64,000 nt of DNA from Magnetovibrio sp. (GTDB lineage Bacteria; Pseudomonadota; Alphaproteobacteria; Rhodospirillales; Magnetovibrionaceae), in assembly GCA_026196495.1 (NCBI GenBank), contig JAPHSY010000013.1:1-64000 (forward strand), written 5' to 3'. Under the pieces are notes generated by a model. It did no database searches. It saw nothing but the letters and a program-made list of their open reading frames with translations, and had not been told where the DNA came from. The position numbers and the translations under genes were made by a program. This document shows, piece by piece, positions 1 through 64,000 of this stretch; positions within the stretch are counted from its first letter, which is position 1; each line of letters opens with the position of its first letter.

Positions 1-1594
1 CCCTTCCGGGAGCAATGATGACGACTTGTTTGAAGGCTTAGGCGATCTTGATCAAATTGAAGCTGAAGCCGCTGAACGAACAGAGAAGGATGCGACGTCT
101 GCAGATGATGATGAGTTTGGCGATACATTTGACAGTGATTCCATGGATGATGAGCCGGACGTTCTGGATGAGTTTGACCAAGATGATGAGACTGACTTTG
201 CAGATCTCGATTCCGATGAGGCTCAAGATTTAGACTCAGAGACCATTGGCAAGGAAGCGCCAGACATTCCTGATTTTGATATGGATGATGTCTTCGGTGA
301 TGATGAAGACGAAGAAGAGGATGATGAGGAAGCCCAGAAGGCTAAGCTGAAAAAACTGCTGATCCTGGCTGGTGGTGGTGTCGGTGTGGCGGTGGTTTTG
401 GGTGGTGTTGCTTGGTGGGTGTTGGGTGGTGAACCTGCGGCGCCTGATGAACAAATGGTCCAACAAGGTACGTCCTCCCAATCCGGGACGGTCATTGATC
501 TTGGCGATTTGGTCCAGGAACAACCTGAATCTGTTGCGCCTATGCAATCTTCACAGCCATTGGATACGGGCTCGGCGATGACATCACCGCCGACGGGTGC
601 TGCACCACAACAGTATACACAATCTTCGGAAGTGGCGGATGCACAGGATGCGCCTGTTGCAACTGGGGAACAGGCTGAATTGCAGATGCATGGTCTTGCT
701 GTGCAGATGGAGCCGGGCGCAGGAGTGGTTATCCCGTCGGGGACCAGGGCTTCATTTGACATGGTGGCAGCTTGGCCAAAGTCGGGGGCATTGCAAGAGG
801 CACCCTTTAAAGAATTGATTCAAAATGGTGAACACGGTCCATTGCCGATCATTGGTGAGGATGGACTGACACCTTACGATGCGTATGCCCGACCTGAACC
901 GCGTGAGAAAAGTGGAAATCCCAAGGTTGCGCTTGTTATCACAGGGTTGGGGATGTCACGTGCTGCGACTGAGGCTGCCATTACAACAATGCCCCCAGAT
1001 GTGACTATGGCATTGAGTGTCTATGCTCGGGGGTTGGATTTCTGGGGCAAGCAAGCACGCCTGACGGGCCATGAGCTGCTTTTGGAAGTTCCTTCAGAAT
1101 CGGCTGATTTCCCTTTTTCAGACCCAGGCCCTAATGCACTTCAATCTTTAGCTCCACCGGAAAAAAACATCGAACAATTGGAATGGATGCTGAGTCGTAC
1201 AACTGGATATTATGGTGTCTTAACCACTTACGGCAGCAAATTTCTTTCGGTCGAAGAACAGGTGAAAGCGGTTATGGCGGCGATTAAAAAACGTGGCTTG
1301 ATGTATGTCGATGGTGGGGCACAGGATTCATTGGGGACTCGCGTTGCCTACAACGCCAAAACAAATTGGGCGACGGTTGAAATGACATTGGACAGTGTGC
1401 CGGGACGCGTAGCGCTGGATGCTAAACTGCTTGAGTTTGAAGAAATGGCCCGCAAGCGCGCTGTTGCTGTGGCCCGTGTGTCGGCGACACCTTTGACTTT
1501 GGAGCGTTTGTCTGTGTGGCTGCGTTCTTTGAAGGAAAAAAACCTAAAGTTGGTGCCATTATCGTCACTAGCCAATAAGCAACTCATCAGATAG
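1..1594 (+). CDS. Divergent polysaccharide deacetylase (YibQ/DUF610 family), 5'-truncated
   Basis: The reading frame is open from base 2 with no stop upstream, so the true start lies before the window; the first start-like codon inside is TTG at 26. From there the protein has about 105 very acidic residues (Asp/Glu runs), a basic KAKLKK stretch, one membrane segment (about residues 111-135), a Gln/Pro/Ser-rich linker, and from about residue 290 a NodB-like deacetylase fold beginning PKVALVITGLG. Members of PF04748 resemble carbohydrate deacetylases, but their substrate is not established. The Asp pair often found after the first strand is here Thr-Gly, so catalysis is uncertain. rppH follows after 10 bases, as in other alphaproteobacteria where an S41 peptidase gene usually precedes this one. 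Confidence 0.85.
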   Translation, partial: PSGSNDDDLFEGLGDLDQIEAEAAERTEKDATSADDDEFGDTFDSDSMDDEPDVLDEFDQDDETDFADLDSDEAQDLDSETIGKEAPDIPDFDMDDVFGDDEDEEEDDEEAQKAKLKKLLILAGGGVGVAVVLGGVAWWVLGGEPAAPDEQMVQQGTSSQSGTVIDLGDLVQEQPESVAPMQSSQPLDTGSAMTSPPTGAAPQQYTQSSEVADAQDAPVATGEQAELQMHGLAVQMEPGAGVVIPSGTRASFDMVAAWPKSGALQEAPFKELIQNGEHGPLPIIGEDGLTPYDAYARPEPREKSGNPKVALVITGLGMSRAATEAAITTMPPDVTMALSVYARGLDFWGKQARLTGHELLLEVPSESADFPFSDPGPNALQSLAPPEKNIEQLEWMLSRTTGYYGVLTTYGSKFLSVEEQVKAVMAAIKKRGLMYVDGGAQDSLGTRVAYNAKTNWATVEMTLDSVPGRVALDAKLLEFEEMARKRAVAVARVSATPLTLERLSVWLRSLKEKNLKLVPLSSLANKQLIR

Positions 1595-1604
1595 AACCGT
1601 TCTC

Positions 1605-2084
1605 ATGAAAAAGAAAGATCTTCCATACCGTCTAGGCGTTGGCGCTGTGTTGCTCAATACTGATGGTCTTGTTTTTGTGGCACAACGTATTGACACTCCC
1701 GGCGCATGGCAGCTGCCCCAAGGTGGTATTGATCAAGATGAAGACCCAGATGTTGCCGTCATGCGTGAATTGGCAGAGGAAATCGGAACAAACGACGCCG
1801 AAGTGATTGCCAAAACAGAGGATTGGCTGGCCTACGACCTGCCCAAAGATGTACGCAAAAAAGTCTGGAAAGGTCGTTATCGTGGACAAAAGCAGATGTG
1901 GTACGCCATGCGCTTTAAGGGCGAAGACCGCGACATCAACTTAGAAGCTCACAAGCATCCAGAATTTTCTGAGTGGCGCTGGGTTGAAATGAAAGAGTTG
2001 CCGGAATTGATCGTGCCGTTTAAACGCGATCTTTATCAAGGTATCGTTGATGCGTTTATCCATCTTGCCGGGACCAAGGCTTAG
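1605..2084 (+). CDS. rppH: RNA pyrophosphohydrolase RppH
   Basis: 159-residue NUDIX hydrolase that removes pyrophosphate from the 5' end of triphosphorylated transcripts and so opens them to RNase E decay; cytoplasmic. The NUDIX box is intact (GGIDQDEDPDVAVMRELAEE, then IG), and the N-terminus YRLGVGAVLLN and the WQLPQGG strand are typical of RppH rather than of the CoA or ADP-ribose NUDIX groups. Length matches the family. The gene starts 10 bases after the deacetylase-like gene, probably in one transcript. A stem-loop with one bulge (about 2077-2103) overlaps its stop codon. Confidence 0.95.
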   Translation: MKKKDLPYRLGVGAVLLNTDGLVFVAQRIDTPGAWQLPQGGIDQDEDPDVAVMRELAEEIGTNDAEVIAKTEDWLAYDLPKDVRKKVWKGRYRGQKQMWYAMRFKGEDRDINLEAHKHPEFSEWRWVEMKELPELIVPFKRDLYQGIVDAFIHLAGTKA

Positions 2085-2124
2085 CGCCTTATGCTAAGGC
2101 CTACATTTAAGGAACGATAACCAC

Positions 2125-3102
2125 ATGAGTTATTTACAAGTCGTCATAGGCTTTGTTTTGTTGCTGGGCGGGGCCGAATTCTTGGTTCGCGGCGCGGTTC
2201 AAATCTCCGTCAAGTTGGGCCTATCGACCCTGTTGATCGGTATGACGGTTGTGGCCTTTGGCACTTCGGCACCGGAATTTATGGTCAGTCTTAGTGCGGC
2301 GTTGGATGGCTCGTCTGCGATGGCACTGGGCAATGTGGTGGGGTCTAACATCGCCAATATATGGCTAATTTTGGGTGCGACGGCCCTGTTGGCGCCGATT
2401 GTGGTTGATACCCGTGCCGTTATTCGTGATGGCCTGATGTTAACGGGTGCCACGGCGTTGTTTACTTGGTTGTGCCTTTCTGAAAGCGTATCGCGCTTTG
2501 AAGGCGGGTTGATGATTGTGTTCTTGTTGGGGTATTTCTTGCGCTCTTATTTACGGGAACGCAAAAACAGTGTTGCAAGTGCCGATTTGCACGAACGCGA
2601 GGCAGAAGAATTCCAAGATATAAAGATGTCTGCGCCGATGGCGTGGTTGGGTCTCATTGGTGGTATGATTGCTTTGGCCATTGGTGCAGACCAACTGGTG
2701 ACTGGGGGAAGTGAAATTGCCCGTGGTTTCGGCGTGTCGGAAGAAGTGATAGGTCTGACCTTGATTGCTTTTGGGACGTCTTTACCAGAATTGGCAGCAT
2801 CGGGGATGGCTGCGTGGCGTGGCCACACGGATGTTGCCATTGGCAATGTTATTGGTTCGAACCTCTTCAATACCTTAGGTGTGGTTGGTGGCGTGGCGTT
2901 GATTTTACCCTTGGATGTTCCGCAGCAATTGGTTGATTTCGACCTGTGGGTAATGATGGCCGCGACCTTGGTGATCTTGGCGTATTTGGCGTTGGGGCAA
3001 CGGATGGCACGGCGTGAAGGGGCGTTTTTCTTGGGGGCATATGGGCTTTACATTGCAGCTCAGGTTGTTGGTGTCGACAAAGTGATGGCCTTGATCAGCT
3101 AA
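2125..3102 (+). CDS. Calcium/sodium antiporter (YrbG-type, CaCA family)
   Basis: 325-residue integral inner-membrane protein with about ten hydrophobic helices arranged as two homologous halves. Each half carries the family's alpha-repeat: GTSAPEF with GNVVGSNIANI in the first, and GTSLPEL with GNVIGSNLFNT in the second. The acidic residues in these repeats bind the transported cation in known exchangers. A charged cytoplasmic loop (about residues 143-167) joins the halves. E. coli YrbG belongs to the same family, but its ion preference has not been settled, so the substrate here is inferred. Forty bases separate it from rppH. Confidence 0.9.
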   Translation: MSYLQVVIGFVLLLGGAEFLVRGAVQISVKLGLSTLLIGMTVVAFGTSAPEFMVSLSAALDGSSAMALGNVVGSNIANIWLILGATALLAPIVVDTRAVIRDGLMLTGATALFTWLCLSESVSRFEGGLMIVFLLGYFLRSYLRERKNSVASADLHEREAEEFQDIKMSAPMAWLGLIGGMIALAIGADQLVTGGSEIARGFGVSEEVIGLTLIAFGTSLPELAASGMAAWRGHTDVAIGNVIGSNLFNTLGVVGGVALILPLDVPQQLVDFDLWVMMAATLVILAYLALGQRMARREGAFFLGAYGLYIAAQVVGVDKVMALIS

Positions 3103-3225
3103 GTTTATAGAAATTCAATTGCGTATAGCCTTGATGCACCCCTGGAAGCCTTTGGTTTTATAGGGCTAATTCTTAAGAGTATTCGGGGGCTTGCATCATA
3201 GACGGTCTTCCCCCATTCTCCGCAT

Positions 3226-3993
3226 ATGGAAAAAGGTTATCCCAATGTATTGATCACGGGTGCGTCGCACCGGATTGGACGCGCCATCGCGTTTGATTTG
3301 GCGGCACATGGTTTTGGCGTGGCGGTGCATTATAAAAATTCTCCGAAAGAGGCTGATGAACTGGTTGCCTCTATTCACGAAGTGGGTGGACGTGCGGTTA
3401 AGGTTGAGGCTGACTTATCTAATGAGAATGAAGTTAAGGCGATTATTCCTGCAGCCACCGAAGTATTGGGCCCGCTAACGGCCTTGATCAACAATGCGTC
3501 TACGTTTGAAAATGATACAGTTGAAAATGCCACCCGTGAGACTTGGGATATGCATATGGACGTGAACTTGCGGGCACCCTTTGTGTTGTCGCAAATATTT
3601 GCGGAGCAATTGCCCGAAGGTTTAGAAGGTTCCATTGTTAATTTGTTGGACCAGCGGGTGTGGAATTTAACACCGTTTTTTATGTCTTACACGGTCTCCA
3701 AAGCGGCCCTTTGGACGTTGACCCAAACTTTGGCTTTGGCTTTGGCCCCTAAAATCCGGGTGAATGCCGTTGGACCAGGGCCTACCATAAAAAATGTACG
3801 CCAAAGTGAAGATGATTTTGCACGTCAATGGTCGGAAATTCCCTTAGGGCGCCGTGTGATGCCGGAAGAAATTGCCGATGCGGTTCGTTTTATCATCAAT
3901 GCACCATCCATGACGGGGCAAATGATAGCCATGGACGGTGGTCAGCACTTGGGATGGGCCCAGGCTTCCAACCTCAAAGGTCCCAACGAATAA
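3226..3993 (+). CDS. SDR oxidoreductase, pteridine/dihydromonapterin reductase type (FolM/PTR1-like)
   Basis: 255-residue Rossmann-fold enzyme. The nucleotide motif is TGASHRIG, with Arg16 where NADPH-using pteridine reductases have Arg. The active site reads Asp142, Tyr155, Lys159 (LLDQRV... then SYTVSK). An Asp 13 residues before the Tyr, in place of the usual SDR serine, is the arrangement of PTR1 and FolM. folB lies 61 bases downstream, which supports a role in reducing dihydromonapterin, dihydrobiopterin or dihydrofolate. The start ATG at 3226 gives the normal N-terminus. Confidence is high for the SDR fold and moderate for the pterin substrate. Confidence 0.85.
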   Translation: MEKGYPNVLITGASHRIGRAIAFDLAAHGFGVAVHYKNSPKEADELVASIHEVGGRAVKVEADLSNENEVKAIIPAATEVLGPLTALINNASTFENDTVENATRETWDMHMDVNLRAPFVLSQIFAEQLPEGLEGSIVNLLDQRVWNLTPFFMSYTVSKAALWTLTQTLALALAPKIRVNAVGPGPTIKNVRQSEDDFARQWSEIPLGRRVMPEEIADAVRFIINAPSMTGQMIAMDGGQHLGWAQASNLKGPNE

Positions 3994-4054
3994 TCGCGAA
4001 ACGCCCCGGCGAATGTCGCCAATTGACAGACTAATTTTTTGAAAAGAACACACC

Positions 4055-4477
4055 ATGAGCACCCCAAACGTTCGTCTTGTACCCTCCCCCGCAATTGCTG
4101 ATGCCCGCGCGGGTATTCGCCACGTATTTGTGCGTGACTTGGTGGTCGATACATTTATTGGGGTGTATGACTTCGAAAAGGACAACAAGCAGCGCGTGCG
4201 TTTGAACCTTGATTTAGCTGTGTACGAAGGGGATGTTTCTTCGGTTGCCGATGATATTCAAAACGTAGTTTGCTACGAGAAAATAAGCAACGAAGTGCGC
4301 GCCGTCTGTGACAATGGTCACACCAATTTGGTGGAAACTTTGGCCGAAGAGATTGCTATTGTATGCCTTTCTCACGCCCAGGTCCGCTCTGTCCGTGTAA
4401 GGGTGGAAAAACTTGATGTCTTCGCAGATGCAGCAAGTGTCGGTGTGGAAATTGAACGCTTTAATCCTGAAGTATAG
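4055..4477 (+). CDS. folB: Dihydroneopterin aldolase FolB
   Basis: 140-residue enzyme of folate biosynthesis that cleaves 7,8-dihydroneopterin to 6-hydroxymethyl-7,8-dihydropterin and glycolaldehyde, and can epimerise at C2'. The first 20 or so residues are an unconserved extension; the fold starts at RHVFVRDLVVDTFIGVYDFE, with the expected IGVYDFEK and later the NLVETLAEEIA helix holding the catalytic Glu region. No folK or folP follows; only the pterin-type reductase upstream is linked to it. The next gene, uvrC, is 385 bases away. Confidence 0.93.
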   Translation: MSTPNVRLVPSPAIADARAGIRHVFVRDLVVDTFIGVYDFEKDNKQRVRLNLDLAVYEGDVSSVADDIQNVVCYEKISNEVRAVCDNGHTNLVETLAEEIAIVCLSHAQVRSVRVRVEKLDVFADAASVGVEIERFNPEV

Positions 4478-4862
4478 TTCACGTTTTACTTAAGTGTTCT
4501 TGTTACCCTTCTTAGTACTCATCTGTTGAGCTTTTTTGATCGGTTGTGCACAGCCGGATTCTTTGCTGTTCACATCGTTGATGTAACTTAAGTGACATGT
4601 CGGCTTAATCCGATTAACGTAGGTACTTTGAATAATTAAATAAAATCAATAAGTTAAGAAAATGCTTAAATATTGTGCAATTTGATGAATATGAGGGAGT
4701 CCTTAAGGATTTTCTTCAGCGGGGTGGTTTGTGCACAAACTTATCCACACCTTCCGTGGATAGTATGGCGGTCAAGGACCTTCATCACAAAAAGTAAAAA
4801 ACTCTTCATCCAAAAGTATGCAGAATCTTTGCGCCAAGCTATCAAACGGCGTAATTTGAGGC
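4478..4862. other. AT-rich intergenic region with DnaA-box-like and palindromic motifs
   Basis: This is a 385-base gap without a convincing gene. It holds a perfect TTATCCACA (4741-4749), the sequence of the consensus DnaA box, lying inside an inverted repeat TATCCAC-N7-GTGGATA (4742-4762). TTGTGCA motifs recur at 4544, 4673 and 4729 (the last a perfect 10-bp palindrome TTGTGCACAA), and the stretch about 4630-4690 is strongly AT-rich. It could be a protein-binding regulatory region for uvrC or an origin-like element. The flanking genes are not the usual alphaproteobacterial origin neighbours. Confidence 0.4.
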
Positions 4863-6809
4863 ATGCAAACGTCTGATGATTCCAGCTCTGAGAACGATGA
4901 AAACACCATTCCAGCACCGGAACCTGTTGTTCCTCAAGGTGTGGATGTTATTGAACATCATTTGAAGACCCTGCCATCTAAGCCCGGTGTCTATCGGATG
5001 TTGGGTGAGGCGGGCAAAGTTTTATATGTGGGCAAAGCTAAAAACCTCAAAAAACGTGTAGCAAGCTATACAAAACCGGATCGTCAGTCGGTTAGAATTC
5101 GCCGAATGGTAGCACAAACTCGATCTATGGAGTTTGTTACAACTCACACCGAAGCCGAAGCGTTGTTGCTGGAATCTAACCTGATTAAGAAGCTGGCACC
5201 GCGCTACAACATTCTATTACGTGACGATAAAAGTTTCCCTGAAATATTACTGACATCGGCTCATGGCTTTCCCAGGGTGTTGAAACACCGTGGAGCGCAC
5301 AAAGAAAAGGGCGAATACTTTGGCCCCTTTGCCAGCGTGTGGGCGGTGAATGAGACTCTGACAGTGCTGCAACGGGCGTTCTTGCTGCGTACTTGCACCG
5401 ATAATGTTTTTGCCAACCGCACTCGACCGTGTTTGCTGTATCAAATCAAGCGCTGCTCCGGTCCATGTGTTGAGGGTAAGATTGATCAAGGTGATTACAA
5501 TCAACTGGTGGAAGAGGCCCGCCAATTCTTACGCGGCAAAAGCCAAGACATCCAAAAGCGTTTGGCCGGACAGATGCAAACCGCTAGTGATGATATGGAA
5601 TATGAAAAAGCTGCAGAATATCGTGACCGTATTCGGGCTTTGACCCGTATTCAGCAACATCAAGACATCAATCCCGGCAGTGTCCAGGAGGCGGATGTCG
5701 TGGCTTTGCATGAAAAGAACGGTCTCAACTGCGTTCAAGTGTTCTTTTTTCGCGGTGGGCGTAATTTTGGCAATCGAGCTTATTTCCCGACTCAGGCCAA
5801 AGGCGAAGATGCCCCCCAGGTGTTGGAGGCTTTTTTGGGCCAGTTTTACGCTGCCCACAGGCCGCCGCGCGAAGTCTTACTGAGCCACACCATCCTCAAT
5901 ACTGAGCTGGTAGCCGATGCCTTGGCGGTACGGGCAGAGCGTAAAGTTAAGCTTAGCCGTCCTACCCGTGGGGATCGTGCGGCTTTGGTCAGTCATGCCA
6001 AAGACAATGCCCGGGATGCTTTGGCGCGTCGATCCGCGGAATATGCAACCCAGGAAAAGATGTTGGAAGACATAGCTGGGTTATTTGATCTGGATCATCC
6101 TCCTCAACGGATCGAGGTTTATGATAACTCCCACGTGTCCGGCACCAATGCTGTGGGTGCTATGGTTGTTGCCGGACCTGAAGGTTTTCGCAAAAATGCG
6201 TACCGCAAGTTCAATATCCGTGGTGCCTCCAATGCCGAGGCCGGTTCGGATGGGTTCTCGCCAGGTGACGATTACGCCATGATGCGTGAAGTTCTGACCC
6301 GACGGTTCAAGCGTGCCCTCAAGGATGTGGAAGACAATGATGGCCAGCGCGGGGCTGATTGGCCCGATTTGTTACTGATTGACGGTGGACGTGGGCAGCT
6401 GGGGATTGCTCTTGAGGTTTTGGATACTCTTGAAATCGAAGGGGTGACTGTGGCGGGTGTTGCCAAAGGTCCTGATCGTAATGCAGGACGCGAACAGATT
6501 TATCTGCCCGGCCAAGCGCCCAAGCAATTGCATGAACGTGACCCGGTGCTCTATTTCATTCAAAGACTCCGTGATGAAGCTCACCGTTTTGCGATCGGTA
6601 CCCACCGTGGGCGGCGCTCAAAAGCACAAACACATTCGAAATTGGATGATATTCCGTCCATCGGGGCTAAGCGGAAAAAGGCACTTTTGCATCATTTTGG
6701 CTCTGCCAAGGCGGTGGAAGAGGCTGGATTGGTGGATTTAGAGGCTGTCGAAGGTATTTCTACCTCAATCGCAAAACAAATTTATGATTGGTTTCATCCA
6801 GACGCTTAG
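4863..6809 (+). CDS. uvrC: Excinuclease ABC subunit UvrC
   Basis: 648-residue nucleotide-excision-repair endonuclease that makes both incisions around the lesion in the UvrB-DNA complex. Domains in order: a 35-residue non-conserved N-terminal extension; GIY-YIG nuclease (PGVYRML ... LYVGKAKNLKKR) for the 3' cut; a Cys-rich stretch (LLYQIKRCSGPC); a UvrB-binding UVR motif (about residues 235-265, MEYEKAAEYRDRI); the RNase H-like domain with YDNSHVSG and LLIDGGRGQL for the 5' cut; and a C-terminal helix-hairpin-helix pair (IPSIGAKRKKALLHHFGS). The start at 4863 is upstream of the conserved region; a later start is possible. pgsA follows after 86 bases. Confidence 0.96.
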   Translation: MQTSDDSSSENDENTIPAPEPVVPQGVDVIEHHLKTLPSKPGVYRMLGEAGKVLYVGKAKNLKKRVASYTKPDRQSVRIRRMVAQTRSMEFVTTHTEAEALLLESNLIKKLAPRYNILLRDDKSFPEILLTSAHGFPRVLKHRGAHKEKGEYFGPFASVWAVNETLTVLQRAFLLRTCTDNVFANRTRPCLLYQIKRCSGPCVEGKIDQGDYNQLVEEARQFLRGKSQDIQKRLAGQMQTASDDMEYEKAAEYRDRIRALTRIQQHQDINPGSVQEADVVALHEKNGLNCVQVFFFRGGRNFGNRAYFPTQAKGEDAPQVLEAFLGQFYAAHRPPREVLLSHTILNTELVADALAVRAERKVKLSRPTRGDRAALVSHAKDNARDALARRSAEYATQEKMLEDIAGLFDLDHPPQRIEVYDNSHVSGTNAVGAMVVAGPEGFRKNAYRKFNIRGASNAEAGSDGFSPGDDYAMMREVLTRRFKRALKDVEDNDGQRGADWPDLLLIDGGRGQLGIALEVLDTLEIEGVTVAGVAKGPDRNAGREQIYLPGQAPKQLHERDPVLYFIQRLRDEAHRFAIGTHRGRRSKAQTHSKLDDIPSIGAKRKKALLHHFGSAKAVEEAGLVDLEAVEGISTSIAKQIYDWFHPDA

Positions 6810-6895
6810 GGCGTTAGAATGCTCAACAACACAATAACAATAGCCTGGGCGTGTGGGCGCGCCTGAAACTTCAGTCTTTTACTTCGATATCATGT

Positions 6896-7480
6896 ATGAT
6901 TTTTAACATTCCAAATATTTTAACGGTTACGCGGATTCTTATTATTCCCGTGGTGTTGGGCTTTATTGCCTGGGGTGAGCCACTGGGGAACTGGTTGGCA
7001 TTTTGGGCTTACACATATGCCTGCATCACCGACTTTTTTGATGGATACTTGGCCCGTGCTTGGCATCAACAATCTGCCTTTGGGCGTTTTTTAGACCCCA
7101 TCGCAGACAAGTTGTTGGTGGCTGGCGTGTTGTTCATGTTGGTGGGTGTTGAAACCATTGATGCCATTCATATTTTGCCGGCAGCAATTATCTTGTGTCG
7201 CGAAATTCTGGTTTCGGGCCTACGTGAGTTTTTGGCCGAAGCCCAGGTGGGTTTGCCGGTCAGTATGTTGGCAAAGTGGAAAACCACCATTCAAATGCTG
7301 GCCTTGGGCTTTTTGATTGTGGGGGATGCTGGGCCTGATTTTGGCTTTGCGACCACATGGGAGATTGGTGCCTATGGTTTGTGGATAGCGGCCGTGATCA
7401 CCATCATTACTGGATATGACTATCTGCGTGCGGGCCTGCGCCATATCGCAGAAGCAGACGAAGCGAAGCAGGAAGACTAA
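6896..7480 (+). CDS. pgsA: CDP-diacylglycerol--glycerol-3-phosphate 3-phosphatidyltransferase
   Basis: Inner-membrane enzyme that makes phosphatidylglycerophosphate, the committed step to phosphatidylglycerol and cardiolipin. I chose ATG 6896 (194 residues, MIFNIPNILTVTRI) over an in-frame GTG at 6851, because pgsA products start just before the NIPNxLTxxR motif. The CDP-alcohol phosphotransferase signature is complete: DG-x2-AR-x8-G-x3-D-x3-D, here DGYLARA ... FGRFLDPIAD. Four to five hydrophobic segments follow. The stop is one base before the moeA start, so the two are probably cotranscribed. Confidence 0.95.
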   Translation: MIFNIPNILTVTRILIIPVVLGFIAWGEPLGNWLAFWAYTYACITDFFDGYLARAWHQQSAFGRFLDPIADKLLVAGVLFMLVGVETIDAIHILPAAIILCREILVSGLREFLAEAQVGLPVSMLAKWKTTIQMLALGFLIVGDAGPDFGFATTWEIGAYGLWIAAVITIITGYDYLRAGLRHIAEADEAKQED

Positions 7481-7481
7481 T

Positions 7482-8741
7482 ATGACGGGCTTACAAGACG
7501 ATTGTTTTCGCATTGGCGATGAATTGATGCCTTTTGAAGAAGGTATCGAAATTTTAAAATCACGTGCACAAATTGTGGTGAATACAGAAATGGTTTCGTT
7601 GGCCAATGCGCAGGGCCGCGTTCTGGCTGAAGATATCAGCGCACCGCGTGATGTCCCACCGCATGATAATTCTGCTGTTGATGGCTACGGCGTAAACTTC
7701 GCTGATTTGGCAAAAGATAGCGAAACCCGTTTGCCTGTGACAGCACGAATCGCGGCTGGCCATCCTCTGAATCGTCCGGCAAAAAGTGGTGAAGCCGTCC
7801 AAATTTTTACCGGTGCACCTGTACCGGAAGGAATGGACACAGTATTTATGCAAGAAGACATCGCGCTGGATGGTGACGATGTGATTTTACCGCCGGGCAT
7901 CAAACAGGGCGCCAATCGACGCAAGCAGGGTGAAGATGTGCGTGAAGGTGACATTATCATTCGCACCGGAAAGTTGATGCGCGCACAAGAAATAGGTTTG
8001 GCCGCATCTGTCGGTCGGGGCAAGGTAAAGGTCTTTACCAAGTTACGGGCTGCAATCTTTTCTACGGGTGATGAAGTGGCCGACCCGGTCTTTGATGAAG
8101 CTGGACCCGGTGCAATTTACGACGCCAATCGCTATACGGTTGGGGCATTGTTGCGGGGCTTGGGCTGTGAAGTCACGGATCTTGGCATTTTGCCGGATAA
8201 AGTGGCGGAAATCCGCTCTGCTTTGCATGATGCTGCGCCCGGACATGATTTGATCATCACATCCGGTGGTGTCAGTTTGGGTGAAGAAGATCACATTACG
8301 CACGTAGTACAAAGCTTAGGGCAGTTGGATTTCTGGCGTCTTGCCATTAAACCGGGCCGTCCGATGGCGTTGGGGAAAGTGGTGGATACGGCCTTTGTTG
8401 GGCTGCCGGGCAACCCAGTTGCCGCGATGGTGACGTTTATGCGCATAGCGCGACCGCTCATTCTGGCCTTGTCGGGGCGTGCAGATGTTGATCCCTTGGT
8501 TTATCAAATTCCGGCAGCCTTTGAGATGAGCAAGAAAAAAGGTCGGCGTGAATGGCTGCGTGCAAATGTGCAAGTCGACGATGCTGGTCGGACGAAAGTG
8601 CAAAAGTATCCGTCCCAAGGTTCGGGCATTTTGACCTCTATGGTGGCCAGCGATGGTCTGGTGGAATTGCCTGAAGATTTGGACCGGGTGAATGAGGGGG
8701 ATTTGGTTAATTTTTTACCGTTTGGGGAGATGACATCATGA
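7482..8741 (+). CDS. moeA: Molybdopterin molybdenumtransferase MoeA
   Basis: 419-residue cytoplasmic enzyme that inserts molybdate into adenylylated molybdopterin, the last step of Mo-molybdopterin cofactor formation. The frame is open upstream inside pgsA, but ATG 7482, one base after the pgsA stop, gives the normal N-terminus. Visible motifs: PPHDNSAVDGYGV near the start, GAPVPEGMDTVFMQED, the MPT-binding TSGGVSLGEEDH segment, and KPGRPMALG ... GLPGNPVA. The C-terminal domain IV is present. The stop overlaps the moaD start (ATGA), so translation of moeA, moaD and moaE looks coupled. Confidence 0.96.
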   Translation: MTGLQDDCFRIGDELMPFEEGIEILKSRAQIVVNTEMVSLANAQGRVLAEDISAPRDVPPHDNSAVDGYGVNFADLAKDSETRLPVTARIAAGHPLNRPAKSGEAVQIFTGAPVPEGMDTVFMQEDIALDGDDVILPPGIKQGANRRKQGEDVREGDIIIRTGKLMRAQEIGLAASVGRGKVKVFTKLRAAIFSTGDEVADPVFDEAGPGAIYDANRYTVGALLRGLGCEVTDLGILPDKVAEIRSALHDAAPGHDLIITSGGVSLGEEDHITHVVQSLGQLDFWRLAIKPGRPMALGKVVDTAFVGLPGNPVAAMVTFMRIARPLILALSGRADVDPLVYQIPAAFEMSKKKGRREWLRANVQVDDAGRTKVQKYPSQGSGILTSMVASDGLVELPEDLDRVNEGDLVNFLPFGEMTS

Positions 8742-8989
8742 AGGTCTTATATTTTGCCTGGTTAAAAGAAAAAACTGGGACCAGTCAAGAAGAGTTGGAT
8801 TTGCCAGAAGGTGTTAGCGACGTTGAGGGATTGATGCATTGGTTGCGTGATCGTGATAATGGCTTTGCCAGTGCCTTTTCTAAAGATGCCCTTATTCGTG
8901 TGGCTGTTAATCATGAATATGTTGAACAGGATCACGTTCTTGCAAATGGGGATGAGGTTGCGTTCTTCCCGCCAGTAACCGGGGGCTGA
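8738..8989 (+). CDS. moaD: Molybdopterin synthase small subunit MoaD
   Basis: 83-residue ubiquitin-like sulfur carrier. Its C-terminus, FFPPVTGG, ends in the diglycine that is adenylylated and then converted to thiocarboxylate, the sulfur donor for dithiolene formation on precursor Z (cPMP). Start ATG 8738 overlaps the moeA stop by four bases. It pairs with MoaE, encoded eight bases downstream. Length and C-terminus match the family exactly. Confidence 0.96.
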   Translation: MKVLYFAWLKEKTGTSQEELDLPEGVSDVEGLMHWLRDRDNGFASAFSKDALIRVAVNHEYVEQDHVLANGDEVAFFPPVTGG

Positions 8990-8997
8990 TCTGAAGC

Positions 8998-9450
8998 ATG
9001 ATCCGCGTTCAAGAACATGACTTCGACCCTGGTGTCGAACTGGAGCTGTTGAGCAAAGGTAATAACGCCATTGGCGGTGTATGCTCATTTATCGGAATGG
9101 TTCGTGATTTTGCCGGGGATGAACAAATCTCTGCCATGACCTTGGAACACTATCCAGGGATGACGGAAAAGCAATTGGAAGCGATAGAGAAAGAAGCCAA
9201 TGAGCGTTGGCCTTTGGACGCGACATTGATCATTCATCGCTACGGTCGTTTAGAACCGGGGGAACGGATTGTTTTTGTGGCTGCGGCTTCTGCACACCGT
9301 GAAGCGGCTTTTGAAGCCTGTCACTTTTTGATCGACTGGCTCAAAACCAAAGCGCCATTTTGGAAGAAAGAGAACGCCAGTTCTGGCGATCAATGGGTCG
9401 AAGCTAAAACCTGTGATGATGAGGCCACGAAACGCTGGGAACAAGATTAA
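8998..9450 (+). CDS. moaE: Molybdopterin synthase large subunit MoaE
   Basis: 150-residue catalytic subunit of molybdopterin synthase, which works with MoaD to turn cyclic pyranopterin monophosphate into molybdopterin. Conserved features are GGVCSFIGMVRD, TLEHYPGMTEKQLEAI, the HRYGRLEPGERIVFVAAAS strand with the conserved His-Arg, and the catalytic Lys region LKTKAPFWKKE near the C-terminus. It is the last moa/moe gene of the cluster; moaA, moaB and moaC are not in the window. Confidence 0.96.
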   Translation: MIRVQEHDFDPGVELELLSKGNNAIGGVCSFIGMVRDFAGDEQISAMTLEHYPGMTEKQLEAIEKEANERWPLDATLIIHRYGRLEPGERIVFVAAASAHREAAFEACHFLIDWLKTKAPFWKKENASSGDQWVEAKTCDDEATKRWEQD

Positions 9451-9473
9451 AACAGGTTTGAGGGGGAAGAACC

Positions 9474-10115
9474 ATTCGTTACAAAGCAGTCTTTTTTGAC
9501 TTTGATGGTGTGTTAGCAGAAAGCGCAAACATCAAAGCCGATGCCTTTCGCGACCTTTACGCACCTTATGGTGAAGAGGTAGTGGAAAAATGCGTTGCAT
9601 ATCACAATCTGCATGCGGGCCTTTCACGTGTTCTGAAAATTCACCACTATCACAAGACGTTTCTGGGGATTGATCTCAGTGATGATGAAGTCGCTGAATG
9701 GGCTGGGCGATATAGTGACATTGTTGAAGATAAGGTTGTCCATTGTCCCGCTGTGCCAGGAGCCATTTCGTTTTTAGAATCCGTTGCAGGAGGCATCCCC
9801 ATCTTTGTGATTTCAGGTACCCCAGAAGAAGAGCTACAACGGATCGTCAGTAAACGGGGCTGGGATCATCATTTTGATGAGGTTCATGGTTCACCGCGTC
9901 TTAAGCCAGAGATTATTGACGACATTCTTACTCGTAGAGGATTGGGGCGTGATCAGGTGCTATTTGTGGGTGATGCTATGACCGATTACAATGCGGCACG
10001 CGAAACCAATCTTGCGTTTTTGGGTCGTGTTGCGCCGGGAGAAGAAAGCCTGTTTCCAGAAGGGACAGAGATTGTCGATGACCTGTCTGATTTAATGAAC
10101 TTCATTTCTGAATAA
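9474..10115 (+). CDS. HAD-superfamily phosphatase (subfamily IA), probable ATT start
   Basis: About 213 residues. The HAD nucleophile motif DFDGV (motif I), the ISGTPEEE segment (motif II), a Lys in LKPEIID and GDAMTDYNAA (motif IV) are all present, as in beta-phosphoglucomutase-like hydrolases; the cap lies between motifs I and II. The first ordinary start codon (GTG 9510) would cut off DFDG. The frame has a stop at 9459-9461 and between that and DFDG the only near-start codon is ATT 9474, preceded by a good ribosome-binding site (AGGGGGAAGA). I therefore place the start at ATT; a one-base error in the sequence is the alternative. Substrate unknown. Gap to moaE is 23 bases. Confidence 0.8.
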   Translation: MRYKAVFFDFDGVLAESANIKADAFRDLYAPYGEEVVEKCVAYHNLHAGLSRVLKIHHYHKTFLGIDLSDDEVAEWAGRYSDIVEDKVVHCPAVPGAISFLESVAGGIPIFVISGTPEEELQRIVSKRGWDHHFDEVHGSPRLKPEIIDDILTRRGLGRDQVLFVGDAMTDYNAARETNLAFLGRVAPGEESLFPEGTEIVDDLSDLMNFISE

Positions 10116-10138
10116 GCGAAGCCTTTTAATAAGCGAAG
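10111..10138. repeat. Two 11-bp direct repeats at the 3' end of the HAD gene
   Basis: AATAAGCGAAG occurs at 10111-10121 and again at 10128-10138; the first copy includes the HAD stop codon. This may be a small local duplication. Confidence 0.6.
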
Positions 10139-10141
10139 ACA

Positions 10142-10195
10142 GGCGACTTTTGCGTCGCCCGTCCCTACACGTATTTGAGTTTTGCTCAAAAACGT
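10142..10195. terminator. Two adjacent hairpins between convergent genes
   Basis: GGCGAC-N6-GTCGCC (10142-10159) is followed by ACGT-A-TTTGAG, a TTTTG loop, and CTCAAA-A-ACGT (about 10170-10195). They sit between the convergent HAD gene and the P460-type cytochrome gene and probably end transcription from one or both sides. Neither has a clean long U tract. Confidence 0.45.
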
Positions 10196-10213
10196 ACCGC
10201 TATTCTGTCATCG

Positions 10214-10810
10214 CTACTTCATCATGTCGCCTTTTTTCATATCGTCTTTCATCATGGCGCCCATGGAGAAGCGGTTGTGGTTGTAGATGTAATCATCGCC
10301 ATCTGCACTGGCGTGGCATGGGATACATCCGGCATCTGCGTTTTTACCAACACGTCCAGCCAGCGATACTCCGGCAGGATTTTTCAAAACCATGCCGTCA
10401 GGGGAGTACTTTACGTAGTACCAATCTTGGTTTTCAGTGTCGTAGCCTTTGTCAAATTTAACCATTACCGTATGTGCCGCCAGATACTTCATAGGATCAT
10501 CGGCAACGGCTTCTACTTCGACACCCTCTGGGCCATAGTTGCGTTTAACAATAACCACCCGGTGTTCACCGTTTACAACGATTGTGTCTTGAATGGTCTC
10601 CAACACAAACCCATGAGGCTCGATGCCTTCATACGGTGTTGTCAGTAATGAGTTAGGACCCACCAACCTATATTTGTTGAGTGAAAGCCAGAGCTGCTCA
10701 GCGTACTTAACGTCTTCTCCGGTTCCAAACATTTGTGCTTTTGCAGGTGTTAGACTCACCAACATCAAGCAGGCGCATGCACATAGACAAGCTACCAAAC
10801 GATTTAACAT
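10214..10810 (-). CDS. Secreted cytochrome P460-family haem protein
   Basis: 198 residues with a signal peptide ending about AKA, then a domain with one c-type haem motif, CIPCH, near the C-terminus, and a Met/Lys-rich tail. Fold and haem position match the P460 family (PF16694), whose characterised members oxidise hydroxylamine or bind NO; many members have no known substrate. ATG 10810 is chosen over an in-frame TTG/ATG-like start at 10822 because GGAGG lies seven bases before it. The gene stands alone, facing away from the LOG-family gene. Periplasmic location is inferred; a role in nitrogen oxide detoxification is only a suggestion. Confidence 0.75.
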   Translation of the reverse strand: MLNRLVACLCACACLMLVSLTPAKAQMFGTGEDVKYAEQLWLSLNKYRLVGPNSLLTTPYEGIEPHGFVLETIQDTIVVNGEHRVVIVKRNYGPEGVEVEAVADDPMKYLAAHTVMVKFDKGYDTENQDWYYVKYSPDGMVLKNPAGVSLAGRVGKNADAGCIPCHASADGDDYIYNHNRFSMGAMMKDDMKKGDMMK

Positions 10811-11028
10811 CGTAACCTCCAAAAACTCTGCGATTGCTCAAGCGCTAATTTTTGGAACACCACGGAAATCACCCGTGACGTATTCTATAGAGATTGGTGT
10901 TGAAGGCGGATTGTGCACGTAACGATATTGTGATTTTTCATAAATCGTGTTGTTTTGGACGGTGCTTGCCAAACCCATGAAAGACGTGAAAAGATAGAAT
11001 CCATAAGGACTTAGGCTAGGAGCAGGAA

Positions 11029-11871
11029 ATGACGCGCGATCCCGATGATAGAGACCCGGACGAAGGTTACGACAAACCCCAGAAGGCTTATAAGGATATG
11101 GATTTTATCCGCAGTCGTGCCGGGCGGCCCCTACGAATACTGGCTGAGTTCTTGGAACCTGAAGACCGGTTTGAACGCTACAATATTTCCGACACCATTG
11201 TTTTTTTTGGATCCGCCCGTATTTTGCCTCGTGACGTGGCGGAAAACGAATTGGAATCGGCCAAAAAACACGGTGGTGATGTTGCGGCAGCCGATCGCGC
11301 GTTGGGGATGTCGCGGTACTATGAAGATGCACGTGAGTTATCCCGCCGCTTGACCGAATGGTCGAAAGGATTGAAAGGTAATGCCAAACGTTTTGTGATG
11401 TGTACCGGCGGCGGACCCGGCATTATGGAAGCCGCCAACCGTGGTGCTGCCGAGGCCAAAGGTCATAACATTGGCCTGAATATTTCATTGCCGTTTGAGC
11501 AACATGAAAACCCATACATCTCGCGTGAGTTGGCATTTGATTTTCATTACTTCTTTATGCGCAAATTTTGGTTTTCTTACCTTGCCAAAGCCATGGTGGT
11601 GTTTCCCGGCGGCTATGGGACTTTGGATGAATTCTTTGAATTGATGACGTTGGTGTCGACAAAGAAAATGGGCAAAGCCATGCCGGTGGTTTTATTCGGG
11701 ACAGAATATTGGAACGAAGTCTTTAACCTTGATGCCATGGTTAAATATGGAACCATCTCACCCAGCGATCTTGAGTTGTTTCATTGTTCCGATGATGTTG
11801 AAGATGCCTTTAAGTTCCTGACTGTAAAACTGACAAAGCACCACCTTGATAAACCCGGTGGGGGTATGTAG
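11029..11871 (+). CDS. LOG-family protein (TIGR00730-type Rossmann protein)
   Basis: 280-residue lysine-decarboxylase-like Rossmann protein of the LOG family, some members of which release free bases from nucleoside 5'-monophosphates. Both signature motifs are intact: TGGGPGIMEAANRGA (with Arg) and FPGGYGTLDEFFE. The protein is longer than the 190-residue plant-type LOG enzymes, with an N-terminal 100-residue extension containing the FFGSARI strand. A ribosome-binding site (AGGAG) precedes ATG 11029. It has no operon partners; the ilvE gene converges on it. Confidence 0.88.
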   Translation: MTRDPDDRDPDEGYDKPQKAYKDMDFIRSRAGRPLRILAEFLEPEDRFERYNISDTIVFFGSARILPRDVAENELESAKKHGGDVAAADRALGMSRYYEDARELSRRLTEWSKGLKGNAKRFVMCTGGGPGIMEAANRGAAEAKGHNIGLNISLPFEQHENPYISRELAFDFHYFFMRKFWFSYLAKAMVVFPGGYGTLDEFFELMTLVSTKKMGKAMPVVLFGTEYWNEVFNLDAMVKYGTISPSDLELFHCSDDVEDAFKFLTVKLTKHHLDKPGGGM

Positions 11872-11915
11872 CAACCCGCTTTGGCGGCGAAGGCAAGGAA
11901 ACCGTGGATCACTAA

Positions 11916-11947
11916 AACAAAACGGGCCCCACCTGATGATGGGGCCC
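11916..11947 (-). terminator. Rho-independent terminator of ilvE
   Basis: A perfect 8-bp stem, TGGGGCCC/GGGCCCCA, with an 8-base loop (11924-11947), followed on the minus strand by GTTTTGTTTT. It lies 25 bases after the ilvE stop codon. It may also stop read-through from the LOG gene on the plus strand. Confidence 0.8.
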
Positions 11948-11971
11948 ACCGTATTATAATGTTGTTTTGAA

Positions 11972-12871
11972 TTATTCAGCTGCAACGAACGCCGGGACTT
12001 TGCCGACGGCTCGGTCATAATCAGTGATCAGGTTATTGGTGATCTCGCCAACTGTATATGTGCGGTCATCAATTTTACCAACCGGGGTAACTTCGGCTGC
12101 GGTACCGGTTAGGAACACTTGGGTGGCGTTGGCCAGTTCTTCAGGCATGATCACACGCTCAATAACTTCGATGCCCCGTGCTTTTGCAAGGTCAATGACA
12201 GTGCGGCGTGTGATGCCGTCCAAGAAGCAATCCGGGATTGGGGTGTGCAACTTGCCGTCACCCATTTCCATAAAGATATTGGCACCTGTGGCTTCCGTTA
12301 TTTGACCACGCCAATCCAAAAGCAGAGAGTCCGTATAGCCATTAGCTTCGGCATCGTGCTTAGACAGTGTGGAAATCATGTATAGGCCGCATGCTTTGGC
12401 ATGCACAGGGGCACTGTTTGGTGGTGGGCGGCGCCACTGTGACGTTTTGAGGCTGATGCCTTTTGCCCGGGCTTCTGGTGAGAAGTAGCTGGGCCATTCC
12501 CACGCTGCCACTGCGACATGGATGGTGTTGGATTGCGCTGCCACACCCATCATTTCGCTACCGCGCCAAGCGATGGGGCGTAGGTAGCCGTCGGTGATGT
12601 TGTTGATGGCGCAGGCGTCAACTTGCGCTTGGTTCAACTCATCCGCCGTGTAGGGGATTTTAAAGCCCATAATCTTGGCTGATTCAAACAGGCGCTCGGT
12701 GTGTTCTTCCAGCTTAAAAATTTTGCCGGAATACATACGCACACCTTCAAAGACGCCGGAGCCATAATGTAAAGCGTGGGTCAGCAAGTGAACTTTGGCA
12801 TCACGCCATTCGACCATTTCACCGTCATACCAAATTTTGCCATCACGATCATCGTAAGCTGGTCCTGCCAT
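11972..12871 (-). CDS. ilvE: Branched-chain amino acid aminotransferase IlvE
   Basis: 299-residue class IV (fold IV) PLP-dependent aminotransferase that interconverts Val, Leu and Ile with their keto acids using glutamate. Supported by HYGSGVFEGVRMY, the catalytic Lys in HAKACGLYM, LLLDWRGQITEATGANIF and the FLDGITRRTVIDLA segment. Length is standard. A ribosome-binding site (GAAGG) precedes ATG 12871. It is divergent from the MarR-type gene, a neighbourhood that recurs in alphaproteobacteria with petP-petR. Confidence 0.94.
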   Translation of the reverse strand: MAGPAYDDRDGKIWYDGEMVEWRDAKVHLLTHALHYGSGVFEGVRMYSGKIFKLEEHTERLFESAKIMGFKIPYTADELNQAQVDACAINNITDGYLRPIAWRGSEMMGVAAQSNTIHVAVAAWEWPSYFSPEARAKGISLKTSQWRRPPPNSAPVHAKACGLYMISTLSKHDAEANGYTDSLLLDWRGQITEATGANIFMEMGDGKLHTPIPDCFLDGITRRTVIDLAKARGIEVIERVIMPEELANATQVFLTGTAAEVTPVGKIDDRTYTVGEITNNLITDYDRAVGKVPAFVAAE

Positions 12872-12902
12872 CGTCGTTACCTTCTCTACCCTTCCGATTG
12901 AT

Positions 12903-12920
12903 TTAATTGGATATAATTAA
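12903..12920. promoter_or_regulatory. Palindrome in the ilvE/MarR divergent promoter region
   Basis: TTAATT-N6-AATTAA is a perfect inverted repeat in the 162-base divergent gap, 32 bases from the ilvE start. MarR-type repressors commonly bind such AT-rich palindromes near their own promoters, so this is a candidate operator for the adjacent regulator. No footprint or comparative support is available here. Confidence 0.3.
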
Positions 12921-13033
12921 GTTCAATCTTGTAATAATGTTACTCATTAGCAGCGCTTGCTGCGAATGTTGTTGCGTTTTCTATCAGGAACATGCATATA
13001 TGTCAATATCACTGACTTATTTTTTGAGGCGCA

Positions 13034-13552
13034 ATGATGAGTCCAGACGAGCCAAAAGCAAGCGACGTTTTGGAAGATCTCAGCCAATTCCTGGGAGAAG
13101 AAGAGCTACGCCAGGCTATCGAGTTGTTGTTCTTTGCCTATCGTGATTTCACCGGGGAACCTGATGCGATTTTGGCTGAGGACGGCTTTGGTCGGGCACA
13201 CCACCGGGTGATTTATTTTGTAAAACGCAATCCCGGCATCACCGTGAACAGCTTGCTGGGGATATTGAAAATCACCAAGCAAAGCCTGTCGCGGGTTTTG
13301 GGTCAGTTGGTTAATGATGGCTACATCTTGCAAGAAACGGATCCGGATGACCGCCGCCGCCGCACACTGAATCTGACGCAAAAAGGGGAGGACCTGGAAG
13401 GGCGCCTCACAGCCTGCCAAAGCAAGCGCATCAGTCGTGCCTATAAATTGGCCGGTGCCGATGCGGTGAAGGGTTTCAAGGCGGTATTGACGGAAATCAT
13501 CAATGCTGAAAACCGCAGCCGCTTTACGGGTGGTGGCCCTCACACCGATTGA
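13034..13552 (+). CDS. petP: MarR-family transcriptional regulator, PetP-like
   Basis: 172 residues with the MarR winged helix: an N-terminal dimerisation helix, then GRAHHRVIYFVKRNPGITVNSLLGIL, the recognition helix region TKQSLSRVLGQLVNDGYI and the wing DPDDRRRRTLNLTQKG. The gene order ilvE / MarR / OmpR-type regulator / kinase matches the setting of petP-petR, which in Rhodobacter capsulatus are needed for cytochrome bc1 expression and photosynthetic growth. The name rests on this synteny, and the bc1 genes of this window are some 24 kb away. ATG 13034 has GAGGCG in front. Confidence 0.8.
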   Translation: MMSPDEPKASDVLEDLSQFLGEEELRQAIELLFFAYRDFTGEPDAILAEDGFGRAHHRVIYFVKRNPGITVNSLLGILKITKQSLSRVLGQLVNDGYILQETDPDDRRRRTLNLTQKGEDLEGRLTACQSKRISRAYKLAGADAVKGFKAVLTEIINAENRSRFTGGGPHTD

Positions 13553-13605
13553 GGTGCTAAAGTGTTTCTACACATCACGTAGCCCAGGGGGATAGAGACA
13601 GACGC

Positions 13606-14310
13606 ATGGTAGCGGACCTTCCACATATTTTGGTGGTTGACGATGATGATCGTCTGCGCACGCTGTTGCAAAAGTATCTCAGCGAAAATGGCTTCGTGGT
13701 GATCAGCGCAACGGATGCCCAAAATGCTCGCGATAAGTTGCGGTCTTTGGCGTTTGATCTGATTATTTTGGATTTGATGATGCCCGGGGAAAGTGGGCTG
13801 GAGTTTGCGACCGATTATCGCCAATCGTCTTCTGTGCCGATTTTGATGCTCACCGCCATGGGTGAGTCCGAAGACCGCATTCGCGGGTTAGAATGTGGTG
13901 CGGATGATTACCTCACCAAACCGTTTGAACCGCGTGAATTGTTGTTACGTATCAACAATATTTTGAAACGCGCTGTACTCAGCGCACCAGTTTCCGAAAC
14001 CCCTACGATGGTGTCCATGGGGGATGCAGAATTCGACATTGAACGTGGTGAGTTAAAAGTGGCTGGAACTCCGGTCCGTTTGACCACGGTTGAGGTTCAG
14101 TTACTCAAAGCTTTGGCCGAACAACCCGGTGAGCCATTGTCGCGTGATGATTTGATTGAACGCACAGGTGCCGCAACCGACGCCAGTTCTGGCGGTCGCG
14201 CCGTGGATGTTCAGGTCACGCGCCTGCGCCGTAAAATTGAAGCCGATCCCAAATTGCCCCGTTACCTGCAAACTGTGCGGGGCAAGGGCTACGTGTTGCT
14301 ACCGGATTGA
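13606..14310 (+). CDS. petR: OmpR-type response regulator, PetR-like
   Basis: 234 residues. The receiver domain (1-120) has the acidic pocket DDDD at 12-15, phospho-acceptor Asp56 in LILDLMMPG, Thr in MLTAMGE and Lys in DDYLTKPFEPREL. The DNA-binding domain is OmpR-like (RLTTVEVQLLKAL ... VDVQVTRLRRKIE ... LQTVRGKGYVLLP). It lies 53 bases after the MarR gene and 7 before the kinase. R. capsulatus PetR is an OmpR-type regulator in the same position; equivalence is inferred from synteny. Confidence 0.88.
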   Translation: MVADLPHILVVDDDDRLRTLLQKYLSENGFVVISATDAQNARDKLRSLAFDLIILDLMMPGESGLEFATDYRQSSSVPILMLTAMGESEDRIRGLECGADDYLTKPFEPRELLLRINNILKRAVLSAPVSETPTMVSMGDAEFDIERGELKVAGTPVRLTTVEVQLLKALAEQPGEPLSRDDLIERTGAATDASSGGRAVDVQVTRLRRKIEADPKLPRYLQTVRGKGYVLLPD

Positions 14311-14317
14311 GGATGGA

Positions 14318-15643
14318 ATGAGCATGCATTTTTCGACATTCCTCAAACCGTATTTGCCCAAAAGTTTGCTGGGGCGTTCGGTCCTGATTATTGTGATGCC
14401 GTTGATTTTGTTGCAGGTGATCACAGCGACAATCTTTTTTGAAAACCATTGGAGTAAAGTAGGGCGTCGTCTGGCACTGGGCGTGGCGGGAGAAATTGCC
14501 GTGATGATTGAAGGGGTGCGTCAAGCCCCGGATGAGGCCGCGCGTCAGTTATTGTTCAGCCAAGCACATATATCATTGCAGTTGGACATTTCTTATGAAC
14601 CAGGGGCCTTTCTCGACAATCAAGACAAATTGGGTGAAGCCATATTGGTGCGACAATTGACGGGGGCGATGGGGGAAATCGTATTTAAACCACATCGTAT
14701 CGATGCCGAAAGCCAGGATCGCTTTGTGAAGATTGAGGTGCAAATGGCCGATGGTGTTTTGCATGTGGTGGTGCCCCGCAAGCGTTTGTTTTCCACCACC
14801 ACATATGTGTTTGTGTTGTGGATGGTTGGTACGTCTATCTTATTGTTTTTTGTTGCCATTATTTTTATGCGCAACCAGGTCCGCCCAATACGTAGACTGG
14901 CGCGAGCAGCTAATGATTTTGGAATGGGCCGGGACACTCCACGCTTTAAACCTGAAGGCGCAACCGAAGTTCGCCGTGCTGCCACGGCCTTTATCGCCAT
15001 GCGCAACCGCATCAAGCGCCATTTGCAACAACGCACCGATATGTTGGCTGGTGTATCCCATGACTTGCGCACACCATTGACCCGGATGAAATTACAGTTG
15101 GCAATGATGGGCGAACTGGATGGTGCCAAGGAGTTGGAAACCGACATTGCCGACATGGAACATATGCTGGAAGAGTATCTAGCCTTTGCCCGTGGTGAAG
15201 GTGGTGAAAGTGCGGTGGATGCAAGCCTCACCGAAATGCTCACTGATATTGTGAGCAAAGCCCGACGCAAAGGGGCCGCCATTGACCTGCATTGCGAAGG
15301 CGACATTCGTGCCAAAATTAAGCCCAATGCTTTTAAGCGTGCCCTTACCAATATGCTGGATAACTCTATTCGTTATGGGGAGCATATCTCCATGAGGTCG
15401 GGTATCCGAGGGGAGTTGGTTGAAATCATCATTGATGATGATGGTCCAGGTATTCCTGAAGACAAGCGCGATGAAGTGTTTAAACCGTTCTTTCGTATTG
15501 ATGCGTCGCGCAATCCCGGTACGGGTGGAGTTGGTTTAGGCATGACCATTGCGCGCGATTCTATTCGTGCCCACGGCGGTGAGATATACTTAGAAGATGC
15601 CCCTGGTGGTGGGCTTCGTGTTCGTGTGTCATTGCCCTTGTAG
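14318..15643 (+). CDS. Membrane sensor histidine kinase partner of the PetR-like regulator
   Basis: 441 residues from ATG 14318, chosen because longer in-frame starts run back into the regulator gene. Order: TM1 (LLGRSVLIIVMPLILLQVI), a periplasmic sensor of about 125 residues, TM2 (FVLWMVGTSILLFFVAIIF), HAMP with RPIRRLARAAN, a HisKA domain with the phospho-accepting His in SHDLRTPLTR, and HATPase c with N box DNSIRYGE, DDDGPGIP and GGVGLGMTIA. Architecture is EnvZ-like. It follows the response regulator by seven bases and is almost certainly its cognate kinase. The signal sensed is not evident. Confidence 0.92.
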   Translation: MSMHFSTFLKPYLPKSLLGRSVLIIVMPLILLQVITATIFFENHWSKVGRRLALGVAGEIAVMIEGVRQAPDEAARQLLFSQAHISLQLDISYEPGAFLDNQDKLGEAILVRQLTGAMGEIVFKPHRIDAESQDRFVKIEVQMADGVLHVVVPRKRLFSTTTYVFVLWMVGTSILLFFVAIIFMRNQVRPIRRLARAANDFGMGRDTPRFKPEGATEVRRAATAFIAMRNRIKRHLQQRTDMLAGVSHDLRTPLTRMKLQLAMMGELDGAKELETDIADMEHMLEEYLAFARGEGGESAVDASLTEMLTDIVSKARRKGAAIDLHCEGDIRAKIKPNAFKRALTNMLDNSIRYGEHISMRSGIRGELVEIIIDDDGPGIPEDKRDEVFKPFFRIDASRNPGTGGVGLGMTIARDSIRAHGGEIYLEDAPGGGLRVRVSLPL

Positions 15644-15743
15644 TTTGGTTCTTTCGTATTATTCACGCACATGTGTTCGAAATTGCGCACACTTTGACAT
15701 ATAATAATATGTGGCGCGCAGACCTCTTATAGGAGGTTGTACG

Positions 15744-16505
15744 ATGCAAAATGAGAAGTTCTTAACATCGTATGTGGTGTTGGCTGTCTTGATGTGTTTG
15801 AGCCCCAGAGCCGTTTGGGCTGGGGAAATACTGATGGGGTATGGTGGGCACTTTTCTGCGCCCTACACACACTATTCTGCAGATAAGCTGACGGGCGGCT
15901 GGATTTATGAGACTTCGCAGGCGTTGTCGCAAATCCTCAATCAGAATGTTGAACCGGTATCCATTCCCCGCAAACGCTATGAGGCGATGTTGAAAAATGG
16001 TGAGATTGATCTCTACTGTTTTACCAACCCGGCCTGGGCTGAAAATCATGCAGGTATTATGTGGTCAGCGAAACTCTTCACCGTTCAAAACCTTGTTTTA
16101 ACAAGGGAAGAGCTTGCTTCGGAGTTGCGTCGAACACGTGATATGAAGGGATTATATGTAGGCACAATTTTGGGCTACTCATATGCACGATTGACGGCAA
16201 TGTTTGCTCATGGTCAGGCAACCCGCATTGATAACACGAGCTTCAAACAAAATTATGAAATGCTTCAAGCAGGGCGTTTGGATGCGGTCATTGTTCCCGA
16301 TACAATTGGTTCGACATTGCTTGATGAGTTGGACATGTCGGATCGTTTCAAGTTTGCTCCTTATGTCGTCTCTCAACGGGCACTACACTGTGCCATCAGT
16401 TCGCATGCGGACCGTGATGCTGACCGAATACGCCAAGCATTGGATGCATTATTGAACCAGGGCCATTTTGATTGGGGAAAAGATGGGCAGGCACGGGTGT
16501 ACTAA
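15744..16505 (+). CDS. Periplasmic solute-binding protein (SBP family 3-like)
   Basis: 253 residues from ATG 15744, which has AGGAGG a few bases upstream; an in-frame upstream start at 15711 would displace the signal peptide. A signal peptide (to about VWA-G) is followed by a two-lobed binding-protein pattern: ILMGYGGHFSAPYTHYSADKLTGGW at the start and YVGTILGYSYARL in the second lobe. No permease genes are near, so it may act as an orphan or as a periplasmic partner of the upstream sensor kinase; that link is only positional. It converges with csaA and their stop codons overlap. Confidence 0.7.
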   Translation: MQNEKFLTSYVVLAVLMCLSPRAVWAGEILMGYGGHFSAPYTHYSADKLTGGWIYETSQALSQILNQNVEPVSIPRKRYEAMLKNGEIDLYCFTNPAWAENHAGIMWSAKLFTVQNLVLTREELASELRRTRDMKGLYVGTILGYSYARLTAMFAHGQATRIDNTSFKQNYEMLQAGRLDAVIVPDTIGSTLLDELDMSDRFKFAPYVVSQRALHCAISSHADRDADRIRQALDALLNQGHFDWGKDGQARVY

Positions 16506-16843
16506 AACATGCGCCCGCCAAGCGGCGTGTACTGATCGGGTTTGAGCAATACGACTTCGCCATCTTCATCAGGGACACCCAAGACCAGAACCTCACTCAT
16601 AAATTTACCGATTTGGCGTGGTGGGAAGTTGACGACCGCGATCACCTGTTTTCCCATTAAAAGGTCAGGACGGTAGTGTTTGGTGATTTGTGCGGATGTT
16701 TTGCGCACCCCAATTTCATCTCCAAAATCGATCCACATTTTGATGGCAGGTTTTTGAGCGTCAGGAAAATCCTCGGTGCGCATCACTTGGCCGACACGGA
16801 TGTCGATTTTCAGGAAGTCACTTACGGAAATCAGGTCTTCCAT
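16502..16843 (-). CDS. csaA: CsaA-like tRNA-binding domain protein
   Basis: 113-residue OB-fold protein related to the C-terminal domain of methionyl-tRNA synthetase. Residues DFLKIDIRVGQVM, KMWIDFGDEIGVRKTSAQIT, NFPPRQIGKFMSEVLVLG and PLGGRMF are characteristic of CsaA, reported as a tRNA-binding and chaperone-like protein with export-related activity in Bacillus. It directly follows proC; the csaA ATG abuts the proC stop. Confidence 0.9.
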   Translation of the reverse strand: MEDLISVSDFLKIDIRVGQVMRTEDFPDAQKPAIKMWIDFGDEIGVRKTSAQITKHYRPDLLMGKQVIAVVNFPPRQIGKFMSEVLVLGVPDEDGEVVLLKPDQYTPLGGRMF

Positions 16844-17655
16844 TAGCCAGCCAATTCGCGAGAACGTTTGGTGGCGGCATCAATGGCTTTAATCATCAGC
16901 TCTTTCATGCCATCAGGCCCCATCAATACATCCAATGCTGCTGCCGTGGTGCCATTTGGGGATGTGACGTTTTCGCGTAAGGTGGCGGCGGATTCGTGTG
17001 ATTGATGCAGCAATTCGCCAGCACCAGCCACGGTGGCGCGCGCCAGCTTGTCCGACAGTTCCGGGTTCAACCCCGCCATGCGCCCGGCATAGCCCATGGT
17101 TTCTGCCAGCAAGAAGATATAAGCCGGACCACTGCCGGAAACGGCGGTGACGGCATCAATGTCACCCTCATCTTCGACCCATTCCACTTGCCCGACAGAT
17201 GTTAGCAATTGGTCGCACAGCTTTTTTTGTTCCGGGCTCACATTGGCGTTTGGACACCCCACCGTAATGCCCCGCCCGACGGATGCAGGTGTATTGGGCA
17301 TGGCACGCACGACGGCGGTATCCGTGCCTAAGATATCTTCAAAACTTTTGATGGTGCGTCCGGCTGCGATGGACAGAAATACTGGGGCTTGGTCCACCAG
17401 TTTTTGATAAGGCGGTAGAACTTTGTCCATAATCTGGGGCTTTACAGCCAACACCACCACATCAGTAGCATACCCTGCGGCCAATTCATCGGCACCACTG
17501 ATAGCCCAAACACCATATTTACCCGCCAACGTTTTGGCGAGGTCCACGTTGGGTTCTACAATGGTGATGTTGTCGGCAGGGATACCTTGGTCGAGCCAGC
17601 CTTCCAGCATGGCTTCGCCCATCTTGCCGCAGCCGATGAGCAATAACCGTGTCAT
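16843..17655 (-). CDS. proC: Pyrroline-5-carboxylate reductase ProC
   Basis: 270-residue NAD(P)H-dependent enzyme for the last step of proline synthesis. The Rossmann motif LLIGCGKMGEAM is at the N-terminus; VRAMPNTPASVGRGITVGCPN and the C-terminal signature VSGSGPAYIFLLAE plus REN-x2-SPNGTTAAAL are intact. The start ATG 17655 overlaps the end of the upstream YbjN-type gene by four bases, so the two are translationally coupled. Confidence 0.95.
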   Translation of the reverse strand: MTRLLLIGCGKMGEAMLEGWLDQGIPADNITIVEPNVDLAKTLAGKYGVWAISGADELAAGYATDVVVLAVKPQIMDKVLPPYQKLVDQAPVFLSIAAGRTIKSFEDILGTDTAVVRAMPNTPASVGRGITVGCPNANVSPEQKKLCDQLLTSVGQVEWVEDEGDIDAVTAVSGSGPAYIFLLAETMGYAGRMAGLNPELSDKLARATVAGAGELLHQSHESAATLRENVTSPNGTTAAALDVLMGPDGMKELMIKAIDAATKRSRELAG

Positions 17656-18155
17656 GCTTCGCCCACAGTTTCCAGCAAGGCCGAGGCCATGGCTTGTTCA
17701 GCCGACTGACCGCCCCAGATGACGTACTGGAACGCCGGGTAAAAGCGTTCACATTCATATAGTGCCGTTTCCACCATATCCTGGACTTGCTCCAATGTCG
17801 GGGCGTCGGCACCACGTAATGGCAAAGCATGGCGAAACATCGGTAGGCCTTCGTCAGCCCAAAGGGTGAAATGACCCAACCACAAATTTTCGTTCGCCAT
17901 CATCAACAGTTCTTGAACTGCGACACGTTTGGCTGCGGGAATGCGCATGTCAAAGGCACAGGTGAGCTGCATGGCCTCGGCGTTTTCGCTCCAGGTGAAA
18001 TAGAGAGAGTAATCACACCACTTGCCCGGCGCCTGAACGGCGATTTCGGTGTCGCAGCTGCGCTCCGTTTGCCATTCATAGAGGTTCACGGTTTGCTCCA
18101 CCACATCCATGGGGTGGTGCTCTGCAAATTCTATTTCGCGCTGTGTGGTCGCCAT
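17652..18155 (-). CDS. YbjN-domain protein
   Basis: 167 residues of the YbjN (type III secretion chaperone-like fold) family, whose molecular role is not defined; E. coli YbjN affects motility and stress phenotypes when overproduced. The alternating strand/helix pattern with WCDYSLYFTWSENAEAMQLTCAFD and ANENLWLGHFTLWADEGLPMFRHALPLRG is typical of alphaproteobacterial members. It heads a small operon with proC and csaA on the minus strand. Confidence 0.85.
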   Translation of the reverse strand: MATTQREIEFAEHHPMDVVEQTVNLYEWQTERSCDTEIAVQAPGKWCDYSLYFTWSENAEAMQLTCAFDMRIPAAKRVAVQELLMMANENLWLGHFTLWADEGLPMFRHALPLRGADAPTLEQVQDMVETALYECERFYPAFQYVIWGGQSAEQAMASALLETVGEA

Positions 18156-18178
18156 GGTGTCGATCCCTAAATCCCTCG

Positions 18179-18224
18179 GCCCAGAACGGCATTTCTGGGC
18201 ACCTGATGTGTGCCTTTTTTATTT
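18179..18224. terminator. Hairpin plus U-tract, plus-strand orientation, no gene assigned
   Basis: GCCCAGAA-N6-TTCTGGGC (18179-18200) overlaps GGCAC-N7-GTGCC (18198-18214), which is followed by six T and ATTT on the plus strand. This looks like a rho-independent terminator, but no plus-strand gene ends nearby. It lies just upstream of the minus-strand YbjN gene, so on that strand the first stem would be a leader hairpin. A short plus-strand RNA is possible. Confidence 0.35.
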
Positions 18225-18349
18225 AAGCACTAGATTTAGTGTGTCGAAGCCCTATGGGAGTCGCAAGCACAAGCAAGCGATTTCATGTGGAAAAAACCAA
18301 AAATTTTAAGAGTCGCAATGATTCCAGATACTTAGCTCCGATTCGCACA

Positions 18350-18381
18350 AAAGCCCCCGAATCGGGCGAATCGAGGGCTTT
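18350..18381 (-). terminator. Terminator hairpin downstream of ubiK
   Basis: AAAGCCC/GGGCTTT stem, with further partial pairing inside through CGAATCG repeats, followed on the minus strand by TTTTGTG. It lies about 65 bases after the ubiK stop codon. Confidence 0.6.
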
Positions 18382-18446
18382 AAGTGATTCAAAAACCACG
18401 ATTTTTCAAAAACGTGAGAGAATCGGGAAAATTTAGAGCTGAAGAC

Positions 18447-18692
18447 TTACTTTAGTTTCGCTTCCAATTCGGCGATGCGGGCTTCTAGTTTTTCTTGCTC
18501 AGCACGTGCTTTGGCAGCCATGGCTTTCACCGCTTCAAATTCTTCGCGGGGTACCAGATCCATTTCCAAAAGCAACTTTTCGACATGGCGGCGCAAGAAG
18601 TTATCACTGTCGCCTTTAAGACCTGTCACAGCAGACACAGCCCCACTGGCAACTTTGGCCATATCGTCGAGGATGCGGTTGGTGGTTTGCAT
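18447..18692 (-). CDS. ubiK: Ubiquinone biosynthesis accessory factor UbiK (BMFP domain)
   Basis: 81 residues from ATG 18692 (MQTTNRILDDMAKVASGAV); the open frame runs 186 bases further upstream but that part is not family-like. The N-terminal amphipathic segment and the C-terminal coiled coil (KARAEQEKLEARIAELEAKL), together with FLRRHVEKLLLEMDLVPREEF, identify the BMFP/UbiK family. In E. coli UbiK works with UbiJ in the aerobic Ubi complex; its position close to hldD and lgt is common in alphaproteobacteria. It relates functionally to the ubiTUV genes later in the window. Confidence 0.9.
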   Translation of the reverse strand: MQTTNRILDDMAKVASGAVSAVTGLKGDSDNFLRRHVEKLLLEMDLVPREEFEAVKAMAAKARAEQEKLEARIAELEAKLK

Positions 18693-18834
18693 AAGCTTGA
18701 TATCCTTATTGTCAGATTTGGCCGCATTATGAAGGCAGTGCCCATACAACGCAACACTGGTGCAACACCTCCTAACTGGACGGGGCGCGTGGCACACCCT
18801 ATAAACAAGAACGAAAATTATAAGGGGTTTCCTG

Positions 18835-19821
18835 ATGTACATCATTACAGGCGGGGCTGGGTTTATCGGCTCCAACATTGCGTGGGCGCTGGAACAGCGC
18901 GGCTATTCCAAAATTGTCATCGTTGATCGCATGCGTGACGGCGTGAAGTGGAAAAACATTGCCAAACGCGAACTGTTTGATGTGGTGCACCCCGACAACC
19001 TATTTGAGTTCCTTGAACAACATGATTCCAATGTCAAAGCCATTTTCCATATGGGCGCGATTTCAGCGACCACGGAAATGGATGGCGATAAAATCATGGA
19101 CAACAATTTCCGCCTGTCCATGGATTTGTGGAAATGGTGCACGGCCAATCATGTACGCTTTATATATGCGTCTTCGGCGGCAACTTATGGGGACGGTGAA
19201 AATGGTTTTGTGGATCATGCAGATATAGAGAATTTGTCGAAGCTTGCCCCGCTCAATCCCTATGGGTGGAGCAAACACCTGTTTGATCGTCGTGTATCTC
19301 GGATGCTGGCCAGCAATGAACCGCACCCGCCGCAATGGGCCGGGCTGAAGTTCTTTAACGTTTATGGACCCAACGAATACCACAAAGGCACCATGCAAAG
19401 CGTGGTCAGCCACGTCTTCCCTGTGGCGGTCAAAGGTGAAACCTGCAAGCTGTTTAAATCTCACCATCCCGATTACGAAGACGGCGGCCAACTGCGCGAT
19501 TTTGTGTCTATTGATGACTGTATTGATGTGATGATGTGGTTGTTGGATAACCCTGATGTGTCGGGGCTGTTTAACTGTGGCACCGGCCAAGCACGTCCGT
19601 TCAAAGATTTGGCGGCTGCGGTCTACCGGGCCTTGGACATGGCCCCGCAAATTGAATACATCCCGACGCCGGAACACTTGCGTGACAAGTATCAGTATTA
19701 CACCCAGGCAGATATGAGTAAACTGCGCGAAGCTGGTTACACCAAAGACTTCACGTCGCTGGAAGACGGTGTGAAAGCTTACGTGCAAAATCATCTCAAC
19801 ACTGAGGATCCTTGTCGCTGA
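18835..19821 (+). CDS. hldD: ADP-L-glycero-D-manno-heptose-6-epimerase (HldD/RfaD)
   Basis: 328-residue SDR-type epimerase that makes ADP-L-glycero-D-manno-heptose, the precursor for the heptoses of the lipopolysaccharide inner core. NADP-binding GGAGFIGSNI is at residue 6; the active-site NPYGWSKH gives Tyr-x3-Lys; FFNVYGPNEYHKGTMQSV and DFVSIDDC match HldD closely. Length is normal. Its stop (TGA) overlaps the lgt ATG by one base. Confidence 0.93.
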   Translation: MYIITGGAGFIGSNIAWALEQRGYSKIVIVDRMRDGVKWKNIAKRELFDVVHPDNLFEFLEQHDSNVKAIFHMGAISATTEMDGDKIMDNNFRLSMDLWKWCTANHVRFIYASSAATYGDGENGFVDHADIENLSKLAPLNPYGWSKHLFDRRVSRMLASNEPHPPQWAGLKFFNVYGPNEYHKGTMQSVVSHVFPVAVKGETCKLFKSHHPDYEDGGQLRDFVSIDDCIDVMMWLLDNPDVSGLFNCGTGQARPFKDLAAAVYRALDMAPQIEYIPTPEHLRDKYQYYTQADMSKLREAGYTKDFTSLEDGVKAYVQNHLNTEDPCR

Positions 19822-20621
19822 TGTACGCCATTGCGTTTCCCATGATTGACCCTGTACTGGTAGAAATTGGCCCGGTTGTTATCCGCTGGTATGCCTTGGC
19901 TTACATTGCCGGACTGGTATTGGGTTGGCGCTATATGATGTGGCTGGCGGACCAAGCTGGTTCATTTGTTAAATCCAAAGATGCCGATGACTTTTTGGTC
20001 TGGGCTGTGTTTGGTGTGATCTTAGGTGGGCGCCTGGGCTACGTATTTTTTTACAAGCCAGAATATTATTTGGCGAATCCCGCTGAAATTCTTCAAACGT
20101 GGCAAGGTGGAATGTCGTTCCATGGTGGGTTCTTAGGGGTCTTGTTTGCCACTTGGCTGTTTTGTCGTCTGCGCAGTATTCGTTTTTTGGCGTTTGTCGA
20201 TTTGGGTGTCGTCGTTGCCCCCTTTGGCTTGTTCTTTGGCCGCCTTGCCAATTTCGCCAATTCAGAACTTTGGGGTCGCACCACGGATGTGGCCTGGGGC
20301 GTTGTGTTTCCCAACGGTGGGCCATACCCGCGCCATCCCAGCCAACTTTATGAAGCTGCACTCGAAGGTTTGGTGTTGTTGGTGGTGTTGCACTTGGTGT
20401 GGCGACGGGAAAGTTTGCGAAAAACCCCAGGTGTGCTTTCAGGTGTGTTTTTAATTGGTTACGGTTTGTCCCGGATCATTGTTGAATTTTTCCGTCAACC
20501 CGATGAGCACTTAGGCTTCTTGTGGGGCGGTGCCACCATGGGGCAGCTCTTGTCAATTCCAATGGTGTTGGCAGGCATAGGTCTTATTGCATATGCACGC
20601 AAACGCCCTATATTAGGGTAA
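19821..20621 (+). CDS. lgt: Prolipoprotein diacylglyceryl transferase Lgt
   Basis: 266-residue inner-membrane enzyme that transfers diacylglyceryl from phosphatidylglycerol to the lipobox cysteine of prolipoproteins. I use ATG 19821, overlapping the hldD stop, rather than the in-frame TTG at 19812. The Lgt signature GRLANFANSELWGR is present, as are the HGG motif (SFHGGFLG) and the C-terminal GLSRIIVEFFRQPDEH. Seven hydrophobic segments are expected. The window encodes at least six predicted lipoproteins that would be its substrates. Confidence 0.95.
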   Translation: MYAIAFPMIDPVLVEIGPVVIRWYALAYIAGLVLGWRYMMWLADQAGSFVKSKDADDFLVWAVFGVILGGRLGYVFFYKPEYYLANPAEILQTWQGGMSFHGGFLGVLFATWLFCRLRSIRFLAFVDLGVVVAPFGLFFGRLANFANSELWGRTTDVAWGVVFPNGGPYPRHPSQLYEAALEGLVLLVVLHLVWRRESLRKTPGVLSGVFLIGYGLSRIIVEFFRQPDEHLGFLWGGATMGQLLSIPMVLAGIGLIAYARKRPILG

Positions 20622-20661
20622 TCTAAAGTTAAGCCTTCCCAAGAGATGTGGACTTAAAATA

Positions 20662-21750
20662 ATGAACGCGCTTTTTGACATCATCAAAGCCGAGATCGAG
20701 GCCGACGGCCCCATCACCGTGGCCCGTTATATGGAATTGGCTTTGGCCCACCCCGAACATGGCTACTACCAAAAACAAGACCCATTTGGCGAAGATGGTG
20801 ATTTTGTCACCGCGCCGGAAATCAGCCAGATGTTTGGTGAAATCTTGGGTTTGTGGATGGCTGTGGTATGGCAGGGAATGGGCGAACCAGATCCTTTGAA
20901 CTTGGTTGAACTGGGCCCCGGACGCGGCACCTTGATGGCGGATGCGTTGCGTGCCGCCCATGCTTTGGAAGATTTTGATGACGCGGTGCGCATGTGGATG
21001 ATTGAAACCAGCCCCGCTTTGCGTGAAAAACAAAAAGAAATGCTTAAGCCCGCTATGTTGATGCCGGCTTGGCGCGATAGCTTTGAAGAGGTTGGCCCAG
21101 GCCCCCTAATTGTGATCGCTAATGAATTTTTCGATGCATTGCCAATCCAACAGATTGCACGTGCCGATGATGGCTGGCGCGAACGCCTGATCGGCATGAA
21201 TGACGAGGGCGATAAGTTTGAATACACCCTATCCGAAGACTTAGCCGACAGTTCCGTGGTTCCAGAAGAACTGCGCAATTCCACCCCGCCGGGAAGTATC
21301 TTTGAATATCAGCCTGCATCGCAAGCCATTATGCGCCAGATATCTGAGCGTGTGGTGAAAGAAGGTGGTGTGGCTCTGTTCATTGATTATGGCCATATCG
21401 AACACGGCATTGGTGAAACCTTGCAAGCGGTGAAAGATCACAAATTTACGGATGTGTTGAAAAACCCGGGTGATGTGGATTTGACCGCACATGTTGATTT
21501 TCTGCAATTGACCAAAGTGGCAGAAGAAGCCGGAGCGACGGTTTTGGGCCCTGTGCCTCAAGGCGCATTTTTAGAACGCCTTGGCTTGGGACAGCGTGCG
21601 AATGCATTGATGATGAACGGCAATGAAGATCAAGTGGCAGAGATTGATGCCGCTTATAAGCGTCTGACGGACGCGGAAGAAATGGGTACCTTGTTTAAGG
21701 TGATTGCCATTGTGCCGCCAGGATTTGGCGTGCCGCCCTGGGCAGAATAA
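20662..21750 (+). CDS. MidA/NDUFAF7-family SAM-dependent methyltransferase
   Basis: 362-residue protein of the DUF185 group. NDUFAF7 in mitochondria dimethylates an arginine of complex I subunit NDUFS2; the bacterial target is usually assumed rather than shown. Signatures are PITVARYMELALAHPEHGYY, the SAM motif LVELGPGRGTLMAD, NEFFDALPIQQ and LFIDYGH. It follows lgt, as in many alphaproteobacteria where pgeF comes next; here a small minus-strand gene intervenes. Confidence 0.9.
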   Translation: MNALFDIIKAEIEADGPITVARYMELALAHPEHGYYQKQDPFGEDGDFVTAPEISQMFGEILGLWMAVVWQGMGEPDPLNLVELGPGRGTLMADALRAAHALEDFDDAVRMWMIETSPALREKQKEMLKPAMLMPAWRDSFEEVGPGPLIVIANEFFDALPIQQIARADDGWRERLIGMNDEGDKFEYTLSEDLADSSVVPEELRNSTPPGSIFEYQPASQAIMRQISERVVKEGGVALFIDYGHIEHGIGETLQAVKDHKFTDVLKNPGDVDLTAHVDFLQLTKVAEEAGATVLGPVPQGAFLERLGLGQRANALMMNGNEDQVAEIDAAYKRLTDAEEMGTLFKVIAIVPPGFGVPPWAE

Positions 21751-21772
21751 CTGGCCAAGGGTAATTGAATGA

Positions 21773-22024
21773 TCAGACCACTGTGGTGCGGGCGATCGCT
21801 TCGTTGCGGGTAACGTCCGCAATCTGCAAGACCATGTTGTTTTGTGTACCTTGGGTAATGTTGGTGATGATGGTGCGACCCAGGGTCGACCAATCGCCTT
21901 CAATCTCGTCACCAATTTCGGCTTGAACGTTGCCCATCGATTCCAAAACCACACAGGTGTTATCTGCTATTTCTGCAACCAATGCGCCTAAACGATGGTT
22001 CACGGAAATGATTTTACCCTTCAT
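21773..22024 (-). CDS. Small conserved beta-rich protein of unknown function
   Basis: 83 residues, MKGKIISVNHRLGALVAEI at the start, then alternating strands and EIGDEIEGDWSTLG. The pattern suggests a small beta-barrel, like uncharacterised MKGTI-type proteins seen in many proteobacteria, but I cannot assign a function. It is inverted relative to its neighbours between midA and pgeF. A palindrome TTGATA-ATC-TATCAA lies at 22036-22050, just upstream of its start, so it may be separately regulated. Confidence 0.6.
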   Translation of the reverse strand: MKGKIISVNHRLGALVAEIADNTCVVLESMGNVQAEIGDEIEGDWSTLGRTIITNITQGTQNNMVLQIADVTRNEAIARTTVV

Positions 22025-22035
22025 GAGATGCCCCT

Positions 22036-22050
22036 TTGATAATCTATCAA
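22036..22050. promoter_or_regulatory. 15-bp palindrome upstream of the small minus-strand gene
   Basis: TTGATA-ATC-TATCAA is a perfect inverted repeat, 11 bases before the start codon of the 83-residue protein on the minus strand. It resembles an FNR half-site pair but with a 5-base rather than 4-base spacer, so another regulator is more likely. Confidence 0.3.
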
Positions 22051-22176
22051 GACTTTCATATCATTAACTGATACTAAGGTAAAGTTGCGCCAGAAATGCA
22101 GCGTATTTAAGATGCTATTCAAAAAGGTTGTATCGAAGGGATTGGCTTTCAAGGTAACAGTCCGTTAAATACGTTC

Positions 22177-22953
22177 ATGATCAAAGCGACAACACTGAGT
22201 AATCCAATCATCCATCATGGTTTTCTCACCCGTGAAGACGGGGTGAGTACAGGTATATATGCCGGGCTTAACTGTGGCCCGGGCTCGGATGATGATCCCA
22301 ATGATGTGCAGGAAAACCGTCGCCGCGCGGTGGATCGTGTTGGTTTAGGTGGTGCGCACTTGGTGACGTGTTATCAGATCCATTCGTCCAAAGTTATAAG
22401 TGTCACAGAGCCTTGGGACCCAAATGATCCACCTCAGGCAGATGCTATGGTGACGTCCTGTCCTGGTCTTGCTTTGGGTATTTTGACCGCAGATTGTGCT
22501 CCGGTTTTGTTCGCCGATCCTAAGGCTGGGGTTATTGGTGCGGCCCATGCGGGCTGGCGCGGTGCACAAGGAGGTGTGTTACAGGCAACAGTATCTGAGA
22601 TGGTCAAAATGGGTGCTCGGTCTGACCGTATTCATGCCGCCGTGGGACCGTGTATTCATCAGAAATCTTACGAAGTTGGGGAAGACCTGCGTCTTCAGAT
22701 TATTGAGACAAGCGCTTGGGCTGATTGGTGTTTTGAACCTGCAGCACGTCCTGGACATTATCAATTTGATCTGCCCAGCTATGTCAGTGGAGAACTACAA
22801 CGTCTGGAACTGGGGGCAGTCGAAGTGGTGGATTGCGACACCTATGTTGACCAACAACGGTTTTTCAGCTTCCGCCGCACCACCCATCGTGAAGAGCCTG
22901 ATTATGGGCGACAAATATCAATCATTGGCCTGAGTGTGGGTACATCGTCATGA
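22177..22953 (+). CDS. pgeF: Peptidoglycan editing factor PgeF (YfiH, laccase-domain family)
   Basis: 258 residues. In E. coli PgeF removes mis-incorporated L-Ser-containing cytoplasmic precursors (UDP-MurNAc-L-Ser) and keeps the peptidoglycan peptide correct; the family also shows purine nucleoside activity in other organisms. Zinc-binding motifs are present: HSSKV, TADCAPVLFAD, AAHAGWRGAQGG and AAVGPCIHQKSYEVG. The stop overlaps the downstream lipoprotein start by four bases. Confidence 0.92.
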   Translation: MIKATTLSNPIIHHGFLTREDGVSTGIYAGLNCGPGSDDDPNDVQENRRRAVDRVGLGGAHLVTCYQIHSSKVISVTEPWDPNDPPQADAMVTSCPGLALGILTADCAPVLFADPKAGVIGAAHAGWRGAQGGVLQATVSEMVKMGARSDRIHAAVGPCIHQKSYEVGEDLRLQIIETSAWADWCFEPAARPGHYQFDLPSYVSGELQRLELGAVEVVDCDTYVDQQRFFSFRRTTHREEPDYGRQISIIGLSVGTSS

Positions 22954-23906
22954 TTCGGTTTGTGGTGGTGCTTATGGCTGCAATGATGCTCGTGAGTGCA
23001 TGCTCAAAGGCTCCGGCAAAGCGTGATACCCAATGGCAAGGCTATTACGCCAAGTTGGACACGCCGCGCGCCCACGTTCATGTGGTGCCTCCCGAAGGCA
23101 CCACCGTACCCATGGCCAAATTGATTGCCGAACATGTGGTGGAACAACTTCAAAAAGAAAAAATATCGGCACAAATCAGTGATGGGCGCCTCGGCAAAGG
23201 ACGCCACTTTGTGCTGACCGGTATGGCGGAGCGCATCGAAAATGATCCGCGTGTGAAGTATGACCGGGTACTGCGTTGGATGCTGTCGGATGCCGGTGGG
23301 CGACTGATTTCCACCTACACCCACGGTATTGAAGGCACCCAGCAAGAATGGGATTTTGGTGATGCACAGTTGTTGGCATCAATCGCCATTGGTACAGCGG
23401 GACCGGTTTCGCAAATGGTGCTGCAAGAAACCAAATCGACTGTGCCGACAGATCCTTTGCGTCGTGGATTGTTGGTTGAACAGGTTGCAGGCCTCAGTCC
23501 ACAAGACAGCGCCTTTGTGACCAAGGCCGTCTCAACCGCTTTGCGCACGTCTGATGTTTTGGTGACGGGGGATCCGCGTCAGGCCTCATTTCGATTGGCC
23601 GGGCGTGTGGAGGTTACCGAAAGTGACCCCGGTTTTGTCAATATCCGCATTGTTTGGCGTGTGTTGACCATGGATCAGCGTGAAATCGGTAGCGCAGTAC
23701 AAGATAATCGCTTGGCTCAAACTCAGTTACAGGGCGGTTGGGCTGAATTTGCCCCGGCAATTGGCAAGGCTGCGGCCGTTGGTGTTGAGCATGTTTTTGG
23801 CACCCGCAGGGGGCCAGCTCCCGGATCAGCTAACCGTGCTAAAGGTGAGCCGCCAGCCATTGTTTTGCCGGGTCAACCCGGCCGCGCCATGCCCCCGCCA
23901 CAGTAG
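22950..23906 (+). CDS. Predicted lipoprotein of unknown function
   Basis: 318 residues with a lipoprotein signal ending LVSAC (Cys18). The mature part has no motif I recognise; it alternates strands and helices and includes VPPEGTTVPMAKLIAEHVVEQLQ and RVLRWMLSDAGGRLISTY, reminiscent of domains that handle small envelope ligands. The C-terminus is Pro/Gly-rich. Start ATG 22950 overlaps the pgeF stop (ATGA), so it is co-translated with pgeF, which hints at a cell-wall-related job. It sits between pgeF and prs as in related genomes. Confidence 0.75.
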   Translation: MIRFVVVLMAAMMLVSACSKAPAKRDTQWQGYYAKLDTPRAHVHVVPPEGTTVPMAKLIAEHVVEQLQKEKISAQISDGRLGKGRHFVLTGMAERIENDPRVKYDRVLRWMLSDAGGRLISTYTHGIEGTQQEWDFGDAQLLASIAIGTAGPVSQMVLQETKSTVPTDPLRRGLLVEQVAGLSPQDSAFVTKAVSTALRTSDVLVTGDPRQASFRLAGRVEVTESDPGFVNIRIVWRVLTMDQREIGSAVQDNRLAQTQLQGGWAEFAPAIGKAAAVGVEHVFGTRRGPAPGSANRAKGEPPAIVLPGQPGRAMPPPQ

Positions 23907-24127
23907 TTTTTTCCACCATTGGCTCATTTGTGGTGAGAAATGGAGGGAATATGCCGAAAACCAATAGTTTTTAGGTGTTTTGCACGTTTACACGGGTGCC
24001 GGGGCTTGGTATGTTCCGCCGCGTTCCGCAGACATTATTTTGGGCTTGTGGACTTTTGACATTTTGGGCGTCAGGTGACCAGTCTAAGTGATTGGATCAC
24101 CACAGTAGTAGCGGACCGGGTAAATCG

Positions 24128-25063
24128 ATGAAAATCGTCGCAGGTAACAGCAATCTTCCACTGGCAACAGCCATTTCCAAGGAATTGGAAATCCCGCTTG
24201 CCAAGGGCACTATCCGTCGTTTCTCCGATATGGAGATTTTCGTCGAAATTTCGGAAAATGTGCGTGGTGAAGACGTTTTCGTCATTCAGTCCACTTCATA
24301 TCCGGCTAACGACAACTTGATGGAATTGCTGGTGGTGATTGATGCGTTGCGTCGTGGCTCCGCCCGTCGCATTACGGCAGTGTTGCCGTACTTCGGCTAT
24401 GCCCGCCAAGATCGTAAGCCCGCACCGCGCACGCCGATCTCGGCCAAGTTGGTGGCGAACATGATCACCGCTGCGGGTGCAGATCGCGTTTTGACCATGG
24501 ACTTGCACGCCGGTCAGATTCAGGGTTTCTTCGACATTCCCCTGGACAACCTGTTTGCAGCCCCGGTGTTTGCCCGCGACATCAAGGCACGCCTGACGGG
24601 GGATAAACCCATCACTGTGGTTTCGCCCGATGTTGGCGGTGTGGTCCGTGCACGTGCCATTGCCAAACGTTTGGATGCGGACTTGGCAATCATTGACAAG
24701 CGTCGGGAACGCGCTGGTGTGTCGGAAGTGATGAACATCATCGGTGATGTCAAAGACACACGCTGTATCTTGATTGATGACATTGTCGATTCCGGGGGCA
24801 CGTTGTGTAATGCAGCTGTTGCGCTGAAAGATCAAGGTGCCCAAGAAGTTTATGCCTTCATCACCCATGGGGTGTTGTCTGGCGGAGCAGTGGCCCGTGT
24901 AACGGGATCACCGTTGGAAAAATTGGTGGTGACCGACAGCATCCAGGCCACGGATGCGGTACGAGGTGCCCATAATATCGAACAACTCCCGATCGCACCC
25001 CTGATGGCTGATGCGATTGAGCGGATCAGCAACGAAACCTCGGTTTCGTCTTTGTTCGATTAA
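24128..25063 (+). CDS. prs: Ribose-phosphate pyrophosphokinase (PRPP synthetase)
   Basis: 311-residue enzyme making PRPP from ribose 5-phosphate and ATP for nucleotide, His and Trp synthesis. ATG 24128 ([13 protein letters not shown]) is preferred to an in-frame codon at 24092. Motifs: the flexible loop [34 protein letters not shown], and the PRPP-binding loop [18 protein letters not shown]. Length is standard. It is separated from the preceding lipoprotein by 221 bases, so it probably has its own promoter. Confidence 0.96.
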
Positions 25064-25108
25064 GAGATACCCAAGCGGGGTCCTGTTGGGCCACGCCGGG
25101 TTATGAGC

Positions 25109-25160
25109 GGCGCGTTGCAAGATGCGCCATTTTGGACACGAACACCCCTGGAGGTTCGTG
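25109..25160 (+). promoter_or_regulatory. Two hairpins in the rplY leader
   Basis: GGCGC-N10-GCGCC (25109-25128) and CACGAAC-N10-GTTCGTG (25137-25160) lie between prs and rplY, ending 25 bases before the rplY start. There is no clean U tract, so control of L25 translation or mRNA processing is as likely as termination. Confidence 0.3.
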
Positions 25161-25184
25161 CCGTTTAAAAAAGGAGATAGCCAC

Positions 25185-25829
25185 ATGGCTAACGCTTTTG
25201 TTCTCAACGCTGAAACGCGTGAGCGGGCAGGTAAGGGGGCAGCCCGCGCGACCCGTCGTACTGGTCGCGTGCCTGCCGTCATCTATGGTGACAAAAAAGA
25301 ATCCGTAATGGTATCGATCGATCCGGTCGAGCTGAACAAGCTTGCCAGCACGGGTAGCTTTTTCTCTCACTTGGTTGAAATCAAGGTTGGCAAAGACAGC
25401 CACCGTGTTATCGCACGTGACATTCAAATGCACCCGGTCACCGACCGTCCGTTGCATATTGACTTCATGCGCGTCACGAAGGGTTCCACCATTGCTGTGA
25501 ATATTCCGATCCACTACATCAACGAAGAAAACTCCCCGGGCCTCAAATACGGTGGTGTTCTCAACATTGTGCGGCACGATGTCGAACTTAACGTTTCTCC
25601 GGAAGCTATTCCTGAGTACATCGACGTGGATCTCACAGGCCTGGAAGTCGGTGCATCCATCCACATCAGCTCTGTTGCGCTGCCGGATGGTGCTACCCCG
25701 ACCATTACCGACCGCGACTTCACCGTTGCAACGATTGCTGCTCCGACAGTGTCCAAAGCTGTTGAAGAAGAAGAAGTTGAAATTGAAGGTGAAGAAGGCG
25801 AAGCAACTGAAGAGGGTGGCGAAGAGTAA
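25185..25829 (+). CDS. rplY: 50S ribosomal protein L25/CTC
   Basis: 214-residue long-form L25 (CTC type), which binds 5S rRNA. ATG 25185 follows AAGGAG; a frame extension upstream to 25122 is not family-like. N-terminal L25 domain with RERAGKGAARATRRTGRVPAVIYG, then the CTC beta domain (IPIHYINEENSPGLKYGGVLNIV), ending in a Glu-rich tail typical of alphaproteobacteria. pth begins 18 bases downstream, a very common pairing. Confidence 0.95.
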   Translation: MANAFVLNAETRERAGKGAARATRRTGRVPAVIYGDKKESVMVSIDPVELNKLASTGSFFSHLVEIKVGKDSHRVIARDIQMHPVTDRPLHIDFMRVTKGSTIAVNIPIHYINEENSPGLKYGGVLNIVRHDVELNVSPEAIPEYIDVDLTGLEVGASIHISSVALPDGATPTITDRDFTVATIAAPTVSKAVEEEEVEIEGEEGEATEEGGEE

Positions 25830-25847
25830 TCTTCACTGCGACTTCAT

Positions 25848-26450
25848 ATGTTTCTTGTTGTGGGACTTGGAAATCCAGGCGAAAAATATGCCCGGAACCG
25901 CCACAACATTGGGTTTATGGCGGCGGACGAAATTGTCCGCCGCCATTCCTTTCCCAGCTATCGCGCAAAGTTCCAGGGCGAACTGTCAGAAGGCAAAATC
26001 GGCACCGATAAGGTGTTGGTGTTGAAACCACAAACTTTCATGAACGAAAGTGGCCGTTCTGTGAACGAAGTGGTCACGTTTTATAAGATTGCCCCAGAAA
26101 ACATCATTGTATTACACGATGAACTGGATTTAGCCCCCGGCAAGCTGCGCGTGAAACGCGGCGGCGGCCATGCAGGGCACAATGGATTGCGTTCTATCCA
26201 TGCACACGTCGGTGAAGGTTATGCCCGTGTGCGTTTGGGTATCGGTCACCCGGGATCGAAAGATCGGGTGACAGGCCATGTATTGAAAGATTTTGCCAAG
26301 GCAGACCAAGACTGGATGGTTCCACAATTGGATGCCGTGGCCGATAACATAGATTTGATCTTAGACGGGCGTGATTCTGATTTCATGACCCGTGTGGCGC
26401 AGGCGGTTAAACCGCCGCGCAGCTCTAATAATAAGAAGGATGACAGCTGA
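25848..26450 (+). CDS. pth: Peptidyl-tRNA hydrolase
   Basis: 200-residue essential enzyme that cleaves peptidyl-tRNA released from stalled ribosomes. The N-terminal [18 protein letters not shown] carries the catalytic His19; [36 protein letters not shown] and LGIGHPGSK are all intact. The gene overlaps ychF by one base (stop TGA / start ATG) and follows rplY, giving a compact prs/rplY/pth/ychF cluster. Confidence 0.96.
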
Positions 26451-27550
26451 TGGGTTTCAAGTGCGGCATTGTAGGGCTTCCCAACGTAGGCAAATCCACG
26501 CTTTTCAACGCGCTGACCGCGACGGCTGCTGCGGAAGCTGCGAACTTCCCGTTTTGCACCATTGAACCCAATGTGGGCCGTGTTGGCGTGCCAGACCCAC
26601 GTCTGGACACAATTGCGAAGATCGGTAAGTCAGCCAAAATCATCCCGACCCAGCTGGAATTTGTCGACATTGCTGGCTTGGTCCGCGGTGCATCCAAAGG
26701 TGAGGGCCTGGGCAATCAGTTCTTGGCGAACATCCGCGAAACTGATGCCATCATTAAAGTGGTGCGTTGCTTCGAAGATGAAAATATCACTCACGTTGAT
26801 GGTGATATCGACCCCATCCGCGATGCTGAAACCATTGAGACTGAGCTGATGCTTGCCGACATGGAAAGTTTGGAAAAACGCCAAACGTCCTTGGTTAAAA
26901 AAGCACGCGGCCAGGACAAAGATGCAAAGCTGTTATTGGAGTTGGTTGAGCGCACCCTGAAGGTTCTCGAAGATGGCAAACCTGCGCGTACAGTTGAACG
27001 CACAGAAGATGAAGAAAAAGCATTCCAAATGCTGCAACTGTTGACGTCTAAGCCGATTTTGTACGTTTGCAATGTGGAAGAAGATTCTGCCGCTGAAGGT
27101 AACAGCTTGTCGGCTAAGGTTGCTGAAATGGCTGAGGCTCAGGGTGCGCGCTCAGTTGTGATTTCGGCCCGTATCGAAGAAGAAGTTTCACAACTGGAAT
27201 CTGACGAAGAGAAGCAGGAATTTCTGGAAACTTTGGGTCTGGAAGAAACCGGTTTGGCCCGTGTTATCCGTGAAGGCTATGCGCTTTTGGGCCTGATCAC
27301 GTTCTTTACCGTTGGTCCGAAAGAGGCCCGTGCCTGGACAGTTCGTGAAGGTTCCAAAGCCCCACAAGCGGCTGGTGCTATTCACACGGACTTTGAAAAA
27401 GGCTTTATCAGAGCCGAGACAATTGCTTATTCAGATTTTGTCGAATTGGGTGGTGAGCAACCGTGTAAAGATGCCGGTAAAATGCGCCAAGAAGGCAAAG
27501 ATTACGTGACCCAGGACGGTGATATTATGCTGTTCCGTTTCAACGTATAA
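26450..27550 (+). CDS. ychF: Redox-responsive ATPase/GTPase YchF
   Basis: 366-residue Obg-family P-loop protein that, unusually, prefers ATP. G1 GLPNVGKST, G2-like FPFCTIEPNVG, G3 DIAGLVRGASKGEGLG; G4 is the non-canonical NVEE rather than NKxD, which explains the ATP preference of the family. A coiled-coil insertion (about 120-190) and a C-terminal TGS domain (LGLITFFTVGPKEARAWTV) complete it. It converges with a lipoprotein gene 13 bases away. Confidence 0.96.
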   Translation: MGFKCGIVGLPNVGKSTLFNALTATAAAEAANFPFCTIEPNVGRVGVPDPRLDTIAKIGKSAKIIPTQLEFVDIAGLVRGASKGEGLGNQFLANIRETDAIIKVVRCFEDENITHVDGDIDPIRDAETIETELMLADMESLEKRQTSLVKKARGQDKDAKLLLELVERTLKVLEDGKPARTVERTEDEEKAFQMLQLLTSKPILYVCNVEEDSAAEGNSLSAKVAEMAEAQGARSVVISARIEEEVSQLESDEEKQEFLETLGLEETGLARVIREGYALLGLITFFTVGPKEARAWTVREGSKAPQAAGAIHTDFEKGFIRAETIAYSDFVELGGEQPCKDAGKMRQEGKDYVTQDGDIMLFRFNV

Positions 27551-27563
27551 AAGTTCTACACGC

Positions 27564-28145
27564 TCAGTTGCAGGCCACACCGCGATTTAGGGTTGTGCAG
27601 TTCCACGACATTGTTCCCTGTGTTGGGGTGTTGATCCCCGTAAACAGAGCACCTTCATCGGCGCTCTTGGCATATGTTGGATTGACTGATAGTCGAAACT
27701 TGGATTGTTCTTTAAGCGCCTGGGCAAGCCCGTAGTTATAAACAGCGTATGGGATATCCCCATTGTAAAGCCCATAACGCAAACGGCTCAGCCGCTTTTC
27801 CACAATATCTTCAGTAGCAGAGGTCGGAATACCTTGTGCCGCACGCCGTAATCTGCATGTCCGAATTGCGCCTTCCAACGATTGAATGGCTTTGGCTTCC
27901 GACGGGGTGGGAACCAAGTTGATATACAACATTTCCCGCGTTGGAATTTCGCCGGGTAATATCGGCATATTTGCTTGCAGAGAAACGATCGCGGGCGAAT
28001 TGAACAGGTCGCCGCATAAGCTATTGCCTTTTATTTGGCTGGCACGGGAAAACGCTGTATCGCCACCTAGACAGCCTGACAAAACCAAAGCCGAAAGTAT
28101 CATTATGATTGTTTTATTTGATATCGAATGTATCATAGGTCGCAC
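27564..28145 (-). CDS. Predicted lipoprotein of unknown function
   Basis: 193 residues with a lipoprotein signal ending LSGC (Cys25). The mature part contains several cysteines (SLCGDLF, IRTCRLRR, SWNCTTL, GVACN at the very end), suggesting disulfides in the periplasm, and a helical centre rich in Arg/Leu. I recognise no family. It is divergent from another small lipoprotein gene with 35 bases between starts, so they share a promoter region. Confidence 0.65.
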   Translation of the reverse strand: MRPMIHSISNKTIIMILSALVLSGCLGGDTAFSRASQIKGNSLCGDLFNSPAIVSLQANMPILPGEIPTREMLYINLVPTPSEAKAIQSLEGAIRTCRLRRAAQGIPTSATEDIVEKRLSRLRYGLYNGDIPYAVYNYGLAQALKEQSKFRLSVNPTYAKSADEGALFTGINTPTQGTMSWNCTTLNRGVACN

Positions 28146-28180
28146 TTAAATTGGGTGAATGACAATTGTTGATAATGGTT

Positions 28181-28603
28181 ATGAAAATCTGGAAACTTGG
28201 CTTGGTTGGTGCGTGTGTGTTGAGCCTTTCTGCGTGTGCAAGTTACAATGTTGCAGGGCAGTTTGAAGACACTGGCACAACGTTTTATGGCACGGTCAGT
28301 GTCTTTGGTACCAGTTCTGGGAGCATCAATGTTGTTACCGCCGATGGACGAGTTACATGCCAAGGCAGATCTATGGTCACCAAACGACCTTCGCTGACCA
28401 CCATGGGAGCCCAAGGCAGTGCCGAGGCTCAGTGCAGCGATGGTACGAGCTTCAAAGTGGACTTTGTTCAAGGCAGCAGCTCGGGTGGACATGGGCAGGG
28501 TATTTCCAGTACAGGTGGTGTGGTGCAACTGTTTTTCGATACATCCAAAACCGTGGTGAAGAGTATGCTCGAACAACAACAGTTAGACCTTATGGTTAGA
28601 TAA
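28181..28603 (+). CDS. Small predicted lipoprotein
   Basis: 140 residues from ATG 28181 (MKIWKLGLVGAC); an ATG at 28175 and a TTG at 28166 are also in frame. The lipobox is LSAC with Cys19. The mature part is beta-rich and Gly/Ser-rich (TVSVFGTSSGSINVVTADG), with an SSGGHGQGISSTGG turn region. No function assigned. Its 3' end overlaps the convergent TraT-like gene by eight bases. Confidence 0.6.
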   Translation: MKIWKLGLVGACVLSLSACASYNVAGQFEDTGTTFYGTVSVFGTSSGSINVVTADGRVTCQGRSMVTKRPSLTTMGAQGSAEAQCSDGTSFKVDFVQGSSSGGHGQGISSTGGVVQLFFDTSKTVVKSMLEQQQLDLMVR

Positions 28604-29333
28604 TATCGGCGACGATGCGTGCGGCTCGTTTGCGTACTTCTTCTGCAATGGCCGATTGTTTGAGGTTCCGTCCCCCCGCATAAATTGCGATTTCAGTAGA
28701 ATAGGTTTTCTTGAAACCACCACGAACGACTTTCTCATCCTCATTAGGGTCGTCAATGTTTTTGAGTTTATCACTGCGACTGAATGTTACGCGTTTGCGG
28801 CTTTCCTTAATGGGTTTCACAACACCAAAGGTAACCCGGGCCACCACCATATAAGTGTCGTCGGTGTTGTAGCGGCCAATAATATCGCCAAGCATTGCCC
28901 CAGCGACAGTTGCGGTGAGCCTGCCTTTATGTGTGTCTCCCCCATATGTGGAACCATATGCAGCCCCGAGCCATGAATAGGTTTGTGCGCTGTTGGTTTG
29001 TACCTGTCCGCTATAAACGACATTTACATCTACCAGCAAGCCGAAGTCATCGGCGGTGGTCGGCTCATAGCCTTTGCCAGCGTATGTCGTGTTGAGTTGT
29101 TGGGTGAAATTGTTTAAGCCAAATGCTGTGTCTCCCGATGTGTTGCGGGTGCGGACTTTCAGTTTGCGGTTGGCGTAAAATGTTGCATCTGTAACGATGT
29201 TTTTCTGCACAGTCGAACCAAACAACAGCCCAGAGTCTTCATCCACGACCATACCCATGCGTGATTGGTTTGGTCCAATACAGGCGCTGAGGCCTAAGGC
29301 TATCACAACTATTGCAACCCATTGATTTCTCAT
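28596..29333 (-). CDS. TraT-like outer-membrane lipoprotein
   Basis: 245 residues, lipobox LSAC with Cys18. The middle shows the TraT pattern: VRTRNTSGDTAFGLNN followed by YAGKGYEPTTADDFGLLVDVNVVYSG, a Gly/Ala-rich centre, and a C-terminal amphipathic end (KQSAIAEEVRKRAARIVADII). Plasmid TraT proteins give surface exclusion and complement resistance; chromosomal relatives have no settled role. The assignment comes from pattern matching and is moderate. Its ATG overlaps the stop of the protease gene upstream (ATGA), so the pair is translationally coupled. Confidence 0.55.
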   Translation of the reverse strand: MRNQWVAIVVIALGLSACIGPNQSRMGMVVDEDSGLLFGSTVQKNIVTDATFYANRKLKVRTRNTSGDTAFGLNNFTQQLNTTYAGKGYEPTTADDFGLLVDVNVVYSGQVQTNSAQTYSWLGAAYGSTYGGDTHKGRLTATVAGAMLGDIIGRYNTDDTYMVVARVTFGVVKPIKESRKRVTFSRSDKLKNIDDPNEDEKVVRGGFKKTYSTEIAIYAGGRNLKQSAIAEEVRKRAARIVADII

Positions 29334-30937
29334 CGTTTTGCTTCCTTCTTCGGCCCCGCAGGCGATACCGCATAGCCGGGTAAATGCGCGTTCATAAAAT
29401 TCATCAATTCGGAATAGTGGACAGAAAAATTCAGGCCCTCAGCAATGGATTTGTTTTGCCCCCACGTATTCATGCCGATCACACGGTTACCCAAAAACAG
29501 TGGCCCTCCCGAATTTCCGGGGTTTACAGGTGCATCGGTTTGGATGAACAAAACCTTGTCGCCAGCCCCCGATGGCAGATTGATGGAATGATGTTTACGC
29601 ACCGCGCTGATCACCCCGCGGGTGATTGAAAACTCGAAACGGTGGGGGTGACCGATGGCTTCCACAGTTGCGCCTAGGTTAATGTTTTTTCCGGTGTAAA
29701 ACGCAACCGGGCGACCACGTCGTTCGACACGCACCAAGGCCACATCCAAAAGAACATCCTTACCCAAAACTGTGCCGTAAGTTTCTTGCCCATCGTATGC
29801 CTTCATTTCCACAAATGGGTGATCTTTGACAACATGCCAATTGGTCATAACCACGTTTGGGGTCACGTAAAATCCAGACCCGAGAGAACCATCACCCGTA
29901 TAAACAGCCACCACGGTGTCAAAGCGTGGGTCATTTAACGGGCGGTCGTCAAAGGTATTGGCATTAACATCAGCCAGAACAGTGTTGCGATCTTTAAGCA
30001 ACATTTTGCGCAAAGCCATTCCTGTGCCTAGATTCCGCGCTGTGGTGCGTTTGTTGGAATAGTCTTTCAGCAAAGCTGACAGTCTTATATCGAGACTGTT
30101 TTTTTCATAGTCATCGATATCTTGTTCCGTGTCGAATTGGGCACTGATATTATTGCGTTTAGGGTCATGTCGCGATACCCCGTAAACAACTTCAAAACGA
30201 TTTTGATCTTCAATATCAAAATTTGACTTCACGTATGTCCGTTTGACCCTATCAATGACGTAGGTGGTGACGCTCATGGTGCGTCGGGCATCAATTTGGG
30301 CCTTGTTATATTCATAGGCAAAAATCAGTGGTGCGCCTAAGGCCTGACTTTTACCCACATACGATTGGGCCATGTTGTTTGAGCTTTGTAAGTTCTGGTT
30401 AGAGGCTGCATTGGCAGCCGGATCGCTAGGGGCAATAGATACGGGTGAACCGGCGTATCCTAGAAAGACCGTAGAAGGTTCCCCCTTAAGATTGACCACC
30501 CGGCGCGAAGCCTTTGCCATGGTGACGTCAAAGACAAATGCAAAACGTGGCCCATCAGCTTGTGGGTCCAAGATATCGTTGAGGCTCATTCTTTCGGCCT
30601 GGACAGGCAGGTCCAATTCAATCGACATGGGAAAATCAATATGCCCCATCCTCAACATGGTTTTGCTGGTAACTTCCGCAACTGCAATACGACTATTTTG
30701 ACCGGCATTAGCATCTGCTGAGATGAGTTCCAATAACCGCCTTTGTTCAGGATTTAGCCCTGGCTTTTTTGTGGCAATTGAGTGTGTCGGAAGTTCGGGT
30801 GAAGCCTGCGCCACAGTTGTTTGCGCAGATGTGGCCATCGACGGTTTTGTAGACACCAGAAATCCACAGAGCACACCGAATATGCCTAAGCCAAAGATCA
30901 GGGGAGAAACAAATAAAGACAATCTCATAGTAATCAC
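29330..30937 (-). CDS. Envelope trypsin-like serine protease (S1C/HtrA-like, no PDZ)
   Basis: 535 residues. An N-terminal hydrophobic segment (LFVSPLIFGLGIFGVLCGFLV) acts as signal or anchor. Residues about 60-340 form a domain I do not recognise. From about 345 there is a trypsin-fold protease with triad His368 (TNWHVV), Asp398 (LLDVALV) and Ser476 (NPGNSGGPL), as in Deg/HtrA proteases. The chain ends soon after, so there is no PDZ domain. Coupled with the TraT-like lipoprotein downstream, it may process or guard envelope components. Substrate unknown. Confidence 0.8.
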   Translation of the reverse strand: MITMRLSLFVSPLIFGLGIFGVLCGFLVSTKPSMATSAQTTVAQASPELPTHSIATKKPGLNPEQRRLLELISADANAGQNSRIAVAEVTSKTMLRMGHIDFPMSIELDLPVQAERMSLNDILDPQADGPRFAFVFDVTMAKASRRVVNLKGEPSTVFLGYAGSPVSIAPSDPAANAASNQNLQSSNNMAQSYVGKSQALGAPLIFAYEYNKAQIDARRTMSVTTYVIDRVKRTYVKSNFDIEDQNRFEVVYGVSRHDPKRNNISAQFDTEQDIDDYEKNSLDIRLSALLKDYSNKRTTARNLGTGMALRKMLLKDRNTVLADVNANTFDDRPLNDPRFDTVVAVYTGDGSLGSGFYVTPNVVMTNWHVVKDHPFVEMKAYDGQETYGTVLGKDVLLDVALVRVERRGRPVAFYTGKNINLGATVEAIGHPHRFEFSITRGVISAVRKHHSINLPSGAGDKVLFIQTDAPVNPGNSGGPLFLGNRVIGMNTWGQNKSIAEGLNFSVHYSELMNFMNAHLPGYAVSPAGPKKEAKR

Positions 30938-31128
30938 GCATATGAATAAACAATCATGAGTATATTCACGTTATGCTTTTTCTGTCTATGTTTTGTTCTC
31001 TTTTTGTTTGAGTTTTTGGTAAATGAAATTCAATCGTATGGGGCTGTTCTACCCGTTGGGCACATGCTAAAAGGTTCGGGCGCAATTTTGAGTGCGTATT
31101 GTTTGATCACTTTAGGGGGAGCGTCCTC

Positions 31129-32016
31129 ATGACGGCACCTAGTTCTGCACCCGTAATCGGCGTGATTGGCGGCAGCGGTATCTATGAAATCGATGGCTTG
31201 GAAAACACCGAATGGAAAAAGATTGAAAGCTCTTTTGGCGATCCTTCTGATGAGCTTTTGTTTGGTGAGTTAAATGGTCAAAAGATGGTGTTTTTGCCAC
31301 GTCATGGTCGCGGACACCGCATTCCCCCATCTGACTTGAATTTTTGCGCAAATATCGATGCGATGAAGCGGGCAGGTGTGACCGAAATTATTTCCGTTTC
31401 GGCGTGCGGTTCACTGAAGGAAGATTTACCACCAGGAAAGTTTGTGATTTGTGACCAGTTTATTGATCGCACGTTTGCGCGCACCAAAAGTTTTTTTGGT
31501 CCGGGATTGGTGGCACACGTCGGACTTGGCGATCCGGTGTGTTCGCGTTTGGCGGATGCTTTGGAAGAAGCCGCCAAAGAAATCAGTTTGGACTATCAAC
31601 GTGGTGGCACGTATCTCGCGATGGAAGGTCCACAGTTTTCCACCAAGGCAGAATCAAACCTCTATCGCAGCTGGGGCTGTGATGTGATCGGCATGACCAA
31701 CATGCCCGAAGCGAAATTAGCCCGCGAAGCAGAGATGTGCTACGCCACCGTCGCCATGGTTACGGATTTCGATTGCTGGCACCCCGATCATGATCATGTC
31801 ACCGTGGACAGCATCATCAAGACGTTGTTGGACAATGCTGATAAAGGCCGCAATCTGGTCAAAACCGTTGCGCCAAAACTATCTGGCCGCAGTGATGTGT
31901 GTGACAAGGGCTGCCAAACGGCTTTGGATACTGCCATCATCACCGCCCCGGATGCGCGTAATCCCGAAATGATCAACAAATTGGATGCGGTCGCTGGCCG
32001 TGTGTTGAAAGGCTAA
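31129..32016 (+). CDS. mtnP: S-methyl-5'-thioadenosine phosphorylase
   Basis: 295-residue phosphorylase that splits methylthioadenosine (from polyamine, ethylene or homoserine-lactone synthesis) into adenine and methylthioribose 1-phosphate. ATG 31129 has AGGGGGAG upstream; a TTG at 31099 is in frame but not family-like. Signatures: [76 protein letters not shown]. mtnA follows after four bases and an aldolase after that. Confidence 0.94.
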
Positions 32017-32020
32017 GGCT

Positions 32021-33118
32021 ATGCTTGTGAATGGCAATCCCATGCGCACCATCTGGGTTTCCGAAGATGGTGAAGCGGTTGATATTATCGACCAAACCAA
32101 GCTACCGTTTGAATTTGAAACGGTGCGTTTGGAAACGGTAGAAGAAGCGGCGCATGCCATCTTTGACATGCTGGTTCGCGGGGCGCCGCTGATTGGTGCA
32201 ACGGCCGCCTATGGTTTTGCTTTGGCGATGAAGTCGGACTCATCCGACGACAACCTCACCAAAGCGTATAAGACCCTTTATGAAGCACGCCCGACCGCAG
32301 TGAACTTACGTTGGGCAATTGATGAGCAAAAGTCAGCTGTGTCTGGCCTTGCCCCAGAAGAGCGTTTTGAAGCCGCATGGCAGCGCGCCCATGAAATTGC
32401 AGACGAAGATGTTGAAATTTGCTCTTCCATTGGTGAAAACGGCAAAACCTTAATCGAAGAAGCCTGGATCAAGGCTGACAAATCGCGTCCGGTGAATATC
32501 CTGACCCACTGTAATGCAGGTTGGCTTGCGACTGTGGACTGGGGTACCGCGATTGCCCCGATTTACAAAGCACACGAAGCGGGCATCCCGGTGCATGTGT
32601 GGGTGGATGAGACCCGTCCGCGTAACCAAGGTGCCAGCCTGACAGCGTGGGAGCTGAACCAGCACGGCATTCCGCATACGGTGATTGTCGATAATGCGGG
32701 TGGTCACTTGATGCAGCATGGCCAAGTGGACCTGTGCATCGTTGGCACTGACCGTACCACGTACACGGGCGATGTCTGCAACAAGATTGGAACGTACCTC
32801 AAAGCCTTGGCTGCGCATGACAACGGTGTACCGTTCTATGTTGCCTTGCCAGGGCCTACCATCGACTGGACCTTAGATGACGGTTACAGAATTCCCATCG
32901 AAGAACGCGATGATGCTGAAGTCACCCAGATGAACGGTAAAGATGCTGCGGGCAACATTGTCAATGTACGTATTGTGTCCGAAGGTTCCAAAGGCGGCAA
33001 CCCGGCTTTTGATGTCACGCCGCGTCGCTTGGTGACCAAGCTTATCACTGAAAAAGGTGTGTGTGATGCTTCCGAAGAAGGCCTGCGGGGGCTCTATCCC
33101 AACGCACTTGGGGTCTAA
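32021..33118 (+). CDS. mtnA: S-methyl-5-thioribose-1-phosphate isomerase
   Basis: 365-residue eIF2B-related isomerase that turns methylthioribose 1-phosphate into methylthioribulose 1-phosphate. Conserved: [37 protein letters not shown] (catalytic Cys), [17 protein letters not shown] and [20 protein letters not shown] with the catalytic Asp. Length is standard. It lies between mtnP and a class II aldolase, all with gaps of five bases or fewer, so the three form one operon. Confidence 0.95.
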
Positions 33119-33123
33119 GTCCT

Positions 33124-33876
33124 ATGCGTCACGTTGATATTCGCCAGAAAATTATCAAAACGGCACTGAGTCTCAATGAAACGGGGCTCAGTGCTGGTGC
33201 TTCTGGCAACGTTTCTGCTCGTGTTGATGGTGGTTTTTTAATCACGCCGTCCGGGGTGAAGTATCACAAGTTACGCCCTGAAGACATTGTGTTCATGGAT
33301 TTTGAAGGTAACGTCATCCAAGGCAATTACGTGCCGTCTTCGGAATGGCGCTTCCACATGGACATCTACAATGCGCGTGATTACGCCAAAGCCATTGTCC
33401 ATGCCCATCCACCGTACTGCACTGCGCTGGCGTGTTTAAACAAGGGTATCCCTGCATTTCACTACATGGTTGCCGTCGCTGGTGGGAAGAACATTCGATG
33501 CTGTCGCTATGAGCCTTTCGGCACGGCGGAATTGTCCGAAGCTGTTGTGAAAGCCTTAGATGGACGGCGTGCGTGTCTTATGAGCCACCATGGCATGATT
33601 GCTTATGGTGACAATTTGGAAAAGGCATTGAGCCTCGCCGTCGAGGTGGAGGTTCTGGCACAGCAATATCAGTTGGTCTTGCAAATGGGCGAGCCGGAGC
33701 TTTTGTCTGACGAGGATATGGAGCGTGTGATGCACCAGTTCTGGACCTACGGTGACAATGCCCAAAAGGTTGAAAACGAAAAACGTCGCAAACCGCGCAA
33801 GACTTGGAAAACCGGTGTTTCCTATCCCAAACGCTCAACCTTTTACAAACGTCCGAACGAAAAGGACGGGATGTAA
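33124..33876 (+). CDS. Class II aldolase/adducin-family enzyme (Ald2-like, methylthioribulose-1-P cleavage)
   Basis: 250-residue class II aldolase. Zinc-ligand histidines are in VHAHPPYCTAL and MSHHGMIAYG, and the N-terminus has GLSAGASGNVSAR, which binds the sugar phosphate. In Rhodospirillum rubrum an mtnP-mtnA-ald2 set cleaves methylthioribulose 1-phosphate to dihydroxyacetone phosphate and 2-methylthioacetaldehyde (the DHAP shunt). The same order here makes that the best prediction; MtnB dehydratase activity is less likely because mtnC, mtnD and other Met-cycle genes are absent nearby. The C-terminal tail (35 residues) is basic. Confidence 0.8.
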   Translation: MRHVDIRQKIIKTALSLNETGLSAGASGNVSARVDGGFLITPSGVKYHKLRPEDIVFMDFEGNVIQGNYVPSSEWRFHMDIYNARDYAKAIVHAHPPYCTALACLNKGIPAFHYMVAVAGGKNIRCCRYEPFGTAELSEAVVKALDGRRACLMSHHGMIAYGDNLEKALSLAVEVEVLAQQYQLVLQMGEPELLSDEDMERVMHQFWTYGDNAQKVENEKRRKPRKTWKTGVSYPKRSTFYKRPNEKDGM

Positions 33877-33932
33877 ATCTTCTAAATGGCGTTTTGTTGG
33901 AATTGTCTGACTATTCATGAATGCAATTGTGA

Positions 33933-33946
33933 TTGATGGATATCAA
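33933..33946. promoter_or_regulatory. Perfect FNR-type box upstream of ubiT
   Basis: TTGAT-GGAT-ATCAA matches the FNR/FixK consensus TTGAT-N4-ATCAA at every fixed position. It is centred about 101 bases before the ubiT GTG. A -10-like TATAGG follows at about 33969-33974, which fits a class II activated promoter with the box near -41.5. This predicts induction of ubiTUV when oxygen is low. Confidence 0.75.
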
Positions 33947-34040
33947 TTACTTCAGAATCGTTTCAACATATAGGTATTGTATTAATTGGCGGGTATGGGA
34001 TGATCGCGCCAAATGTTAATATCACGATAGGTGTTTTACC

Positions 34041-34625
34041 GTGTTTCCTTCCAATGGAAAGCCTCCACCATTGTCTCCGGTTCTGTTGGCAGGCATAGCC
34101 GCCCGACCTGTTTCGCCGCGTCTTTTACAGCCTGTTTTAGATCATGTTATGAAGCTTTTGGGCAAGCAACATCCGGATTTGTTTGAACGGCTTTCATGTC
34201 TTTCTGATCCGACGTTCCTGATTGATCCCATTGACCTACCTGTGGTGTTTCATTTGGATGCAAACCCGGAACGCACGTATCTAGAGGTGTCGCGTTCAAT
34301 AGAACGCCCTGCCGCCGCCGTGATCCGTGGCCCGTTGATGACGTTGTTGGATTTATTGGAAGGCCGTATGGACGGCGATGCGCTGTTTTTTTCACGCGCG
34401 CTGGCGATTGAAGGGGATACCGAAGCCGTGGTCGCGCTCCGCAATGCCGTTGATGATTCCGGTATTGATCTCAGGGGTGATGTTCTGGCTTCCTTTGGCC
34501 CGTTTGCCAAACCGGCGCATCGTGTGCTGGGAATGGGCGGGCGCATTTATACGCGTATGAGCCGTGATCTCGATATGTTGAAAGCTGCCTTGCAGCAGCC
34601 ACAACCCAAAGGCCCACAAGCATGA
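34041..34625 (+). CDS. ubiT: Anaerobic ubiquinone accessory factor UbiT (SCP2 domain)
   Basis: 194 residues with an SCP2 lipid-binding domain (LPVVFHLDANPERTYLEVSRS through LEGRMDGDALFFSRALAIEGDTEAVVALRNAVDD). UbiT binds ubiquinone intermediates and, with UbiU and UbiV, supports oxygen-independent ubiquinone synthesis. The start is a GTG at 34041. The stop overlaps the ubiU ATG (ATGA). A perfect FNR box lies upstream. Identification is strong because ubiU and ubiV follow in order. Confidence 0.9.
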   Translation: MFPSNGKPPPLSPVLLAGIAARPVSPRLLQPVLDHVMKLLGKQHPDLFERLSCLSDPTFLIDPIDLPVVFHLDANPERTYLEVSRSIERPAAAVIRGPLMTLLDLLEGRMDGDALFFSRALAIEGDTEAVVALRNAVDDSGIDLRGDVLASFGPFAKPAHRVLGMGGRIYTRMSRDLDMLKAALQQPQPKGPQA

Positions 34626-35608
34626 AAAAATTGGAATTGGTTTGTCCTGCCGGTACACCGGCGGCGTTGCGCGCAGCTGTTGATAGTGGCGCGGATACCG
34701 TTTACCTCGGGTTTCGCGACGCCACCAATGCCCGCAACTTTCCCGGTTTGAACTTCAGCCGACCAGAGCTGGAACAAGGCATCGAATATGCCCGCAGCAA
34801 GGGTGCGCATATCTATTTGGCGATCAACACATTCCCCACGGCGGGTGATCCGGAACCTTGGCACAAAGCCGTGGATGATGGTGCTGCTTTGGGTGTGGAT
34901 GCGGTGATTTTGGCTGATATTGGTATGTTGGATTATGCTGCGCAAAACCACCCGGATTTGCGCCGTCACTTATCGGTCCAAGCCTCAGCCTCAAACCCCG
35001 AAGCCATCAATTTTTACCAAGATGCTTTTGACGTGAAACGTGTGGTGTTGCCGCGTGTGTTGACGGTTCCAGAAATCAAAGCCCTGCACAAAGAAATCTC
35101 GGTGGAAACCGAAGTGTTTGTATTTGGTGGCCTGTGTGTGATGGCAGAAGGACGTTGTTCCTTATCCTCATATGTTACAGGGCAATCACCCAACACCAAC
35201 GGTGTGTGCTCACCTGCGTGTGATGTGCGCTATGAAGATGAAGACGATGGCTCCATGGTTTCCCGCTTGGGCGATTTCACCATTAACGCCTTTGCCCCTG
35301 GTGAGGCCGCGGGCTATCCGACTTTGTGCAAAGGTCGCTTTGTGGCCAATGGGGAAACATCTTATCTGTTTGAAGACCCGGTAAGCCTCAATGCGGCTTC
35401 TATGCTATCGGAATTGCAAGAAGCAGGGGTGACAGCTCTTAAAATTGAAGGCCGCCAACGCGGTAAAGCCTACATTGCCGAAGTGGTGTCATCTTTCCGC
35501 AAATCTGTAGATGGTATGGAGAGCGGAGCAGAAGTTGAAAATGATTTGACCCAAGTCGCCGAAGGTCAGCGTAAAACCGCTGGCGCATATCAGAAAACAT
35601 GGCGCTAG
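34622..35608 (+). CDS. ubiU: Oxygen-independent ubiquinone hydroxylation protein UbiU (U32 peptidase-like)
   Basis: 328 residues of the U32 family. The Fe-S cysteines of UbiU are visible: GLCVMAEGRC, then GVCSPAC, and later YPTLCKG. In E. coli UbiU and UbiV form a heterodimer with one [4Fe-4S] cluster each and take the place of the O2-dependent hydroxylases UbiI, UbiH and UbiF under anoxia. N-terminus ELVCPAGTPAALRAAVDSGADTVYLG is typical. Overlap with ubiT and a 15-base gap to ubiV indicate one operon. Confidence 0.93.
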   Translation: MKKLELVCPAGTPAALRAAVDSGADTVYLGFRDATNARNFPGLNFSRPELEQGIEYARSKGAHIYLAINTFPTAGDPEPWHKAVDDGAALGVDAVILADIGMLDYAAQNHPDLRRHLSVQASASNPEAINFYQDAFDVKRVVLPRVLTVPEIKALHKEISVETEVFVFGGLCVMAEGRCSLSSYVTGQSPNTNGVCSPACDVRYEDEDDGSMVSRLGDFTINAFAPGEAAGYPTLCKGRFVANGETSYLFEDPVSLNAASMLSELQEAGVTALKIEGRQRGKAYIAEVVSSFRKSVDGMESGAEVENDLTQVAEGQRKTAGAYQKTWR

Positions 35609-35623
35609 GGCAGGGAACGTACA

Positions 35624-36529
35624 ATGAATAACACCTTGGTCATGGGCCCCGTCCTGTTCAACTGGAAGCCGGAAGATTGGCGTGATTTCTATTTTCGTAT
35701 TGCTGATGAAGCCGACGTTGATGAAGTCTTTGTTGGCGAAGCAGTATGTTCTAAACGCACGCCGTTTCTCGACCCGTTCATACCAGATGTGGTCGAACGT
35801 CTGGTGGCGGCCGACAAAAAGGTTGTTCTGTCGACTTTGGCTTTGATCATGAACACCCGCGAAATGAACAACGTGCGTGACATTACCGCCAGTGGTGATG
35901 AAGATATATTGGTTGAAGCCAACGATGTATCTGCAACGGCTCTTCTTAAAGGCCAACCTCATGCCATCGGCCCTTACGTTAATATCTACAACGAAGGTAC
36001 GCGAGATTACTTTGCCCGCAATGGTGCAACGTCTATTTGCTTGCCGGTTGAGTTGGACTTAAACGCCATTGGCGCGCTGGCGAAAGATAGCCCCGTACCT
36101 TTGGAAGTGATGGTGTTTGGTCGTCTGCCGTTGGCCATTTCGGCACGGTGTTATCATGCCCGTGCACACAAATTGCACAAAGATGGTTGTCAGTACATTT
36201 GTGCGGAAGACCCCGATGGCCTGGATGTTCAGACCTTGAATGGCGAACCGTTCTTGGCGGTGAACGGCGTACAAACCATGTCACATGCTTATTCAGACCT
36301 GAGCGCGTCGGTATCGGATTTGCAGGATTTAGGCATCAACCGCTTCCGCCTGTCGCCCCACGCCAATGTGGATATGGTGGCCGTTGCCCAACTTTATCGT
36401 GAGGTTGCCAACGGTGCCATTGATGCGCAAGAAGCCCACGCCCGCCTGTCCGGTTGGATGGATGGTGCAGCGTTCTGCAATGGCTATATCAAGGGCGAGA
36501 ACGGTCATACGTTTAGTGATGCCCAATAG
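35624..36529 (+). CDS. ubiV: Oxygen-independent ubiquinone hydroxylation protein UbiV (U32 peptidase-like)
   Basis: 301 residues. Four cysteines positioned as in UbiV: GEAVCSKRTPF near residue 40, and the cluster SARCYHARAHKLHKDGC then YICAEDPDG. VGEAVCSKR and MVFGRLPLAISARC are characteristic. Partner of UbiU in a 4Fe-4S heterodimer that hydroxylates ubiquinone precursors without oxygen, probably using prephenate as the oxygen source. It closes the ubiTUV operon. Confidence 0.93.
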   Translation: MNNTLVMGPVLFNWKPEDWRDFYFRIADEADVDEVFVGEAVCSKRTPFLDPFIPDVVERLVAADKKVVLSTLALIMNTREMNNVRDITASGDEDILVEANDVSATALLKGQPHAIGPYVNIYNEGTRDYFARNGATSICLPVELDLNAIGALAKDSPVPLEVMVFGRLPLAISARCYHARAHKLHKDGCQYICAEDPDGLDVQTLNGEPFLAVNGVQTMSHAYSDLSASVSDLQDLGINRFRLSPHANVDMVAVAQLYREVANGAIDAQEAHARLSGWMDGAAFCNGYIKGENGHTFSDAQ

Positions 36530-36824
36530 CTAAGTAGACAGACCAGTAATTAATAATATGCCATGAAATCCATGGGAAAAGTTATTATCTATGGTTCCGT
36601 TTGACCTTCTTTAGGCCATTTATCTTACTTAGCTACCCCTCTCTCTTCACTACATTGGCTGTAATTTTTTGGATGTTGGTGGCCGTGATGTTGCGCATAT
36701 CAATATCCCAAAACACTACCTATTGTAGGTTGCCTGCAATCTCAAGTGCATTATGAGCGGTGTTTTGAGCTAATATGCTTTTTGGGGAAGCGTTTTATGC
36801 TGAAATCAGTAATAGGATGAGGCC

Positions 36825-37547
36825 GTGCGGCTTTATGATTTAAGTGCCATTTTCATTGTTGTTATCATTGGTATATTTACTCTTTTGCCTTCTGATAAAA
36901 TTGAGGAAGCGGTGCGCTTCCATGAGGCTGGGCAATATCAAGAAGCTTTCAATATTCTCACTCCCCTTGCTGAATCCGGGCATGGAGAAGCGCTCTATTT
37001 ATTGTCAGAGATGCATAGAAAAGGAGAGGGGGTAGACAAGAGTGAACAGAAAGCCAGTCGGCTTCTTATGCAATCTGCTCAGAAGGGATATGCTCGGGCC
37101 CAATACTTTGTTGGGATGAAGCTAACTGTAGGGCGATCTATTGATAAAGATCCTCGTATGGGTTTGGAATGGCTTCGAAAGGCGGCTTCGCAAGGCAATG
37201 CTCGGGCGCAAAGGATGATCGGATATGCTTATCATAGTGGTAAGGTCATATCAAAAGACATTGCTGAAGGAAATAAATGGCTGTATATGGCAGCAGAAAA
37301 TGGAGACCCGGCTGCTGCAAAATCTATTGCTTTGAATCATATACGTGGCATTGGTGTACCCCAGGATTATGTAAAGGGTTACTACTGGCTAAATCGAGCA
37401 AAAGAGAATTCGAAGAGTGGCTTTCTTTCACTTCCTGATGGAGTAATTAAGGAACTGGTTAAAAATGTGGAACGTCGGATAAGATATCTGGAACGCCAGA
37501 TGACACCAGCACAATTGAAAGAGGCCAAGGCAATGGTCGGTCAATGA
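36825..37547 (+). CDS. Sel1-repeat (TPR-like) membrane-anchored protein
   Basis: 240 residues from a GTG at 36825 with AGGATGAGG upstream. A short N-terminal membrane segment (FIVVIIGIFTLL) is followed by four to five Sel1-like repeats (GHGEALYLLSEMHRKGEGV, GYARAQYFVGMKL, GNARAQRMIGYAYHSGKV, GDPAAAKSIALNHIRGIGV). Such proteins act as scaffolds; the partner is unknown. Codon use and the 295-base upstream gap are more AT-rich than the neighbourhood, which suggests a later insertion between ubiV and the bc1 operon. I see nothing recognisable in 36530-36824. Confidence 0.75.
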   Translation: MRLYDLSAIFIVVIIGIFTLLPSDKIEEAVRFHEAGQYQEAFNILTPLAESGHGEALYLLSEMHRKGEGVDKSEQKASRLLMQSAQKGYARAQYFVGMKLTVGRSIDKDPRMGLEWLRKAASQGNARAQRMIGYAYHSGKVISKDIAEGNKWLYMAAENGDPAAAKSIALNHIRGIGVPQDYVKGYYWLNRAKENSKSGFLSLPDGVIKELVKNVERRIRYLERQMTPAQLKEAKAMVGQ

Positions 37548-37632
37548 CACTTTGTAGTGTATGCCTGGTTTTGTAGACGGCATTAATCTGAATAATATAG
37601 TGGGTGTGTACAAGTCTCCCAATTCTCAAACA

Positions 37633-37663
37633 AAAGCCCCCACCTCAATGAGGCGGGGGCTTT
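37633..37663. terminator. Bidirectional terminator between sel1-repeat gene and fbcC
   Basis: AAAGCCCCC/GGGGGCTTT, a mismatch, then CCTC/GAGG with loop AAT; flanked by A-rich sequence on the left and T-rich on the right, so it works in both directions. It ends fbcFBC on the minus strand 37 bases after the stop, and the plus-strand Sel1 gene. Confidence 0.9.
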
Positions 37664-37699
37664 GTTTGTGTTCAGCAGTAAGGCGTTAGCCTATCATGC

Positions 37700-38497
37700 T
37701 TACTTGTTTGTTTCCGGGTCGTATGAAGACTCGTCCAAGCACAGGCGTGCCCAGATGCGTTTCTTCAATGCGAACAGCATGCCCGTCAGGATGATGAGGT
37801 ACAACAGAACCTTGATCCCCATGGACTTGCGTTCTTCCAGTTCCGGTTCCGCAGCCCAAGCCAAGAACGTTGTGATGTACTTAGCTTCCTGTTCCAAGGT
37901 GGAAGAGGTGCCATCTTCGAATTCTATAGCTTCACCGAAAAGCGGTTGAGCCATAGCGATAGCGTGACCTGGGAAGTAGTCGTTGTAGTTCAGACCTTCC
38001 GGAATGCTGGAGCCTTCTGGAGCTTCCTCATGGTAACCAACCAACAGGCTGTAGACGTAGTCCGGACCACCCTTGCGAGCTTTGGTCATGACCGAAAGAT
38101 CCGGCGGGAAAGCGCCGTTCGCAGCAACTGCTGCTTTTTCGTTGGGGAACGGAGCCACAAAACGATCCGACAAACGTGCGGGACGCATGAACATCTCGCC
38201 TTCATCATCGGGGCCGTCTTCAACTTCGTATCCAGCCGCCAATTCCTTGGCTTCTTCTTCCGTCCAACCAATGTCGATCAAGTTACGGTAAGACATCATG
38301 TCAGCACCGTGACAACCGTTACAGGTTTCAAAGAAGATCCGCCCGCCTTTTTTGACATCGTCACGGTTGAACTTGCCGAACATGCCCTGCCAGGACCAGT
38401 CTTGTTTGATGAGTTCGACAGCCGCACCCGCAGCATGTGCTCCGGAAGTGAAGCCGAGTGTCAAACCCATTGCAGCCGTAATTAAGAGTTTACGCAT
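37700..38497 (-). CDS. fbcC: Cytochrome c1 of the bc1 complex
   Basis: 265 residues: signal peptide (to about AHA-A), covalent haem site ETCNGCHGADMM, axial Met region in the MAQPLF segment, and a C-terminal membrane anchor (MGIKVLLYLIILTGMLFAL). It passes electrons from the Rieske protein to soluble or membrane cytochrome c. Last gene of the fbcFBC operon, three bases after fbcB. The length is within the alphaproteobacterial range. Confidence 0.95.
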   Translation of the reverse strand: MRKLLITAAMGLTLGFTSGAHAAGAAVELIKQDWSWQGMFGKFNRDDVKKGGRIFFETCNGCHGADMMSYRNLIDIGWTEEEAKELAAGYEVEDGPDDEGEMFMRPARLSDRFVAPFPNEKAAVAANGAFPPDLSVMTKARKGGPDYVYSLLVGYHEEAPEGSSIPEGLNYNDYFPGHAIAMAQPLFGEAIEFEDGTSSTLEQEAKYITTFLAWAAEPELEERKSMGIKVLLYLIILTGMLFALKKRIWARLCLDESSYDPETNK

Positions 38498-38500
38498 GGC

Positions 38501-39754
38501 TCAGTCCTCCTTCGCGCGGCATTTTTTAGCCACTTCTTCGTAGATGGAGCTGGGAAGCGGTTTCGGCGTTTCCAACTTGCCGATTAACGGCAACAGCACC
38601 AGGAAGTGGAAGAAGTAGTAAGCGGTTGCGATACGACCCCAATACAGCATCTTCATGCCAAGGAGTTGTTCGTCCGGCGAGTTAAAGCCGATGTAGCCCA
38701 AGAAAATGCAGTCGAGGAAGAAAATCCAATACATTTGCTTGAAGATCGGACGGAAGGTCGCGGAACGAACCTTGGATGTGTCCAACCACGGCAGAACGTA
38801 GAGAACAAACACACCAGCGAACATCAACAACACACCACCCAACTTATCGGGAACAGCGCGCAAGATCGCGTAGAACGGCAAGAAGTACCATTCCGGAACG
38901 ATGTGCGGCGGTGTGACCATCGGGTTGGCCGGGATGTAGTTGTCCGGCTCACCGAAGAAGTTCGGTGCGAAGAAGACGAAGTACATGAAGAAGATCATAA
39001 ACAGACCCAAACCGTACAAGTCTTTGATGGTGTAGAACGGGTGGAACGGCATCATGTCCTGTGGGGATTTGATATCAATACCCAGCGGGTTGTTGGACTT
39101 ATGAACGTGCAACGCCCACAAGTGAACAATGACGAGGCCGATCAAGATGAACGGCAGCAAGTAGTGCCACACGAAGAAGCGGTTGATCGTCGGAACGTCA
39201 ACAGAGAAGCCACCCCAGATCCAGGTCACGATGTAATCGCCGACCAGCGGAAATGCGGAGAACAGGTTGGTGATAACCGTTGCACCCCAGAAGCTCATTT
39301 GCCCCCAAGGCAGAACATAACCCATGAATGCAGTTGCCATCATGGCGAGGTAAATGGTTACACCGACCATCCACAAGATTTCGCGCGGTGCTTTGTACGA
39401 ACCGTAGTACAGGCCGCGGAACATGTGGATGTAAACCACGATGAAGAACATGGACGCGCCGTTCATATGCAGGTAGCGCAACAGCCACCCGTAGTTAACG
39501 TCGCGCACAATGCGTTCCACGCTGGCGAAAGCAACATCAGCGTGTGGCTGATAGTTCATTGCCAAGAAAATACCGGTTACCAGCATGATCACCAAGATGA
39601 TGCCGGCCAAGGAACCGTAGTTCCACCAGTAGTTCAGGTTTTTTGGCGTGGGATACGCAATTACGTTGGCATCGGCGTAGCTGAAAATTGGCAGCCGGTC
39701 GTCGATCCATTGAACCAAACGGTTCTCGAATTTTTTATTGCTAGGAGCACTCAT
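38501..39754 (-). CDS. fbcB: Cytochrome b of the bc1 complex
   Basis: 417 residues from ATG 39754 ([20 protein letters not shown]); an in-frame TTG at 39769 would overlap the Rieske frame's end. Eight membrane helices with haem-ligand histidines in [28 protein letters not shown] and [21 protein letters not shown], and the Qo-site PEW motif ([14 protein letters not shown]). Catalytic core for quinol oxidation and the Q cycle. Same operon as fbcF and fbcC; long plus-strand open frames opposite it are shadows. Confidence 0.96.
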
Positions 39755-39761
39755 AGCCGCA

Positions 39762-40310
39762 TTATCCAATCACAATCATGGTGTCTTCCGTAAACGCGTA
39801 CGGAGGAACCGGAAGGTTGAACGGAGCCGGGCCCTTGCGGATACGGCCGGACGTGTCGTAGTGCGAACCGTGACATGGGCAGTACCAGCCACCGAATTCA
39901 CCGCGGTTGTCGCCAACGGACTGACCGGACGGGATGCAGCCCAAGTGGGTACATACACCAACCGTTACCAACCATTGGGCTTTTTGCACGCGATCGGCAT
40001 CAGATTCGGGATCTTTCAGATCGCTGGTATCAACACTTTCGGCTTCGGCAATTTCAGCCGCGCTACGATGGCGGATGAAGACTGGTTTGCCACGCCACAT
40101 AACGGTTACGGACTGGCCTTCTTCGATTGCGGACAAGTCCACTTCGGTCGAAGCCAGCGCAAGCACGTCTGCAGCGGGGTTAATAGAGTGAATGAAGGGC
40201 CATGCTGCTACAGCAACGCCCGCCGCGCCCAGCGCGGAAGTAGAAATCAAAAGAAAATCACGGCGTGGGCCATCAATTTCTTCTGCAGTGTTCGTGGGAT
40301 TATCCGTCAT
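39762..40310 (-). CDS. fbcF: Rieske iron-sulfur subunit of the bc1 complex
   Basis: 182 residues from ATG 40310; a start at 40337 is in frame but would add nine residues before the conserved MTDNP. A Tat-type anchor carries [16 protein letters not shown]. The [2Fe-2S] ligands are in CTHLGCIP and CPCHGSHYD. This is the first gene of the operon; electrons pass from quinol through it to cytochrome c1. Leader structures upstream are described separately. Confidence 0.96.
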
Positions 40311-40432
40311 GACGACGCCTTTCCTGACCTTGGTCACAGGCTTTCACAAGCTCACGGCGGGTTGCTTATTGTTAGGGGCTGAAGCTATGTATGCTGCCCC
40401 CCAAAAGACGTTAATATCCTTCGTGTAGCCGC

Positions 40433-40477
40433 CCTGCCAAACGTTTAAACCGGGCAGGATCAAAAAATGATCTGCCC
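40433..40477 (-). promoter_or_regulatory. Two mutually exclusive hairpins upstream of fbcF
   Basis: On the minus strand GGGCA-GATCA pairs with TGATC-C-TGCCC (40452-40477, one bulge). The same CCTGCC can instead pair with GGCAGG (at 40433-40438 on this strand). The element lies 123-167 bases before the fbcF start and about 114-158 bases before trmL on the other strand. There is no U tract. It could be an RNA switch or a protein-binding palindrome. Confidence 0.35.
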
Positions 40478-40590
40478 AGTCCGGCAAACGTATATAAGAT
40501 ATACACACTAGAAAAAAGGAAAATCTTTAACTCACTCTAATATAATGATTTTGCGGGTGCGAAATAAATATTGAAAAACGTAGTATAAAC

Positions 40591-41040
40591 ATGAACTTAG
40601 CATTGTTTCAGCCAGATATACCTCAAAACACGGGAACACTATTAAGGATGTGTGCGTGCCTGGATGTGGACGCAGATATCATTGAACCGTGTGGCTTTGT
40701 TTTCTCAGATAAGCATCTGAAGCGTTCTGGAATGGATTATCTGGATATGGCACGCATCAATCGGCATGTGTCTTGGAGCGCTTTTCGCCAACAAAAACAA
40801 GATGTTGATGGTGGGCGCTTAGTGCTTCTAACGACCAAATCTGATCTTAGCTACACGGATTTCCGATTCCAACCGGGTGATACCTTGCTTTTGGGTTCGG
40901 AAAGCACCGGGGCACCGGATGAGGTTCATGTCGCCGTTGATGCCCGTGTTACCATCCCCATGGCCGGGGATGCCCGGTCATTAAACATTGCTGTGGCAGC
41001 TGCCATGGTCCTGGGGGAGGCCTTACGCCAAACGCGCTAG
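40591..41040 (+). CDS. trmL: tRNA (cytidine(34)-2'-O)-methyltransferase TrmL
   Basis: 149-residue SPOUT-fold enzyme that 2'-O-methylates the wobble base of tRNA-Leu isoacceptors using SAM. Diagnostic segments: LFQPDIPQNTGTLLRMCAC, IIEPCGFVFSDKHLKRSGMDY, LLLGSESTGAPDEV and IPMAGDARSLNIAVAAAMVLGE, the trefoil-knot SAM site. Length fits the minimal TrmL. Its last 18 bases overlap the convergent cca gene. Confidence 0.95.
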   Translation: MNLALFQPDIPQNTGTLLRMCACLDVDADIIEPCGFVFSDKHLKRSGMDYLDMARINRHVSWSAFRQQKQDVDGGRLVLLTTKSDLSYTDFRFQPGDTLLLGSESTGAPDEVHVAVDARVTIPMAGDARSLNIAVAAAMVLGEALRQTR

Positions 41041-42303
41041 GATGATTTCCAGCTTTGTCAGGCATGCATCCCGGCCAGGGTGAAAATCTTCATCACGCCA
41101 CCAGGCTTTGACTTCATCTAATATGTGTCCCACTTCTCGCCCATGATTGACCCCACGATCCAAAATGTCCTGTCCCCGAATGGGGAAAGGCGGGATGGTG
41201 GTGGTTTGGGCTGTTTCAATGAGGGTACGCCACTGGTCGGTGCGTTTTGGGGGCAAATGGGATTCCATTGCTAATTCGCCAGCCCAACTGATTAAGCCAC
41301 GATCAATCACATAGTCGCTACCTACATCGGCACAGGCGCGACGCAGGTCAGACTTGCTCATATCCACGTGGACCTTTGGGGTCTGGGCACATATGGTGAG
41401 CAGGTGCTTCTTTTCCCGGTTGGAAAACTTTAGGCGGACGGCTATGGCTTCAACCTCTTCTTGGTTGAGCTTTGGATCTAACAAAGCCGCCAAACGGCGC
41501 ACCGGGTCAATTTCCACGCCCCTAAATTTGACCGCGCGTTCCAACAGCCACCCCAGCATGCGCAGGCGTCCCACATCCCCCGCTTCGGGAAGGATATGTT
41601 TCAAAACGTGTTCGGCACGCATCAATGTAATGGTTTCGGCAGGGTTGGGGCCTGTGAGAATGCGAAACAGTTCACCGCGTACACGCTCACCCGATAATTC
41701 CGGTAAACGATAGGCCAACTTACGGCACGCCCGCACGGCCCTGCCTTGGGCGGGTGGTTTGCCGTATTGGGCATGAAACCGAAAAAAACGCAGTAGGCGC
41801 AAGACGTCTTCGTTTATGCGTTGTTCAGGGTCTCCGACAAACTGGACCACTTTATTGCCCAGGTCTTCCAATCCGTCATAAGGATCGTAGATATTACCGC
41901 CTTCATCACATGACATGGTGTTGATGGTGAAATCGCGCCGTGCGGCGTCTTGGGTCCAGTCATCGGTAAACTCCACCCGGGCATGACGACCGAAATGTTC
42001 GACATCAACCCTGAGTGTGGTGATTTCATAATGATGATCGCCAACGATGGCGGTGATGGTGCCGTGTTTCAGGCCTGTCGGAATGGCGCGGATGCCTGCG
42101 GCCTCTAAAATCTCGAGTACCTGCTCAGGCTCTTCTGGAGTGGCGATGTCGATATCTTTTGCGGGTCGTTTTAGCACGGCATCACGCACGCAGCCGCCAA
42201 TGAACCGGGCTTCGGCGTTGGCAGCGTGAAATGCGGCCATCACGGTCTGAGTTTCCGGCATCGTCATCCACGGTTGCGGGGTGATCAGTCCTGTGGGTTC
42301 CAC
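41023..42303 (-). CDS. cca: CCA tRNA nucleotidyltransferase
   Basis: 426 residues from GTG 42303 (VEPTGLITPQPWM), placed 13 bases after the stop of the DUF6111 gene; an ATG at 42381 would overlap that gene by 65 bases, and ATG 42267 is also possible. The class II nucleotidyltransferase head has RFIGGCVRDAVLKRPAKDIDIAT with the metal-binding DxD, followed by RRDFTINTM and RINEDVLRLLRFFRF. The C-terminal extension with HGREVGHILDEVKAWW is alphaproteobacterial. It adds or repairs the CCA end of tRNAs; a poly(A)-polymerase role cannot be excluded. Confidence 0.93.
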   Translation of the reverse strand: MEPTGLITPQPWMTMPETQTVMAAFHAANAEARFIGGCVRDAVLKRPAKDIDIATPEEPEQVLEILEAAGIRAIPTGLKHGTITAIVGDHHYEITTLRVDVEHFGRHARVEFTDDWTQDAARRDFTINTMSCDEGGNIYDPYDGLEDLGNKVVQFVGDPEQRINEDVLRLLRFFRFHAQYGKPPAQGRAVRACRKLAYRLPELSGERVRGELFRILTGPNPAETITLMRAEHVLKHILPEAGDVGRLRMLGWLLERAVKFRGVEIDPVRRLAALLDPKLNQEEVEAIAVRLKFSNREKKHLLTICAQTPKVHVDMSKSDLRRACADVGSDYVIDRGLISWAGELAMESHLPPKRTDQWRTLIETAQTTTIPPFPIRGQDILDRGVNHGREVGHILDEVKAWWRDEDFHPGRDACLTKLEIILARLA

Positions 42304-42316
42304 GAGTTCGTTTCCG

Positions 42317-42655
42317 TTATTGATTGCGTGGGAGAAACTGTCCGGGAACGATTTTATCGCCGTCCATATGCGGTGGTACATAAATGCTGTCTTCGGGGTT
42401 TTTCGGGCTCAACATCACGGACAAAACCAAAGCCACCATCATCAACCCAACACCCGCAAAAACAAGACGTACCCACGGCATTTTAAGGTCGTAGTCGCCA
42501 ACGTGGGTGTGATCGCCTTGTTCCACGTCTAGACCTTCGGCTTTGGCCTTGGCGCGGTTTGTCCGAACTTTATTGCGGACCCACAAAGTCCAGGCAATAT
42601 AGATCAAAGTGGGTAAAGCCAGCGGCAACACATATGTGAAAATAATGCGAACCAT
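42317..42655 (-). CDS. DUF6111-family small membrane protein
   Basis: 112 residues from ATG 42655, which follows AGGGGGAAAA. Two membrane segments (YVLPLALPTLIYIAWTLWV and LVFAGVGLMMVALVLSVML) flank a charged loop with DYDLKMPWVR. The family is alphaproteobacterial and uncharacterised. It sits in a conserved group with DUF1285, a CoA-type NUDIX enzyme and cca. The product's role is not known. Confidence 0.75.
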   Translation of the reverse strand: MVRIIFTYVLPLALPTLIYIAWTLWVRNKVRTNRAKAKAEGLDVEQGDHTHVGDYDLKMPWVRLVFAGVGLMMVALVLSVMLSPKNPEDSIYVPPHMDGDKIVPGQFLPRNQ

Positions 42656-42749
42656 AAGTTTTCCCCCTAAATCTTGAGACGTAACCACAATATTGAACCT
42701 AGGCTTATCAGGTTCTGTCCTACGCGTCTATGTGGCGTCAATGAGGTGA

Positions 42750-43391
42750 CTATACAGGCGCTTCACGCATTGTAGCATGGATAAGTGTTTGATAGAGATC
42801 CATCAACATGCCCGCCGTTGCCCCCCAGATGAAATAGTCGCGGTAAGGCATGGCGTAAAAGTACCGTCGCCCCCCTTCAAATTCGCGCTCATGGCGATGG
42901 TGGTTATCAGGGTTCATTAAAAAAGAAAGTGGAACCTCGAACACTTCGGCGACTTCGTGTGGATCAGGCGCCAGTTCAAAACTTGGGTTGATCATAGCAA
43001 CCACAGGTGTAACTTCAAATCCGGTGCGGGTGATGTAGGTATCTAAACGACCAATAACGTCTATATGTTCCGGCCCGATACCAACTTCTTCTTCAGTTTC
43101 GCGCAGGGCCGTCGCAGTTGAATCTAGATCCGCGTCTTCGACATGACCGCCGGGAAAGCTGACTTGACCGGGATGGTGTTCCAAGTGATCTGTGCGCCGG
43201 GTTAACAATACGGTTAGCCCCTGTGGGCGTTCCACCAATCCCACCAACACCGCAGCGGGACGCAAAGGCTTGTCAGGGCGATAACCCGGGTTGAGGTCAT
43301 GATCGCCGCGTTCATTCGTATGGTTGGAAGAAAGGCGCTGGATAATCCAGTCCCGATCCAGTGTCATTGCCAAAGCTGAGGCTCCATCCAT
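42750..43391 (-). CDS. NUDIX hydrolase, CoA pyrophosphatase type
   Basis: 213 residues. The CoA-pyrophosphatase signature LTRRTDHLEHHPGQVSFPGGHVE precedes the NUDIX box (GGHVEDADLDSTATALRETE, then EEVG), as in NudL/YeaB-type enzymes that hydrolyse CoA and its derivatives to 3',5'-ADP and 4'-phosphopantetheine. The stop of the upstream DUF1285 gene shares its A with the ATG (TAATG), so the two are translationally coupled. Confidence 0.9.
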   Translation of the reverse strand: MDGASALAMTLDRDWIIQRLSSNHTNERGDHDLNPGYRPDKPLRPAAVLVGLVERPQGLTVLLTRRTDHLEHHPGQVSFPGGHVEDADLDSTATALRETEEEVGIGPEHIDVIGRLDTYITRTGFEVTPVVAMINPSFELAPDPHEVAEVFEVPLSFLMNPDNHHRHEREFEGGRRYFYAMPYRDYFIWGATAGMLMDLYQTLIHATMREAPV

Positions 43392-43975
43392 TAGGCATCA
43401 TGTTCGCGCATGGATCCCAGTGGAAAAAAAGAGCCGGAACTCCACACGCCGAAAATCTGCTCGTCATCTAAATCCATTTCTGCACCGTGATCGACCAGTT
43501 CATAGTACACAGACCGTTCCAGGCGCGCCTCGATATTGCCAGGCAAAATGACGTAGGGAGTTGTCTCCCCAGTCGCCGGGCTTGGTTGCATCAAGATAGG
43601 TGCATCTTCTGACACTGTGACCATTTTGTCTACGTTGGTGCAAAAGCTGATGACCATGTCTTCGCCTTCGCCGTGAGTGAACATTTCTGTGATCAATAAA
43701 GGACTGTCTTCGACTTCAATGCGGCCCATTTCGGTGGGTGATATCAGCCAATAGCTATAGTCATCGGCTCGCACCAAGATGGATGCAAATAAACAGACCA
43801 TTTCTTTGCGATTGATCGGCGTGCCGTTGTAGTACCACGTACCCGCACGATCGATACGAATGTCCAGTTCTCCACAATAGTTTCGCCCCTCTAAAGGAAC
43901 GGGAAGCTCAAGCATTGGTTCGCTTGTTGTTGCGATGGTTGGAAATTCGCCTTCGTTAAGTGCACTTCTGCCCAT
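43391..43975 (-). CDS. DUF1285 protein
   Basis: 194 residues of the DUF1285 family, which has a structural resemblance to beta-barrel ligand-binding proteins but no proven role. Recognisable features are CGELDIRIDRAGTWYYNGTPINRKEMVCLFASIL and the beta-rich remainder with YVILPGNIEARLERSVYYELV. It is the first gene of the minus-strand group DUF1285, NUDIX, DUF6111, cca, found together in related genomes. Confidence 0.85.
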   Translation of the reverse strand: MGRSALNEGEFPTIATTSEPMLELPVPLEGRNYCGELDIRIDRAGTWYYNGTPINRKEMVCLFASILVRADDYSYWLISPTEMGRIEVEDSPLLITEMFTHGEGEDMVISFCTNVDKMVTVSEDAPILMQPSPATGETTPYVILPGNIEARLERSVYYELVDHGAEMDLDDEQIFGVWSSGSFFPLGSMREHDA

Positions 43976-44092
43976 TTTATTTTCTGTCGCCCCTAATCTG
44001 ACTTCGGTCCCCTGGTAAACCTACCCACAGTCACAGATATAGGGATGATAGGGACAGGTTGAAAAGGAAAAATACACAACAAGGTGTGAAAA

Positions 44093-45016
44093 TTATGTTC
44101 TTGAAATTTGAGGGGGGGCTTCCCAATCAGGAGTGTGGCTTAGCCATTCTACGAGGAAATCGACAAAGGCACGGACTTTTGGAGATAGATTGCGGCTGGA
44201 TGGATACAATGCATAAACGTTCAAGGGATCAGTGTAATAATCTTCTAGAGCAGGTTCCAACAGTCCTTTACGAATGGCTTGGTTCATAATGAAGGCTGGA
44301 CCATGAAAAATTCCCACTCCCTGTACTGCCGCAGAGCGGATCACTACATCGTTATTGGTGGTGAAGTTCCCACTGATTTTAACATTGAAGGGTTTGCCAC
44401 CGTCTTGGAAAGTCCATTCCCCGGGTGTTGAAAGATAGGAATAGATGATTGCTTGATGATCAACCAGGTCATTGGGGTGTTTGGGCTTGCCATGTTTTTT
44501 CCAATAGATGGGGGATGCACATAATATCATGTTCACCGGAGCAAGCCGACGCGCAATAAGGGTGGAATCTTTTAAGGTTGAAATGCGAATTGCCGCATCA
44601 AAGCCTTCATCCACCAAGTTGACCAAGCGGTCTGAAAATTCAATGTCGAGATGAACATGGGGGTAGCGTTCAACAAAACTGGCCAAGGCATCACACAGAT
44701 GCATGGCACCAAAGGTATGAGGGGCACTGACGCGCAAACGCCCCCGGGGCTCAGCTCCCAACGGAGACACGGCATCTTCGGCATCTTCTAAGTCTTCGAG
44801 AATGCGCCGAGCACGTTCAACATAAACCCGACCCTCGTCGGTAAGGTTAAGCTTGCGGGTGGTGCGGTGAAGCAAGCGTACTCCCAAATGGTCTTCCAGC
44901 GCGGCCACTTGTTTGGAAAGCGTGGCTTTGGACGCCCCAAGGGTACGTGCTGCTTGGGAAAAGCTGCCTTTGTCCACGGTGGTGACAAAGGCACGCATGG
45001 CATTCAGTGTGTCCAT
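44093..45016 (-). CDS. LysR-family transcriptional regulator
   Basis: 307 residues: N-terminal winged helix (FVTTVDKGSFSQAARTLGAS, SKATLSKQVAALEDHLGVRLLHR) followed by the substrate-binding fold. It resembles the CrgA/AaeR-type group that often sits beside pirin genes. It is divergent from the pirin gene, and a perfect inverted repeat lies between them, so it probably represses or activates pirin and itself. Ligand unknown. Confidence 0.9.
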   Translation of the reverse strand: MDTLNAMRAFVTTVDKGSFSQAARTLGASKATLSKQVAALEDHLGVRLLHRTTRKLNLTDEGRVYVERARRILEDLEDAEDAVSPLGAEPRGRLRVSAPHTFGAMHLCDALASFVERYPHVHLDIEFSDRLVNLVDEGFDAAIRISTLKDSTLIARRLAPVNMILCASPIYWKKHGKPKHPNDLVDHQAIIYSYLSTPGEWTFQDGGKPFNVKISGNFTTNNDVVIRSAAVQGVGIFHGPAFIMNQAIRKGLLEPALEDYYTDPLNVYALYPSSRNLSPKVRAFVDFLVEWLSHTPDWEAPPQISRT

Positions 45017-45021
45017 CGTAT

Positions 45022-45042
45022 CTGTTTCCTATTTTGAAACAG
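45022..45042. promoter_or_regulatory. Palindromic LysR-type operator between the LysR and pirin genes
   Basis: CTGTTTC-N7-GAAACAG is a perfect inverted repeat that contains the T-N11-A core of LysR sites. It begins six bases from the LysR start codon and lies about 85 bases before pirin, in the 111-base divergent region. It is the obvious candidate for the binding site of the adjacent regulator. Confidence 0.65.
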
Positions 45043-45127
45043 TATTGTTCATTTAGGTCTAATTGTCTACCTGATGTGATGGGCGTAAATTTAGTCTCAA
45101 GAGAAAATATCAGTTGAGGATTGCGCT

Positions 45128-45835
45128 ATGATTACCGTTTCTGCGTTTCAAGACTTTGGACATCAAGACCATGGCTGGTTGAAAGCTTGCCATCATTTCA
45201 GTTTTGCCGATTACTACGACCCTGATCGGATGGGGTTTGGGCCGCTTAGGGTGTGGAATGATGATCATATTAAGGCAGGTACCGGCTTTCCTTTGCACCC
45301 ACATAAAGACATGGAAATCGTGACTTACATTCGCAAAGGTGCGATCAGTCATGAGGATAATCTGGGCAACACGGGGCGCACCGTAGCCGGGCAAGTTCAG
45401 GTCATGAGTGCGGGTACGGGCATTCGTCATGCTGAATACAATCTGGAAGATGAGGATTTGGATTTATTTCAGATATGGGTCCATCCCGATCAACCGGGAC
45501 ATCAACCCCGGTGGGATCAGCGTGGGTTTGACCGTGAACATGCCAGCCACGGTTTTGTGACCTTGGTATCAGGCCGTGGCGGGGTTGAACACGATGGCGT
45601 GTTGTTCATTCATGCCGATGCCGAATTTAAAGCAGCGATTATGGAATCGGGTGAAGAAACCCAAATTGAATTGGAACCCGGGCGTTTGGCTTATTTGGTA
45701 CCCGCCCGCGGCTCTGTCGAGGTGAATGGTGAAGTGGTTCCTGAGCGGGGCTCTGCCGCCATCAGTGCGGAAACCGTGCTCAACATTAAAGCGCTGGAAG
45801 AAGCTGAGGTGGCGGTGTTCGACTTGCCACAATAA
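45128..45835 (+). CDS. Pirin-family bicupin (quercetinase-like)
   Basis: 235 residues, YhhW-type pirin. The N-terminal cupin has the metal ligands in GFPLHPHKDMEIVTYI (His, His, Glu) and ISHEDNLGN, plus MSAGTGIRHAEYN; the second cupin lacks ligands as usual. E. coli YhhW has quercetin 2,3-dioxygenase activity in vitro; the natural substrate is unknown, and redox sensing has been proposed. It is divergent from the LysR regulator. Confidence 0.92.
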   Translation: MITVSAFQDFGHQDHGWLKACHHFSFADYYDPDRMGFGPLRVWNDDHIKAGTGFPLHPHKDMEIVTYIRKGAISHEDNLGNTGRTVAGQVQVMSAGTGIRHAEYNLEDEDLDLFQIWVHPDQPGHQPRWDQRGFDREHASHGFVTLVSGRGGVEHDGVLFIHADAEFKAAIMESGEETQIELEPGRLAYLVPARGSVEVNGEVVPERGSAAISAETVLNIKALEEAEVAVFDLPQ

Positions 45836-45918
45836 ATATAGAAATACTCACAACAACCCAGGTTGGATTTGCTATGCTCTGATCCAACCTGGGTTTATTC
45901 TTTAAAGGTATATCAAGC

Positions 45919-46338
45919 ATGAAAGCAGAAGTGAAATGGTTGGGGAAGCGTGCGTTTGAAGGCACGGCAGACAGCGGCCACAGCGTAATCATGGACAGCT
46001 CCCCCGATTTTGGGGGTGAAGACCGTGGTATCCGACCAATGGAAATGCTGATGGTGGGCATGGGGGGCTGTACGTCTATCGATGTCATGAACATTTTGGA
46101 AAAATCCCGTCAAGACGTGACGGATTGTATTGCTGAAATCACAGCAGAGCGTGCCAGTACCGAACCAAAGGTTTTTGTGAAGATGCATGTGCATTTTAAA
46201 GTGTCTGGTCGTGGACTTGAATCCAAACGGGTGGAACGTGCCATTGAATTGTCAGCGGAAAAATATTGCTCAGCTTCCATTATGTTGGGCAAAACAGCGG
46301 AGATTACCCATGACTTCGAACTTATCGAAGTGGACTAA
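45919..46338 (+). CDS. OsmC-family protein (YhfA-like)
   Basis: 139 residues. MLMVGMGGCTSIDVMNILEKSR holds the first redox cysteine, and EKYCSASIMLGKTAEI the second, the arrangement of OsmC/Ohr peroxidases. The YhfA subgroup has no confirmed substrate, though a role in reducing organic hydroperoxides is likely. Its 3' end overlaps the start of the next gene by 29 bases. Confidence 0.9.
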   Translation: MKAEVKWLGKRAFEGTADSGHSVIMDSSPDFGGEDRGIRPMEMLMVGMGGCTSIDVMNILEKSRQDVTDCIAEITAERASTEPKVFVKMHVHFKVSGRGLESKRVERAIELSAEKYCSASIMLGKTAEITHDFELIEVD

Positions 46339-47014
46339 GGCATCTGTTATTTCAACTATAATGTTGGGTGTGGTTGGCTGCACATCTAAGGGCCCCACTT
46401 CCAATCCTTTTGAGCGCAAGTTTACGTGGTTGTCCTATATTCAAGGCAGCGATTTCAGTGAAACCTGTTCACCAACCCACCCCAATCAGTATCGTTTGGT
46501 TTATAACGGCGTCTATACGGAACAACTGCGAACGTATGACCTGAGTGATAGCGGCTATTTAGATGTGCAAGTGATCGGACCTGCCAATCTGAGCGGATTG
46601 GAGGTTTCATCTTTTTCCGATTTGCTTAATCCGTGGCGGGGGAAGTCTGCAAATCGATTGCTAACACAGGATCAGGTGGACTTGTTGGTAGAGAGCTTAA
46701 AAAAAGACGGTGCCTTTGGCCCCCCTGCAGAAGGATTAGAACTATCTTCTAAGGGATTCTTTTGGACAATTGCGGCATGTCATGGTGGTGCATATCATTT
46801 CACCGCGTTGAGCTGGCCGTCACCCGCGTGGGATGAGGCTCAGTTCGATGATGTTATATTTGCGCTGGACCCATCTGCTGTGGCCGTCAATCCACCACGT
46901 AAAACCGTTACCCGCCAAGATATGACGGCGGGTGTGGGTGAAGCCAAACCCGTTGAATTTCACGCCAAGGTGGGAAAGCGGGGGCTTGCAGGCTTTTTCA
47001 GTTTTCCCCGTTAG
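46310..47014 (+). CDS. Predicted lipoprotein of unknown function
   Basis: 234 residues from ATG 46310, which lies inside the end of the OsmC gene. The lipobox is VVGC, Cys24. The mature part is Trp/Phe-rich at the start (TWLSYIQGSDFSETC) and looks like a small envelope domain with a few scattered cysteines. No family recognised. The 29-base overlap with the OsmC gene implies co-translation. Confidence 0.65.
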   Translation: MTSNLSKWTKASVISTIMLGVVGCTSKGPTSNPFERKFTWLSYIQGSDFSETCSPTHPNQYRLVYNGVYTEQLRTYDLSDSGYLDVQVIGPANLSGLEVSSFSDLLNPWRGKSANRLLTQDQVDLLVESLKKDGAFGPPAEGLELSSKGFFWTIAACHGGAYHFTALSWPSPAWDEAQFDDVIFALDPSAVAVNPPRKTVTRQDMTAGVGEAKPVEFHAKVGKRGLAGFFSFPR

Positions 47015-47105
47015 GACTTTGGGGGGGACAACAGTGATTGCAGTCGTCGATGGGCGGCCCTAAACTAGTGATAGAGAAGTCAACTTTTGTGACAGGTGAA
47101 ATTTC

Positions 47106-47480
47106 ATGCCCTACGTGATGCGAAATGCAGAAGGCCATATCATCGCGGTTTTGAGCGAAGAAGTAGAAGGCAGCGAATTTGTTGCCGCCAATGACCGCCA
47201 ACTGAGCTTCTTTTTATCTCAAGAAAGCCCGGAAAAAGTTGCCCAGAAAGAATTGATGGAATCAGATTTGGGCCTGATTCGTGTATTCGAGGATTTGATC
47301 AACGTCCTGATTGAAAAAGGCGTGATCATGTTTAATGACTTGCCAGAACCAGCACAAAATAAATTGCTGGCACGTAGCGGCTTGCGTCAAGAATTCTCCT
47401 ACGTGGATGAATTGTTCAATCCTGGTGATGAAGAAGAGTTCTTGCCGCCCCCTGATGATGATGGTGAAGGGTTTCTTTAA
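47106..47480 (+). CDS. Small acidic conserved protein (family often mislabelled tryptophan synthase beta-like)
   Basis: 124 residues. MPYVMRNAEGHIIAVLSE, LGLIRVFEDLINVLIEKGVIMFNDLPEPAQNKLLAR and a very acidic C-terminus (DEEEFLPPPDDDGEG) match a widespread proteobacterial family. Databases label it tryptophan synthase subunit beta-like, but nothing of the catalytic subunit is present. Cytoplasmic; role unknown. It stands alone between the lipoprotein and the cyclase gene. Confidence 0.75.
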   Translation: MPYVMRNAEGHIIAVLSEEVEGSEFVAANDRQLSFFLSQESPEKVAQKELMESDLGLIRVFEDLINVLIEKGVIMFNDLPEPAQNKLLARSGLRQEFSYVDELFNPGDEEEFLPPPDDDGEGFL

Positions 47481-47653
47481 TCATCATAACAATGTGTTAT
47501 ATTGGCAAATGTAGCCACTACAAGCAATAGGCGCAGGTCTGAAAATACCTTTAAGTTCAATGCATAAGTCTAATCAGACAAAATAATATCCCTGTTGACT
47601 TTGTGGTTATAATGTCTGCATTATCACGCCTCGCATAATTTTATCCAGTAGAC

Positions 47654-48844
47654 GTGATTGTAGAATCGATGCCTTTTTCCCGCTTTATCAAAGAACTTAA
47701 CGTTTCCTGGGATCAGGCCCATCACCTGCTGATCGCAACCCCCCATTCACCATACCTGCGCCGCCACAGGGTGAGCTATATCATTGGTCGTGTACAACTG
47801 GTGTCGTTCCTGTTTGCGATCTTTATTCCGCTCTGGTCCGTTGTTGATTACTTCGTTTTTCCTTGGCCACAATGGGCGATGCTGACTGGCATGCGTGTTG
47901 TGTCTGCTTTGGTGTTTGTTTTGCTGGCGTGGCCTTGGAAAATTGAACCCACGGGCCGCAATGCTTTTGGCATGATGGTGGTGATGCTGTTGGGCCCACC
48001 GGCGTTTTATTTGGCAACATTGCCCATGTTTAATGAGGTGGAACTATCCACCATGGGCCAGGTTGTTACCCAACTTTATGCGTTATTGCCATTTATCGTG
48101 TTGGCCGGGTTGAGTGTCTTTCCTTTGACCGTAGTGGAAACGGTTCTGTTTGGTGTTCCGTTTTTGGTCCTGACGGCTTACGGAGCTTCGCTGTCGGATA
48201 GTTTCTCGTGGGACACTTATATTGGAACACTATGGTTGGCGTTGTTGATTTTGGCGGTGTCACTATTCGCCGGGATTTCTCAGCTGCGTTATATGATCAC
48301 ACTGGTGTCGCAATCCAGCCTTGATCCCCTGACCGGCACCTACACACGCCGCAGTGGTTCGGAAATCATCGATATGCAGTATCGTGTTTCCATTCGTCAG
48401 CAGGCGGCGTTCACGATTGTCTTCTTTGACTTGGATCACTTTAAATCCATCAATGATACCTATGGTCATGATGAAGGTGACAAGACCTTGATCATGTTTA
48501 CTGAAAACCTGCAAAGCTTGTTGCGTGGTTCCGATGTGATTGTGCGTTGGGGCGGTGAAGAGTTTTTGGCTGTATTGCCCAACACGGATCTTGATGGTGC
48601 ACGTCTGGTGATTAAGCGCATCACTGACCAGTGGTTGGGGGATCGTCCTGATGGACACAAACTAACGGCCAGCATTGGTGTGTCAGAACGCAAGTCTGAT
48701 GGTCTCGATGATTGGCCTGACTTGGTGGAATTGGCGGACAAGCGTATGTACGAATCCAAAAAAACGGGCCGTGCGCGGGCCCTAATGCCAGGCAATGAGG
48801 TTATCGCCGATGAAAATGTAAAATTGCCACCATCCGGTCGCTGA
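47654..48844 (+). CDS. Membrane diguanylate cyclase (GGDEF)
   Basis: 396 residues from GTG 47654; ATG 47669 is also possible. Five to six N-terminal hydrophobic segments (about 43-205) form a membrane sensor I cannot name. The GGDEF domain (220-385) has the active site GGEEF (300-304) and an inhibitory I-site RGSD (291-294) five residues before it, so product feedback is expected. DHFKSINDTYGHDEGD is intact. It should make cyclic di-GMP, which controls motility and attachment. A strong terminator follows. Confidence 0.92.
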   Translation: MIVESMPFSRFIKELNVSWDQAHHLLIATPHSPYLRRHRVSYIIGRVQLVSFLFAIFIPLWSVVDYFVFPWPQWAMLTGMRVVSALVFVLLAWPWKIEPTGRNAFGMMVVMLLGPPAFYLATLPMFNEVELSTMGQVVTQLYALLPFIVLAGLSVFPLTVVETVLFGVPFLVLTAYGASLSDSFSWDTYIGTLWLALLILAVSLFAGISQLRYMITLVSQSSLDPLTGTYTRRSGSEIIDMQYRVSIRQQAAFTIVFFDLDHFKSINDTYGHDEGDKTLIMFTENLQSLLRGSDVIVRWGGEEFLAVLPNTDLDGARLVIKRITDQWLGDRPDGHKLTASIGVSERKSDGLDDWPDLVELADKRMYESKKTGRARALMPGNEVIADENVKLPPSGR

Positions 48845-48856
48845 TCAATTATCTAA

Positions 48857-48895
48857 ATAAAAAAGCGGAGGCTGATTAGGCCCCCGCTTTTTTTC
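48857..48895. terminator. Bidirectional terminator between the cyclase and gcvPB
   Basis: AAAAAAGCGG pairs with CCGCTTTTTT, with an inner GGC/GCC, A-rich on one side and T-rich on the other. It ends the plus-strand cyclase gene and the minus-strand gcv operon (gcvPB stop at 48897). Confidence 0.9.
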
Positions 48896-48896
48896 T

Positions 48897-50468
48897 TTAT
48901 TCGGCGGCTTGTGCTTCAGGCTCCGGCGGGGTCCAACGCAGTACCGGCTTGCGGGCTGCAGCTGTTTCATCCAGACGCCTGCGTGGGGTAAGGACGGGGG
49001 CGTTTTTAAACGCATCTGCTTCACCCGCTTTGGCGCGTGCGGTCAAACCACGCAAGGTCTCGATATAAAGATCCAACGTTTCTTTGGACTCGCTTTCGGT
49101 CGGTTCCATCAACAACGCACCGTGCACCACCAATGGGAAATACATGGTCATGGGGTGAAAGCCTTCGTCGATCATTGCCTTGGCAAAGTCCAAGGTGGTG
49201 ACACCCGTGTCTTTCAAGAATGCATCGTCGAACAAGACTTCGTGCATGCACATGCCGTCGAACGACACGCTCATGATGTCTTCCAGTTCAGCACGTAGGT
49301 AATTGGCGTTGAGCACTGCGTCAGTTGATGCCTGACGCAAACCATCGGCACCGTGGCTAATCATAAATGCGAGGGCGCGAATGAACACGCCCATTTGACC
49401 GTGATAACCTTTCAGTCGGCCAAAGGGTTTGGCGTCAGAATCGGCCATGTGTTCGACCATCCTATAGCCATCCGCGTCATGCACCACATATGGCACAGGG
49501 GCGAAGGGGGCCAGGGCTTCGGACAGCACCACTGGACCAGCACCGGGACCGCCACCACCGTGGGGGGTGGAAAACGTCTTGTGTAGGTTCAAGTGCATAC
49601 AATCAATGCCCAGATCGCCTGGCCGTACACGCCCGACAATGGCGTTGAAGTTGGCACCATCGCAATAGAAATAACCGCCGGCTTCGTGAATGGCATCGGC
49701 AATTTCGATAACGTCGTTTTCAAACAAGCCACAGGTGTTGGGGTTGGTAAGCATGATGCCCGCCACGTCATCACCCAGCTTGGCTTTGAAGGCTTCGATA
49801 TCAACGCGCCCGCGCTCAGTCGCAGGAATAGAATCGACGCTAAATCCACATGCAGCCGCAGTTGCCGGGTTGGTGCCGTGGGCACTTTCGGGAACCAGCA
49901 CGCGTCTGCGGGTGTCGGCTTCACCACGATCTTCAAGTGCGGCTTTAATTGCCATCATGCCACACAACTCACCGTGCGCACCCGCAGCGGGGCTCATGGC
50001 CACGGCGGGCATGCCGCACAGTGTCTTGATCCAGTGTGCCAAAGTATCGATAAGTTCCAACGCACCTTGGACTGTGCTGTTGGGTTGCAGCGGGTGGAGA
50101 TCACCCAAACCATGCATCCGTGCGACCTTTTCATTCACACGGGGGTTATGCTTCATGGTGCACGACCCCAACGGATAGAAGCCGGAATCGATGCCGTAGT
50201 TCTTCTGGCTCAAACGGGTGTAGTGACGCACCACTTGTGGTTCGCTCAGACCTGGCAGGCCAACAGCATCTTTGCGGCGCATGCCGCCCAGACGGTCATC
50301 GCTCACGGTGATATCGGGCAGGTCCACACCGGTGCGACCGTCTTCACCCATTTCGAAGATCAGGGGTTCGGCAAAGTCGAGCCCTTTGGACCCGCTGATG
50401 GTTTTTGTAGATGGGGCTTGGCTGCCACCGACAGGGACATTAATCCGACCTTGAGATTGATCAGCCAT
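48897..50468 (-). CDS. gcvPB: Glycine dehydrogenase (decarboxylating) subunit 2, GcvPB
   Basis: 523-residue C-terminal half of the split P protein of the glycine cleavage system. It binds PLP; the lysine lies in HLNLHKTFSTPHGGGGPGAGP. Other signs are YPLGSCTMKHNPR, PAAGAHGELCGM and NFNAIVGRVRPGDLG. With GcvPA it decarboxylates glycine and passes the aminomethyl group to GcvH. Stop and start codons of gcvPA and gcvPB share one base (TAATG). Confidence 0.96.
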   Translation of the reverse strand: MADQSQGRINVPVGGSQAPSTKTISGSKGLDFAEPLIFEMGEDGRTGVDLPDITVSDDRLGGMRRKDAVGLPGLSEPQVVRHYTRLSQKNYGIDSGFYPLGSCTMKHNPRVNEKVARMHGLGDLHPLQPNSTVQGALELIDTLAHWIKTLCGMPAVAMSPAAGAHGELCGMMAIKAALEDRGEADTRRRVLVPESAHGTNPATAAACGFSVDSIPATERGRVDIEAFKAKLGDDVAGIMLTNPNTCGLFENDVIEIADAIHEAGGYFYCDGANFNAIVGRVRPGDLGIDCMHLNLHKTFSTPHGGGGPGAGPVVLSEALAPFAPVPYVVHDADGYRMVEHMADSDAKPFGRLKGYHGQMGVFIRALAFMISHGADGLRQASTDAVLNANYLRAELEDIMSVSFDGMCMHEVLFDDAFLKDTGVTTLDFAKAMIDEGFHPMTMYFPLVVHGALLMEPTESESKETLDLYIETLRGLTARAKAGEADAFKNAPVLTPRRRLDETAAARKPVLRWTPPEPEAQAAE

Positions 50469-51820
50469 TAGAGCACCTCCTTCAGACCAGCAACCAAGGC
50501 GTCGATATCTGTGTCGGAATTGGTTTCAGTGATGGCTATCAACATTAAATTGGCGAAGTCATCACGGGTGGGGAACAAACGTGTCAGTGGCACGCCGCCC
50601 AGGATGTGTTTGTCGGCTAAGGCTTCCACGACTTCTTCAGCGGGCTTAGAAAGCTTCACCGTGAATTCATTGAAGAAGCTGTCGTTCATGACCTCAACAC
50701 CGTCCAGGGCATCAAGTTGATCAGCAAGTTTGCAAGCATTGGCATGGTTGAGACGTGCCAAGCGCGAAAGGCCTTCTTCCCCCAACAGAGATGCATGGAT
50801 GGTAAATGCGAGGGCACACAAACCAGAGTTGGTGCAGATGTTGGACGTGGCTTTTTCCCGGCGAATGTGTTGTTCGCGGGTTGATAGGGTGAGGACCCAA
50901 CCGCGTTCGCCTTCAACATCGGTGGTTTCACCAGCAACACGCCCCGGCATCTGACGTACGAGTTTTGAGCGTGTGGCGAACAGGCCAACATAAGGGCCAC
51001 CATAACTGAGTGCATTGCCGATAGACTGGCCTTCGGCGGCGACAATGTCGGCACCTTGATTGCCAGGCGCTTCCAACAGGCCTAGTGAAATGATCTCTGT
51101 TGTCACAGCCACCAACAAAGCACCCTTGGCATGGGCAGCTTCGGCAATGGGGCGCAGATCAATGATACGACCAAACACGTCCGGTGTTTGCACCACAACG
51201 CAGGCCGTCTTGTCATCAATCAGATCGTTCACACTGGCAGGTTCCGCCGGACGGGTTGGATCACTGTCTGGATGAACAAGTTCAATATCCAACGAATGCG
51301 CGCTGGTGGCGGTCACATCAAAATAATGTGGATGCAGACCACCTGCCAGAACCGCACGGTTCTTGCGGGTGGCGCGGCATGCCATCATCACGGCTTCTGC
51401 CGTGGATGTTGCTCCGTCGTACATGGAAGCGTTGGACACTTCCATGCCTGTCATTAACGCCACTTGAGTTTGGAATTCATACAGATACTGTAGCGTGCCT
51501 TGGGACACTTCCGGCTGGTATGGTGTATAGGCGGTGAGGAACTCACCACGTTGCACCATATAATCCACGGTGGATGGCACATGGTGGCGATACGCCCCGG
51601 CACCCAAAAACGTTGGTGCACATGATGGTGCTAAATTCTTGGTTGCAAAATCGGTGAAGGTTTTTTCGACCTCCATCTCGCCGATATAGGACGGTAAGTC
51701 CACAGGATTTTCCAACAGTGCCTGGGACGGTACGTCACAGTACATGTCTTCGACCGCTTTGGCGCCGATGCTTTTGAGCATGGCTTGGCGGTCTTCAGGT
51801 GTGTGCGGCAAATAACGCAT
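50468..51820 (-). CDS. gcvPA: Glycine dehydrogenase (decarboxylating) subunit 1, GcvPA
   Basis: 450 residues from ATG 51820 ([15 protein letters not shown]); a GTG six bases upstream is in frame. N-terminal half of the split P protein, with [38 protein letters not shown] and [14 protein letters not shown] as hallmarks. It forms a heterotetramer with GcvPB. gcvH ends 33 bases upstream. Confidence 0.96.
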
Positions 51821-51853
51821 CAGCACGAATTCCTTATTCGAGTAGTGGAGGGC

Positions 51854-52228
51854 TTATTCCAACCCGTCCACGTAAGCTTTATAACCTGCATCGTCCATCA
51901 AGCTGTCCAGCTCGGAAGCATCAGACATTTTGATTTTGAAGAACCAACCATTACCGGATGTATCACCGGAAACGGTAGCTGGATCGTCTGCAACAGCACT
52001 GTTGCCTTCAGCCACTTCACCCGAAATCGGGGCATATACCTCAGAGGCTGCTTTGACGGATTCCACAACTGCAGCTTCATCACCTTTGGATACAACACGG
52101 CCTGCTTCAGGGACTTCGACGAAAACCAAATCCCCTAATTGCTGTAGGGCATAATCGGTTACGCCAACTGTGGCGATGTCGCCATCAATGCTGATCCATT
52201 CGTGATCGTTCGTGTATTTTACGCTCAT
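51854..52228 (-). CDS. gcvH: Glycine cleavage system H protein
   Basis: 124-residue lipoyl carrier. The lipoylation lysine is in VESVKAASEVYAP; the N-terminal YTNDHEWISIDGDIATVGVTDYA and LGDLVFVEVPEAG are classic. The lipoyl arm moves the aminomethyl group between P, T and L proteins. Second gene in the operon, 28 bases after gcvT. Confidence 0.97.
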   Translation of the reverse strand: MSVKYTNDHEWISIDGDIATVGVTDYALQQLGDLVFVEVPEAGRVVSKGDEAAVVESVKAASEVYAPISGEVAEGNSAVADDPATVSGDTSGNGWFFKIKMSDASELDSLMDDAGYKAYVDGLE

Positions 52229-52256
52229 AATTCTATTCCCATGGTCTCAAAGAAAA

Positions 52257-53366
52257 TTAAGTTTTGTAGCTTTTATCGGTGAACGGCATTTTCACGACCT
52301 TGGCCGCCAAGGGCTTGCCGCGGACAATCAAATTGATGGCGGTGCCGGGTTCTGCAAATGCAGTCGCGACATAGCCCATGGCCACCGGACCACCGACTGA
52401 GGGGCCAAAGCCGCCGCTGGTGATGGTGCCAATGGTATTGCCGTTCGTGTCTTGAATTTCGGTACCTTCGCGCGCAGGGGCGCGACCGTCCGGTAAGATA
52501 CCAACGCGTAGGCGCTCGGTCCCGTTTGCCAACTGATCTAAGATGATGGCAGCCCCAGGGAAGCCACCCTCTTCGCGGCGGCGTTTGTTCACCACCCATT
52601 TGATGTCGCCTTCGATGGGCGTGGTTTCGGTGGTGATGTCATGACCGTAAAGGCAAAGCCCGGCTTCTAGGCGCAAGCTATCGCGAGATCCCAATCCTGC
52701 GGGTTCCACTTCGGGTTGACTCAGCAGCAGTTTGGCGAAGGCTTCTGCATCTTTGCTGGGTACGGAAATCTCAAATCCATCTTCGCCGGTGTAGCCTGAA
52801 CGGGTGACAAAACATTCGTGTCCTTGAATATTCACTTCACGGAAATTCATAAACTTCATATCTTCCGTCTCAGGTGCCAAGCGGGCCAAGACGTCGCCAG
52901 CTTTGGGCCCTTGTAGTGCCAAAAGTGCACGGTCGGTGAGAATTTCAAGGTTGGCTTTGCCTGCGGTTCCCGCTTCGATATGGGCAAAATCCTGGTCTTT
53001 ACATGCCGCGTTAACAACCAAATACAAACCACCGGCAATGCGTGTGGCCATCAAATCATCCAAGATGCCGCCTTGGTCATTGAGCAGCACGGTGTAGCGG
53101 GTTTTGCCTTCGGCCATCACTTGGTAATCGCCGGGAACCAGGGTTTCAAACGCTTCAATAGCCTCATCACCCATCAAAAACGCTTGGCCCATGTGTGACA
53201 CATCGAACAAGGAAGCGCTTTCACGAGTGTGGAGGTGTTCTTTCAAGATGCCGGCAGGGTACTGCACCGGCATGTCATAGCCTGCGAACGGAACCATTTT
53301 TGCACCAAGCTCTCGGTGCAAACTGTCCAGTGGCGTTGTCTGTAGATCTTCTTGCGAATCTGGCAT
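52257..53366 (-). CDS. gcvT: Aminomethyltransferase GcvT
   Basis: 369 residues from ATG 53366, which follows AGGAGA; an in-frame start at 53426 would fall inside the leader hairpin. The T protein transfers the methylene to tetrahydrofolate and releases ammonia. Motifs include VPFAGYDMPVQYPAGILKEH, FDVSHMGQ, GYTGEDGFEISVP and RDSLRLEAGLCLYGHD. First gene of gcvT-gcvH-gcvPA-gcvPB, controlled by the glycine riboswitch upstream. Confidence 0.95.
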   Translation of the reverse strand: MPDSQEDLQTTPLDSLHRELGAKMVPFAGYDMPVQYPAGILKEHLHTRESASLFDVSHMGQAFLMGDEAIEAFETLVPGDYQVMAEGKTRYTVLLNDQGGILDDLMATRIAGGLYLVVNAACKDQDFAHIEAGTAGKANLEILTDRALLALQGPKAGDVLARLAPETEDMKFMNFREVNIQGHECFVTRSGYTGEDGFEISVPSKDAEAFAKLLLSQPEVEPAGLGSRDSLRLEAGLCLYGHDITTETTPIEGDIKWVVNKRRREEGGFPGAAIILDQLANGTERLRVGILPDGRAPAREGTEIQDTNGNTIGTITSGGFGPSVGGPVAMGYVATAFAEPGTAINLIVRGKPLAAKVVKMPFTDKSYKT

Positions 53367-53388
53367 TTCAGGTCTCCTAACAGATTCT

Positions 53389-53422
53389 GGCAGCCACTTA
53401 TCCACCTGGATAAAGTGCTGCC
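53389..53422 (-). promoter_or_regulatory. Long hairpin in front of the gcvT ribosome-binding site
   Basis: On the minus strand GGCAGC-ACTT(T)ATCC pairs with GGATAAGT(G)-GCTGCC around an AGGT loop, about 14 pairs with two bulges. It lies directly after the second glycine aptamer and a few bases before the Shine-Dalgarno of gcvT. No U tract follows. It is probably the expression platform, acting on translation initiation or mRNA stability. Confidence 0.6.
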
Positions 53423-53640
53423 CCACTCTGTCTTGGAACCTGAAAGATTCCCCAACTCGCGCGTCGGGTTACATCTTCGGTGAGGGGTCGGTTTACATCG
53501 TCTTGACGTAAACAAAAAATGACCACCTGCTTTCCAGAGCCTCGCTGCCATCACGGTCCATGTTGCCTGAGAGATTCCGGGGCGGTTGCTCCTTCGGCGC
53601 TGTCGTTGCGAACGTCACACAACAGTCTCTCCCGTGGCGG
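53415..53640 (-). promoter_or_regulatory. Tandem glycine riboswitch of the gcv operon
   Basis: Read on the minus strand, aptamer 1 (about 53640-53527) has GGGAGAGAC, GCGCCGAAGGAGCAA, GGAATCTCTCAGGCAA, a GGACCGTG stem and the CTGGAAAG end, all consensus parts of the glycine riboswitch. After a T6 run, aptamer 2 (about 53515-53415) has CACCGAAGATG, GGGGAATCTTTCAGG and AGACAGAG; its 5' part is diverged and holds a GTTTAC/GTAAAC hairpin. Glycine should turn the operon on. Between 53641 and 53776 I see nothing beyond the probable promoter. Confidence 0.9.
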
Positions 53641-53776
53641 CTTCAGTCGAGGAAACCAGTAATTTAAGTCTTCCAGCTCAGCTTAGCTGAACTGCTCACA
53701 TTTTAGTGATCCCCCACTGTAGGTCAATGGGAGCTTTGGTATTAGGTGGGGATAGGTTTGCTGCCATTCAACCGGT

Positions 53777-54337
53777 TTAGCGGTTTTTCAGTTGGTAATC
53801 CAGTTCGTCACGGGTGAGTTTTAAGCCAATGTAAACTTGGTAATTTTGCCCCGTTTGGCCCGGTTTTAGGGCCAAGGTTAACTCATAGGGTTCTGGCCGT
53901 TGCCAGACTAAGCTCGGCACACTGTCAACGTAGGTGAGTCCTACCTTAAACGTGTCTTTTTTGATTAGTTTTTTTGTCGAATCGGTGGTGGCGATGAAAT
54001 ATTCAAAATCTGCCGTACCCGTTTGATTGGCAGGTCCTCGGTTAGACGAGATGGTCGGAGCGACGATAATGGTGAGTTCACTGCTTCCATCATCGAAATC
54101 TTCATATGCACAGCCTTTTGCAAAGCCAGTGAGCTGCTCTTCATGTAAGACATCAATGATGTCACGGCCATTTCCAGGGCGGAAACGGGTCAGCTTTTCA
54201 GCACCGCCCAAAATACGAATTTCCGGGCATGGTGGGGGTGGGGTGTCATCACTGGAACATGCCGCAAGCCCAAGACCGAAAAGGCTCAATAAACTGGCTT
54301 GTACGGTGCGTTTGAACAGGGTCAGTGATAACTTCAT
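53777..54337 (-). CDS. Predicted lipoprotein of unknown function
   Basis: 186 residues from ATG 54337 (MKLSLTLFKRTVQASL); the frame extends upstream but that part is not coding-like. Lipobox LAAC, Cys27, then TPPPPCPEIRILGGAEKLTRFRPG. The mature domain is a beta-sandwich-like run with SSELTIIVAPTISSNRG and KDTFKVGLTYVDSVP. Function unknown. It follows the CDGSH gene by ten bases on the same strand. Confidence 0.7.
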   Translation of the reverse strand: MKLSLTLFKRTVQASLLSLFGLGLAACSSDDTPPPPCPEIRILGGAEKLTRFRPGNGRDIIDVLHEEQLTGFAKGCAYEDFDDGSSELTIIVAPTISSNRGPANQTGTADFEYFIATTDSTKKLIKKDTFKVGLTYVDSVPSLVWQRPEPYELTLALKPGQTGQNYQVYIGLKLTRDELDYQLKNR

Positions 54338-54347
54338 GACGTGTACC

Positions 54348-54587
54348 TTAAAGGTTTTTGTGAACACCGTCACACAGTGCCCCTTTTTTGGAGGCGCGGC
54401 AGCCACAAAAATATACGTTTCCGTCTTTTGTGGCGGTGTAGCGTTCCGGAACAAAATTGGTGCCTTTGTGTTTCCCATCACAAAATGGCTGGTTTTCGGT
54501 CAGTCCACAGGTGCAATAGTAATAAGTCCGCCCTTCTTGAGCTTCGACGACATAAGGAGCTTTTTTAGAGCAAACGGGTTTATCCAT
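54348..54587 (-). CDS. Double-CDGSH iron-sulfur protein
   Basis: 79 residues carrying two CDGSH-type [2Fe-2S] motifs in one chain: CTCGLTENQPFCDGKH and CGCRASKKGALCDGVH (three Cys and one His each). Eukaryotic mitoNEET-type proteins have one per chain; bacterial tandem forms are known but of uncertain role, perhaps electron transfer or Fe-S handling. Cytoplasmic. Next to the lipoprotein gene downstream, with no other partner. Confidence 0.88.
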   Translation of the reverse strand: MDKPVCSKKAPYVVEAQEGRTYYYCTCGLTENQPFCDGKHKGTNFVPERYTATKDGNVYFCGCRASKKGALCDGVHKNL

Positions 54588-54674
54588 TGTGTGTGCCTCA
54601 GTGTTTTTATTGATTTGTTGAGCGAACTTTAATCAACGCGTCGCGTGCTTACAACCCGAGATTAATATGTTTAT

Positions 54675-56480
54675 TCATTGATTGGGGGTAGATCGTGCCG
54701 TTTCAACGGTTTTGTCGGTGAGTGAGGTCATTGTTGCAGCGGTTTTGCTTAAGGCGCGTGCACGTCCCCAGGGGTTGGAAATGGTCTTGGCTTCGTCCAT
54801 AGCCACGCCAAATATTGACCAAGCAGCATCGTCTTCGTTGCGTTTGGCGCGTTCAACGGCAATATCGCACAGCATCCACACCCTAGAAAATGGGCTGAGG
54901 ATGTCTTCAGTGGCTTTACGGGCCTCTTCTTGGGCCTGGGTCGCGCCTTTAAGGTCGGCACCGCGACGACGTTCGTCGGCAATGGTCCAGAATATGTGGG
55001 CTTTGAGCCGGTCATCACTGATCAGGTGAGCTGATTCTATGGCTTGATCAAACAATTCCGTGGTGTCGCCGGCGCTGATGCTGACATCGTTGTAAGCCAG
55101 GGCAATGCGTGAAAAAGCGTAGGCTTTGGCAAAGGGAAATTTGATTTTGATCGAAGCCTCCTTGGCTTTGATCAGGGTGTCTTTTGCTTCAGAAATTTGC
55201 CCGGCTCCACCTTGATAAGATGCAATGCGTGCCAGCACCAATGCACGATAACGTACAGCTTCAATACTATCTGCGGTGATAAGGGCGGCGTGGGCCTCAC
55301 CCGATTGGGCGAGCCCCGTGGCGGCAGCGATCAAAACCGGGGCATCGTCACTGCCATTTTCGATGCTTTTGAGAACCTCCAAAGCTTTCTTTGCAAGGCC
55401 GCTTTCTGCGTATGCGGCTGCAATGTAGCGTCGGCCTTTGTCACGTTCTTCCGTCTCAGTGATGTTTTCAAGCTCTTGTTCTGCGGCTTCGATGTGGGTG
55501 CGGGCGTGGTTTTCATGTCCCGCCTTAGCAAGTACCGCAGCAATACGTGTGCGAAAAGACACCTGTGCAAGTAGGGAGGGAACTTGTTCTAGATAAGGGG
55601 CGAGGTTCTGTACTGTGTTGGCTGGATCAAAGTCCGGGTCGGATTTGGTTTGGATTTCGGCAATGGCGACATAGGCTTCAATACGCTTTAGGGGGTCGGG
55701 GATAATGTCGATGGCGGCGATGGCATCGTCGATTTCACCCAGTTCTGCACGGGCTTTGGCAATGTCGCGCAAAGCCACCATAATCAAGCGTGGGTCATGA
55801 ATGCGCCGAGTCGTGGCCGTGGCGTCTTTTGCCAAGCCAGCACGGGCTTGTGCCGTCAGAATTTCGCCTAAGGCCCAATCACGCATTTCCGGCTTATCAA
55901 TGTCACGCGCACTGTCTACGGCTTCGATCAGCAAGCATCGCGGTTTGGGGTTTTCCATACAGGCTTTGGAGTCGTGTTTTCTGGTTTTGTCTTCTGTTGC
56001 GTTGCCCTCAATCAGATAGCGTGTGTCGGGATTGGCTAACAAGGCATCACGGGCACTTTCAATTGAACGTGAGCGCGTGTCTTCCAGACGTTTGAGCAAT
56101 TTCCCCACTTTGCCGCCGGTGGATAAATCTTGGGCCAGTTGTTCTGTTGCTTTGCCATCGACTTTCATGTCCGCACTCTCTTGATAAGCGCGAATCGCGG
56201 CTTCGGTTTGGGGGCCAAAACGTCCATCAATGGGGCCGAGATAAAAGCCCTGATCTGACAATTCCGTTTGAATGCGCCGGACAAGATTGGAAGTCACGGC
56301 AGGACGTGCAGGTGTAGGAGAATCGATGTCCCCGCCAGCAGCGGTTTCAAAATTGGCAAGGCCTTCAAGAAGGGATTCATCATTTACCGCCCATGATGGG
56401 GAGGCGAAGACACACAATAGAGTACAGACTGCGACAAGAGGCCCATGGGGGAGCATGGTGTATCCTTTAGTTTTATTCAT
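54675..56480 (-). CDS. Secreted protein with peptidoglycan-binding domain and helical repeats
   Basis: 601 residues. Signal peptide to about SWA-V; then a PG_binding_1 domain (RRIQTELSDQGFYLGPIDGRFGPQTEAAIRAYQ...) at about 66-120; the rest, about 130-590, is a chain of alpha-helical TPR/Sel1-like units with recurring ALA, EIG and IA patterns (e.g. DIAKARAELGEIDDAIAAID). It is probably periplasmic and anchored to the wall. Start ATG 56480 is chosen; ATG 56456 is possible. No close family recognised. Confidence 0.75.
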   Translation of the reverse strand: MNKTKGYTMLPHGPLVAVCTLLCVFASPSWAVNDESLLEGLANFETAAGGDIDSPTPARPAVTSNLVRRIQTELSDQGFYLGPIDGRFGPQTEAAIRAYQESADMKVDGKATEQLAQDLSTGGKVGKLLKRLEDTRSRSIESARDALLANPDTRYLIEGNATEDKTRKHDSKACMENPKPRCLLIEAVDSARDIDKPEMRDWALGEILTAQARAGLAKDATATTRRIHDPRLIMVALRDIAKARAELGEIDDAIAAIDIIPDPLKRIEAYVAIAEIQTKSDPDFDPANTVQNLAPYLEQVPSLLAQVSFRTRIAAVLAKAGHENHARTHIEAAEQELENITETEERDKGRRYIAAAYAESGLAKKALEVLKSIENGSDDAPVLIAAATGLAQSGEAHAALITADSIEAVRYRALVLARIASYQGGAGQISEAKDTLIKAKEASIKIKFPFAKAYAFSRIALAYNDVSISAGDTTELFDQAIESAHLISDDRLKAHIFWTIADERRRGADLKGATQAQEEARKATEDILSPFSRVWMLCDIAVERAKRNEDDAAWSIFGVAMDEAKTISNPWGRARALSKTAATMTSLTDKTVETARSTPNQ

Positions 56481-56608
56481 TTTTTCGTCGCGCCCGCGCG
56501 CATTATCGCATTGGTGGGGGTGTCCTCAAAGCCATCATTGTGTTTTGATGGAAAAAAGTCACCGTTACATACCTCTATAGATAAGCTTCAATTGAGGAAC
56601 CACCAATA

Positions 56609-57574
56609 ATGGCCGTATATACGGAAATATCGGATGAAGATTTAGATACGTTTGTTGCGGGCTTTGATATTGGTGAAGTACTGTCTTGCAAGGGCATCGC
56701 AGAAGGGGTTGAAAACTCAAATTATTTGCTGGTGACAACCCAGTCTCCGTTCATATTGACACTCTATGAAAAACGCGTTGATCCGGATGACCTACCGTTT
56801 TTTTTAGGTCTGACGGAGCATTTGTCACAAAGTGGTGTGCCATGCCCAACCCCCGTGCGTTCGCGTGAAGGGGAAGTGTTGCGTTCTTTGAGTGGTCGTC
56901 CGGCGGCCATTGTTACGTTTCTGAACGGCATGTGGCCGAAGCGTGTACAAAATCACCACTGTGCGGAACTGGGGCGTGGCATGGCAGAAATGCATTTGGC
57001 GGGGGCTCGGTTTGAAATGAGCCGCCCCAATGATCTGAGCGTATCCAGTTGGCGCGGGCTGTTGGCAACGTGTGAAGGGCGTGGGGATGAGGTTAAACCC
57101 GGGCTCACGGATATCCTCAATGCAGAGTTGGAGGTGTTGGAGCAGCACTGGCCCACCAACCTGCCAACAGGCATCATTCACGCTGATTTATTTCCAGATA
57201 ATGTATTCTTTCGCAAGGAAGCCTTAAGCGGTTTCATCGATTTTTATTTTGCCTGCAATGACCAGTTAATGTACGACATGGCGATTTGTTTAAATGCATG
57301 GTGCTTTGAACGCGATGGAGAATTCAACACCACGAAAGCGCGTAAAATGTTAAAAGCCTATGCCAAGGTTCGTCCTTTAAGTTCGGATGAAATGCAGGCC
57401 TTGCCGATTTTGGCACGGGGTGCGGCGATGCGGTTTTTGCTGACCCGGCTTTATGATTGGCTCAATACACCCGACACCGCCTTTGTGACCCGCAAAGACC
57501 CGTTGGAATATTTATACAAACTGCGCTTTCACCAAGCCGTCAAAGGCCCCGGCGCATATGGCCTGAATATATAG
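56609..57574 (+). CDS. thrB: Homoserine kinase (ThrB, aminoglycoside phosphotransferase type)
   Basis: 321-residue kinase that phosphorylates homoserine in threonine synthesis. This is the APH-fold form found in alphaproteobacteria, not the GHMP form of E. coli. Motifs: [15 protein letters not shown], the catalytic [11 protein letters not shown], and [18 protein letters not shown] for metal binding. rnhA follows after 22 bases, a standard pair. Confidence 0.93.
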
Positions 57575-57596
57575 ATTGAACGAAGAGTAATTTTGA

Positions 57597-58055
57597 ATGT
57601 CTGATGATGTGGTTGATATCTACACCGATGGTGCCTGTAGCGGAAACCCCGGTCCAGGCGGTTGGGGCGTGGTGATGCGTTGGAAAGGTGTGGAAAAAGA
57701 ATTCTCAGGTTATGAGGTTGAAACCACCAACAACCGCATGGAACTGATGGCCGCCATTGTTGGATTGGAAAGTCTCAAACGCGGGGTGGGGCAAGTGCGG
57801 GTCCACACGGATAGCACCTACGTCAAAGACGGCATCACCAAATGGATTTTTGGTTGGAAGAAAAATGGTTGGAAAACGGCCGCCAGAAAGCCCGTGAAGA
57901 ATAAAGATTTATGGATTCGCCTGGATGAGACTTTGTCTGGAAAAGATGTGGAGTGGCACTGGATCAAAGGCCACTCCGGCCATCCTGAAAACGAACGTTG
58001 TGATGAAATGGCACGTCTTGCCATTAAGCAGTACAGAGATGCTTACGAAGCGTAA
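57597..58055 (+). CDS. rnhA: Ribonuclease HI
   Basis: 152-residue enzyme that cleaves RNA in RNA:DNA hybrids. Active-site carboxylates are visible in [36 protein letters not shown] and [13 protein letters not shown], with the catalytic His in KGHSGH. The basic protrusion ([19 protein letters not shown]) is also present. Standard length. A 14-bp hairpin spans its stop codon. Confidence 0.96.
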
Positions 58056-58064
58056 GCATCTCTG
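58034..58064. terminator. 14-bp perfect hairpin across the rnhA stop codon
   Basis: CAGAGATGCTTACG-AAG-CGTAAGCATCTCTG. It overlaps the last codons and stop of rnhA and lies 18 bases from the end of the convergent gene at 58082. No long U tract follows, but a stem this stable between two convergent genes probably ends or protects one or both transcripts. Confidence 0.6.
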
Positions 58065-58081
58065 GTTAGAGAATAAATCCA

Positions 58082-58870
58082 TTAATCTTCAGACTGATCC
58101 TTTGCCTTTTGTGCAAAAGATGCTTCTGACTGAGCAAACATTTCTGGATCTACCAGTTTGTAAGAGTCTGCAATATCCATATCAAACATGGCTTTGAAAT
58201 CCTCATCGCCGAGAATTTCTCGTGCTTTGAGGGTGAATTCTGTAATTTTAGCGTTGATTGCGTCTGCCCCTGCGTTTGAATTTTCAGTGAACAATTCGCG
58301 TCCCATATTCTGGATAGATTGCTGGAACTCGTGACGCAGAGTGTTTAAGGCATCAATCTTTTCAGGCGTTGCTCGCTGCCCGAGTATTGAAACCATTGCA
58401 GATTTGAGATCATCCATAATGCCGACCTGTTTTGTGCTCGTACATGTCGCAATTTTTTGGTTCCAAGCCGCATCCTGACGACCATAAGTCCCATACAAAA
58501 AACTGCTGAGACGGTAACCGTGTGCCTTGGAAACGGTTATTTTGCTATCCGTTGAGTATAGCACTTGATTGGCAAGTTGATGGCATACTCCATCAATCGC
58601 ATAACGAAAAATAGTGCCGTGTGCGTTTGCATCATTCGGTGTGACAAGGCATGAAGCGAGCGTAAAGTCTGCACCATCATCGCCGATCCCACGATAGTCG
58701 TCATCGTGGAAACTACCCCAGCAAAACCAATAGTTTTTATTTGCAGCCATGACGGCCTGGATATCTGCATATTGTGATGCAGGTTGATAATCTGTCACCC
58801 ATGTGTGATCGAGCTTGGGGTCAATATCCAAAGGTCGAGCCCAGGCATACAAAGTAGTATTTGAGGTCAT
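58082..58870 (-). CDS. Unrecognised 262-residue protein with possible Cys/His site
   Basis: No signal peptide and no family that I recognise. The N-terminal half contains HTWVTDY, YWFCWGSFHDDD, DFTLASCLVTPNDANAHG, IDGVCHQLANQVLYST and SKAHGYRLSSFLYGTYG; invariant-looking Cys, His and Trp suggest a hydrolase of the papain-like or LRAT kind, but that is a guess. The C-terminal half (150-262) is helical, mainly coiled coil. It has its own promoter region and stands between rnhA and a peroxiredoxin gene. Confidence 0.6.
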   Translation of the reverse strand: MTSNTTLYAWARPLDIDPKLDHTWVTDYQPASQYADIQAVMAANKNYWFCWGSFHDDDYRGIGDDGADFTLASCLVTPNDANAHGTIFRYAIDGVCHQLANQVLYSTDSKITVSKAHGYRLSSFLYGTYGRQDAAWNQKIATCTSTKQVGIMDDLKSAMVSILGQRATPEKIDALNTLRHEFQQSIQNMGRELFTENSNAGADAINAKITEFTLKAREILGDEDFKAMFDMDIADSYKLVDPEMFAQSEASFAQKAKDQSED

Positions 58871-58943
58871 AAGGCACCCTTTCTTACATCAAATGATAGA
58901 ATGCAAGTGTAGGCACAATAACTTATGGTTGTAAACGCATCTC

Positions 58944-59426
58944 TTAAAGTTTTGAAAGTTGTGCCGCTGCACTAGATACTTCGAACGCCCCAGGGGCTTC
59001 TTGATCAATGGATTGGACCACGCCGTCTTTGACGACCATGGCGAAGCGATCATTGCGCAGGCCCAGGCCTTTGCCATGAAGGTCCAGCTCCAATCCCATC
59101 TTTTTGGTCAGCTCGGCGTCGCCGTCGGAAATCATTCGTACTTCACCGTTGACGCCTTGAACTTTGCCCCATGCCCCCATGACGAAGGCATCGTTGGTGG
59201 AAAAGCACACGATCTCGTCCACACCTTTGGCTTTGATTTGACTGGCTAAATCCATGTAGCCGGGTAAATGTTGGGCAGAACAGGTTGGTGTGAAGGCACC
59301 GGGGATGCCAAACAGAACCACAGTTTTGCCACCAAACAGTTCTGTGGTGCTCATCCCACCTGGGCCGTCGGTGCCCATTTCATAGAGGGTTGCTTCGGGG
59401 ATTTTATCGCCGGGTTGAATGGTCAT
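58944..59426 (-). CDS. Peroxiredoxin, Prx5 family
   Basis: 160-residue thiol peroxidase. The peroxidatic Cys is in FGIPGAFTPTCSAQHLPGY, and GDAELTKKMGLELDLHGKGLGLRNDRFAMVV gives the Prx5 insert. A glutaredoxin domain, as in Haemophilus hybrid forms, is absent. It reduces alkyl hydroperoxides and H2O2 in the cytoplasm with a thiol donor. It is followed, on the same strand but 83 bases away, by the DsbD/ScsB gene. Confidence 0.92.
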   Translation of the reverse strand: MTIQPGDKIPEATLYEMGTDGPGGMSTTELFGGKTVVLFGIPGAFTPTCSAQHLPGYMDLASQIKAKGVDEIVCFSTNDAFVMGAWGKVQGVNGEVRMISDGDAELTKKMGLELDLHGKGLGLRNDRFAMVVKDGVVQSIDQEAPGAFEVSSAAAQLSKL

Positions 59427-59509
59427 GGGGGACGCTCCTCATGGATAGTGAATGCACAAATGCTTTGCCCCTTAGGTTGGGTCAAGGTTTTGGCATTGCA
59501 ATGTAATTT

Positions 59510-61699
59510 TCAATGGGGCTGTTGCGTAATTGATCGTGCTTTGCCCACGGCCATGGCACCGCTTCCGGCGGTATCCAAGGCTTTCAGCACTTCTGACTGG
59601 CTTAACAATTCCGGCAATGCAATCCCGTCCGGGGCACCTGGGCCATAGACCGCATTGAACGGAATGCCGTATCGGCCGAAGGACGACAGGTATTGCGTGA
59701 TGATGGAGCTGGGGCGCGTCCAATCGGCCTGCATGGCAATGGTGCCAGAACTGGATAGGCGTTGATAGACAACCTCATTACCAATGACGACGGCTTTGTT
59801 GACCTGACAGGTGATGCACCATTCGGCGGTGACATCGACAAACACAACCTTGCCAGCTTTGACATGTTCACGCAGGGCTTTTTGATCAAAGGGTGTCCAC
59901 AAACCTTCTAGCTTGGGGGTAGCCGCACGTTCACTGCGGCCGTTGGCAACGGTGTCGGGCACGGCAAAGGCTAAGACCGATAAAATTGCGACAGCGCCCC
60001 AATCCAAACGTCCATACCTACGGTGGAGGCGTTTGTGCACATAGATCATGGTCGCGATCACCACCATAATGGAACCAATCAAAATGGCGGCGTATTGGCT
60101 GACCTGAATGGCGAGGATGCTCACCAACCAAACGCCGGTACCTGCTAGGGCAAAACCTAAAATACGGCGCAGGATGACCATCCATTTTCCGGGCTTGGGC
60201 ATTTTGGTGGCGAAACTTGGGCGCAATGCTACCAATAAATATGGGAGTGCCAAGCCCACACCAAGTGCGGCAAAGATTGCCATGATTTCAAAGGTGCCAC
60301 GCGCCAAGGCAAAGCCTACTGCGGTGCCCAAGAATGGTGCCGAACAGGGTGTGGCCAGCAAAGTCGCCAAAGCGCCGGTCATGAAGTGCCCGCCAAGGCC
60401 GTGCACATGGGTGGTGCTCTCACCAATTTCGCTGACGCTGGATGGCAAATGGACTTCGAAAAAGCCCCATAGATTACAGGCAAACAAGGTTACCACCAAA
60501 GCCATGGCAACCAAGAACCAGGGGTGTTGGAACTGAATGCCCCAACCGATGGCTAGGCCGGCATTTTTTAAAACGACCAGTGCCAAGGCCAGGACCAAGA
60601 AAGATGAAATGATGCCTGCTGCGCTGGCCAGGAAACTCATCCGTACGGTGCGGGTGTCACTGCCACCGTGGCCGACAACGCCCAATAGCTTGATGGACAA
60701 AACCGGCAGCACGCAGGGCATCAGGTTCAAGATCACGCCACCCAACACGGCCAAGGCCAGCATGACCAACATGGACGGGCCAGCCGGAACGCCAGAGGAT
60801 TGGGTTTCGACCAAGGCTTTCATATCGGCTGTAAGTAAAACCGGGGTTTTGTTGAATTCGGCACCGCGCGGATGATCGGCCAATGTGATGGTGATGGGGG
60901 CTTGGTCCAAAGTGGCTTTGGCGTACTTCAGGCCTGACACGCCAATTTCCATCAGTGCGCGTTTCCCGTCCGAACTGATAGACACTTTGGGTTTTTCAAA
61001 GGCTAAGCCTTCTGGTCCTTCGATGTAGGCATCGGGGCTTTGGAACGGGGATTGAGAAGATGCGCTGAGATACAATGTGGCTAGATTGGTGGGGTCTGTC
61101 TTGTCAGCACGAAATTGGATATTGTCGATGCGTAGCCCTAAATTTTCGCCTTTGGTTGGTACGGTACTTTGAAAGCGATTGATCAGGTGGGCTTCTTCGG
61201 AAGGTGTTGCAGGTCCCGCAGGCAGGGAAAAGGCAAGTTCGGTATCATAGGGGATGCAAATTTCGGCGCACGCCAAATAGCTGATTTGGGCATTTAAGGC
61301 CAAAGCATCGCCAGCCTTGTCCATTATAACCTTGAGTGGCAAAACCACTTCATTCGTGTAGCCCAAGGTTTCAAAACCCAGGATGGAAAACCGTTCTGGC
61401 AGCGGCCATGATATTTCGGTGCTTTGCACATTGTAAGAGCCATCTTGTCCAACAGATGGTGGGAAGCCGGCGTCCCCGGGGGAGCGCCAATAGATCTTCC
61501 AATGATCGTTGAGCTTGAAATGAAGCCCTAAGGTCAGGGTGTCGGTATCGCCTGTTCCGTTGGTTTGGCTGATGATGCGCAATTGAGTGTGATCAGTTTT
61601 TGCCCAATCGCTGGCGGCACCATAACTAACCCCTGAAGATAGAGTGAGGGTGCAAATAAACAAAATAAATGAACGTGTTACGGAGAGCATTTTTACCAT
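59510..61699 (-). CDS. DsbD/ScsB-type transmembrane thiol-disulfide reductase
   Basis: 729 residues. Signal peptide; N-terminal ScsB-type periplasmic domain (about 30-300, with LACAEICIPYDTEL); eight-helix DsbD membrane domain with the paired cysteines in LNLMPCVLPVLSIK and LLATPCSAPFLGTA; and a C-terminal thioredoxin domain (TAEWCITCQVNK). It moves electrons from cytoplasmic thioredoxin to periplasmic proteins. The large N-terminal domain is the ScsB form, unlike E. coli DsbD. ATG 61699 and ATG 61690 are both possible starts. Confidence 0.92.
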   Translation of the reverse strand: MVKMLSVTRSFILFICTLTLSSGVSYGAASDWAKTDHTQLRIISQTNGTGDTDTLTLGLHFKLNDHWKIYWRSPGDAGFPPSVGQDGSYNVQSTEISWPLPERFSILGFETLGYTNEVVLPLKVIMDKAGDALALNAQISYLACAEICIPYDTELAFSLPAGPATPSEEAHLINRFQSTVPTKGENLGLRIDNIQFRADKTDPTNLATLYLSASSQSPFQSPDAYIEGPEGLAFEKPKVSISSDGKRALMEIGVSGLKYAKATLDQAPITITLADHPRGAEFNKTPVLLTADMKALVETQSSGVPAGPSMLVMLALAVLGGVILNLMPCVLPVLSIKLLGVVGHGGSDTRTVRMSFLASAAGIISSFLVLALALVVLKNAGLAIGWGIQFQHPWFLVAMALVVTLFACNLWGFFEVHLPSSVSEIGESTTHVHGLGGHFMTGALATLLATPCSAPFLGTAVGFALARGTFEIMAIFAALGVGLALPYLLVALRPSFATKMPKPGKWMVILRRILGFALAGTGVWLVSILAIQVSQYAAILIGSIMVVIATMIYVHKRLHRRYGRLDWGAVAILSVLAFAVPDTVANGRSERAATPKLEGLWTPFDQKALREHVKAGKVVFVDVTAEWCITCQVNKAVVIGNEVVYQRLSSSGTIAMQADWTRPSSIITQYLSSFGRYGIPFNAVYGPGAPDGIALPELLSQSEVLKALDTAGSGAMAVGKARSITQQPH

Positions 61700-61863
61700 G
61701 GCCCAGAGTTTATCGTTATTTTTCCCTAAGTTAAGCCCAGATCATGGCCGATTTTAGGCACATCACAATAACTTGAGTCCAGATAAAGCAGTAACGTTGA
61801 GCGAAAATGCTTATATGTCATAATAAGATACCACCGTCAGAAAGGAATTGAAGGGGTGTCGCT

Positions 61864-62439
61864 ATGACCTTAGAAATTGAAGAAGATCCCTATTTAGCTG
61901 GGCAGTTATTGTTGGCTATGCCGGGAATGGAAGACGAGCGATTCTCAAAAACCGTAATTTATGTTTGTGCTCACAATGGTGATGGGGCCATGGGATTGGT
62001 GATTAATCAGCCAATTGCAGATTTGAGCTTCAATGATTTGTTGGAACAACTCAATCTGGCTCAAACGGCGCACTCTCAAAAGATCTCGGTTCAATCTGGT
62101 GGGCCTGTGGAACAAGGTCGAGGTTTTGTTTTGCACGGTCCAGACTATCAGCACGAATCCACCATGGTGGTGAACAGTCACATGTCTCTAACCGGTACCA
62201 TTGATATCCTAAAAGACATTGCAGAAGGTCAAGGTCCTAAAGATCATATTCTTGCCCTGGGCTATGCTGGCTGGGGACCGGGACAGTTGGATAGTGAGAT
62301 TCTTGCCAACGGCTGGCTTACTGTTGATGCGGATGAGGATATTGTCTTTAACGTCGATGTCGATAAAAAATGGGAAAGTGCCATGGGCAAATTGGGCATC
62401 GATCTGAGCCTATTGTCCGAAGATGCTGGCCACGCATGA
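61864..62439 (+). CDS. YqgE/AlgH-family protein
   Basis: 191 residues, starting YLAGQLLLAMPGMEDERFSKTVIYVCAHNGDGAMGLVIN. SGGPVEQGRGFVLH, ILALGYAGWGPGQLDSEIL and NGWL are family hallmarks. AlgH was named for an effect on alginate in Pseudomonas, but the molecular role is still unclear. Alone on the plus strand, divergent from the DsbD-type gene. Confidence 0.93.
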   Translation: MTLEIEEDPYLAGQLLLAMPGMEDERFSKTVIYVCAHNGDGAMGLVINQPIADLSFNDLLEQLNLAQTAHSQKISVQSGGPVEQGRGFVLHGPDYQHESTMVVNSHMSLTGTIDILKDIAEGQGPKDHILALGYAGWGPGQLDSEILANGWLTVDADEDIVFNVDVDKKWESAMGKLGIDLSLLSEDAGHA

Positions 62440-62460
62440 GGCCTTTCTTTTCAGAAACAA

Positions 62461-62488
62461 AAAACCCGCTCCGATTGGGGCGGGTTTT
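62461..62488. terminator. Bidirectional terminator between yqgE and the repeat protein gene
   Basis: AAAACCCGC pairs with GCGGGTTTT around a 10-base loop, with A-rich sequence on the left and T-rich on the right. It lies just after the yqgE stop (62439) and just after the repeat-protein stop on the minus strand (62507). Confidence 0.9.
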
Positions 62489-62506
62489 GGTTTTATGTGT
62501 GACAAA

Positions 62507-62839
62507 TCACTTTGTGCTGGTTTGCGGAGCCGCTTGGGCTGGTGCTTGTGGCTGGACTGCATATGGATAGGCATAAGGCGTATATCCATAAGGCTGATAA
62601 CCATAACCGCCACCATAGGGATAACCATATCCACCGTATGGGTAGCCATAGCCACCATAGGGATAGCCATAACCACCGTATGGGTAGCCGTAACCGCCCC
62701 ATGGGCCATTGTTCCAAGGGCCTCCCCAGTTGTTGCCCCAGTTCCAAGGCCAAGTCCAGGCTTTGGCATCATTGGGAACAGCCGTTAGTGCAAACATCGC
62801 AACGATTGCAAATGCCAGAAATCCAGTCAATTTTTTCAT
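62507..62839 (-). CDS. Secreted Gly/Tyr/Pro-rich repeat protein (sulfur-globule-protein-like)
   Basis: 110 residues with a signal peptide (to about AKA-W), a Trp/Asn/Gly-rich stretch (30-47), four exact heptads GGYGYPY (48-75) and a Gln/Pro/Ala tail. Similar composition is seen in the sulfur globule proteins of purple sulfur bacteria and in structural or adhesive secreted proteins. I cannot tell which it is; no sulfur-oxidation genes are in the window. Confidence is good that it is a secreted structural protein, low for sulfur globules. Confidence 0.7.
   Translation of the reverse strand: MKKLTGFLAFAIVAMFALTAVPNDAKAWTWPWNWGNNWGGPWNNGPWGGYGYPYGGYGYPYGGYGYPYGGYGYPYGGGYGYQPYGYTPYAYPYAVQPQAPAQAAPQTSTK
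62615..62698 (-). repeat. Four 21-bp tandem repeats encoding GGYGYPY
   Basis: Four in-frame copies of a 21-base unit encode identical heptads (residues 48-54, 55-61, 62-68 and 69-75). The copies differ only at some third positions (CCA/CCG, GTA/ATA on the plus strand). Length polymorphism by slippage or recombination between strains is likely. Confidence 0.9.
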
Positions 62840-62978
62840 GTATCTAGTCCCTCCCTATGTGGCCCCAAAGTGCTGAAAAAGGGGCGATGAACATCGGTTA
62901 AAACATGGGTGTGGGATACCCATTCGTATTTAAAATTATACATTAGTAATAGTGAATATAAAACCCTGATAATTGTTT

Positions 62979-64000
62979 TTAGTACCGCTTGGGTGCTTTT
63001 ACCTTATCGACTTTTGGGTTGTAGCCCATATTGCCGAAATAGAGTGCTGCACCAGGATGGAGTGGGGCAGCGTGTTTGGTTCTGACCATTTCGTCTGGTT
63101 TTAAGTTAAAAAACGCACTGTGTTGAAAACGAAAATCGATAAAATCGTCAAAGATTGATTGAACAACCGTTTTGACGATCTTGTCCGGTATTTGTGATGT
63201 TGCGACCAATGTTGCTTTGATGCCGAATGTGGGTATGGCGCTGGTTGTTCCTTTGTACGCTCCGGCAGGAATACGTGTACGTACGTAGTATGGATATTTT
63301 TCCACCAAAGTTTTTATAGTTGCATCATAAGCTTGCACCACTTCCACATCACAGTGTTCAGCGGTTGCTTTGATGCTGTGATTGGGGTGGCCTGCTGTAA
63401 ACACAAATGCATCGATTTTATTCGCGCATAAGGCTTTTCCCTGCTGGTCGGAAGTTAGTTCGGTTGCCCGCTCAAAATCAGACTTTTTCCAGCGTTTTAT
63501 CGCCATGACCAGGTCCATATCGGCGCGCTGTCCTGATCCAGGGTTGCCAATATTGACTCGTTTGCCTTTTAAGTCATTTAACCTTTTGATGCCTGACCCG
63601 ACGCGCGCTACGACGGTAAATGATTCCGCAAAAAGAGAGAGAACCGCACGCAAATCTTGATCTGGTCCGTATTGTTTAAAAGGGCCATAGCCCCTTACTG
63701 CGTAAAACTGGATGTCTGACTGGACAATGCCAAAATCAATCGTACCAGACTGAAGCATGCTTATGTTTTCAATGGAGCCGTTCGTTGGAATAACAGAACA
63801 GCGAACGTTGTGTCTTATCGTGTTTTTATTCACGGACTTGCAAATGGCTTCACCTGTTGGAAAATAGACGCCCGCATGACCACCTGTGCCAATGGTTATG
63901 TCGACAATTGGGTCTTGGGAAAATGCTTGATTAGAAAAAATAGAAAATGTTAAAGCCCCAGTCCAAATTGCCATGCGTGCTGCAATTTGTTTACCACATA
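62979..64000 (-). CDS. TAXI-family TRAP transporter solute-binding protein, 5' end beyond the window
   Basis: At least 331 residues. After a signal peptide ending about AFSQ, the mature protein starts VDITIGTGGHAGVYFPTG, a typical TAXI N-terminus, with IGNPGSGQRADMDLVM and TELTSDQQGKALCANKIDAFVFTAGHP later. ATG 63974 is the first in-frame start, but the frame is open to the window edge, and the n-region of the signal needs the upstream Lys/Arg, so the true start is probably beyond 64000. TAXI proteins deliver solutes such as glutamate, 2-oxoglutarate or others to TRAP permeases; none is visible here. Confidence 0.85.
   Translation of the reverse strand, partial: CGKQIAARMAIWTGALTFSIFSNQAFSQDPIVDITIGTGGHAGVYFPTGEAICKSVNKNTIRHNVRCSVIPTNGSIENISMLQSGTIDFGIVQSDIQFYAVRGYGPFKQYGPDQDLRAVLSLFAESFTVVARVGSGIKRLNDLKGKRVNIGNPGSGQRADMDLVMAIKRWKKSDFERATELTSDQQGKALCANKIDAFVFTAGHPNHSIKATAEHCDVEVVQAYDATIKTLVEKYPYYVRTRIPAGAYKGTTSAIPTFGIKATLVATSQIPDKIVKTVVQSIFDDFIDFRFQHSAFFNLKPDEMVRTKHAAPLHPGAALYFGNMGYNPKVDKVKAPKRY

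Follow-up and report, generated by a model that had tools for sequence, protein, structure and literature searches.

A perfect FNR-type box upstream of ubiTUV in a Magnetovibrio genome in which no Fe-S-type FNR was found

The presence of FNR-type sites before the genes of the oxygen-independent ubiquinone pathway follows a published pattern. In the available part of a survey of Pseudomonadota, 1362 of 1566 ubiTUV sets have at least one candidate FNR site upstream; control is formally proven in E. coli and P. aeruginosa only, and Sphingopyxis granuli contributes data on expression (PMC11707229). The box that we describe here, upstream of ubiTUV in a Magnetovibrio genome, is a further case of this pattern and of a kind already known, since the motif, the genes and the upstream position are the same. 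However, that part of the survey explains the conserved sites by FNR control, and we found no Fe-S-type FNR in this genome. In E. coli, Fnr activates the ubiUV and ubiT p2 promoters, according to the portion of the work cited here (PMC10470549). The two systems are alike in the activation of oxygen-independent ubiquinone genes by the Crp/Fnr family, which in our case is predicted from sequence; they differ in that the E. coli sites (TTGATTTAAGGCAG and TTGATTTATACCGC) are imperfect, the promoters are divergent, and FNR is the proven activator.

The likeness to P. aeruginosa lies in the box itself. In the cited excerpts, ubiUVT is transcribed under Anr (PMC10247376), and Dnr is described as having a site that cannot be told apart from the Anr box (PMC5398030). 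However, Anr is the reported activator there, whereas the only proteins with an FNR-type helix that we found here are DNR-like. In denitrifiers, the NO-responsive, FNR-like DNR reads a motif resembling the FNR box before denitrification genes; the available part of that study names no ubiquinone genes in the DNR regulons, unlike the ubiTUV set considered here (PMC1274295). Within the literature searched, and as far as its accessible text goes, UbiU and Dnr occur together as whole words only in the P. aeruginosa paper that assigns ubiUVT to Anr (PMC10247376). The novelty of this case would lie in the reader, as the box is perfect and our searches of the genome gave no Fe-S-type FNR. Should a DNR-type protein be its reader, FNR control of anaerobic ubiquinone synthesis could no longer be claimed from the motif without a check of the regulators in each genome, and nitric oxide may be the signal instead of oxygen.

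The window, i.e. the whole stretch of DNA that was analyzed, is 64,000 nucleotides long. A sequence-only reading of it had claimed an exact FNR box with class II promoter geometry ahead of the oxygen-independent ubiquinone genes, and had predicted from this an expression regulated by oxygen. The box, TTGATGGATATCAA, is indeed exact, a perfect palindrome of the form TTGAT-GGAT-ATCAA (Table 1). It extends by one pair on each side, to ATTGAT-GGAT-ATCAAT, and is listed in the inverted-repeat search with arms of 9 nt that are 89% complementary. It was rightly described as the sole full match in the window: TTGAT-N4-ATCAA occurs once in the 64 kb, against a mean of 0.13 in shuffles of the window, 13 out of 100 of which have at least one match. 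It lies in the gap at 33877-34040, between the end of a class II aldolase gene (33876) and ubiT. The identity of the genes downstream was borne out as well, as the adjacent ubiT, ubiU and ubiV all exceed the cut-offs of NCBIfam equivalog models. The overlap of ubiT with ubiU, and the position of ubiV only 15 bases further on, make a single ubiT-ubiU-ubiV operon likely. Both the start of ubiT and the -10 region align with two related loci (L042 and L043).

Table 1. Features of the ubiTUV promoter and genes, in window coordinates
Feature	Position	Strand	Basis
FNR/ANR/DNR-type box, exact palindrome	33933..33946	+	Motif scan; inverted-repeat search
Predicted -10 hexamer TATAGG, 22 bases past the box	33969..33974	+	TATAAT matches are highest at offset 22 in relatives aligned on the box
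Predicted transcription start, box at -41.5	33981	+	Geometry alone (prediction)
ubiT, SCP2 domain, GTG start	34041..34625	+	NF047962, 69.1 bits (cut-off 46.9)
ubiU, start overlapping the ubiT stop	34622..35608	+	NF047963, 520.1 bits (cut-off 440)
ubiV	35624..36529	+	NF047965, 355.2 bits (cut-off 275)

The predicted start follows from placing the center of the box, 33939.5, at -41.5. The hexamer at the class II offset of 22 has four of the six letters of TATAAT. Taken alone it is weak, because 9% of the hexamers in the A+T-rich gap at 33877-34040 score at least 4/6. What makes the class II spacing convincing is the peak at offset 22 in the relatives, together with some further boxed promoters in this genome. 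When 13 ubiT promoters, including that of the window, were aligned on their boxes, the matches to TATAAT peaked at offset 22 with 3.0 of 6 letters, over a background of 1.32, and none of 5000 random rotations matched this peak. The value at offset 22 was still 3.0 in the nine promoters left after removal of the window and of one member of each of three close pairs (P 0.0004, any offset). A separate set of eight boxed promoters from other genera again peaked at offset 22, with 3.125, a height reached in none of 3000 rotations. The spacing claimed for the -10-like element is thus supported by two separate sets of relatives, and the start remains a predicted one. A consensus scan of 33700-34700 for a complete sigma-70-type promoter found none (shuffles, 1.1), which fits a promoter dependent on an activator without proving one.

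The genome has further boxes of this type. Exact TTGAT-N4-ATCAA sites number 15 in 3.1 Mb, against 0 for the reversed control. Nine of them fall within called reading frames, and we therefore rejected an exact match as proof of function. The looser motif TTGAY-N4-RTCAA has 37 sites, 20 inside called genes and 17 intergenic; the intergenic share compares with 8.5% of uncovered sequence in the window, as judged by the same rough gene calling (p 2e-9). The intergenic boxes precede ubiE-menA, ccoNO, napF-napA, a COX3-like gene and the divergent pair nosZ/SCO1, as well as a hemerythrin gene beside a dnr-like gene and genes for a bacterial globin, a DUF2249 protein, a chemotaxis receptor, and a hemerythrin-histidine kinase. 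The remaining ones are near contig ends or before genes without assigned identity. Four fragments of 60 residues and the globin gave no NCBIfam match at 1e-10, and longer stretches were used afterwards. The hexamer at offset 22 matches TATAAT in 5/6 letters before ubiE-menA and the DUF2249 gene, in 4/6 before the globin gene, the hemerythrin gene beside the dnr-like gene, and on the nosZ side of the divergent site, in 3/6 before napF, SCO1 and the chemotaxis receptor gene, in 2/6 before the histidine kinase and COX3-like genes, and in 1/6 before ccoN. The offset-22 pattern within the genome is therefore good, not uniform. The box before ubiE and menA (G000:C41:18300-18313; L099:5301) is exact, and together with its 5/6 hexamer at the class II offset it suggests a possible joint control of menaquinone-type and ubiquinone genes.

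We also considered the genome-wide counts of TTGAY-N4-RTCAA as a sign of an active regulator and rejected them, as in 59 of 60 genomes there are more such sites than in the reversed control. A count by itself is no proof: G005, a genome without a ubiU match or a close DNR-like protein, still has 35 sites (reversed control, 6), to be compared with the 37 given above. This congener is rated 100% complete, and its lack of ubiU holds at E <= 1e-60.

Seven proteins of the genome exceed the cut-off of HTH_Crp_2 (PF13545), and a search with PF00027 gave 15 cNMP-binding stretches and no additional Crp/Fnr protein. When the seven sequences were read, none had the N-terminal Fe-S cysteine cluster of FNR, and none reached the cut-off of the NCBIfam models for FNR or FnrL. 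At E <= 1e-30, the FNR of the order, represented by a protein of G019 with the cysteine cluster, has matches in 56 of the order's 238 genomes and in none of the 18 that belong to the window's family. Cysteine-type proteins distant from this query are ruled out by reading in the window's own genome only; elsewhere a more distant type, such as the CHEC type in G034, would escape the query. In short, the sequence-only reading stands for the FNR-type box, its class II spacing and the genes downstream, and the oxygen sensor FNR that it put in control finds no support in these searches.

FNR-type proteins read TTGAT by means of a recognition helix with the pattern E..SR. This helix is present in three of the seven HTH_Crp_2 proteins, namely one encoded on contig C40 (G000:C40:1635-2387) and a pair encoded on contig C22. 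The third-best PDB match of the C40 protein is DNR of P. aeruginosa (3dkw, E 2.7e-31), the two better ones being Crp-type structures without a named function, and in the alignment the segment QPETFSR is identical in the two proteins. No NCBIfam model gave the C40 protein a name over its cut-off; the best, FtrB, reached 138 bits against the 211 needed. In a tree that has no reference DNR and leaves out two of the seven proteins of the genome, it falls among the hits that the DNR query has in its family (98/95), and the FNR clade (100/99) is separate; the row of G054 in this tree is probably a misread frame. A box lies beside a dnr-like gene or its hemerythrin neighbor in this genome and in five of the six others scanned (G001-G004 and G008, not G006). 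Among the three proteins with the E..SR helix, the DNR-like C40 protein is most likely the best candidate for the reader, judging from these sequence comparisons.

Among the relatives, boxes of at least 9/10 letters are found in 13 of 30 regions upstream of ubiT, including that of the window, and six of these have all ten. In 300 rounds of roughly dinucleotide-preserving shuffles, boxes of at least 9/10 averaged 0.89 (largest value 5) and all-ten boxes 0.04. The box is probably ancestral rather than accidental, because more distant relatives have such boxes at the same place. However, the pattern is different close to the window. None of the four congeners with ubiTUV has an intact box, although all four have a DNR-like protein, and it is also missing from the three other family members with ubiTUV (G006, G007 and G015). 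In the nearest relative, the alignment of the ubiT promoter extends across the -10 region, and of the box only the right half-site is kept. The sequence-only reading had held that it would be refuted if close relatives had lost the box; this is the case in all four of these congeners, but more distant relatives are boxed.

The comparison was extended to 53 regions by adding 23 regions to the 30 above. The 36 loci of the second set were drawn from 134 genomes with ubiU, a single locus for each genus absent from the first set; loci where the ubiT start could not be placed upstream of ubiU were dropped (7 of 37 in the first set and 13 of 36 in the second), and for a few starts the placement relied on a weak motif alone. 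With FNR presence defined as a match to the G019 FNR at E < 1e-40, and the weaker matches of G021 and G208 left uncounted, the box occurs in 12 of the 16 genomes that have FNR vs. 9 of the 37 that do not (p 0.0008, uncorrected for kinship). Among the FNR-less genomes it occurs in 6/30 with a DNR-like protein vs. 3/7 without, and DNR presence was rejected as a predictor, for lack of association. Box retention in general goes with FNR, not with DNR, and FNR is the better predictor. The window is therefore an exception, to be explained by another reader or as a relic. As for the genes themselves, ubiU and a DNR-like protein co-occur among the relatives (30/35 vs. 6/24, uncorrected for kinship).

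Our main reading is that the box is the class II activator site of the ubiTUV promoter, read most likely by the DNR-like C40 protein, and we give it a probability of roughly 0.55. A dimer of the Crp/Fnr family would bind the box at about -41.5 and recruit RNA polymerase to the predicted -10 element, so that ubiquinone synthesis without oxygen would be turned on during nitrogen-oxide respiration or oxygen shortage. The binding, this direction of control and the nature of the signal, which may be nitric oxide, oxygen or both, are what we infer from the arrangement. That the promoter is of the class II Crp/Fnr type and came from FNR-bearing ancestors is well supported by the comparison of sequences; that a DNR-type protein would read it at present, in a genome without FNR, is the more conjectural part. 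On a wider scale, DNR-type regulators may have taken over the whole FNR-type class II regulon in a lineage that lost FNR, including nap, the cbb3 oxidase, nos, NO-defense genes, and the quinone branches ubiTUV and ubiE-menA, which would tie ubiquinone made without oxygen to nitrogen-oxide respiration and not to oxygen. We hold this joint proposal only tentatively, at somewhat less than even odds.

Other explanations have to be weighed against the reading by the C40 protein. A true Fe-S FNR could read the box and have been missed through an incomplete assembly. The general pattern speaks for such a protein, with FNR presence predicting the box across the order and, in the available part of the survey, candidate FNR sites before most ubiTUV sets (PMC11707229). 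However, the genome is rated 100% complete, the seven proteins read have no cysteine cluster, and the 18 genomes of the family have no match to the order's FNR at E <= 1e-30, which makes a missed FNR highly improbable. The C22 pair offers another reader, and one with a suggestive position, as its genes are divergent to those of a nitric oxide reductase and a 9/10 box lies in the gap between the pair and the NorB gene. The latter is named from its PDB match (NorB 4xyd, E 1.1e-194), no NCBIfam model naming the nor genes at 1e-15, and the neighboring norC, norQ and norD were named by eye. Both C22 proteins have the E..SR helix, but their DNR matches (9.7e-10 and 3.7e-17) are weaker than that of the C40 protein, and they sit on long, poorly placed branches of the tree. 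We consider it improbable that they read the box in place of the C40 protein. Finally, the box could be a relic from FNR-bearing ancestors that is decaying in the family for want of a reader and happens to be still intact in this species. We regard this as unlikely, though worth retaining, given that searches of the family's 18 genomes with the order's FNR gave no match (E <= 1e-30), that all seven relatives with ubiTUV named above have no intact box, the nearest keeping one half-site, and that, where FNR is missing, the presence of DNR does not predict the box. In the window, nevertheless, the two half-sites and the pair flanking them are perfect, and some reader seems to be active, because other intergenic boxes precede napF-napA, ccoNO, nosZ, ubiE-menA, hemerythrin, and globin genes.

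A few observations concern the surroundings of dnr-like genes in the relatives and of the box in the window. In the nearest relative (G002, L144:4103-8492), a dnr-like gene adjoins napF-napA and is divergent from it, with the box TTGACCGGGGTCAA in between. In G003 (L146:1-2143), hemerythrin-dnr is divergent to a gene for a heme-copper oxidase subunit I with a small partner, and the gap contains two boxes; the best PDB match of this subunit is a cytochrome c oxidase, with ba3-type enzymes among the next. Genes similar to this oxidase locus are found in G004 (L147:425-2670). In the accessible part of another paper, M. blakemorei is mentioned for its nitrous oxide reductase (PMC4065386). Upstream of the box, mtnP, mtnA and a gene resembling that of L-fuculose-phosphate aldolase, which scores below the cut-off, are consecutive at 31099-33876, an arrangement like that of the methylthioadenosine "DHAP shunt".
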